Of a stretch of DNA of 32,678 bases, positions 1 through 32,678 are shown piece by piece; positions within the stretch are counted from its first letter, which is position 1, and every line of letters begins with the position of its first letter. The notes below the pieces were generated by a model. The model was given only the letters and a program-made list of their open reading frames with translations, ran no database searches and was not told the origin of the DNA. This DNA comes from Methanobacteriota archaeon (lineage in GTDB: Archaea > Thermoplasmatota > Poseidoniia > Poseidoniales > Poseidoniaceae): assembly GCA_018650165.1 (NCBI GenBank), contig JABIGM010000006.1, positions 1 through 32,678 on the forward strand, read 5' to 3'. The translations under genes and the position numbers were made by a program.

Positions 1-849
1 ATATGGATTATCTGGCCAAGTTTCAAATCCAGGTGGAGGTAAAACCCAATCGGAATTATCTATCTGGCGTACAGGGCCCTCCGCTGATTCTAACTCACCG
101 GGTTTGCCATGTACAAATGGTAGATTACCCCACCTGTTACGTAATTTTTTAATGTCATCAGATAGAGAAGTTGGAGTTGTAATCATCATTATTACTGATG
201 CGACAATAATAATCAGTAAAGCCACTCGTTGTGAATCTTCACGTTCGGTTCGCTCAGGTGCATCCAAGCCTTCAGCACCGACTGAAAGCATCGTGAGGGC
301 ATCATCATGTTCCATCATAAAAATTTCAATCGTATCACCTTCGTTAACAAACCAATCCTCATATCCGGTATCACAATTTCGACTTATGGTATCCACTTCT
401 GCACCTATTTCATCATTCCAATTAATGGAAAAACTTTCTTGCCCACTCCCGGATTTTGGATAAACCGTCAAAGTTTCTTTGATAATATCAACATAATCTG
501 AACAATTTTCGCCATCGGAATCATATTCCCAATATCCATGGACGAGAGTACCACTTTCAATTACCACATCCATTATGACAAAATTTGCCGAATCACCTTG
601 GTTTTCCCATCCAGCACTCAGTGATACTTGGTCATCTTCTTGTATTTCATCCAATGAATCTATTCTTACACCTTCAGAAATTGGAGGAACATCTGGAATA
701 TCAAAACTGTAAATGATAAGAAATCCAGCCACTGAATATAGCAGTATTGCGATTATCCATGGAATAATTGACTTCCATGTATGAGGGAAGGTAAATTGAA
801 AAAATCCATGATCTAGTGAGGAATGGTCTATTTTAGCCTCATTCGCCAT
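1..849 (-). CDS. Two-TM membrane protein of unknown function, C-terminus beyond window
   Basis: This frame is open on the minus strand from ATG at 849 to the window edge (283 codons), so the C-terminus is missing. The product begins MANEAKIDHSS, then has a hydrophobic segment at about residues 25-46 (IIPWIIAILLYSVAGFLII). An acidic exported domain of about 150 residues follows, containing two cysteines (NCSDYVD and NCDTGYE) that could pair. A second membrane segment lies near residues 206-224 (VALLIIIVASVIMM), and the visible end is a Pro-rich cytoplasmic tail (LPPPGFETW). This is a loop-out topology with the exported domain between two helices. I do not recognise a family. The gene is divergent from the aminotransferase across a 159-nt AT-rich gap. 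The reading frame is convincing because it is long, codon use matches its neighbours and the membrane segments are clear. Confidence 0.75.
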   Translation of the reverse strand, partial: MANEAKIDHSSLDHGFFQFTFPHTWKSIIPWIIAILLYSVAGFLIIYSFDIPDVPPISEGVRIDSLDEIQEDDQVSLSAGWENQGDSANFVIMDVVIESGTLVHGYWEYDSDGENCSDYVDIIKETLTVYPKSGSGQESFSINWNDEIGAEVDTISRNCDTGYEDWFVNEGDTIEIFMMEHDDALTMLSVGAEGLDAPERTEREDSQRVALLIIIVASVIMMITTPTSLSDDIKKLRNRWGNLPFVHGKPGELESAEGPVRQIDNSDWVLPPPGFETWPDNPY

Positions 850-943
850 GGCCGTTCCTGCAAGGAATAGTTATTCACTAAATCCCCTATTTCACATTAT
901 TATTGATACTTTGAAATATCCTTTTGTGCATTCTGGCTCTTAT

Positions 944-960
944 AATTATTATTTATTTAA
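944..960 (+). promoter_or_regulatory. Probable TATA/BRE promoter of the aminotransferase gene
   Basis: A run of A and T (TAATTATTATTTATTTAA) sits 20-35 nt before the TTG at 979 and 50-65 nt before the ATG at 1009. This is the expected place for an archaeal TATA box giving a very short leader. The call rests on composition and spacing only. Confidence 0.4.
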
Positions 961-1008
961 CACATTGAAAGGACAAGGTTGAATATACGCCTGCGATGCC
1001 TTTTGTTC

Positions 1009-2481
1009 ATGGCGGATGTACTTGCATTACTAAACCAGATGCGTGCCTCCAGTGGAGAGGCTGAAACAGTAGGTCTGCCAGATAGCGTAATTCTAGATTT
1101 TGCGAGTCGAGATTCGACAATTGTTAGAGCGATTGAAGAGGCTTCCTCGAAGCAAAATCAACTTTCATCAGATGAATTGATGATGGATGAAGGGGAATTA
1201 GTCAAGCACCTACAAGCCGATTTTGTAAATTTCTATGCTCCAGCAACTGTAAACCCTTACGTTGCGTTAGCAGGTCGCGGTCCTTGGATTGTAACTGCCC
1301 ATGGTTCAGTATTGCACGATAATGGTGGATATGGTATGCTAGGCATTGGCCATGGGCCAGACGAAATAATTTCAAAGATGAGTGAAAATCATGTAATGGC
1401 AAACGTCATGACTCCATCATTTAGTCAAGCGCGTTTAGCCGCAGCACTTCGAAATGAATTGGGCCATACTAGAGGAAGTTGCCCATTTTCAAAATTTATA
1501 TGTATGAATTCTGGTTCTGAATCGGTAACAGTCGCTTTAAGAATTTCAGATGTTAATTCCAAAAGAATGACGGGGCCAGGTGGTCGTCATGAAGGTAAGC
1601 CAGTCAAACTACTTGCAATAGAGCGTGCGTTCCATGGTAGAACAGATAGGCCTGCACAAATATCTCATTCTTGTATGGGTTCGTATGATAATAACTTGAA
1701 GACATTTTCAGAAAGAGATAATCTGGTTTTAGTTCCATCAAATGATATTGCTGCTTTGCGTGCTGCTTTCAAAGATGCAGATACAAATGGTTACTTCATC
1801 GAATCGATGGCGATTGAACCGGTGCAGGGGGAAGGAAATCCCGGGCAATGTATCGATAGAGAATTCTATGATGTTGCTAGAAGTTTAACCAACGAACATG
1901 GCTCAATGCTAATTATCGATTCAATTCAAGCAGGAATTCGTGGGCAAGGAACCCTTTCAGTTGTTGATTATGCTGGATTCCAAGACGCAGAAGCTCCTGA
2001 TCTTGAAACATGGTCCAAGGCATTGAATGCTGGACAATATCCGCTTTCTGTACTTGGAATGAATGAGAGAGCAGCAGAGTTGTATGTTGTAGGAATTTAT
2101 GGGAATACAATGACTACCAATCCAAGAGCATTAGAAACAGCAGTTGCAGTTCTTGAGAGAATTACACCAGAAATGCGACAGAATATTCGCGATAGAGGTA
2201 AAGAATTTGTTGAGAAACTAAACGCACTATCAGAAGAAATACCAGGGACTATTATCAAAGTCCAAGGTACGGGACTATTGCTCTCCGCAGAGTTAGAGCC
2301 AAGCAAACTAACAGTTGTTGGTTTCGATGAAGTGGAAGTCTGGTGTCGAAAGCACGGACTTGGAGTAATACACGGAGGAGTAAACGCGTTGCGCTACACA
2401 CCACATTTCCATATTACAAGCGAAGAAATCGATTTGGTAATGGATATTACCCGTCAAGCGATTCTACACTTCACACAGTAA
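1009..2481 (+). CDS. Class III PLP-dependent aminotransferase
   Basis: This is a fold-type I, class III aminotransferase of 490 residues. Numbered from ATG 1009, it shows the PLP-phosphate motif NSGSES (167-172), AFHGRT (207-212), EPVQGEG (270-276), Asp304 in IIDSIQAG for the pyridine nitrogen, and Lys337 in WSKALNAG as the Schiff-base lysine. Members transfer amino groups from omega-amines or amino acids such as ornithine, lysine or GABA to 2-oxoglutarate; the substrate cannot be read from sequence. The usual DEVQTG block is DSIQAG here, which is atypical. An N-terminal region of about 75 residues precedes the conserved core. A TTG at 979 with a nearby GGA could extend the protein by ten residues, but I prefer ATG 1009. 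It converges on the M17 peptidase with one base between the stops. Confidence 0.9.
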   Translation: MADVLALLNQMRASSGEAETVGLPDSVILDFASRDSTIVRAIEEASSKQNQLSSDELMMDEGELVKHLQADFVNFYAPATVNPYVALAGRGPWIVTAHGSVLHDNGGYGMLGIGHGPDEIISKMSENHVMANVMTPSFSQARLAAALRNELGHTRGSCPFSKFICMNSGSESVTVALRISDVNSKRMTGPGGRHEGKPVKLLAIERAFHGRTDRPAQISHSCMGSYDNNLKTFSERDNLVLVPSNDIAALRAAFKDADTNGYFIESMAIEPVQGEGNPGQCIDREFYDVARSLTNEHGSMLIIDSIQAGIRGQGTLSVVDYAGFQDAEAPDLETWSKALNAGQYPLSVLGMNERAAELYVVGIYGNTMTTNPRALETAVAVLERITPEMRQNIRDRGKEFVEKLNALSEEIPGTIIKVQGTGLLLSAELEPSKLTVVGFDEVEVWCRKHGLGVIHGGVNALRYTPHFHITSEEIDLVMDITRQAILHFTQ

Positions 2482-2489
2482 CTTACTGT
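2475..2489. terminator. Small inverted repeat across a convergent gene junction
   Basis: ACAGTA and TACTGT form a perfect 6-bp stem with a 3-nt loop, covering the last codons of both converging genes. It could mark 3' ends on either strand. The stem is short and could be chance. Confidence 0.25.
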
Positions 2490-3973
2490 CCAGTAATCAA
2501 GTGGTGAAGAGTCCTAACGTGGATTCCTGTTGCTCCGTTCTTGACCAACTTGTTAGTCTTAGCACCCCATGCGGTACCTGCAATATCGAGGTGAGCCCAA
2601 GGGATTTGTTCGTCGGTTCCTTCCATGTTTGGAACGAATTGCTTTAGGAATGCAGCAGCGGTATTTGAGCCACCCCAGCGTCCTGCACCGAGATTTCTAA
2701 CATCAGCTATCTTAGAATCGGTCATTTCCTTCTCGAATGCTTTGAACAAAGGCATTGGCCAAGCGATTTCACCACAATGTTCTCCAGCGGTTTTGATATT
2801 GTTTAGAAGTTCATCATTGTTGGACCATAGTCCACTAGCCTCATGACCAAGTGCGACTACACAAGCGCCTGTGAGTGTTGCCAAGTCGATCATGTAAGAC
2901 GGGTTTAGTTCAGTTCCTGCATACCAAAGGCCATCAGACAAGACTAGGCGTCCTTCTGCATCTGTGTTTAGAACTTCAACAGTTTTACCAGAATAGGTGG
3001 TAATGACATCTCCCGGGCGTTGAGCGTTAGATGATGGCATATTTTCGGCCATACATGTTAGACCGATGACACGGTCCTTATGCCCACTAGCGACTAGAGC
3101 CTGCATGACACCGAATGTTGTAGCAGAACCGTGCATATCATACTTCATTTCGTCCATTGAAGGAGATGGTTTGATTGAGATACCACCTGTATCGAATGTA
3201 ATTCCCTTCCCTACAATACAAGGACTTGGGCCAGGCTTGTCTGGGTTGATTTCGAAGATTACGATACATGGCTTTCGGTATGATCCCATTCCTACACCGA
3301 CTAATCCGCCCATTCCTAAAGTACGTGCTTCATCGTAAGCGATGATCCTGACATTGACATTGTCGTGCATTATGCCAAATTCTCTTGCTTGTTCTGCGAA
3401 TGCCATTGGGTACATGTCATTAGGAGGTGCGTTTCCTAAGTCTCTTGCTAGGTAGACCCCGGTTGCAACTGCGGATGAAAGTTCAGCCGACTTGGCCAAA
3501 ACCTCGGTTTTTTCATCTTCGCATGTGACATTAACAGTAATCTCGGTATCATCTGAATCTTCGTCTTTCGACTTGTAATGATCATATGAATAATCTCTGA
3601 GAATCATTCCTTCAACAAATGCTCCCATGTGAGCATCTTCCATTCCGTGGAACTTGACGGTCAATGTTTTGCCATGAATTTTAGCAAGGCTTGCAGTAAC
3701 CTTTGCTCCAGACTCCCTCATTGATTGAAGGGTTGCTTCATCTTCCTTACCTAGCCCGACAAGTAGTGCCTTACCACCTTCTGTACCAGCAAGAGTCATT
3801 GCAGAGCCAGATTTAGCTTTGAAATCTCCATCTTCTAGAATTGTTTCTATCTGAGTTTTGAGTCCTCTATGTAATCCAGACTCACTTCCAGCAACCATAT
3901 TTCTGCTATCTTGCCACAATGGAAGTACTAGAGTTCCGTTGATGTTTTCATTGGTGTTTACGTTTACCTTCAT
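2483..3973 (-). CDS. pepA: Leucyl aminopeptidase, M17 family
   Basis: This is a cytosolic dimetal aminopeptidase that removes N-terminal residues during peptide turnover. It is 496 residues long, normal for M17. The C-terminal catalytic domain carries Lys256 and Asp261 (GKGITFDTGG), Lys268 (ISIKP), Asp279 (KYDMHG), and the family signature NTDAEGR with Asp338, Glu340 and Arg342. These match the two-metal site and the catalytic Lys/Arg pair known for leucine aminopeptidase. The N-terminal 170 residues form the poorly conserved macro-like domain. A longer frame begins at 4153, but its extra 60 residues lie inside the M14 gene and are not protein-like, so ATG 3973 (MKVNVNTNEN) is chosen. The M14 carboxypeptidase lies upstream on the same strand, 56 nt away, so the two may be co-transcribed for peptide scavenging. 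Confidence 0.95.
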   Translation of the reverse strand: MKVNVNTNENINGTLVLPLWQDSRNMVAGSESGLHRGLKTQIETILEDGDFKAKSGSAMTLAGTEGGKALLVGLGKEDEATLQSMRESGAKVTASLAKIHGKTLTVKFHGMEDAHMGAFVEGMILRDYSYDHYKSKDEDSDDTEITVNVTCEDEKTEVLAKSAELSSAVATGVYLARDLGNAPPNDMYPMAFAEQAREFGIMHDNVNVRIIAYDEARTLGMGGLVGVGMGSYRKPCIVIFEINPDKPGPSPCIVGKGITFDTGGISIKPSPSMDEMKYDMHGSATTFGVMQALVASGHKDRVIGLTCMAENMPSSNAQRPGDVITTYSGKTVEVLNTDAEGRLVLSDGLWYAGTELNPSYMIDLATLTGACVVALGHEASGLWSNNDELLNNIKTAGEHCGEIAWPMPLFKAFEKEMTDSKIADVRNLGAGRWGGSNTAAAFLKQFVPNMEGTDEQIPWAHLDIAGTAWGAKTNKLVKNGATGIHVRTLHHLITGQ

Positions 3974-4029
3974 TGGCTCACCTATTCGGGGGAATGGTAC
4001 CTTGCTCTTGAAGATGCGCCCAACTAGGC

Positions 4030-5400
4030 TCACCCAATCAATTCTGCTTCTAATGGTATTTCGTCGACAAGATAGAATGGTTTTTCTTCTCTTGACCACC
4101 AAAATGCAAAGCCAATAACAAACAATGGGATCGCTCCCACTTGCATAGCCCAAACTAATGATGCCATAGATTGAGCGAAGAAGCCGGTTTCGTAATCTCC
4201 TACATCCACACTTTCATTTACCCACACAGCTGAATTGATCAATCGTTTCTGATAGGAAAATCTCCATTCTCCACCTTCATTGTCAAACCCAGATGTAGAT
4301 ACACTCTTCGAACTTGTTGCATTAATCGTGAAATTATTTGATTCCCAAACGACTTCTTCCCCAACAAGATATTGTAAAGTTGCATTTCTTGTGCTTGCTC
4401 GGCCTAGATTAGTAACTTCAAAATTAACTACATCTCCATCCAAGTTGAATGAATCTAGAATCAGACGTGCTCTCCAATACCACACATTGTCAATCAAATA
4501 ACGCATCACATCAAGCTCTTCTGCCATTCGTGAGTCTAGAGATTCAATCGAGCCAAGAGCCCATTGTTCATCATCGGTTTCAAAGGTGAATGTAGGGAAT
4601 CCCATAATCCCGTAGCCATAATCTCTACTAGTCCCGCGGTTAGGATACAGTCCTTGATTTGCATTACGAATTGGAATCTCAGACAGTGAATCATGAACAT
4701 CGTCTCTAATGAAATGAAACAGTTCCCAGTCTACTGGTTGGTCAGGCATGTACCCCCAGGGATACAACATAATCCAAACGCCAGTATGCATTGTGATGTA
4801 GAGATCTGCATCTTTCATGTAGGTATTCATATATTCGGAATTGGCTAATGTTTCAGATTCACTAAAGGGTCCGCCACGACCTGATTGGGTTTCATTTTCA
4901 TCCCATCTGTGTGCATAATTACGATTTAAATCGATTTGATTAACATTCCATCGGGTATCTAAGTCATTTCCATCAGCATTGAGCATGATGAGAACATGAA
5001 TTTCCGTATTAGATAAAACTCGAATTGCTTCTTCTTCACCATCTGCCCACCCTTCGATGTAGTACTGAGCAACAAGGAATGCTAGTTCGGTTCCTAGATG
5101 TTCATTTCCATGGTGGCCACCATCAATGTATACCATATCTTTTGGAGTCCCATCTTCTTTGGTCTCTACAGCCCAATCCGAGAGCCTCACTACCCACAAC
5201 TCCCTCCCCAATTCGGTTTGTCCAGCACTGGTAAGGTCGACAATTTCAGGATAATCACTTGCCCAAGCTTGTACATCAACTGTTAGAGTTGTATGATTGT
5301 GATACCAATGGTCGTTTACAATCGGAGGTATTTGTGCACTCACGGTACCAGAGAATCCTGCGAAAAGCAGAACCCCGAGCATGATTATAGCACGACGCAT
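4030..5400 (-). CDS. Secreted, membrane-anchored M14 zinc carboxypeptidase
   Basis: This is a 456-residue metallocarboxypeptidase. Residues 1-22 are a signal peptide ending in VSA-Q. The catalytic domain follows with zinc ligands His97 and Glu100 (GGHHGNE) and His205 (ITMHTG), substrate-carboxylate residues Asn159-Arg160 (DLNRNY), and the catalytic glutamate Glu274 (FTFETD). After residue 310 comes a beta-rich domain of about 90 residues resembling a CARDB/Ig-like fold. A C-terminal membrane helix lies at about 416-440, followed by a short cytoplasmic tail. It would therefore trim C-terminal residues of peptides outside the cell while staying attached. It lies upstream of the M17 aminopeptidase on the same strand, which suits uptake and breakdown of environmental protein. 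Start ATG 5400 is fixed by the signal peptide. Confidence 0.92.
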   Translation of the reverse strand: MRRAIIMLGVLLFAGFSGTVSAQIPPIVNDHWYHNHTTLTVDVQAWASDYPEIVDLTSAGQTELGRELWVVRLSDWAVETKEDGTPKDMVYIDGGHHGNEHLGTELAFLVAQYYIEGWADGEEEAIRVLSNTEIHVLIMLNADGNDLDTRWNVNQIDLNRNYAHRWDENETQSGRGGPFSESETLANSEYMNTYMKDADLYITMHTGVWIMLYPWGYMPDQPVDWELFHFIRDDVHDSLSEIPIRNANQGLYPNRGTSRDYGYGIMGFPTFTFETDDEQWALGSIESLDSRMAEELDVMRYLIDNVWYWRARLILDSFNLDGDVVNFEVTNLGRASTRNATLQYLVGEEVVWESNNFTINATSSKSVSTSGFDNEGGEWRFSYQKRLINSAVWVNESVDVGDYETGFFAQSMASLVWAMQVGAIPLFVIGFAFWWSREEKPFYLVDEIPLEAELIG

Positions 5401-5493
5401 ATGAGGGCCAAGAGTCAGCCAGTCATCAACCTGCTGTAATATTTGGTTATTGACGGGACAGGTGTTATATCATGGATGGTGTTACTTAGATTG

Positions 5494-6171
5494 ATGGCAG
5501 TAATTGAGTGTCCATATTGCGATGAAGATATTGAATTGGACGATGATGCATCTGGGCTTTTCGATTGCCCGCATTGTGACGGGGAGTTCGAATGGGGAAC
5601 AGAGGAAGAGGAAGAGGAAGACTATACTCCGGCCATGAATAGAATCTCAAATACTCCAAATACAATCTTAGTTGAGTATTCAGATAATCCCACACTTAGA
5701 ATAACAGCAGGAGTAATATTTTCAATTGTAATGGGGATTTATGCAGTATTATCACTGTTCATGATATTTGGTGGGTTATTTTTGTCCTCGGTTGAAAGCG
5801 ATATTAGCGATGCTACCGGTGGTGCTGTTGAAAGTGGGATTGGAATCTTTGTTATATTGATAGGATTTGTAATGTTAGCAATATATTCCACAGGCATATA
5901 CTTTGGAGTGCAGATGTCTAAAGGTAGATTCTTTGCATTAATTGTTTGTTCTGTGGTATCTGTACTTTCTTTGATAATGACGTTTATAGCGTGGGCTAGT
6001 GAAGATGGAGATGAATGTAACAAATGGGAGACTGACTCCTTCGGGTGGGAGCAATGTGTTGAATGGGGGAGCGCACCCTTCCCAGTATTCGATGTCATTC
6101 TTTGGACAGGGATGACCGCTATGTTAGCGGCATTGATTTTCGTCCCTAAATTCAGAAGTCAATTTTACTGA
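5494..6171 (+). CDS. Membrane protein with N-terminal zinc ribbon
   Basis: The 225-residue product opens with a compact zinc ribbon: CPYC at residues 6-9 and CPHC at 25-28, separated by an acidic stretch. A run of glutamates follows, then about four hydrophobic segments between residues 70 and 220. A loop before the last helix holds two more cysteines (DECNKW and EQCVEW), which could form a disulfide if extracellular. The function is unknown; similar layouts occur in small membrane proteins annotated only by their zinc ribbon. The frame extends upstream to a TTG at 5443, but ATG 5494 (MAVIECPYC) gives the canonical beginning of such ribbons and is preferred. It is divergent from the M14 gene and converges on the SpeD-DHS gene with a 15-nt gap. 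Confidence 0.75.
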   Translation: MAVIECPYCDEDIELDDDASGLFDCPHCDGEFEWGTEEEEEEDYTPAMNRISNTPNTILVEYSDNPTLRITAGVIFSIVMGIYAVLSLFMIFGGLFLSSVESDISDATGGAVESGIGIFVILIGFVMLAIYSTGIYFGVQMSKGRFFALIVCSVVSVLSLIMTFIAWASEDGDECNKWETDSFGWEQCVEWGSAPFPVFDVILWTGMTAMLAALIFVPKFRSQFY

Positions 6172-6186
6172 TTCAAGAAATGAATC
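6170..6186. terminator. Hairpin filling a convergent intergenic gap
   Basis: GATTCA and TGAATC form a perfect 6-bp stem with the loop AGAAA. It begins at the stop codon of the zinc-ribbon gene and ends one base before the stop of the opposing gene, so it fills the whole gap. It may act as a bidirectional 3'-end signal. Confidence 0.35.
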
Positions 6187-7482
6187 CTAATTGAGGATAT
6201 ATGAGAATAAAATCGGGGCCACAATTGTTGCATCTGACTCAATCATATGCATAGGCGTACCTGGTGCCAATTTACCCCATGTGATCTTCTCACTAGGTGG
6301 AGCGCCAGAATAGCCTCCATAAGAGGTCGTGGATTCTGAGATTTGGGCAAACCAACCCCATAGTGGTGCTTTTTCTTGCATGTCTTGTCTTAGCATTGGA
6401 ACTACGCAGATTGGGAAATCTCCAGCGATTCCTCCTCCGATTTGTAAGAAGCCGATTGGGTGTTCAGCATTCATGTACCAATCAGCTAAGTGCATCATGT
6501 AGTCGATACCGCCTTTGACTGCACTTTGTTCAACATCACCTTTGATACAATGTGCTGCGAAGATATTGCCAAGGGTTGAATCTTCCCAACCTGGGACATA
6601 GACCGGTATTCCTGCATCTCTAGCCGCTATCAGCCAGGAATCAGTTCTTGGAATATCCGCCTCAAGGTCGTCGAGGATAGCCATCAAATGTTCATGCGGG
6701 AATGCAGGACCACTTTGCCATTGTTTCAGAATTTTATCCTCGATATGGCGGATTGCTTCTTCTTCGGGAATACAAGTATCTGTGACACGATTGAATCCTT
6801 TCGAATGTAAATCTGCTTCATCCTGTTCTGATATATTTCTCCAGTTTGGAATTCTTTCGTAGTGTGAGTTTGCAACTAAATTGAATACGTCTTCCTCAAG
6901 GTTCGCCCCTGTACAAGTTATTGCGTGAATTTTCCCTGCTCTAATCATCGGTGCAAGAGAACAACCGATTTCTGCAGTACTCATAGCTCCAGCAAGTGTA
7001 ACCATTAGGCGGCCACCGTCTCTAAGGAATTCGTCTAATGAACGTGCGCAATCTCGAAGAGCACCTGCGTTGAAATGATTGAAATGCCGATCAACGAAAC
7101 CTCGTACACCACCATTTACAGGTTCAGTAAGGAATCTTTCTACTCGCTTTCTACGATTGATATTCATGTTAGGATAATTATCTTGCAACTCCTTTTCTAT
7201 CATCTCAATGATTCTTGCAGGGTCGGTTCCACCACAAGTAAACGCATCAATAGCAAGCCAACCACTTTCTGAATAGCAATGTGCGCTGACATGACTTTCA
7301 TCAAGCAATACAACCGCTGCAAACCCTAATGGAGATACGCTTCCGTCAAAGTGTTCAACATGTGAATGAACGCGACGGGCCCCTGATGCATCAACTGCAT
7401 TTTCCATTAAAGATAGCATCCATGGCCCATCTATTCCGACTGCACCTGTGCAATCGAGCATGATGTGTGCGCCATGTGCCAT
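6187..7482 (-). CDS. Fusion of SpeD-type pyruvoyl decarboxylase and deoxyhypusine synthase-like enzyme
   Basis: One uninterrupted frame of 431 residues joins two polyamine enzymes. Residues 4-115 match class 1 S-adenosylmethionine decarboxylase: GAHIMLD, then DESH with the Glu62-Ser63 cleavage pair (Ser63 becomes the pyruvoyl group), His68, and Cys83 in FTCGG. Residues 118-431 are a complete deoxyhypusine synthase-like domain: GGVRGFVDRHFNHFNAG, VTLAGAMSTAE, TCTGANLEED, PGWEDSTLGNIF, GGGIAGDFP, and WGK with Lys404, equivalent to the lysine that forms the enzyme intermediate. The second domain resembles the DHS-like group common in bacteria more than the usual archaeal DHS. All key residues are present in both halves, so both look active. 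Possible products are decarboxylated SAM (or agmatine, if the SpeD domain has changed substrate) plus deoxyhypusine or homospermidine. The agmatinase gene lies 4 nt upstream. SpeD self-cleavage at Ser63 would detach a short N-terminal beta chain and leave the alpha chain attached to the DHS domain. Confidence 0.93.
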   Translation of the reverse strand: MAHGAHIMLDCTGAVGIDGPWMLSLMENAVDASGARRVHSHVEHFDGSVSPLGFAAVVLLDESHVSAHCYSESGWLAIDAFTCGGTDPARIIEMIEKELQDNYPNMNINRRKRVERFLTEPVNGGVRGFVDRHFNHFNAGALRDCARSLDEFLRDGGRLMVTLAGAMSTAEIGCSLAPMIRAGKIHAITCTGANLEEDVFNLVANSHYERIPNWRNISEQDEADLHSKGFNRVTDTCIPEEEAIRHIEDKILKQWQSGPAFPHEHLMAILDDLEADIPRTDSWLIAARDAGIPVYVPGWEDSTLGNIFAAHCIKGDVEQSAVKGGIDYMMHLADWYMNAEHPIGFLQIGGGIAGDFPICVVPMLRQDMQEKAPLWGWFAQISESTTSYGGYSGAPPSEKITWGKLAPGTPMHMIESDATIVAPILFSYILN

Positions 7483-7486
7483 CTAA

Positions 7487-8377
7487 TCAGCCCCTTTTTG
7501 CAATCGCAGCAGCAGTAATTTTGGTCGCAATCATTGCTGCGGTAAACTGAGTGAGAGGTGTATCTTCTTGTTTTACAATCTCATTAACATCAGCACTGAT
7601 TACATTACATGAACTAAAGAGAGTTTCAATGGTTTGAACTACATGCCAGAATGAAAGACCTCCCGGGACAGGTGTTCCTGTAGCGGGAACTAATGAACCA
7701 TCTAGCCCATCGATATCAATTGTGAGATGTACACAACCTTCAATTTTTGAAATTGATTCAAGCCAACCATCCCAAGCCTTTGCACCTGTGCAAGGACTCA
7801 TCACATCTTTAGCAAACCAAGTATTGATGCGCTCGTCACTCTCTATGTAATCGGACTCTTGTTTCGAATACGCTCTTATTCCTACTTGATGGACAGATAA
7901 TACGCCTTCGTCTAGGGACCTGGAAATAGCGCATGCGTGGGAATAAGGCTCGCCGTCAAGTTCATCGCGCAAATCTGCATGTGCATCGATTTGAACGAGA
8001 GTTACTTTTTCAGGACAGCCTCTGAGAATACCGGGTAGTATTCCATGTTCCCCTCCAAGAAATATTGGAAAAGCATCACGTGCATATTGTTGGGAAGCGT
8101 ATCTGCCAATTCCATCGAGTTGTTCTTGGAGCGTATCTCCTTCGCCATTCCATGGTTCGATGGTATGAATTATTGCGCCAGCAGGAAGCTCTTTGCCTAG
8201 CAAATCATCGTACAATTCTACTTGACCTGAAGCTTCAATACAAGCGGCAGGTCCATCGGCAGTACCCTGTCCATATGAGGTTGTAAGTTCATATGGGATG
8301 GATGCTATGATGATATCGGGATTACCCTTCACATTGGGTAATCCGAGGAAATTACCCTCGCAAAACACCTCATCCAT
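7487..8377 (-). CDS. speB: Agmatinase-family ureohydrolase
   Basis: This is a 296-residue dimanganese hydrolase that most likely cleaves agmatine to putrescine and urea. Metal ligands are all visible: His111 (GGEH), Asp131, His133 and Asp135 (DAHAD), Asp221 and Asp223 (TIDIDGLD). The loop PATGTPVPGGLS (231-242) is the agmatinase-type version of the conserved GTGTPxPGG block. Arginase, guanidinobutyrase or formiminoglutamase activity cannot be excluded from sequence alone. It is the first gene of a two-gene unit: its stop is 4 nt before the start of the SpeD-DHS fusion, with a GGGGCTGA ribosome-binding stretch inside its end. That context strongly favours the polyamine role. Start ATG 8377 is used; a second ATG two codons later would be equally possible. 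Confidence 0.92.
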   Translation of the reverse strand: MDEVFCEGNFLGLPNVKGNPDIIIASIPYELTTSYGQGTADGPAACIEASGQVELYDDLLGKELPAGAIIHTIEPWNGEGDTLQEQLDGIGRYASQQYARDAFPIFLGGEHGILPGILRGCPEKVTLVQIDAHADLRDELDGEPYSHACAISRSLDEGVLSVHQVGIRAYSKQESDYIESDERINTWFAKDVMSPCTGAKAWDGWLESISKIEGCVHLTIDIDGLDGSLVPATGTPVPGGLSFWHVVQTIETLFSSCNVISADVNEIVKQEDTPLTQFTAAMIATKITAAAIAKRG

Positions 8378-8492
8378 GTGTCTCCGGGGGAGGATTTACC
8401 CTTTGAAGTCCTCTATTACCCCAAAATGAGCGATGTGTTAATTAGGGACCTCGACCTATACATATTAGTACGCAGCGGAGTAAAATGTCCCG

Positions 8493-8500
8493 GCATATAC
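8493..8500 (+). promoter_or_regulatory. Candidate TATA box for the small conserved protein
   Basis: The 143-nt divergent gap 8378-8520 holds CATATAC about 25 nt before ATG 8521 and a second TATA-like stretch CCTATACATA near 8455-8464. GGAGTA (8477-8482) and TACTCC (8498-8503) form a 6-bp inverted repeat overlapping the first box, a possible operator. Evidence is positional only. Confidence 0.3.
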
Positions 8501-8520
8501 TCCAGCGCGGCGGTGATTAG

Positions 8521-8943
8521 ATGGGAATGACAATGGCAGAACTAACACAGGCTATTCGCCAACATATCGATATGGAGATGGACCCAGAGGTCGCTTGTGG
8601 CATGGCTGAACACGCACTTGGGTTCTTTGGATTCTATGACCGAATCATCGATAATGCTCTCGAACCGACTGACCGCAACTTGTTTTACATGTTCCAAGAT
8701 TACGATTTACTGACTACTGAGTCTGAGGAAACCACCCTATGGGATGGCCGTGAATGGAGGATTCACTACTGGCGCTTCAAACCAGAACTACGTGAGCGTG
8801 TTGAAGCATACATGTCTCGTAAAACCCAACCAGTGGAAGTTGATCCATTCGGCGATGTATATGGTGACGGCGGTGGAATTTGGATGCGCGATGGCGATAA
8901 ACCAACCAACCCTAATGCATTCACTTCAGACCATTGGGGATGA
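8521..8943 (+). CDS. Small conserved archaeal protein, possibly DUF6015 family
   Basis: The product is a soluble acidic protein of 140 residues with no signal peptide or membrane helix. Its centre, EHALGFFGFYDRIIDNALEP followed by RNLFYMFQDYDLLTTE and LWDGREWRIHYW, matches my recollection of a Thermoplasmatota-restricted family of unknown function (DUF6015); this match is from memory and unverified. The N-terminal half is predicted mostly helical, and the aromatic-rich centre suggests a winged-helix-like or small alpha/beta core. The C-terminal 35 residues are Gly/Asp-rich and probably disordered. The start is ATG 8521 (MGMTMAEL) or ATG 8533. It is followed 46 nt later by the large surface protein on the same strand, so they may share a transcript. 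I assign no function. Confidence 0.75.
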   Translation: MGMTMAELTQAIRQHIDMEMDPEVACGMAEHALGFFGFYDRIIDNALEPTDRNLFYMFQDYDLLTTESEETTLWDGREWRIHYWRFKPELRERVEAYMSRKTQPVEVDPFGDVYGDGGGIWMRDGDKPTNPNAFTSDHWG

Positions 8944-8989
8944 ACAGACCCCCACAAGTCTTGAAGAGTAGCAGGTATACCACAGTAAC

Positions 8990-11938
8990 ATGAAGGCAAG
9001 GGCCGGTCTGCTAGTAGTGCTTTTTTTGGCTTCAACACTACCTATTGTAAATGCAGATGAAGTTTCACCAGTCACCATTAATGTGGACTGGACTGGAGAC
9101 CATGCGTATATTGTCACTGGAGAAGTAAATCTCGCAGAGGTTAGTGTTAATCATTTACACGATGGAATTGAATTAGATGTTGGATTGATTTATGATACGA
9201 CAGGGGACGACCTTCGAATTGTTTTGAATACTTCACTTTCTCACGGAGATACAATTACAGTAAATGCGGGAAATGTATCACGTATTGTCACAGTTGGTCT
9301 TTGGGGCCAACCTTTAGCAGACCACGAAGTAACTCTTGATTCACATTGGGAAATGGACCAGCAGTGGGAAAATGAAAATGGCTCGCAGAAGTATATCCTA
9401 GAGTTTGATGGTCAAGGATGGCAGCAACGAATTGGAAATACTCTGGAATCTTGGGAAATGGGTGATGGAACTTTACTTATTCTTTCCAACACAGCAGATG
9501 GCGGAATTTCAATGCTGCTTGAACTAGATTCTGTTTGGAAAAATGAAACCACTGTAGACGGAATCATGGTAGCACAAGTCTTCGATGCACGTGGTAGCGG
9601 GACAATAGGCGTAGCAAATGATGGCGACGAAGGCAATGTCGACATCGAAGGAACTGTAAGTGATGCTTGGATTAATCGTTCAATGGTTGACGGCATCGTC
9701 GATGAAAGATTTAGATTAGAAGCGAACGGGACTATTTCAGTTCTTTCAGAAGATGAAGATGAATCGATGAATCTCTCTGGAGAACTAGCAGTATTACTCA
9801 TTGAAACATGGGATTCAAATGGAACTCGTAGATTATCGAATACACAATTTGAAGCTACTGCGGACTTAATTCTTGATACCAATGATAGTAGAATGGATAT
9901 TTCACTAGATACATTCCAATCGGTTGACCGATGGGAAGATGGGGTGAGAGTAGGCCATCTCAACAGAATGATTGGTCACGGAACCTTCGGGTTTTCGGGT
10001 GAAGATGAAAATGCGAGCGTGCAAATTAATGGTACGATTTATGATTTTCATCAAGAGCAGGAAGATGGCCTAGTTACGGTTGATGACTTACATGTTGACG
10101 GAATCATCACCGGTGATGCCCAAGGAACGTTTGGAGTTGTCAGAACTATCGAAAATAATGATCACAGTGAAGCTAATTCCACCGGCGTAATGTATGATGT
10201 AATCATTGTTCACCAGGAAGATTGGTTCAATTTAACTGGAATTACCGCATTGCCAAATTCCGATTTAGGAGTCGGAGCCCACCACAACGAATCATGGTCA
10301 TATGATGCGATTCAATCCGATTGGGACAACAGAACTATCAGAACAGTTTGGAGTCAAACTGGGCCAGACCCAAGCAGCGGAGATGAAGTCCATGCTAATT
10401 CGCCAATTCAAATAAACCCTGAAGCCCCATCTGTTGAAGAAGGAATTGGCGATGCTACAGTTAGCCGGGAATCGGGATTCTCTCCAATCGATGCAGCAAC
10501 AGGTGATACCTTTACTCTCGACCACCAAGGAGGAATGCAACTTACAGTTACAGCAGGTGAATTACAAACCATACCAATGGATGGACATATGGTTGATACG
10601 GTTGCTTGGACAGGTGTATATTCGATTGATGTAACCGGTACAGCAAATGGTAACCTGATTGTTGATGGACCATTGTCCGGTCTAAATGTTGCAATAAATA
10701 GAGCATTCCAAGTTGAATTTGGTGAAGATGAACAACTGGTTAATCTAACGGAGAGCCAATCTGTAAATCGCGTACTATCGCCTTCGATTATTTCAGTTCA
10801 TGATAATCATGAACCTAGCATTGAAGATATCGTATTAGCAAATGGAGTTGTCACTGGTGAGAATGGAGCACCTAGTTATCTTGAAGTCACAGTATCTGAT
10901 ATTGATTTCAATATCGCCAGCGTAGTTGCCGATACAGAGTCAATCGGTGGTACAGATTGGATAAATCTCAACGATAAGGGCCTGGATGGAGATCGAATCA
11001 TCGGCGATGACATATGGACTGTGAATCTATCCGTGCCAGGATTAGAATTTGGTGAACTTCCAATTAATGTCAGAGTTACAGATGTATTTGATGCAAGTGA
11101 TAATGACTCAGCTAACATTACAGTTCTGAATCAACCACCACGACTAACTTCAATTCAAATGGTGCCAACTATCATTTCTCGTGGTGAAATGATGATTGTA
11201 AATGCTGAAGTTATTGATGGACATGGTGTATCATCAGTTTCTGTCGATATGCGAGAATATGGCAGTGGGCTGTTAGAATTAGAGCGAGTAGGCGACATAT
11301 GGGCTGGACAGATAATAATTCCAACCGGAATGAGCCCCGGGGAGCACATCTTGAAGATTCGAATGGTCGATGAATTTGAATCAGCAATTACCGTTGAAAG
11401 AACCCTCGTCTCAGGCCAGCATCACATCCCATCCGAATATGATGAAGATATTTCGATTAATGTGATGAATGAACCCCCTCAAATTGATGTAGGCGAATTG
11501 AGAACAATCGAGATGGGCGGAGAGGATGTTGAATATAATTTGACAATTTCGGTAATGGATTATGATGGACTGAATTGGGTAAAGGTCAAACTGGGAATTC
11601 TTGCCCCCCCGGGCCAATCCAACACCTGGTTTGTCATGACCTCAAATGGCGATGGGACGTACACGAAACAGGTCTTAATCAAGAAGCATATTGCATTAGG
11701 AACACATGAACTTTTAGTGAAGGCTATGGATTCATATGGTTCCCAATCTTCTATGGAATCAGTTCCAATCATGTTGGAAGAGGACGAAAATCCAGCCTCA
11801 ACATCCGGCCCTTCAAGCAGCACAATGACTTATGTTGCTCTTGGAGGACTCGGTATTCTAGTGATTATTGGTGTTGTAATTTACATCATGCGGGGTTCTG
11901 ACGAAGAAGGCGGCCTTGGTGGCTTTGGCGACGTTTGA
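8990..11938 (+). CDS. Large exported, C-terminally anchored surface protein with Ig-like repeats
   Basis: This 982-residue protein has a signal peptide at residues 1-22 (MKARAGLLVVLFLASTLPIV, then NADE). Its exported part is very acidic and about 920 residues long, with one membrane helix near 945-966 (YVALGGLGILVIIGVVIYIM) and a short Gly-rich tail. Many N-x-S/T sequons suggest N-glycosylation. The first 600 residues are beta-rich and lack a motif I recognise. The last third holds about three Ig/cadherin-like modules, each introduced by NQPP- or NEPP-type linkers (residues about 620-720, 720-820 and 830-930). The first carries the pattern DKGLDGDRIIGDD, typical of calcium-rich surface modules. 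It could be an S-layer-associated or adhesive protein; substrate and partners are unknown. A tRNA gene follows. Confidence 0.85.
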   Translation: MKARAGLLVVLFLASTLPIVNADEVSPVTINVDWTGDHAYIVTGEVNLAEVSVNHLHDGIELDVGLIYDTTGDDLRIVLNTSLSHGDTITVNAGNVSRIVTVGLWGQPLADHEVTLDSHWEMDQQWENENGSQKYILEFDGQGWQQRIGNTLESWEMGDGTLLILSNTADGGISMLLELDSVWKNETTVDGIMVAQVFDARGSGTIGVANDGDEGNVDIEGTVSDAWINRSMVDGIVDERFRLEANGTISVLSEDEDESMNLSGELAVLLIETWDSNGTRRLSNTQFEATADLILDTNDSRMDISLDTFQSVDRWEDGVRVGHLNRMIGHGTFGFSGEDENASVQINGTIYDFHQEQEDGLVTVDDLHVDGIITGDAQGTFGVVRTIENNDHSEANSTGVMYDVIIVHQEDWFNLTGITALPNSDLGVGAHHNESWSYDAIQSDWDNRTIRTVWSQTGPDPSSGDEVHANSPIQINPEAPSVEEGIGDATVSRESGFSPIDAATGDTFTLDHQGGMQLTVTAGELQTIPMDGHMVDTVAWTGVYSIDVTGTANGNLIVDGPLSGLNVAINRAFQVEFGEDEQLVNLTESQSVNRVLSPSIISVHDNHEPSIEDIVLANGVVTGENGAPSYLEVTVSDIDFNIASVVADTESIGGTDWINLNDKGLDGDRIIGDDIWTVNLSVPGLEFGELPINVRVTDVFDASDNDSANITVLNQPPRLTSIQMVPTIISRGEMMIVNAEVIDGHGVSSVSVDMREYGSGLLELERVGDIWAGQIIIPTGMSPGEHILKIRMVDEFESAITVERTLVSGQHHIPSEYDEDISINVMNEPPQIDVGELRTIEMGGEDVEYNLTISVMDYDGLNWVKVKLGILAPPGQSNTWFVMTSNGDGTYTKQVLIKKHIALGTHELLVKAMDSYGSQSSMESVPIMLEEDENPASTSGPSSSTMTYVALGGLGILVIIGVVIYIMRGSDEEGGLGGFGDV

Positions 11939-11965
11939 AACAAGCAGTTTGTTGAATCGACAACG

Positions 11966-11973
11966 GTTTATAC
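11966..11973 (+). promoter_or_regulatory. TATA box of the tRNA-Gly gene
   Basis: GTTTATAC lies about 28-34 nt upstream of the first tRNA base at 12000, the usual archaeal TATA-to-start distance. It sits in the short gap after the surface protein stop. Confidence 0.55.
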
Positions 11974-11999
11974 CCCCGTCCAATCCGAAGGTTACACTT

Positions 12000-12071
12000 G
12001 CGAGAGTAGTGTAGTGGTTATCACCGAGCGTTGCCAACGCTTGAACCCGGGTTCGAGTCCCGGCTCTCGCA
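12000..12071 (+). tRNA. tRNA-Gly (anticodon GCC)
   Basis: A full cloverleaf folds by eye. The acceptor stem GCGAGAG pairs with CTCTCGC (12064-12070), with discriminator A at 12071. The anticodon stem GAGCG/CGCTT contains one G-U pair and encloses loop TTGCCAA with anticodon GCC at 12033-12035. The T stem CCGGG/CCCGG encloses TTCGAGT. The D arm has a 3-bp stem and the GG pair at 12016-12017. CCA is not encoded and no intron is present. GCC reads the glycine codons GGC and GGU. Confidence 0.97.
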
Positions 12072-12287
12072 CTCTAACTATATTCAGTGGCCCATTTACG
12101 AATCAATTTTCTACCTACTGCTGAATTTGACTAATCTTTTTATGAATATATTTTAGCATAATTCTAAGAGTATTGAATCAATATTTGCCCTTGATTTCTT
12201 TACACAATAGTTGCGGGAGGATACATATGGCAGTAACATCTCCGCGATAGTTTAAATTGCATCCGATTTACTAAGGGTATTGGGACA
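12072..12287 (+). promoter_or_regulatory. Intergenic leader of the tandem pilin genes
   Basis: This 216-nt AT-rich stretch contains two TATA-like elements: ATGAATATATTTTA at 12142-12155 and TTTAAAT at 12251-12257. The second is about 31 nt before ATG 12288, so it would give a nearly leaderless transcript. Between them lies a strong Shine-Dalgarno-like GGGAGG (12215-12220) six bases before an ATG that opens only seven codons (12227-12250). No larger gene is visible here. Confidence 0.45.
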
Positions 12288-12860
12288 ATGATGCATCGCA
12301 GAACAAAGTCCGAAGATGCCGAGGTCGGCACAAGTGCAATGATCATCTTCATTACAATCGTTTTGGCAAGTTCAATAATTTCTTCAATAATAATTGGAGT
12401 CAGTGGAAATGTATTCTCAAAATCCAAAGCCGATGCCCAGCAAAACTATCCAAGCCTTAACGGAATAGTGAATGTAGTTATTTTGGAAATACATAGTTTG
12501 GGAGCTGACGATGAACTTCACCTCGTGTTTGAACTTCCATATGTAGAAAACCCTGTTCCGGACGAGGATGTATCATGGATTTTGCTATGTGTGCCTCCTA
12601 ATCAAGGAGTAAAATCAACTGTTCAGTTCGACGAAGGTGATTTTTCCACAGCCACAACTTTGGATGGCGATGGGCTGACTGCTTTACCTTTAGTTGATTT
12701 TGAACCAGGGGTAAATTACCGAATGATTATCCAATTAGAAACTTGCAACATAGAGGAAATTGACGAAGCAAAATTAGTCGTTATTGTTGACCGAGGACGA
12801 ACTTTAGAGAAACGACTGGATATAGGTACTTCTCCTTACGAAGGTAAGGACTTAAATTGA
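12288..12860 (+). CDS. Archaellin/type IV pilin-like protein
   Basis: This is a 190-residue secreted subunit with a class III signal peptide. A short basic leader (MMHRRTKSEDAE) runs straight into VGTSAMIIFITIVLASSIISSII, the hydrophobic alpha1 helix that polymerises in archaella and archaeal pili. The rest (about residues 55-190) is a beta-rich globular head with two cysteines, LLCVPP (about 102) and LETCNI (about 150), which may form a disulfide. A prepilin peptidase such as FlaK/PibD would process it, but none is in this window. The start could be either of the two tandem ATGs. A second pilin gene follows at once. The assembly motor genes of the window lie 13 kb away, so the cognate machine is not certain. 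Confidence 0.8.
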   Translation: MMHRRTKSEDAEVGTSAMIIFITIVLASSIISSIIIGVSGNVFSKSKADAQQNYPSLNGIVNVVILEIHSLGADDELHLVFELPYVENPVPDEDVSWILLCVPPNQGVKSTVQFDEGDFSTATTLDGDGLTALPLVDFEPGVNYRMIIQLETCNIEEIDEAKLVVIVDRGRTLEKRLDIGTSPYEGKDLN

Positions 12861-12870
12861 GGGGATTAAC

Positions 12871-13503
12871 ATACGTAGATACAAACTAAAATCTGATGAT
12901 GAGTGTTCGGTTGGAACCGGCGCATTAATCGTTTTTATCGCGATGATTTTACTCGCCACAATCATATCATTTACACTGATTAGCATAACCGAAAAAATCT
13001 CTCAACACACCGAAAATACCGCAGAAGATGTGCGTAGGGATTATGCTAATTCTGTAATTATTACTGGGGCCTGGGTTTATGATAACCAAGATGATATGTT
13101 ATTCATGATGGAGTTTGGCGCTGCTGGAGAACCAGTGGCTCGATTAGATGTAAAATATGTCTTAACCTGCACCGAACCAGATGGCACATTCCATTATCGT
13201 TCGGCGGCTTTAGGTGACTCCCAAGGTGGCTCACCAATCTATGTATGGGAACTTGGAACAGATGGACCCGATACCCCTGGATTTACCAGTGTGGATAATT
13301 TCCAACCGGGTGGAAGATATTTCTTCACTCTTGATGGAGGAACACAAACGAGCCCCGGTGGAGCTGCAGGTGAATGTGGCCCGCCGCACCTTGATACCCA
13401 TGGAATTGATGCGAATCTCTACATCCATATTCCCAATGGGATGTCAACCCATCAAATTTTGTCTTTGTCAAATGGACGTGAAATTGGTTCTCAAATAATC
13501 TGA
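12871..13503 (+). CDS. Second archaellin/pilin-like protein with probable non-ATG start
   Basis: The first ATG in frame (12943) lies in the middle of the hydrophobic helix and would delete the signal peptide. The frame is open back to 12856, and the upstream codons encode IRRYKLKSDDE, then CSVGTGALIVFIAMIL, a textbook archaellin N-terminus that aligns with the preceding gene. No ATG, GTG or TTG exists in that stretch. GAGGGG at 12859-12864 lies 6 nt before an ATA codon at 12871, so I place the start there; ATT 12865 is the alternative. The mature protein (about 210 residues in total) has a beta-rich head with cysteines in LTCTEP and GECGPP. It follows the first pilin by 10 nt, and translational coupling from that stop (TGA 12858-12860) is likely. 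A sequencing error in the start codon is also possible. Confidence 0.75.
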   Translation: MRRYKLKSDDECSVGTGALIVFIAMILLATIISFTLISITEKISQHTENTAEDVRRDYANSVIITGAWVYDNQDDMLFMMEFGAAGEPVARLDVKYVLTCTEPDGTFHYRSAALGDSQGGSPIYVWELGTDGPDTPGFTSVDNFQPGGRYFFTLDGGTQTSPGGAAGECGPPHLDTHGIDANLYIHIPNGMSTHQILSLSNGREIGSQII

Positions 13504-13568
13504 GAAACATATCGGAATAAATCGTTTTATTTTAATTTGTAATCAACATAATCCAAATCTGGACAGGT

Positions 13569-13631
13569 ATGAAGTTTCTCCCGGTGGGGATACTAGCGGG
13601 GTTGGATATGTGGGGGGAAGTTCTAAACTAG
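13569..13631 (+). other. G-rich spacer with a possible 20-codon micro-ORF
   Basis: The 124-nt gap between the second pilin and arsC holds an AT-rich TATA-like tract (about 13524-13535) and then an unusually G-rich stretch with runs of four, four and six G. An ATG at 13569 opens 20 codons (MKFLPVGILAGLDMWGEVLN) ending at TAG 13631, overlapping the end of arsC on the other strand. There is no good ribosome-binding site. It may be a small RNA, a micro-ORF or nothing. Confidence 0.15.
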
Positions 13632-13984
13632 AGATTTCTAATGTTTTCTTCAATAGTTGTAGCACAAGTCTCGAACATTTCTAGTGTACCACCTACTGGA
13701 TCATCAAGACCCCAGTCTTGGTCGATTCGAATCAAAGGACATTGTACGCCACAACCCATTGAAATTACCATATCAAAAGATTGCCAATCCATATCATCAA
13801 CTAATTTTGGATGAAGTCCATCTGTACTAATTCCCTTGGCCTCTAGGATCTTCAATGCATTGATACTAACATTATTGCCAGGGTGTGTACCGGCACTAGC
13901 AGTTTCATGACCAAGGCTTCTTGCAATACCCTCGGCCATTTGTGATCGGCAGGTGTTTCCAACACATATGAAGAGTAGACGCAT
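13628..13984 (-). CDS. arsC: Low-molecular-weight phosphatase / thioredoxin-type arsenate reductase
   Basis: This is a 118-residue protein of the LMW-PTP fold. The P-loop CVGNTCRS (Cx5R) starts at residue 7, and the general-acid aspartate lies in the DDP motif of GLDDPVGG. A further pair of cysteines in ISMGCGVQCP is what thioredoxin-coupled arsenate reductases use to relay the disulfide, and phosphotyrosine phosphatases usually lack it. I therefore favour reduction of arsenate to arsenite. A longer frame begins at 14110, but its first 42 residues are not family-like and overlap the neighbouring gene, so ATG 13984 (MRLLFICVGN) is used. It is divergent from the small membrane protein, 53 nt away. 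No arsenite exporter is present in the window. Confidence 0.85.
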   Translation of the reverse strand: MRLLFICVGNTCRSQMAEGIARSLGHETASAGTHPGNNVSINALKILEAKGISTDGLHPKLVDDMDWQSFDMVISMGCGVQCPLIRIDQDWGLDDPVGGTLEMFETCATTIEENIRNL

Positions 13985-14037
13985 GGCATTCCGTGGATAG
14001 AAGAGACATATGAACCAATGGCATGTAGCATCAATAG

Positions 14038-14376
14038 ATGTGGAAACCAATTCTCGTTTATACTGTGATATATGTTGCATTATTTTCCGCACATATCGTG
14101 GCTGCTGCAAATGATTGGGAAATTATGTTTCGAATAATTGCAACAATAATCACATTACAAACAATGCTTGCTGGTTTATGTATACATTTTTTGAAAGGAG
14201 ATGTGAAGCATGCAAGACTTCCAGTAGTCGCTTTGAGTGCAGGTTTAGGTTGGGCTTATGCAGGCATGAATGAGAATTGGGAAATTGCAATATGGGTCAC
14301 CGGTGCAATTTTGTTGCAATTACTAACTGAAAAAGGGTTGAAGTATAGGGCGCTCGCCGAGTCAATCAATGGCTGA
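14038..14376 (+). CDS. Small four-helix membrane protein
   Basis: The 112-residue product is almost entirely hydrophobic, with about four membrane segments (near residues 5-23, 31-50, 60-78 and 83-98) and a short basic C-terminus. I do not recognise a family. Its last 8 nt overlap the start of the Mrp ATPase gene, so the two are translated from one message and probably coupled. Start ATG 14038 is close to the arsC start on the other strand and may be leaderless. A functional link with the iron-sulfur carrier is suggested only by this overlap. Confidence 0.7.
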   Translation: MWKPILVYTVIYVALFSAHIVAAANDWEIMFRIIATIITLQTMLAGLCIHFLKGDVKHARLPVVALSAGLGWAYAGMNENWEIAIWVTGAILLQLLTEKGLKYRALAESING

Positions 14377-15373
14377 ATCACCCGTTAAGGTCAACCTCCC
14401 CGGAGACGCTCCGGCTTCACCATCACCTGAGGACCAAAAGAAGATGGAAGCCGCTTACAATCAAATGAAACGCAAGATGGCGATTTCAGAGATGGGTAAG
14501 GCGATTAAACACAAGATTATGGTACTCTCTGGCAAGGGTGGCGTAGGTAAATCTACAGTTGCTACAGGCCTTGCACTTTCACTGGCCCAACAGGGCCTCA
14601 AAGTTGGTTTACTAGATATTGACATTACAGGCCCGAACGTTCCAAAGATGATGGGACTAGATGGACGTCGCCTAAATGTTGAAGCTGGAAGAATACATCC
14701 AGCAGAAGGGCACCTCGGAGTAAAAGTAATCTCCATGGCCTTCTTACTAGAAGATGAAGATACACCAGTAGTATGGCGTGGCCCTATCAAGTTAGGTGCA
14801 ATTCAGCAATTCATTGGCGATGTAGAATGGGGTAATTTGGATTATCTGATTATCGATTTCCCACCAGGTACATCAGATGAGCCATTGACTGTGGCCCAAA
14901 ATTTACCTGATATCGATGGAATGGTTATCGTTACAACTCCGCAAGATGTAGCTTTGATGGATTCTCGGAAATCCATAACATTTGCAAACTCATTGAAAGT
15001 AGATGTAATCGGAGTTATTGAGAATATGAGCGGCTATACAATTCGTGGCAAAGCGCCTGCTGGTGTAGAACTTGAACTAGCCGCACCAGGTGGTAAGACC
15101 ATTGCAATAACTGCAGATGGCGATGGAAATTGGTCCGGCACATTGGATATTTTCAAAGCCGGCGGTGGGGAAAAGACAGCAATCGAATTCGGAGTTCCAT
15201 TCTTAGGAAAGATCCCATTCGACCCAGGATTTGTAAGAGGCGGAGATGATGGAGTTCATCGTATTGTTTCTGAACCTGAAGGTTCTTCTTCAATTGCCTT
15301 TGGCGAAGTAGTTACCCAAATTCAAACTATAGTAGAAACCGATTCAGCAGGAAGCAGTTTAGAAATTATTTGA
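14369..15373 (+). CDS. mrp: Mrp/ApbC/NBP35-family P-loop ATPase lacking all cysteines
   Basis: This 334-residue protein is an Mrp-type ATPase, normally a carrier that delivers iron-sulfur clusters to apoproteins. The deviant Walker A is GKGGVGKST at residues 55-63. Further family blocks are DIDITGPNVPKMMG, WRGPIKLGAIQQF, IDFPPGTSDEPL, TTPQDVAL, VIENMSG and GVPFLGKIPFDP. The C-terminal CxxC that bridges the cluster between two subunits in Mrp/NBP35 should follow ENMSG. Here it is replaced by a Gly/Ala-rich insertion of about 35 residues (APAGVELELAAP, then ITADGDGNWSG), and I find no cysteine anywhere in the protein. It overlaps the membrane protein upstream and is followed 10 nt later by a cysteine-bearing DUF971 protein. 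Confidence 0.92.
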   Translation: MAESPVKVNLPGDAPASPSPEDQKKMEAAYNQMKRKMAISEMGKAIKHKIMVLSGKGGVGKSTVATGLALSLAQQGLKVGLLDIDITGPNVPKMMGLDGRRLNVEAGRIHPAEGHLGVKVISMAFLLEDEDTPVVWRGPIKLGAIQQFIGDVEWGNLDYLIIDFPPGTSDEPLTVAQNLPDIDGMVIVTTPQDVALMDSRKSITFANSLKVDVIGVIENMSGYTIRGKAPAGVELELAAPGGKTIAITADGDGNWSGTLDIFKAGGGEKTAIEFGVPFLGKIPFDPGFVRGGDDGVHRIVSEPEGSSSIAFGEVVTQIQTIVETDSAGSSLEII

Positions 15374-15383
15374 GGGATTGCTG

Positions 15384-15731
15384 ATGGCGGTTCCAGAATT
15401 AAAACGCTTAGAAAGAAGAGATACGGATATGCATCTCACCTGGGCTGATGGCACTGAGCATGAGGTAACTTACGATGATTTACGTCATGCCTGCCCATGT
15501 GCAAATTGTGGACCACAACGTAATGACGACGAAACATCTCTGATCTTACGCCGTAGTGTAGAGGGATTGCCACGTGAGAAACCGACAGTCCGTCCGGTGG
15601 GAAACTACGCACTTGCATTTGAATGGTCAACCGGGTGCTCATCTGGAATTCATAGGTTTGAACGAATCTGGCGTATTGGCGAGAGAAAAGACCCAGATAA
15701 TGGCAAATCCTATGTCCACGGAGCATGGTGA
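15384..15731 (+). CDS. DUF971 (GBBH-like N-terminal domain) protein
   Basis: This is a 115-residue single-domain protein. The pattern LTWADGTEHEVTYDDLRHACPCANC, then PVGNYALAFEWSTGCSSGIHRF matches the DUF971 fold, also found at the N-terminus of gamma-butyrobetaine hydroxylases and at the C-terminus of the plant iron-sulfur scaffold HCF101. Cysteines 37, 39 and 42 (CPCANC) plus the one in STGCSSG could bind zinc or a cluster. The start is ATG 15384, six to eight nt after a GAGGG ribosome-binding site overlapping the Mrp stop; a TTG at 15378 is less likely. Its place directly after mrp fits a two-protein version of the HCF101 arrangement, with the cysteines here instead of in the ATPase. Confidence 0.85.
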   Translation: MAVPELKRLERRDTDMHLTWADGTEHEVTYDDLRHACPCANCGPQRNDDETSLILRRSVEGLPREKPTVRPVGNYALAFEWSTGCSSGIHRFERIWRIGERKDPDNGKSYVHGAW

Positions 15732-15732
15732 A

Positions 15733-15749
15733 ACACCCTGTAAGGGTGT
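15733..15749 (+). terminator. Hairpin just after the DUF971 stop
   Basis: ACACCCT and AGGGTGT form a perfect 7-bp stem with a 3-nt loop, starting two bases after the stop codon and followed by ATTTAT. It is a likely 3'-end element separating the mrp operon from the PAP2 gene. Confidence 0.4.
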
Positions 15750-15809
15750 ATTTATCTCAGTAATACACTTGTATGCAGTATTGTCACGAGATTAATTGGA
15801 GGTCTTACC

Positions 15810-17894
15810 ATGGAGGGAATATATGTCACTTGGTTGATTTCCGCTTTGACCATCGGAGTACTGCTTATGCCGGTGGTAAAGCCACCTTGGGCTAAGGTTA
15901 CTTTACATGGTTTCATTGACTTTTTACGACGATATTGGTTACATCTTGCAATCGTATTGCTAATCTACAATGCGAAAGATTTCCTCGATGAAATCGACCG
16001 TATACTGATGGCTAACACTGGAGGAATGCTCAATATGACTCCGTGGATTTATGCTATTGAAGGAGACATGGTTTTGTGGGTACAACAGACATTCATGGCA
16101 GATTGGTTGACTTCCTTCATGACCCACTACTACATTGTAGGTTTCATGGTTATCTGTTATGTTTCAATCTTCTACTTTGCATATTTCGATGACCGTTATA
16201 TTGCAGATAGAATCAGTTTGACAATCTTCTGGGTATATCTCTTAGCGATTCCATTTTATCTGTTTTTCAATGTACATGTGACAGGAAATTATATTCCCGG
16301 AATGGAAACACTTGCATACAATCATACTCCTGAGATTAATGATTGGTTCCATCGAATCGACCCTCTTACAAATGGAATGCCTAGTTTGCATATTGGGTTC
16401 CCATTTGCAGTTTGGCTATGCCTACTTCGTTTCGATACAGATGGACGATGGAAAATTTACCGTCGAATTGTATTTGGTTACGTATTATTAACAGCATTCT
16501 GTATTGTATATCTAGGAATACACTGGTTCATGGATATTATTGGTGGCATGGTTGTAGCAGCAATTGCAGTATCTCTCGCTAACAAAATGGCAGACCCTAT
16601 GTGGAAGATTTTTGACGAGAGAACTATCAATGCCCGCTTGGTTACAGTATTAACAAATCCTAGTCGTGCATTTGGAGTAATAAAGAAAAATATATCTGAA
16701 ATATATTCCAGATATTCTCGACCTACAAGTAAAGAAACCGGGGTTATGTTGACAATCGTGATGGTCCTTTTGGCAGGTGTAATTACTTGGGATCTAACTC
16801 ACCAGTCATTTCCAGCAGGAGGAGTCGATGCTCCAGTAGGAGTTGCTGCTGCGGACGGTTGGCTTGTTACCTTGGATGATAAAGGTGAAGATGCAATTGT
16901 TGTAGTCCATGATTTATCAAACCTTGAATCTGAAATTACCGTGGTCCAACCACATCTAGATCGCAATTCAACATATGATATCCGAGGGGACTTACTTTTA
17001 ATGGCCAATACGACACAGTTAGTTTTGGTTGATTTGAATAATCCAGAATCAATTGTGACAACAAAGGAAGTTGATTCTCCAACTAAACTTAGCTTCATTT
17101 CTGATGAAAAATTCGCAGTCATACAGGATGGTCAGATCACTTATTGGGAATTAGATGGTGACGAAGTGAGCGGGCCATCAGTTCCCGAAAACGATTCAAT
17201 CTTATTGTTTGAATCAAATGGTGACCAAATAGTAATGGTATTTGCCAGCGATACTGACAAAGTTCACTTTGGCTTTGTCGAAAACGATGTTTTGGCTGCT
17301 ATTGAAATAAATGCTACATCGAGTGTTACGGAAGATGAACTTCTTATAGCGGCAGGTTTGAATGTTGATATTGAAAACGCCACGATTGTGGACGTGGCTA
17401 TTTCTGATAATAAATTAGCAGTAAGTATTGACATCAATGCCACTACTAGATTGGTATTACTCGATACCACCACTGGTGACTCTTTCATTGTTTCAGATCC
17501 TAAAAACCAAGTCTTTGACCCTCACATGGGTTATGGAATCTTGATGTTTACAGCATATCAAAATCTCGATCCACTAAATTCCACAGGCAAAGATGCAGAC
17601 CGTGAAATATACATTCACACACTTGAATCCAATTTAACTACACAGCTCACTGCAGATGATTTAGACCAATGGGCACCAATGGTATTGGAAAGCCATTATG
17701 TGTATCAACAGATAGACGGAGATGGTCTAATTAGTGTTGAAGTACAAGAAAAGGACCCCAAATTACAGCCGTATGCCTCGAATATACTTCAATTCGGAGT
17801 GATACTAATAATCGCATTAGTTTTCATTAACCTAGTTCAAAGGCAATTTGAGGCGAATTCAGTCAGCCCCCATGATAGCGAACACGCTTCATGA
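15810..17894 (+). CDS. PAP2-superfamily membrane enzyme fused to a large exported domain
   Basis: The protein has 694 residues. The first 260 form a multi-helix membrane domain with PAP2-type catalytic signatures: PSLH at 191-194 and GIHWFMD with His238 and Asp242, as in inositol-phosphoceramide-synthase-like (PAP2_3) members. These enzymes move phosphate or phospho-headgroups at the membrane surface, so a role in lipid or glycan-lipid metabolism is likely. After a further helix near 312-330 there is an exported region of about 330 residues with repeating short beta-strand units (LVTLDDKGEDAIVVVHDL, then LVLVDLNN and ITYWELDG). It reads like a beta-propeller of LVIVD/TolB type. A final membrane helix lies near 664-683. 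GGAGG lies 7 nt before ATG 15810. The 3' end overlaps the convergent bud32 gene by 32 nt. Confidence 0.85.
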   Translation: MEGIYVTWLISALTIGVLLMPVVKPPWAKVTLHGFIDFLRRYWLHLAIVLLIYNAKDFLDEIDRILMANTGGMLNMTPWIYAIEGDMVLWVQQTFMADWLTSFMTHYYIVGFMVICYVSIFYFAYFDDRYIADRISLTIFWVYLLAIPFYLFFNVHVTGNYIPGMETLAYNHTPEINDWFHRIDPLTNGMPSLHIGFPFAVWLCLLRFDTDGRWKIYRRIVFGYVLLTAFCIVYLGIHWFMDIIGGMVVAAIAVSLANKMADPMWKIFDERTINARLVTVLTNPSRAFGVIKKNISEIYSRYSRPTSKETGVMLTIVMVLLAGVITWDLTHQSFPAGGVDAPVGVAAADGWLVTLDDKGEDAIVVVHDLSNLESEITVVQPHLDRNSTYDIRGDLLLMANTTQLVLVDLNNPESIVTTKEVDSPTKLSFISDEKFAVIQDGQITYWELDGDEVSGPSVPENDSILLFESNGDQIVMVFASDTDKVHFGFVENDVLAAIEINATSSVTEDELLIAAGLNVDIENATIVDVAISDNKLAVSIDINATTRLVLLDTTTGDSFIVSDPKNQVFDPHMGYGILMFTAYQNLDPLNSTGKDADREIYIHTLESNLTTQLTADDLDQWAPMVLESHYVYQQIDGDGLISVEVQEKDPKLQPYASNILQFGVILIIALVFINLVQRQFEANSVSPHDSEHAS

Positions 17895-18540
17895 TTTGCT
17901 CTAATCTCTTGACAACATCAATTGCACTTGGAGGTAAACCCCCTGGTGCCGCAACGGGCTCTCCAAGTTCAATATCAAGTTCCGAGTAACCTTCGAGAAC
18001 CAGATCCATCGCATCCCCAATACTCGGATGGCTTGCCCTTAAAATCTCATGAAGTACATGTAAGTCGATTCCTAATCCTTCTAATTCATATTCTCTCGAT
18101 GATAGTCCCAAATCAATTAGAACGGCATCTCCATTTTCTGTAATCAGTATATTATTTGTTGAAAGATCACCATGGTTTACTGCATTTCGATGTAAAATAC
18201 GGATTGATTTACCGACGTTTTTTAGCAGTTCATCAGTATGCTTTCCAGCATGCAAAATGTCGATAAGAGTTTGACCTTCGATTTTTTCCATTATAATCGT
18301 TGATTCTTGCATATCAACATCCCAAATCGCAGGAACAGGCGCCCCTATACCAGATAACCAAATAGTAAGTTTAACTTCATTATTCATTCTTGTTTTTGTT
18401 AGACTGCGGTCCAAATCAGGGTGTCTCCATCCTCTTGGTTGGCGTATTTTCATGACTGCAGGTCGGCCAAACCATGAGCCAGAATTCACCTCGGCTTCAG
18501 CACCGAGATGGAGTCGTTCGCCGTGTATCCACGCTTGCAT
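17863..18540 (-). CDS. bud32: Bud32-type KEOPS kinase/ATPase
   Basis: This is a 225-residue small atypical protein kinase, the Bud32 subunit of KEOPS, which works with Kae1 in making t6A on ANN-decoding tRNAs. Visible motifs are GAEAEV (13-18), Lys31 in VMKIRQPRGWRHPDLD, HGDLSTNN (123-130, catalytic Asp125 and Asn130), and DLG with Asp143. GIDLHVLHEILRASHP follows, close to the Bud32 family pattern AVDLYVL...THP. The C-terminal tail ends in VRYHGG; the family normally ends in an Arg-rich segment. The frame continues to ATG 18645, but the extra residues overlap nadA on the other strand, and Bud32 proteins normally begin just before GAEA, so ATG 18540 is used. It is a stand-alone gene; Kae1 is not in the window. 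Confidence 0.9.
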   Translation of the reverse strand: MQAWIHGERLHLGAEAEVNSGSWFGRPAVMKIRQPRGWRHPDLDRSLTKTRMNNEVKLTIWLSGIGAPVPAIWDVDMQESTIIMEKIEGQTLIDILHAGKHTDELLKNVGKSIRILHRNAVNHGDLSTNNILITENGDAVLIDLGLSSREYELEGLGIDLHVLHEILRASHPSIGDAMDLVLEGYSELDIELGEPVAAPGGLPPSAIDVVKRLEQIMKRVRYHGG

Positions 18541-18604
18541 TGTATAACCTGGGGTAGTGTATGGTTGAAAAAGGAGTGCCTGCACCGACTGATGAGGCAC
18601 ACCC

Positions 18605-19735
18605 ATGACCATGTCATTGCCTATGTGCGCCATCGACTTCACCAACGATGAGATGGGTCCTGAAGAATCTGCGATAGCAGAACGGATTTCCGAACTGAAA
18701 AAACAAATGGGTGAGGATTTATTGATCCTTGGACACCATTACCAAAGAGATCAGATTGTAATGCATGCAGACCTTTTGGGTGACTCGTTTTTACTTTCGG
18801 AATTAGCAGCTAAATCCAAAGCCAAGAATATTGTATTTTGTGGAGTTCATTTTATGGCGGAATCTGCCGATATTCTGACTTCTGATGAACAGCGAGTAAT
18901 TCTTCCAAACATGCGAGCCGGATGTTCAATGGCAGATATGGCTGCCCTAAACGATGTTGAGATTGCTTGGGAGCAGATTCTAGAGAGTTCTGGGTTAAGT
19001 GACCCAGCCACTGCAAAAGAAGGCGAATCCTGTTTAATTCCAGTAACCTACATGAATAGTGCAGCGGAATTAAAGGATTTTTGTGGAAGCCATGGCGGAA
19101 TTGTTTGTACTTCTTCAAATGCAGTAGGGGTTTTGGAATGGGCGTATGAACGCGCTGGACCAAAAGGAGCAGTTCTCTTTTTCCCCGACCAACACCTTGG
19201 ACGAAATACTGGGCTTTCGATGGGGATTAGTTTGGACAGGATGGCAGTATGGACGCCAGACCAAGAAAACGAACTACCTGAGGATGTAAAAGTAATATTG
19301 TGGCATGGATTTTGCTCAGTCCACAAACGATTCACAGTCGAGCAAATAGATTCCTTTAGAGATAAACATCCAGATGGCTTAGTCGTAGTACACCCAGAAT
19401 GTCCAATGGAGGTAGTCCAGGCTGCAGATGCAAATGGTAGCACTGAATTTATTCGTAGATTTGTTGCTGAACAAAAACCTGGAACGAATATTGCAGTTGG
19501 TACTGAAATAAACATGGTTGCTAGACTTGATTCACAGCACTCCGAACTTGAGATTGAGTGTTTGGAGCCAACAATTTGCCCTTGCTCGACGATGTATATG
19601 ATTCATCCAGTTTACTTGATGGATGTACTTGAACGGCTTGCTGAAGGTGAAATACCTAACCAGGTAATTGTAGAAAAATCGATTCAGAAAGGTTCGAAAA
19701 TTGCTCTTGAACGAATGCTATCAATCAAACAATAA
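18605..19735 (+). CDS. nadA: Quinolinate synthase
   Basis: NadA condenses iminoaspartate with dihydroxyacetone phosphate to quinolinate for NAD biosynthesis, using a [4Fe-4S] cluster. The protein is 376 residues. It shows ILGHHYQRDQI (41-51), the three cluster cysteines in RAGCSMAD (Cys107), VHPECPMEV (Cys266) and TICPCSTM (Cys325 or 327), plus CTSSNA and GTEINMV. The length is slightly above the usual 300-370. The N-terminal 20 residues before ESAIAERI are variable, so the start could be ATG 18605, 18611 or 18623; I use 18605, preceded by a weak GAGG. NadB and NadC are not in the window. The 3' end overlaps the convergent crcB gene by 15 nt. Confidence 0.96.
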   Translation: MTMSLPMCAIDFTNDEMGPEESAIAERISELKKQMGEDLLILGHHYQRDQIVMHADLLGDSFLLSELAAKSKAKNIVFCGVHFMAESADILTSDEQRVILPNMRAGCSMADMAALNDVEIAWEQILESSGLSDPATAKEGESCLIPVTYMNSAAELKDFCGSHGGIVCTSSNAVGVLEWAYERAGPKGAVLFFPDQHLGRNTGLSMGISLDRMAVWTPDQENELPEDVKVILWHGFCSVHKRFTVEQIDSFRDKHPDGLVVVHPECPMEVVQAADANGSTEFIRRFVAEQKPGTNIAVGTEINMVARLDSQHSELEIECLEPTICPCSTMYMIHPVYLMDVLERLAEGEIPNQVIVEKSIQKGSKIALERMLSIKQ

Positions 19736-20077
19736 CTCTACAGATTTCCATCCAGCATATGCCAGTAATGGACAAAAGATCATTGTAATCAAAACATAGC
19801 CAATAGCTTTAGTTTGCTCTTCATTCCACAATTCGATAGTTTCTACCGAGAAGGCAGACATTGTTGTGAATGCTCCGAGTATTCCAGTCCCTAGAAGTAG
19901 TGTCATTTCTTTAGAAATCATCTCATTTGCCAGAGCAGCCATACATACCCCTAGTAGTAAGGACCCCAAGGCATTGACAAGAAGAGTTCCCTGAGGAGTC
20001 CCAATCCATTCGGATACTGCAAAGCGTAGCGTTGCCCCGATTGCACCGCCTATTGCCACGGCAAGATATGAATTCAC
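19721..20077 (-). CDS. crcB: Fluoride channel CrcB/Fluc
   Basis: This is a 118-residue four-helix membrane protein that exports fluoride as a dual-topology dimer. Family signatures are GGAIGATLRF near the start, GTLLVNALGSLLLG with the conserved Asn, and GTGILGAFTTMSAFSVET, which carries the Phe-box region and the TTxS turn. The start is GTG 20077 with GAGAGGG about 5 nt upstream. I looked for a fluoride riboswitch in the 65 nt before the start and saw no convincing GGxGAUGG/GCUGAUGA pair. It is divergent from the RdgB gene. Confidence 0.93.
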   Translation of the reverse strand: MNSYLAVAIGGAIGATLRFAVSEWIGTPQGTLLVNALGSLLLGVCMAALANEMISKEMTLLLGTGILGAFTTMSAFSVETIELWNEEQTKAIGYVLITMIFCPLLAYAGWKSVELLFD

Positions 20078-20142
20078 GAAACCCTCTCACAAGGCATGCT
20101 CTATCAATCATACTCAAGAGCCTGATACCACAGGGCCCAATC

Positions 20143-20787
20143 ATGACCTTATGGTTCATGACCAGCAATGCAGGTAAAGTTGCGGAAGCGAAGGAGTATT
20201 TTTCTCACCTTGGAATCACAGTTGAGCAATTTGAGTTTGAAGCAATTGAACCACAGGCTGACGATATTGAAATCGTCGCACTTTCTAAAATAGAACAAGC
20301 AATACCACATTTACCAAATCCATCTGACCAATTATTAGTTGAAGATGCAGGATTATTTGTTGGTGCATTAGAAGGTTTTCCCGGGGTATATTCATCCTAT
20401 TCTCTTGAAACAATAGGGCTTCATGGGATTCTCAAATTAATGGAGCATTTACAAAGTGAAGACCCGGTAATGGATGGTAAATTAAGAAACGCAGAGTTCA
20501 GAGCAGTTGCGGCTCTCTACCAAAACGGACAAACGATTGTCGCAGAGGGAGTATGTCCTGGCCGAATTGCACACCAATTAGATGGAGAAGAGGGTTTTGG
20601 CTTTGACCCGATATTTATTCCCGCAGATTTGGATGAAAATGGCAACGCTTTACAAGCCGGCGAAATAGGTGTAACCAGTACACATGGCGCCACTTTCGGA
20701 GGTATCTCTTTAGAAGAAAAGCAGGCCTATTCACACCGTCGAAGAGCACTCACTAGTTTGGTTTCAAAACTTGACAGACTGGGGTGA
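20143..20787 (+). CDS. rdgB: XTP/dITP pyrophosphatase (HAM1/RdgB family)
   Basis: This 214-residue house-cleaning enzyme hydrolyses XTP, ITP and dITP to monophosphates so that deaminated purines stay out of nucleic acids. Motifs are TSNAGKVAEAK at the N-terminus (substrate loop), VEDAGLFVGALEGFPGVYS (catalytic Asp region), GEEGFGFDPIFIP, and SHRRRAL at the C-terminus. All are typical for archaeal HAM1 proteins. The frame runs upstream to 20032, but the extra 37 residues overlap crcB and are not family-like, so ATG 20143 (MTLWFMTSNAGK) is used. The next gene follows after 39 nt on the same strand. Confidence 0.95.
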   Translation: MTLWFMTSNAGKVAEAKEYFSHLGITVEQFEFEAIEPQADDIEIVALSKIEQAIPHLPNPSDQLLVEDAGLFVGALEGFPGVYSSYSLETIGLHGILKLMEHLQSEDPVMDGKLRNAEFRAVAALYQNGQTIVAEGVCPGRIAHQLDGEEGFGFDPIFIPADLDENGNALQAGEIGVTSTHGATFGGISLEEKQAYSHRRRALTSLVSKLDRLG

Positions 20788-20826
20788 GATTCTTGAGTGT
20801 GAGCGGTTTGGCTTGAGGTGAGCAGC

Positions 20827-21720
20827 ATGAAATTGTCCAGACTTATCGTGTTACTTCTGCTCTTCGGAGACCTTATTGTCTTCTTTACTATGCAGAGGGA
20901 TTTTGATGAGAATGGTCGCTGGGCATTAGTTGGAGGCGCTCTTATTTTAGCGATTATTTGGGTTTACCTCGGAGACTCGCCAGCCAATAAGCGACCAGTC
21001 GCACAAAGAACACAACAGGCGACTCGGATACCAATTAATCAGGCCACGCCTGATGTAGATATTCCTGAAGTCGTAACAACAGATGAGATGGATGGAGCCT
21101 CCCTTCGTGAAAGAAAAATGGCCAAAGTAAAGGCATCTAATGAAGAAGAAGCAGAGGATATGATTACAGTTGAGCCGGAAGATGGCTTAGAAGAAATCAC
21201 ACTTTCCGTTGAAGAAGTTCATGTTGCTGATGAATATGTTGTAGAAGTTTCACCACAATCGATAGAGGATGCAAATATTGCAGCTCATATTAACGACAAG
21301 CGAGAACGCCACGAAGTTATTCGTGCACGAATCGAAGAACGCCGAAGAGGCCAGATGGTAGAAATTAGAGCTTCCACAGCAAAAATGTGGGAAGAGCATA
21401 GTTCTGGGGAAGACCTAGTTGGGCTAATTCAAAGCGAAAACCACGGGCATAATATTCTCATTGAACCGGATACAGCAGAAGCGGGGCACGTTTACGGGGC
21501 TACACTAGTTCGTCTCGATCCTTCAACAATACTCAAACTAAGAGTCCCTCTTGATTCGGGATATGTTGTTATTGAAACCGATAGAGTAGCAGGCGCTGAA
21601 AAGATGTCATTACCAGAAGGTGTACCTTCGCCTGAGGAATTAGGTCTACCTCCTCTGCCGGCGCCACCGGGTGCATCTGGTGCATTAGCAGCCCTTCGAG
21701 ATGAGATATCAAACGACTAA
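20827..21720 (+). CDS. Membrane-anchored acidic protein of unknown function
   Basis: The 297-residue product begins with two adjacent membrane segments (about residues 5-22 and 32-49), followed by a linker and a long charged cytoplasmic region. That region includes an Arg/Glu-rich predicted coiled coil (HINDKRERHEVIRARIEERRRG) at about residues 155-180. A compact segment with GHVYGATLVRLDPSTILKLRVPL follows, and a Pro/Ala-rich tail ends the protein. I do not recognise a family. A GTG at 20818 is in frame, but GAGGTGA five nt before ATG 20827 (MKLSRLIVLL) supports the latter. Its stop directly abuts the stop of the enoyl-CoA hydratase gene. It may be co-transcribed with rdgB. Confidence 0.72.
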   Translation: MKLSRLIVLLLLFGDLIVFFTMQRDFDENGRWALVGGALILAIIWVYLGDSPANKRPVAQRTQQATRIPINQATPDVDIPEVVTTDEMDGASLRERKMAKVKASNEEEAEDMITVEPEDGLEEITLSVEEVHVADEYVVEVSPQSIEDANIAAHINDKRERHEVIRARIEERRRGQMVEIRASTAKMWEEHSSGEDLVGLIQSENHGHNILIEPDTAEAGHVYGATLVRLDPSTILKLRVPLDSGYVVIETDRVAGAEKMSLPEGVPSPEELGLPPLPAPPGASGALAALRDEISND

Positions 21721-21727
21721 TCAGCGA
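21715..21727. repeat. 13-bp repeat at a stop-to-stop junction, copy 1
   Basis: GACTAATCAGCGA covers the abutting stop codons TAA and TCA (TGA on the minus strand) of two convergent genes. The same 13 bases recur at 30722-30734 in the same arrangement. Confidence 0.4.
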
Positions 21728-22545
21728 TGTTTCCATTGAGGTGTGTCACGGTTAATAAAAGCCTGAACGCCGATTTCTTTATCCTCGCTATCGAAAAGAT
21801 TTGCAAACGCTTCAGCCTCAATTGCAACACCATCTGTGATGCTATTATCTAGGGCAGCACGAATCGTCTTCTTCGCTACTCTAAGCGTATGCATCGATTT
21901 AGATGCAATAGTTTGAGCAATCTTCAAAGTCGCATTTTCTAATTCATCAGGCGATACTAATTGGTTCACAATTCCGATTCGGTATGCTTCATCTGCATCG
22001 ACATTATTTCCTGTCATGACCATTTCCATTGCTTTACCATAACCCACTAAATGGGCTAGCCTTTGAGTTCCACCATATCCTGGAATTAGACCTAATTTGA
22101 TTTCGGGAGTGCCAAATGTAGCTCTGCTACTTGCGATTCTAATATCACATGAGCAAGCGACTTCACATCCGCCACCTAAAGCGAAACCATCGACCATGGC
22201 AATGGTCGGTTTGGATAAATTCCAAATTGCTTCAATAGCATTATCTGTAAATATATCACGAATTTCTTTCGAACCCTTTCCAATAAATTCGGTAATATCT
22301 GCGCCTGCAACAAATGCATTTGGTTTTGTCCTCTTTCCTTCAGGTGGAAGATTGGGGCCAGCACCACAAATCACCACACATCTTACAGAATCATTAGATT
22401 CTGCCCAAGAACACATTTTCTTTAGAGCAGCAACTACTTCTTGATTCAAAGAATTGAGTTTGTCGGGGCGGTTGATTGTAACTTTAGCGATAACTCCATC
22501 ACCGTTTTCACATGGGATTTCTTCGATGTTCACGACTTCGCTCAT
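21721..22545 (-). CDS. Enoyl-CoA hydratase/isomerase (crotonase family)
   Basis: This is a 274-residue crotonase-fold enzyme, most likely hydrating 2-enoyl-CoA in beta-oxidation or branched-chain acid breakdown. The oxyanion-hole segments are AFVAGADITEF (77-87) and FALGGGCEVA (121-130). Both catalytic glutamates are present: Glu128 in GGGCEVA and Glu148 in GTPEIKLGLIPGYGGTQRL. This favours hydratase activity over isomerase or hydrolase variants. A basic insertion of about ten residues (PNLPPEGKRTK, 64-74) precedes the first oxyanion loop. ATG 22545 (MSEVVNIEEI) is preferred over ATG 22587, whose extra 14 residues are not family-like. No other fatty-acid genes are in the window, so the pathway is open. 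Confidence 0.92.
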   Translation of the reverse strand: MSEVVNIEEIPCENGDGVIAKVTINRPDKLNSLNQEVVAALKKMCSWAESNDSVRCVVICGAGPNLPPEGKRTKPNAFVAGADITEFIGKGSKEIRDIFTDNAIEAIWNLSKPTIAMVDGFALGGGCEVACSCDIRIASSRATFGTPEIKLGLIPGYGGTQRLAHLVGYGKAMEMVMTGNNVDADEAYRIGIVNQLVSPDELENATLKIAQTIASKSMHTLRVAKKTIRAALDNSITDGVAIEAEAFANLFDSEDKEIGVQAFINRDTPQWKHR

Positions 22546-22619
22546 GTACCACCCGAGGAAGTCATGACAAATCAACCTTGCAAGCACACATTGAAAGTTG
22601 AGAGGCCCACCGTTGTATT

Positions 22620-23399
22620 ATGCCCGCCCGTGAAGAGTCATTGGTAGTAGCAAAAGATTTAGGCAAGAGGTATGGTGATTTCATTGCTTTACATCCTTTG
22701 AATGTAGATGTTAGTTCAGGAGAGTTTTTCGGAGTTTTTGGGCCAAATGGCGCTGGCAAATCAACGTTCATTAAATTACTAACCGGGCAACTCCGACCAA
22801 GTATCGGCGGAGTAGAGGTATTGGGAATAAATGCTGCTAAAGACCCACAAAAACTCAAAGCCAATATCGGTATTGTTCCAGAATCAGAATCTCCTCCATC
22901 CTACCTTACTCCAAGTGAGTTTTTGCAATTCGTAGGTAAACTTCGTGGGATAGAAGACTTAGACAATAAAGTAGAATATTGGATGGATTGGTTTGGCCTT
23001 AATGAGAAAAGAGACACTATGTGTAAAGATCTCTCAAAGGGTCAACGACAAAAGGTAATGTTAGCTTCAGCCTTCATTCATGAACCGCGACTATTATTTC
23101 TTGATGAACCATTTGCAAACCTTGACCCAATCTATCAGAGGAAATGTCGGCAATGGTTGCTGGACTTAGTTGCGAGTGGAGGCACTATTTTCCTGTGCTC
23201 CCACGTTCTTGAAATGGCAGAAAGAATGTGCAACAGAATGGCTATTATCAATAATGGTAAGGTGTTAGCAGCAGGAACCGTAAAAGAACTTAAAAATTCA
23301 GAAAACGAAACCCTCGAAGATGTATTTATCCGATTGGTAGGGCATTCGATTGAAGAGGCCGAAAGATTGGAAGATGAAGAGGCTAGTGAGGAGGAATAA
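22620..23399 (+). CDS. ABC transporter ATP-binding protein
   Basis: This is a 259-residue ABC ATPase of the drug/lipid exporter (ABC-2) type. Walker A is GPNGAGKST (41-49), the signature is LSKGQRQ (138-144), and Walker B is LLFLDEP (158-164), followed by the D-loop NLDP and the H-loop His in LCSHVLEMAERM. The C-terminus is acidic. It energises export by the membrane protein encoded immediately downstream. The end of this gene contains GAGGAGG, which serves as the ribosome-binding site of that gene. Start ATG 22620 follows a short divergent gap from the hydratase gene. The cargo is unknown. Confidence 0.95.
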   Translation: MPAREESLVVAKDLGKRYGDFIALHPLNVDVSSGEFFGVFGPNGAGKSTFIKLLTGQLRPSIGGVEVLGINAAKDPQKLKANIGIVPESESPPSYLTPSEFLQFVGKLRGIEDLDNKVEYWMDWFGLNEKRDTMCKDLSKGQRQKVMLASAFIHEPRLLFLDEPFANLDPIYQRKCRQWLLDLVASGGTIFLCSHVLEMAERMCNRMAIINNGKVLAAGTVKELKNSENETLEDVFIRLVGHSIEEAERLEDEEASEEE

Positions 23400-23437
23400 T
23401 TCTGCCAGCACTAATCACAAGTCGAGATTGGTCTGAA

Positions 23438-25099
23438 GTGGCGGACTCTCCCACTCCAGAATCTCTCGGCTCTGAAAGTGGCGGTAAGCACCTTAACACG
23501 CCCCTTGTAGGTTGGGCCGCATTCTCTGCAACATACAAAGTGATGTTCATTGAAGAGTTTAGAGAAAATTTAGATTTTGCAAAGAAAAGAAGAATCATGT
23601 TATTCCCTCTGCTTGTGGCTTTAGTCACAATGGTTGCAACCATCGGATTACAATTTCTTGTAGGCGAAGGTGCAGCACAAGGAAGTGATTCACTATCTGA
23701 TTCAAGTTCATTTTCCTGGCAAGAAATGCGATTTGCTTTGCACCTACCTTTACTAATGTTCAGTTTGGGAATGGGATCATTTGCATTTCTTGGACGCGAG
23801 AAAGTTTTGGCTAGAACTGGGACAAAAAATTACCTTTTAGCATCACCAGCCCTACAGCCTTTGACAAATTCTACAGCACATTTTGCATATTTCATGAAAG
23901 ATTTATCCTATTACGTGATGCTAATCCTTACGCCTGTGATATCGGGAATGGCTATCGGTATAGCGTTGGAGAGTTTTACTAATGTAAACACTCCGTTGGA
24001 GTTTAGCAGTCTTCCTCGCACTTGGATTGCGATGGTTGTAACTCTTGCACAAGGACTTGCGTTCTCATTCGTAGCCTCTTCTCTTTGGTTATTGGGGGGA
24101 TGGATTGGGAGATTTACACCAATAGCAGTAATTGCTTTGGGTACAGCAATCGGGCTAGGTATTCTTCCACGCCAGTACTTTTTGTGGGGTCTTTCAACAC
24201 AGCAACCCGATGGCCTAATTGTTGCAATACCTGCTCTCGGGGCTTCGATATTTCTTGCTTGGGTCGCATCAAGATTAGTCCGTGATGATTTCGAAGTTAA
24301 GGTAGTTTCAAAGAAAGAAATATTCCTACCCGCGTGGAATCGTCTTGGTTTCCTCGGTAATGGGACGCTACGCCTCTTAGTGGCAAAAGAAGCCGTGGAT
24401 CTGATTCGCTCAGGTTCACTCAAGAAAATGATTGTTTCGTATTCAGTGCCGCTAATTGTTCTTCTGTTGATGGCATGGCTTGTTGATTTTGCTGAGGCGC
24501 CAATACCCATCAATTTACTTTCATATGCGCCATTTCTCGGATTTTTTGGTTTCAATTTTTATTCATGGTTAACGGCTCTAGACTCTCCCGAACATATGAA
24601 CGGATTACCACTGGGGGTCCCTCAATTAATTCGTGCAAAAGTCACAGTGTACTTCCTTGCAACAACTTGGATTTCAGTAATTTTCCTTTGTTTGATGGCC
24701 TGGAAATTGGATGAATGGGCAGCGCTACCAGTCGGTTTAGTGGTGATGATTGCAAACAGCATCTACATCGTTTGCTTGACCGCATTTTTGATGGGTTTAG
24801 CGCCCAACAAGGCAATTTTTGATGCCAAGGTCATGTCTTGGTTTTGGCTTGGAACAGTCATTCCCTTGCTTTCATTATTCCTTCTTTCATTCACGCAAGG
24901 TGATGTTTCATTTTATGAGAATTGGGCCCACCAAGTTGGAGATAAGGGCTTAGATGCCGAAGCGGTTAAATTTGACAATGACAGAATGGCAGCAGGATTC
25001 AAAGGAATTCTGTGGGTAAGTGCAGGCTTAGTGGGGGCCGCTCTACTATTGATGAAACTGCTTGACCGTAAATGGGGAAGGGCAGAGTTCAACAATTGA
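23438..25099 (+). CDS. ABC transporter permease, ABC-2-like
   Basis: The 553-residue product (counted from GTG 23438) has about twelve membrane helices in two sets of six, separated by a soluble stretch near residues 280-325. This matches fused-permease exporters that pair with a single ATPase type. It follows its ATPase directly. GTG 23438 has no ribosome-binding site, whereas GAGGAGG (23388-23394) lies 7 nt before an in-frame CTG at 23402 (LPALITSRDWSEV) and 4 nt before ATT 23399. The real start may therefore be a non-standard codon, adding 12-13 residues. I keep GTG as the conservative choice. The transported substrate is unknown. Confidence 0.85.
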   Translation: MADSPTPESLGSESGGKHLNTPLVGWAAFSATYKVMFIEEFRENLDFAKKRRIMLFPLLVALVTMVATIGLQFLVGEGAAQGSDSLSDSSSFSWQEMRFALHLPLLMFSLGMGSFAFLGREKVLARTGTKNYLLASPALQPLTNSTAHFAYFMKDLSYYVMLILTPVISGMAIGIALESFTNVNTPLEFSSLPRTWIAMVVTLAQGLAFSFVASSLWLLGGWIGRFTPIAVIALGTAIGLGILPRQYFLWGLSTQQPDGLIVAIPALGASIFLAWVASRLVRDDFEVKVVSKKEIFLPAWNRLGFLGNGTLRLLVAKEAVDLIRSGSLKKMIVSYSVPLIVLLLMAWLVDFAEAPIPINLLSYAPFLGFFGFNFYSWLTALDSPEHMNGLPLGVPQLIRAKVTVYFLATTWISVIFLCLMAWKLDEWAALPVGLVVMIANSIYIVCLTAFLMGLAPNKAIFDAKVMSWFWLGTVIPLLSLFLLSFTQGDVSFYENWAHQVGDKGLDAEAVKFDNDRMAAGFKGILWVSAGLVGAALLLMKLLDRKWGRAEFNN

Positions 25100-25117
25100 A
25101 ACCACCCCGAGCCAACC

Positions 25118-25663
25118 ATGGGGCTAGTAATTGCAGTCAGTGGAATGCCGGCCGCAGGCAAAGGCGAATTCGCAGCAATTTTGGCCGCACAAGGTATTCC
25201 AGTTCGCTCTATGGGTGATATGGTGAGAGCCGAAGTGAAAGCCCGTGGTATCACAGAGAAGCCGCACATTTTTGGAGAAGTCGCAACACAAATGCGTGCA
25301 GAGCATGGGGATGATGTGCTGGCACAACGCCTAACTTCGGCAGTTGATGAATTACTTCTTGAAAATTCAATTGTTTTAATCGAAGGGTTGCGAGGTACTG
25401 CTGAGAGAGAAGTTTTTGCAAACCACTGGGAGGATAATTTTCTCGTAGTAGCAGTTACAGCTTCGAAAGAATTACGATTTCAAAGAGTAGTTTCCCGTGC
25501 ACGTTCAGAAGATGGTACTCTTTCAGACCTTGAACAACGCGATGCTAGAGAGGCGGGTTGGGGATTAAAAACAATCATCTCAGAAGCAAATTATACATTT
25601 TCCAACGAATCTAACCTCGAAGAATTGATTCTAGTAGTCACCGCTTGGCTAAAGGGTCTCTGA
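25118..25663 (+). CDS. UPF0200-family P-loop nucleotide kinase
   Basis: This is a 181-residue archaeal P-loop kinase related to adenylate and dephospho-CoA kinases. It has a Walker A loop GMPAAGKGEFA (9-19), then IPVRSMGDMVRAEVKARG, IEGLRGTAE and RFQRVVSRARSEDG (lid-type arginines), ending in EQRDAREAGWGL. This is the order seen in UPF0200 proteins; the substrate has not been settled to my knowledge. Start ATG 25118 is 18 nt after the permease stop, so it may belong to the same transcript. A GC-rich hairpin directly after its stop closes the unit before the pilus operon. Confidence 0.85.
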   Translation: MGLVIAVSGMPAAGKGEFAAILAAQGIPVRSMGDMVRAEVKARGITEKPHIFGEVATQMRAEHGDDVLAQRLTSAVDELLLENSIVLIEGLRGTAEREVFANHWEDNFLVVAVTASKELRFQRVVSRARSEDGTLSDLEQRDAREAGWGLKTIISEANYTFSNESNLEELILVVTAWLKGL

Positions 25664-25682
25664 GAGGGCCCATAGGGCCCTT
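25664..25682 (+). terminator. GC-rich hairpin after the UPF0200 gene
   Basis: AGGGCCC (25665-25671) and GGGCCCT (25675-25681) form a perfect 7-bp stem with loop ATA, extended by a G-U pair. It starts one base after the stop codon. It is the strongest short hairpin I see in the window and probably marks a transcript end before the pilus operon. No T-run follows. Confidence 0.5.
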
Positions 25683-25744
25683 CATGATGGCGAAAGGTCA
25701 TAACCGAGCGGAACCGTGTCTTGGGTGTCAGGGGGGTTGTACAT

Positions 25745-27268
25745 ATGGCAAGAAAAGGTGGTGGTGGCCAAAAGAAGAAAGGTGCCCAACAACGAGCAAT
25801 GTACGATGAACTTGACAAGTATCCGGTAATGCCACCGCATGCTTTCGCTCGAATTGTTCGTGATAAAAGGACACTGAACATCATTTACCAAATCATTGAG
25901 CCGCCATTGAATAAGAAAGAACAAGAATGGCGAGATGAGTTATTGGATATTTTCATCCGCTCATTAACAGTAAATGTCGATGAAATTGATGCGGATCCGA
26001 TATCATATCTCCGCACCGCGATGGATAAAGTAATCAAAGCGTACGGAATGAAGGTAAATAAGAAATCAAAATCCAAGTTATTTTACTATCTCCGAAGGGA
26101 TTTAGTTGGATATGGAAAGATGGATGTTCTGATGAACGATGCTAACGTGGAAGATGTATCTCTTGACGGAACTGGAGTTCCAATTTTCGCTTATCACAGA
26201 AAATTCGAATCTGTAGAGACGACCTGTGTCTGGGAAACTGACCATGAATTGGAATCTTATGTTATCAAATTGGCACAGCGTTGTGGTAAGCACATATCCG
26301 TTGCAGACCCGTTACTGGATGCTACGTTAATGGATGGTTCGAGAATTGTTATGAAATTGGGGCGTGAAGTTTCGACCCGTGGTTCAGCATTCTGTATTCG
26401 AAGATTCAAGGACGACCCGTTCTCACCTTGTGACATCATTGCATTCAGAACGCTTTCTTCATTGATGGGGGCATACCTTTGGGTTGCATTCCAGAATGAA
26501 GTTCCAATGCTATTCGTAGGAGGTACTGCATCTGGAAAGACTACAACTCTCAATGCAATGTGTATCTTTATTCCATGGCAGATGAAGATTGTCAGTATTG
26601 AATCCACCCGTGAAGTAAACATTCCACAGCCTAACTGGGTCCCTGGTTTAACCCGCCAAGGATTCGGTGGAGAATCCAATGAAGGAGAAATTGGAGAATT
26701 CGAACTGCTAAAGGCTGCCCTGCGTGAGCGACCAGAATACATCATCGTGGGTGAAATTCGTGGTGCTGAAGCATATGTTCTGTTCCAGGCAATGGCTACG
26801 GGACACTGCGCATATTCTACAGTGCACGCAGATTCGGTTCCTTCGCTAGTACACCGTCTTGAGAACAAACCGATTGATATTCCTCGTGTTCTGTTACCTG
26901 CACTTGAAGCATGTGTTATTCAAATCCAGACACGTATCAACGGACGACGTGTTAGAAGAAGTAAGCAAATTGTAGAAATTGTTGGAATTGATCCAAACTC
27001 GATGGAGATAATTACCAATGAAGTATTCCGATGGAATGTTGCCAATGATGATTTTATATTCTCAGGAAAATCATATGTCTTAGAGAAGATTATGGTCAAG
27101 ATCAATTACAGTCAAGATGAGATGAGAAGAGAACTTCGTACTAGGAAACGTATTCTCGAATGGATGGTACTAAATGACATACGTAAGGCAGACCAAGTCA
27201 GTCAAATAATCACCGAATATTATGTCCGGCCACACGAAATCTTAGCACGTGTAGACGGACTTCGATGA
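25745..27268 (+). CDS. flaI: FlaI/TadA-type secretion ATPase
   Basis: This is a 507-residue hexameric motor ATPase of the archaellum / type IV pilus / type II secretion superfamily. Walker A is GGTASGKTTT (259-268), the Asp-box region is VSIESTREVNIPQP (283-296), Walker B is RPEYIIVGEIRG (329-340), and the His box is GHCAYSTVHAD (353-363). The N-terminal 120 residues are the variable partner-binding domain, starting with a Gly/Lys-rich tail. It is the first gene of a five-gene operon with two platform proteins and two pilin-like genes. Archaellum accessory genes (FlaH, FlaX) are absent, so an adhesive or secretion pilus is at least as likely as an archaellum. ATG 25745 (MARKGGGG) is chosen over an upstream TTG/GTG. 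Confidence 0.92.
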   Translation: MARKGGGGQKKKGAQQRAMYDELDKYPVMPPHAFARIVRDKRTLNIIYQIIEPPLNKKEQEWRDELLDIFIRSLTVNVDEIDADPISYLRTAMDKVIKAYGMKVNKKSKSKLFYYLRRDLVGYGKMDVLMNDANVEDVSLDGTGVPIFAYHRKFESVETTCVWETDHELESYVIKLAQRCGKHISVADPLLDATLMDGSRIVMKLGREVSTRGSAFCIRRFKDDPFSPCDIIAFRTLSSLMGAYLWVAFQNEVPMLFVGGTASGKTTTLNAMCIFIPWQMKIVSIESTREVNIPQPNWVPGLTRQGFGGESNEGEIGEFELLKAALRERPEYIIVGEIRGAEAYVLFQAMATGHCAYSTVHADSVPSLVHRLENKPIDIPRVLLPALEACVIQIQTRINGRRVRRSKQIVEIVGIDPNSMEIITNEVFRWNVANDDFIFSGKSYVLEKIMVKINYSQDEMRRELRTRKRILEWMVLNDIRKADQVSQIITEYYVRPHEILARVDGLR

Positions 27269-27299
27269 TTAATTAATTTGGATTTAGGAGGGGTGATGA

Positions 27300-28319
27300 A
27301 TGGAATTAACTGCTTGGCAGAAAATTTGTCACCGCATTCTTGGTAAAGCATTCAAGAAAAAAGCCCGTTCCGACCAAGTGCTTTCTGATAACTTAGTAAA
27401 AGGAAACATTGGGGTAATGCCAGAAGTTTATCTCGCCCAAGTGTTCGTTACAACCGTTGCAGTCACTGTAATTTGTGGAGTTTTGCTAACAGCCATCTTT
27501 TTGCCAGAAATCGGCTTAATTGATTGGTATGAGTCACGGCCAGATACTTCTACAGCATTAGCTTGCTACGAGTGGGAATATTGGAATGCAGACCTTGTTG
27601 ATGAGACATTAGAAAGTCGCGGTTGCCCATATTTCAAATATATGGAATTCCCTGTATTTGGAGCCATTGGACTTCCTGTTTTACTCGGATTTATAGTTCC
27701 ATTTGGGACATACAAATATCTCAAAGGTGCAGCCGGAAGAGCAGCAAAACTTCGTGGTGTAACGCTAGAGAAGTTTTTGCCATATGCGGCATCTTATACT
27801 GCTGCAATGGCTGCAGCAAATGCCACACCACACAAGATTTTCCGTTCTTTAGCATTGAATGAAGATATCTATGGCGAGATAGCTTATGATTCAGCAATGA
27901 TTTATCGAGATGTAACTTTACTCGGTTTTGATTTGCTGACTGCGATGAAAATGGCTGTTGACCGAGCAGCATCCCCCTGGATGACTGAGTTCTTCCAAGG
28001 AATGGTTGGAACATTAACTGCTGGAGGCTCACTCAAACTGTACTTTTTGAATCGTGCTGAACACTACATGCGTGAAAATCGTACAAGACTTCATGACTTC
28101 CTAGAATCACTTGCAATGCTAGCGGAATCATATATTGTGGTTGCAGTTGCTATGCCACTGTTCCTGATTGTAATGCTCGTCATTATGTTCTGGGTTAGCG
28201 GTGCAGGTGCCCAAATGGAAGAGAGCACTTTGTATCTTGTTGTTCTAGTGGTTCTACCAATGATTCATGGACTATTTGCGTTCATTGTATGGTCCTCAAG
28301 TGAAGAACAAAAAATGTGA
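27300..28319 (+). CDS. flaJ: FlaJ/TadC-type platform membrane protein, first copy
   Basis: This is a 339-residue polytopic protein with a type II secretion F domain. A membrane helix lies at about residues 47-66. An exported loop of about 60 residues follows, with cysteines in ACYEWEY and RGCPYF. A second helix lies near 111-130. Next comes a cytoplasmic helical domain (about 140-270: LEKFLPYAASYTAAMAAANATPHKIF and later RLHDFLESLAMLAES), and two terminal helices. It would sit in the membrane over the FlaI hexamer. GGAGG lies 8 nt before ATG 27300. It is followed 15 nt later by a second, larger protein of the same kind, so the two probably form a heteromeric platform. Gene symbols are by family only. 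Confidence 0.85.
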   Translation: MELTAWQKICHRILGKAFKKKARSDQVLSDNLVKGNIGVMPEVYLAQVFVTTVAVTVICGVLLTAIFLPEIGLIDWYESRPDTSTALACYEWEYWNADLVDETLESRGCPYFKYMEFPVFGAIGLPVLLGFIVPFGTYKYLKGAAGRAAKLRGVTLEKFLPYAASYTAAMAAANATPHKIFRSLALNEDIYGEIAYDSAMIYRDVTLLGFDLLTAMKMAVDRAASPWMTEFFQGMVGTLTAGGSLKLYFLNRAEHYMRENRTRLHDFLESLAMLAESYIVVAVAMPLFLIVMLVIMFWVSGAGAQMEESTLYLVVLVVLPMIHGLFAFIVWSSSEEQKM

Positions 28320-28334
28320 TTAGGAGGTGAAATA

Positions 28335-29846
28335 ATGGCGCGTAAAAAAGAGAAAATAACAGTAAAACTCGATTTACCAAAAGACGATTCGACTCTCACT
28401 AAATTATATGCGATTCTTGCAGTCAGTATTTTCTTCGGATTAGCATGTTTCACCTTTTGGATTACAAATTCGCATTTCACAACTGCAGCGAATGGACAAC
28501 CACTCTTCGTCAACACGTTTTGCAAGTACGATTCAACTTATATTCCCACATTTGCTGATAACGAATCATGTTCAATATTGAAGGATGAACCTGATGTATT
28601 GATTATGGAACCTGAAAAAAATTGGGTGGAATTCCTAGCCCTCGGTCAGATGTTTGATGTTCCTGGAATGGATGAGAACGTTTCTGATGTTAGGCCTGCC
28701 CAACCACTGGTCGGTACCTGTTCAGTAACAACTGCTGTTCCTTCTGATTATAATTTTATTATCAATGACCCAGAAGGTAAGGAGTTGCAAAGATATAGCG
28801 GCAATACCCATGCTAAAGGGGACAAATGTGAACTTCGCATTGAAAACATGGAGCGGGGAAACTTGTACCAGGTAGTGATTTTTTCTGAAGAGGAAGTACA
28901 AGATGCATCTTACACCCTTGAAATGGATTACTATGATGGAATTCCAGAAAATATGAACAACAAATCACAATGGATTGGTCCGGAAGTTGAGTTAGGTGGA
29001 TTTTCTCTGCGTCCAACTATTTTCCTGAACTTCTTCGGCCTTGGATTCTTCATCACATTTTGGCCAGCCTCCTTTTATTGGGATAAAGTCACGGAGAAGA
29101 CTAACCGTATGGAAGCGAAATTCCCCGATTTCCTTAGAGATCTTGCAGAGTATTGGAAGGGAGGTCTGTCCATGACAGTGGCAGTTCAAACGCTGGCGAC
29201 GAGTGAATACGGTGCTCTGAACCACGAAGTCAAAAAAATGAGTGACCAATTATCATGGGGTGTTGCATTTGGTGACGTTATCGAAATGTTCGCAGTAAGA
29301 GTCGGAACACCTCTCGTTATGCGTGCGATTTCACTAATTTCTGAAGCGAATAGAGCCGGTGGAAAGATTTCTGATATTCTTGTTACTGCTGCTAACGATA
29401 GTCGTGAAATTAAGTTCCTTGAAGGGGAACGTAAACGTACAATTTCCTCATATATCTCAGTTATTTGGACTTCATACGGTGTTTTCCTAGGTGTTATTGT
29501 AGTTCTTGCTAAGGTTTTCATTCCAGCGATTGCAGGTTCCAATTCCGAACCGAGTGACGATGATGCTGCAGGTGGAGGACAACAGTTGGGTAACATGGTT
29601 ATCCGTAATATCGAACCACTGTTTTTCTTGACAATTTTCTATTATGGTGTTACTATGCAAGCATTGGGTAATGGCTTAATGGCTGGTTTGATGGCTACTG
29701 GCAGATTTACCACAGGAATGAAAATCTCTGGAATGATGATTCTATTAGCAATGGTCTGTTTTAATTTCATTGTATTTACTCCTGATCTGATTGGTATCAC
29801 TACTTTGCCTGCACTAAAACCAGCAGCAGGTACATTCTCACCATGA
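28335..29846 (+). CDS. flaJ: FlaJ/TadC-type platform protein with large exported domain
   Basis: The 503-residue product starts with a basic cytoplasmic tail and a membrane helix at about 24-44. An exported domain of about 180 residues contains five cysteines (FCKYD, SCSIL, GTCSV, KCELR among them). A second helix lies near 227-248. The T2SF cytoplasmic domain runs from about 258 to 370 (FPDFLRDLAEYWKGGLSM, then LISEANRAGGKISDIL), and three or so helices end the protein. GGAGGTGA precedes ATG 28335, the clearest ribosome-binding site in the operon. The exported domain is far larger than in ordinary FlaJ and may contact pilins or the surface layer. Confidence 0.87.
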   Translation: MARKKEKITVKLDLPKDDSTLTKLYAILAVSIFFGLACFTFWITNSHFTTAANGQPLFVNTFCKYDSTYIPTFADNESCSILKDEPDVLIMEPEKNWVEFLALGQMFDVPGMDENVSDVRPAQPLVGTCSVTTAVPSDYNFIINDPEGKELQRYSGNTHAKGDKCELRIENMERGNLYQVVIFSEEEVQDASYTLEMDYYDGIPENMNNKSQWIGPEVELGGFSLRPTIFLNFFGLGFFITFWPASFYWDKVTEKTNRMEAKFPDFLRDLAEYWKGGLSMTVAVQTLATSEYGALNHEVKKMSDQLSWGVAFGDVIEMFAVRVGTPLVMRAISLISEANRAGGKISDILVTAANDSREIKFLEGERKRTISSYISVIWTSYGVFLGVIVVLAKVFIPAIAGSNSEPSDDDAAGGGQQLGNMVIRNIEPLFFLTIFYYGVTMQALGNGLMAGLMATGRFTTGMKISGMMILLAMVCFNFIVFTPDLIGITTLPALKPAAGTFSP

Positions 29847-29855
29847 GGTGCTAGT

Positions 29856-30293
29856 GTGCATAATGATGATAGCGCCCAAGTTCACATCCTAGAGATGCTG
29901 ACTTTATTTTGGTTGTTTTTCATGACTGCTGCATTTTTGATTACTATCAATGTGCCAGATGAACCAAGTATTTCACTAGACGCAGAAATGCACTTTGCTG
30001 GTGAAGATGCGATTAATTTGGGCTTGGCAACAGCTTCAGAAGATGGAACTTATGATTCAAAATTAGCAGAATTATTGGCCGCTGGAAATGAGGATGATGC
30101 ATGTGAAATGGTTCAAAATTATCTTGCAAGTGGGCTTGAAACAAATTGTTGGTTAGCAAAAGATTCAGGAACATCTCAGCCTTATGGTGAAGTTGCAAAC
30201 CCTGGTTCTCGAACAGTCACTGCTCACGGGTTGGTTGCAGTTGATGACCATCTTTGGACAATTAGTCTCGACATATGGGAGCGTGGCTCCTGA
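29856..30293 (+). CDS. Small pilin-like exported protein 1 of the pilus operon
   Basis: The 145-residue product has a very short polar leader (MHNDDSAQVH) running into a hydrophobic helix (ILEMLTLFWLFFMTAAFLITI, about residues 11-31). An acidic exported domain follows with two cysteines (DACEMV and ETNCWL). This is the layout of minor pilins or TadE-like subunits. The start is GTG 29856 with GAGGTG six nt upstream; no in-frame ATG gives the full helix. Its stop shares bases with the next start (TGATG), so the two are coupled. Identification rests on architecture and operon context, not on a recognised domain. Confidence 0.75.
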   Translation: MHNDDSAQVHILEMLTLFWLFFMTAAFLITINVPDEPSISLDAEMHFAGEDAINLGLATASEDGTYDSKLAELLAAGNEDDACEMVQNYLASGLETNCWLAKDSGTSQPYGEVANPGSRTVTAHGLVAVDDHLWTISLDIWERGS

Positions 30294-30727
30294 TGAGAAA
30301 TAGTAGCAAAGACGAACGCGGGCAGATGCTATTAGCGACAGGAGTTGTATTGATGATGTCACTATTATCAATGGCAATATTTGGTGTGAAAATGGCAGGG
30401 ATTTCAATGCCATATGATACTGCAGGAGATGATTCAATACAAGCATCTGGAGATATTGCTGAAACTTTACCATCACTAACTGAGGCTAGAGCACAGGTGT
30501 GGTATGATGCTGGCCTTTCAGAGTTTGAAAGCGTTGACAAGTCAATTAATTCCCTACACGATGATGTTTTGCACCATGGTGAACTCAGAGGAGTCGAATT
30601 AAAATTGCTTAATATTACAGTAGTTGAATTGGATGGTGTAGTTTCAGTCAGTGCCGAATTAGGCGCAGCAGACAGAAACTCTATGCTGACTCGAATAATC
30701 TCGTTTGAAATAGATCTCGATGACTAA
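30293..30727 (+). CDS. Small pilin-like exported protein 2 of the pilus operon
   Basis: This is a 144-residue protein with a class III signal peptide: MRNSSKDERGQ, then MLLATGVVLMMSLLSMAIFG. Cleavage is expected near the ERG-Q site, as in archaeal pilins and archaellins. The exported part has no cysteines and includes an N-terminal amphipathic segment followed by strands. ATG 30293 overlaps the previous stop, which is typical of coupled translation, and is preferred over ATG 30275. It closes the five-gene operon, and its stop abuts that of the 2-phosphoglycerate kinase on the other strand. Whether it is a major or minor subunit is unknown. Confidence 0.78.
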   Translation: MRNSSKDERGQMLLATGVVLMMSLLSMAIFGVKMAGISMPYDTAGDDSIQASGDIAETLPSLTEARAQVWYDAGLSEFESVDKSINSLHDDVLHHGELRGVELKLLNITVVELDGVVSVSAELGAADRNSMLTRIISFEIDLDD

Positions 30728-30734
30728 TCAGCGA
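30722..30734. repeat. 13-bp repeat at a stop-to-stop junction, copy 2
   Basis: Identical to 21715-21727 (GACTAATCAGCGA), again spanning abutting TAA and TGA stops of convergent genes. Here flanking CTCG and CGAG plus TGA/TCA allow an imperfect hairpin. Confidence 0.4.
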
Positions 30735-31390
30735 GTTTTACGCCATTCATTCCAAGCCAAGTCGAACCAGTGGTTGACACGTTCCATCGTATCTTTTGTA
30801 CGAGTCGGATCTAAGGTATTCCAGTCAGCAAGTCTTGCTTTTTCTTTCAAAGAATCTTGAATTGAACGGATTCTTGGTAGTGCTGAGATATAACGGTCTG
30901 CATTTCTGAATGAATGGCTTTCCCGTTGTTTCAGAAAGCTGGTGTGCTGTGCTTCATCTTCTACATGCATGACAATCCCGATTGCAATGCCGCCTGCATC
31001 TTGCCAAGAGCGTAAGATTCGTACACTCGGCTCTATGTGGACTCCCTCTAAAATTAAATCAATACCTTCTCTTCTCGCTCTTTCAATTGTGGCAAACACA
31101 CCCGCTTCAACGGATTTACATGTGTCTTGCCAATCTAATACAGCATCTCCGGATTCACCACGTGAAAATGATGAGCGGTGTAAAGGTGAATTTTCAGTTG
31201 TATCAACAACACGCATAATTTCGCGAATCGCATCTGTAGATAATAGCCGTGCAAATGAATGTTCATTAGCGATTTTCAAGGCAGTAGTCGACTTACCAAC
31301 TCCGGTAGCACCTGCAATTAATACGAGAATCGGAGGCCGTCCCGTGACTTTCGTCGTCGTCGTACCAGCGATACCTATCCTCTTCGCCAT
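30728..31390 (-). CDS. 2-phosphoglycerate kinase
   Basis: This is a 220-residue P-loop kinase. Walker A is GATGVGKST (27-35). It is followed by LLSTDAIREIMR, then SPLHRSSF and ILEGVHIEPS, the block order characteristic of archaeal 2-phosphoglycerate kinases. These make 2,3-bisphosphoglycerate, in some methanogens the first step to cyclic 2,3-diphosphoglycerate, an osmolyte and phosphate store. The cyclase partner is not in the window, so the final product here is open. Length is shorter than the roughly 300 residues of methanogen enzymes, which carry an N-terminal ATP-cone-like domain absent here. It is divergent from the aldehyde dehydrogenase gene. ATG 31390 is used. Confidence 0.8.
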   Translation of the reverse strand: MAKRIGIAGTTTTKVTGRPPILVLIAGATGVGKSTTALKIANEHSFARLLSTDAIREIMRVVDTTENSPLHRSSFSRGESGDAVLDWQDTCKSVEAGVFATIERARREGIDLILEGVHIEPSVRILRSWQDAGGIAIGIVMHVEDEAQHTSFLKQRESHSFRNADRYISALPRIRSIQDSLKEKARLADWNTLDPTRTKDTMERVNHWFDLAWNEWRKTR

Positions 31391-31443
31391 CAGTCGTTGC
31401 TATGCCTGCTGGCTAATCAAGACGACCCTAGATGGGAGAGGCT

Positions 31444-31468
31444 TTGAGGCGGTTCCTCCTCGCCTCAA
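31444..31468. promoter_or_regulatory. Inverted repeat just before the aldehyde dehydrogenase start
   Basis: TTGAGGCG and CGCCTCAA are perfect 8-bp arms separated by nine bases. The element ends two bases before ATG 31471 in the divergent promoter gap. It could be an operator for a dimeric repressor or an RNA hairpin at the start codon. Confidence 0.45.
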
Positions 31469-31470
31469 CC

Positions 31471-32678
31471 ATGACGAGCGAACAGATGTTGATTGCTGGG
31501 GAATGGTGTGATGCTGAAGATGGTGCAACTGCGGATGTACTCAACCCTGCGAGTGGAGAGATTATTGCCACTACGCCAAAGGCCACAATTGGTGATGTTG
31601 AAAGGTGTGTTACAGCTTCAAGAACAGCACTCGAATCCAAGGATTGGGCGGCTATGGATCCTGCACAACGTGGTAGAATCTTACAAAAGATGGCAGCAGC
31701 AACATATGCTAACGCTAAGAGTTTAGCCGCATTGGAATCTTCCAATAATGGCAAAACATTCCGTGAAGCACTAAGTGAAATCCGTTATGGTGCTTGGACT
31801 TTAGAGTACTTTGCAGGATTATCAGATAAGATAGAAGGAAGCACAATTCCAGTTCCGGGCAATCGCCTAAATTACACTTTGAGGCAACCTCTTGGAGTTA
31901 CAGCACATATCGTGCCATGGAATTTCCCACTACAACTTGCAATACGTTCTATTGCACCTGCTCTTGCAGCAGGTTGTACTGTAATCGCTAAGCCAGCATC
32001 ATGGACGCCTCTTTCTCTTCTCGCTTGGGCTAAAGCCATGCAAGATGCAGAAGTCGGTTTACCTGCTGATGTATTGCAGGTGATCACAGGCTCAGGTGGC
32101 TTAATTGGTGATGCTCTTGCAGGACACGCAGGAGTAGATGGAGTAGTTTTGACTGGCGGAGTTCCAACCGGTCAGGCAGTTATGGCCAAGGCTAGTGAGA
32201 ATCTAACCCCGGTAACTCTTGAGTTAGGTGGAAAGGGCGCAAATATTGTATTCTCAGATGCCAATTTACGTCACAGTGCAAAGGCAATCTGCTTTGGTAT
32301 ATTCATGAATGCAGGACAGATGTGTTGGGCTGGGTCCCGTCTCATTGTTCACGAAGATGTTCATGATGAATTGGTAGATGCAGTAGTTGCAGAAATCTCC
32401 AAGTGGCCAGTTGGACCTGGGATGGAAGAAGGAGTTCGTATGGGAAGTATGGTTCATACAACTCATCGTGATGACGTACTAAACATGCTTGCTAAGGGAT
32501 TAGAGCAAGGTGGAGAAGTAGTATGTGGTGGAAATGCAATAGACCGTGAGGGAGCATTCATGGAAGCGACAGTTGTTACTGGAGTCTCCAGTGATAATCT
32601 ACTATTCCAAGAGGAATTATTCGGACCAGTTCTTGCAGTAACCAAGTTTAGTGAGGATTCAGAAGCTCTTGCACTGGC
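31471..32678 (+). CDS. NAD(P)-dependent aldehyde dehydrogenase, C-terminus beyond window
   Basis: The frame is open to the right edge, giving 402 visible codons of an expected 480-500. It is an ALDH-superfamily enzyme that oxidises an aldehyde to the acid. All catalytic residues are present: Asn151 (PWNFP), Lys174 for the cofactor (AKPAS), Glu251 (LELGGKG) and nucleophile Cys285 (AGQMCWAGSR). The similarity is closest to betaine-aldehyde or gamma-aminobutyraldehyde dehydrogenases, which act on amino-aldehydes, but specificity cannot be read here. An in-frame ATG at 31432 would add 13 residues and absorb the inverted repeat; ATG 31471 (MTSEQMLIAGEW) gives the normal ALDH beginning and is preferred. 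Confidence 0.94.
   Translation, partial: MTSEQMLIAGEWCDAEDGATADVLNPASGEIIATTPKATIGDVERCVTASRTALESKDWAAMDPAQRGRILQKMAAATYANAKSLAALESSNNGKTFREALSEIRYGAWTLEYFAGLSDKIEGSTIPVPGNRLNYTLRQPLGVTAHIVPWNFPLQLAIRSIAPALAAGCTVIAKPASWTPLSLLAWAKAMQDAEVGLPADVLQVITGSGGLIGDALAGHAGVDGVVLTGGVPTGQAVMAKASENLTPVTLELGGKGANIVFSDANLRHSAKAICFGIFMNAGQMCWAGSRLIVHEDVHDELVDAVVAEISKWPVGPGMEEGVRMGSMVHTTHRDDVLNMLAKGLEQGGEVVCGGNAIDREGAFMEATVVTGVSSDNLLFQEELFGPVLAVTKFSEDSEALAL

Follow-up and report, generated by a model that had tools for sequence, protein, structure and literature searches.

A natural fusion of a SpeD-type domain with a deoxyhypusine synthase-fold domain in Poseidoniales that may join the first and last steps of homospermidine synthesis

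The stretch of DNA analyzed here, hereafter the window, is 32,678 nucleotides long and comes from an archaeon that likely belongs to the Poseidoniales (marine group II), since its nearest named kin are Candidatus Poseidoniaceae and Euryarchaeota MAGs. Poseidoniales are widespread in surface oceans. On the minus strand, positions 6187..7482 hold a single uninterrupted frame of 431 residues, in which domain profile matches place a SpeD-type domain ahead of a deoxyhypusine synthase (DHS)-fold domain. The first (residues 1-117; 7132..7482, minus strand) is likely a pyruvoyl-dependent arginine decarboxylase (SpeDA), and the second (residues 128-431; 6190..7101, minus strand) is likely a homospermidine synthase of the SpeY type. 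They are joined by the linker LTEPVNGGVR (residues 118-127; 7102..7131, minus strand). Four bases before the ATG of the fused gene stops a speB-like gene on the same strand (7487..8377), which encodes a ureohydrolase of 296 residues, likely an agmatinase. The speB-like protein matches the Arginase family (PF00491) with 163.3 bits and carries DAHAD and TIDID motifs, which we take to be metal-binding. Its best model is the agmatinase model TIGR01230, where it scores 161.1 against a cut-off of 174.3, and it is the sole Arginase-family match in the window's genome. Elsewhere in the window, a DUF6015 protein (8521-8943; 314 bits over its whole length) is divergent from speB, and archaellum- or pilus-type genes occupy 25721-29846, with a FlaI-like ATPase (395 bits, cut-off 550) and, one directly after the other, two proteins of weak similarity to ArlJ/FlaJ.

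The earlier note on this DNA had proposed that SpeD- and DHS-type domains are naturally fused in one frame, and this is borne out by related genomes. Within the same genus (g1), the whole protein lies in one frame in 24 of 27 genomes, the window's own included, and the other 23 intact copies are 78-93% identical to the window protein. A 25th copy, in genome G212, is split by contig ends, and the fused gene was not found in G182 (76% complete) or G294 (60% complete). Among the matches listed for 170 genomes of the family, at least 35 contain the uninterrupted fusion, distributed over five genera (24 genomes in g1, five in g9, and two each in g7, g10, and g6). Furthermore, both Pfam domains are found on 93 of the best 120 protein-collection hits, and the same frame is present in many metagenome proteins.

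These data bear on the simplest objection, namely that the frame reflects an assembly error or a chance read-through of two genes. Such an error could be suspected from relatives in other genera, where the two domains are encoded by two genes with one stop between them. The recurrence of the frame in 24 of 27 genus genomes and in metagenome proteins argues otherwise, as does the junction itself: no in-frame ATG, GTG, or TTG lies near it in 23 of the 35 fused genes, including that of the window, and at least one does in the other 12. In addition, nonsynonymous change is low in both halves (dN of 0.09-0.21 in the SpeD part and 0.04-0.16 in the SpeY part) across 18 genus pairs, a comparison that left out five fused genus copies of other length and in which the synonymous divergence of every pair either exceeded 1 or had no defined value, so that the low dN is usable and dN/dS is not. 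We therefore regard an artifact as extremely improbable. Since the junction in the window has no in-frame ATG, GTG, or TTG, production of a separate SpeY chain from this gene is also unlikely.

The family contains what may be the steps that led to the fusion. In other genera, the speD-type and speY-type genes are adjacent but separate. Among the matches listed, at least 17 further genomes (18 places) in g2, g3, and g11 have exactly one stop between both domains in one frame, and in 35 separate pairs that were read base by base, the SpeY match begins 3-17 bases after the stop, with the SpeY start codon there. The fusion therefore likely arose when two neighboring genes lost the stop codon that divided them. 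The earlier note had named two-gene relatives with an intervening stop as evidence against a genuine fusion; such relatives do exist in other genera, every complete copy found in the genus is fused, and we read the two-gene relatives as showing how the fusion likely arose, which does not undo it. We also asked whether the fusion arose more than once. Between the RF that closes the SpeD part and the HFNA motif of SpeY, the fused proteins of g1, g9, and g7 have 18 residues, those of g6 have 24, and those of g10 have 34. Likewise, a quick tree of the SpeD and SpeY parts of 70 copies, with the linker excluded and several long branches, placed the fused copies in two clades, {g1, g9, g7} and {g6, g10}. 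A single fused clade was not rejected (p-AU of 0.597), and the constrained tree scored even higher; the fusion may thus have arisen once or several times. One family of marine archaea thus presents the pair as separate genes, as in-frame neighbors with one stop, and as a fixed fusion, with the steps of a fusion side by side.

The SpeD-type domain has what self-cleavage is expected to need, as the earlier note had held. Ser63 (7294..7296), His68 (7279-7281), and Cys83 (7234-7236), all on the minus strand, are kept in every aligned copy, 35 fused and 35 separate; together with the SpeD fold, they are the features that define the class 1b SpeD superfamily. Ser63 is the predicted pyruvoyl precursor, and cleavage before it would release a beta chain of residues 1-62 (7297..7482, minus strand), as judged from the sequence and from the T. 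maritima residues given in the available text of PMC10407285. The fold and these processing residues would suit a true AdoMet decarboxylase equally, and the earlier note had accordingly taken this half to supply decarboxylated AdoMet, with the DHS half using spermidine for aIF5A or homospermidine. The substrate, however, is better judged from other features. A proline that the same source, as far as its available sections go, describes as fully conserved in true AdoMet decarboxylases and not conserved in SpeDA corresponds, on our reading of its text and of the WPE motif in the aligned sequences, to position 71 here. This Pro71 is absent from all 70 aligned copies, 57 of which have Ser; position 70 is Tyr in all 70, and T. 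maritima and Aquifex have Trp-Pro at 70-71. Specifically for this order, two purified SpeD homologs of Poseidoniales or marine group II, whose genes lie beside speB and speY, are reported to decarboxylate L-arginine, with kcat/Km values (per M per s) of 180 and 64; particularly low activities are described for the marine SpeDA proteins (PMC10407285, available sections). According to the same sections, neither protein was active with ornithine or lysine, and neither restored spermidine synthesis to E. coli that lacked speD.

Profile scores do not settle the matter. Against the AdoMet decarboxylase model TIGR03330 (cut-off 75.65), the window domain scores 70.2 and the fused copy at L152 scores 59.7, and all three stand-alone Poseidoniales copies scanned score 79.2-83.5. 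Because those stand-alone relatives exceed its cut-off, which on its face favors an AdoMet decarboxylase, the model does not discriminate; it is a weak guide and does not exclude that activity for the domain. Taken together, the lost proline and the published substrate of relatives from the same order suggest that the SpeD domain likely cleaves itself and decarboxylates arginine with a pyruvoyl cofactor. By contrast, the Trp-Pro motif is present in a stray SpeD of genome G212, on the 3.3-kb contig C47 (L004:1501-1815), where it scores 108.6 against the cut-off of 75.65; it is perhaps contamination or a gained gene.

The second half of the protein is a DHS-fold domain with its catalytic lysine in place. 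Lys404 (6271..6273, minus strand), the equivalent of human DHS Lys329 and the predicted imine-forming residue, is present in all 70 aligned copies, and the equivalents of human Glu323, Trp327, and Asp238 are also kept. Among the sequences compared, the closest lie outside canonical DHS. Specifically, identity to the domain is 60-67% for six DHS-like proteins of bacteria or DPANN (from Planctomycetota, Bdellovibrio, two Bacteroidota/Rhodothermota-type organisms, Acidobacteriota, and a Micrarchaeota MAG) and 65.5% for a stand-alone copy from marine group II, as against about 25% for the organism's own DHS. Four pocket residues of human DHS are replaced: Asp243 by Asn306, His288 by Asp355 (a position that adjoins an alignment gap), Asp313 by Tyr388, and Asp316 by Tyr391. 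We take His288 and Asp313 to be substrate-site residues. The other two, Asp243 and Asp316, line the substrate site according to the available text of PMC10981699. Among the Poseidoniales copies, Asn306 is found in 67 of 70, Tyr388 in 68 of 70, and Asp355 and Tyr391 in all, and the four replacements are shared by the six aligned bacterial and DPANN relatives. As discriminators of substrate, Asp243 and Asp316 were dropped, since both positions vary in the organism's own accepted DHS too, which has Leu at the Asp316 position. Neither the fused domain nor its kin that were scanned pass any NCBIfam cut-off of the DHS type; the fused domain scores best on NF001980, "homospermidine biosynthesis protein" (118.2 against 450), followed by the DHS model (97.7 against 364) and the caldomycin-synthase model NF002699 (80.5 against 500). 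SpeY is described as making homospermidine from putrescine (PMC9992855, as far as its text was available), and from its sequence relatives we predict that the DHS-fold domain is likely a homospermidine synthase of this kind.

The genome around the fusion speaks to whether spermidine is involved. A profile search for spermidine synthase (Spermine_synth) gave no match in the window's genome, which is 80% complete; the same search gave a match in 11 of 14 known genomes. Across the genus, two of 27 genomes had a partial, weak match, one narrowly above the cut-off with an E of 4e-5 and the other with an E of 7e-4, and nspC, for carboxynorspermidine decarboxylase, matched in none of the 27. With genus genomes 55-91% complete, single absences mean little, but the 25 of 27 together carry weight, and no credible spermidine synthase was found in the genus. 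Furthermore, the organism has its own DHS on another contig, which at 367.8 bits passes the NCBI equivalog cut-off of NF002294 (350); canonical-type DS matches of 295-312 bits were found in 20 of the 27 genus genomes, partial ones in two, and none in five. This separate, canonical DHS would serve aIF5A. The idea that one chain both supplies and consumes spermidine is thus rejected, for want of a credible spermidine synthase match in the genomes searched and in view of the published arginine substrate of the relatives (PMC10407285, available sections). With that substrate, the changed DHS pocket, and the separate canonical DHS all against it, an AdoMet decarboxylase feeding a spermidine-consuming synthase now seems to us very unlikely; what survives of the purpose proposed in the earlier note is its alternative guess of homospermidine, which our analysis supports.

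The separate DHS weighs on a further possibility as well. In addition, the clade of the fused domain consists mostly of bacterial proteins, and to our knowledge bacteria have no aIF5A. Both points argue against a DHS-fold half that modifies aIF5A with a butyl moiety taken from agmatine or putrescine, a modification that SpeB would then complete on the protein itself. Such a scheme is among the models proposed for Haloferax volcanii, where an agmatinase-like gene is clustered with the DHS and aIF5A genes and the polyamine pool is rich in agmatine (PMC5178350, in the part available). For the fusion, we give it very little credence.

Gene neighborhood suggests a link between the fusion and agmatine metabolism. 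At all 35 fused loci, speB lies upstream on the same strand; it is cut by the contig end in L040 and is in two pieces in L043. The fused loci thus show the combination by which SpeDA clusters are recognized, that is, speB or aguA/aguB together with speY. Within the order's other family (f2), 14 speDA-speY loci were read, and at 13 of them no speB match lies within a flank of about 1.5 kb (L007, L008, L010, L012, L013, L015, L017, L021-L024, L031, and L032), L014 being the exception. At L164 (G232, g11), speB is on the opposite strand behind the speDA-speY pair, unlike at the other f1 loci that were read.

A neighboring ureohydrolase is compatible with two orders of reaction. SpeB could act on agmatine before the synthase, or it could act last, in which case the SpeD domain would make agmatine, the DHS-fold domain would condense two agmatines to 1,9-bis(guanidino)-5-azanonane (caldomycin), and SpeB would remove both guanidines to leave homospermidine. 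The latter order has a precedent in Thermus thermophilus, where CdmS couples two agmatines and a ureohydrolase completes the pathway (PMC10981699, available text). It would also make the fused steps consecutive, as a SpeDA-SpeY fusion skips SpeB, and neither CdmS nor the fused domain has the acids that correspond to human Asp243 and Asp316. Their loss does not identify such an enzyme, however, given the Leu at the Asp316 position of the organism's own DHS, and the fused domain falls far below the caldomycin-synthase cut-off (80.5 against 500). A plasmid search for curated reference enzymes hit 14 records; of two proteins scanned, the one in the caldomycin-synthase family, from Trichormus, scores 591.8 bits (cut-off 500) and shares no more than 28% identity with the fused domain.

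The distribution of agmatine-consuming enzymes offers a further comparison. This SpeY clade is also found at 56 non-Poseidoniales loci, and for 50 of these we searched the genomes for the agmatine deiminase and Arginase families. An Arginase-family match was found in 41 of the 50 and an agmatine deiminase match in 26, 17 of them above 300 bits, a line drawn after seeing the list. Both families occur in ten of these 17 genomes, which do not discriminate. The other seven (G329, G330, G337, G344, G350, G364, and G365) have no Arginase-family match, an absence that is soft as the completeness of the genomes was not given. With no ureohydrolase match in these seven, agmatine would reach putrescine via the deiminase, and SpeY would then take putrescine. 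In G330 (L104), a gene of the arginine decarboxylase type directly precedes speY. Moreover, speDA-speY is reported together with aguA/aguB in Gimesia and in a Diapherotrites archaeon (PMC10407285, available sections). Given the seven deiminase-only genomes, these clusters, and the description of SpeY as acting on putrescine, we consider putrescine a likelier substrate of SpeY than agmatine, and condensation of two agmatines in the fusion unlikely. Frames were listed for 28 of the 56 non-Poseidoniales loci, and a PLP decarboxylase adjoins speY in six of nine bacterial loci that had been chosen for large neighboring genes, compared with none of seven other loci, a pattern that is supportive only. 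Two of the loci are of note in their own right. A deltaproteobacterial SpeY-type gene (L123:4638-5963) lies in a frame of 441 residues, the N terminus of which extends some 120 residues beyond that of its kin, and no SpeD match was found there at an E of 1e-4. In a Micrarchaeota genome (L139:2913-4862), a gene of the pyruvate-ferredoxin-oxidoreductase beta type, interrupted by an intein that has LAGLIDADG and splicing domains, stands beside a stand-alone speY.

Our preferred reading, which we hold to be probable, is that the fusion combines a SpeDA arginine decarboxylase with a SpeY homospermidine synthase as the first and last steps of one pathway, and that the adjacent SpeB performs the middle step. 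The chain would fold and cleave itself before Ser63 into a beta chain of 62 residues and an alpha chain of 369 residues, the latter with the pyruvoyl cofactor at its N terminus and the SpeY synthase domain at its C terminus. Arginine would be converted to agmatine at the SpeD site, a decarboxylation that is published for stand-alone relatives (PMC10407285, available sections). SpeB would then turn agmatine into putrescine between the two fused steps, and two putrescines would be joined to homospermidine at the SpeY site in an NAD-dependent reaction through an imine on Lys404. Counting against this reading is that SpeB's step would fall between the two steps that are fused.

The likely homospermidine pathway whose ends are joined here in Poseidoniales would need neither AdoMet nor PLP. 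More broadly, our findings make it possible to test which compound supplies the deoxyhypusine of aIF5A when an archaeon seems to lack the means to make spermidine. A tentative answer, possible but to our minds less than probable, is that no spermidine is made at all: SpeB would be bound between the two activities, homospermidine would form with no need for AdoMet or PLP, and from it the separate DHS would take the aminobutyl group for aIF5A. If so, the alpha chain left by processing would be an enzyme of the DHS fold with a pyruvoyl cofactor as its own N terminus.

What may be new here is the fused form; its parts and the cluster had already been described as individual genes (Li et al. 2023, PMC10407285, as far as its available text goes). 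The fused form was not found in the open-licence PMC papers searched, and the available sections of PMC10407285, with regard to SpeD-SpeD fusions, report no fusion of SpeD from extant archaea. A few of the best 120 protein-collection hits carry a database name, and these names read "deoxyhypusine synthase," which is likely misleading for the fused protein.

Several known systems resemble the fusion in part. By the description in the available sections of PMC10407285, the stand-alone SpeDA proteins of Poseidoniales (DAC51064 and AIF02979) come from the same order and have the same neighbors, speB and speY, and the loss of the AdoMet decarboxylase proline reported there for SpeDA as a group is seen here in 70 of 70 copies; SpeDA is a separate gene there, whereas here it is fused to a SpeY-type domain. 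The DHS fold, the catalytic lysine, and the polyamine cluster are shared with SpeY, the name used for the gene in Poseidoniales clusters in that source, but unlike stand-alone SpeY, the domain is here fused at its N terminus to a pyruvoyl-type decarboxylase. CdmS of Thermus thermophilus (PMC10981699, available text) is likewise homologous to DHS and works together with a ureohydrolase on the way from agmatine to homospermidine, yet it is not fused and, by NCBIfam score, belongs to another subfamily, the fused domain missing NF002699. The SpeD-SpeDC two-decarboxylase fusions described in PMC10407285, again in its available sections, are also natural fusions of the SpeD family with a processing site inside a longer chain; there the partner is another SpeD, and here it is a DHS-fold synthase. 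Finally, canonical archaeal DHS (NF002294) shares the fold and the catalytic lysine with the fused domain, which differs in its pocket residues and is about 25% identical to the organism's own DHS.
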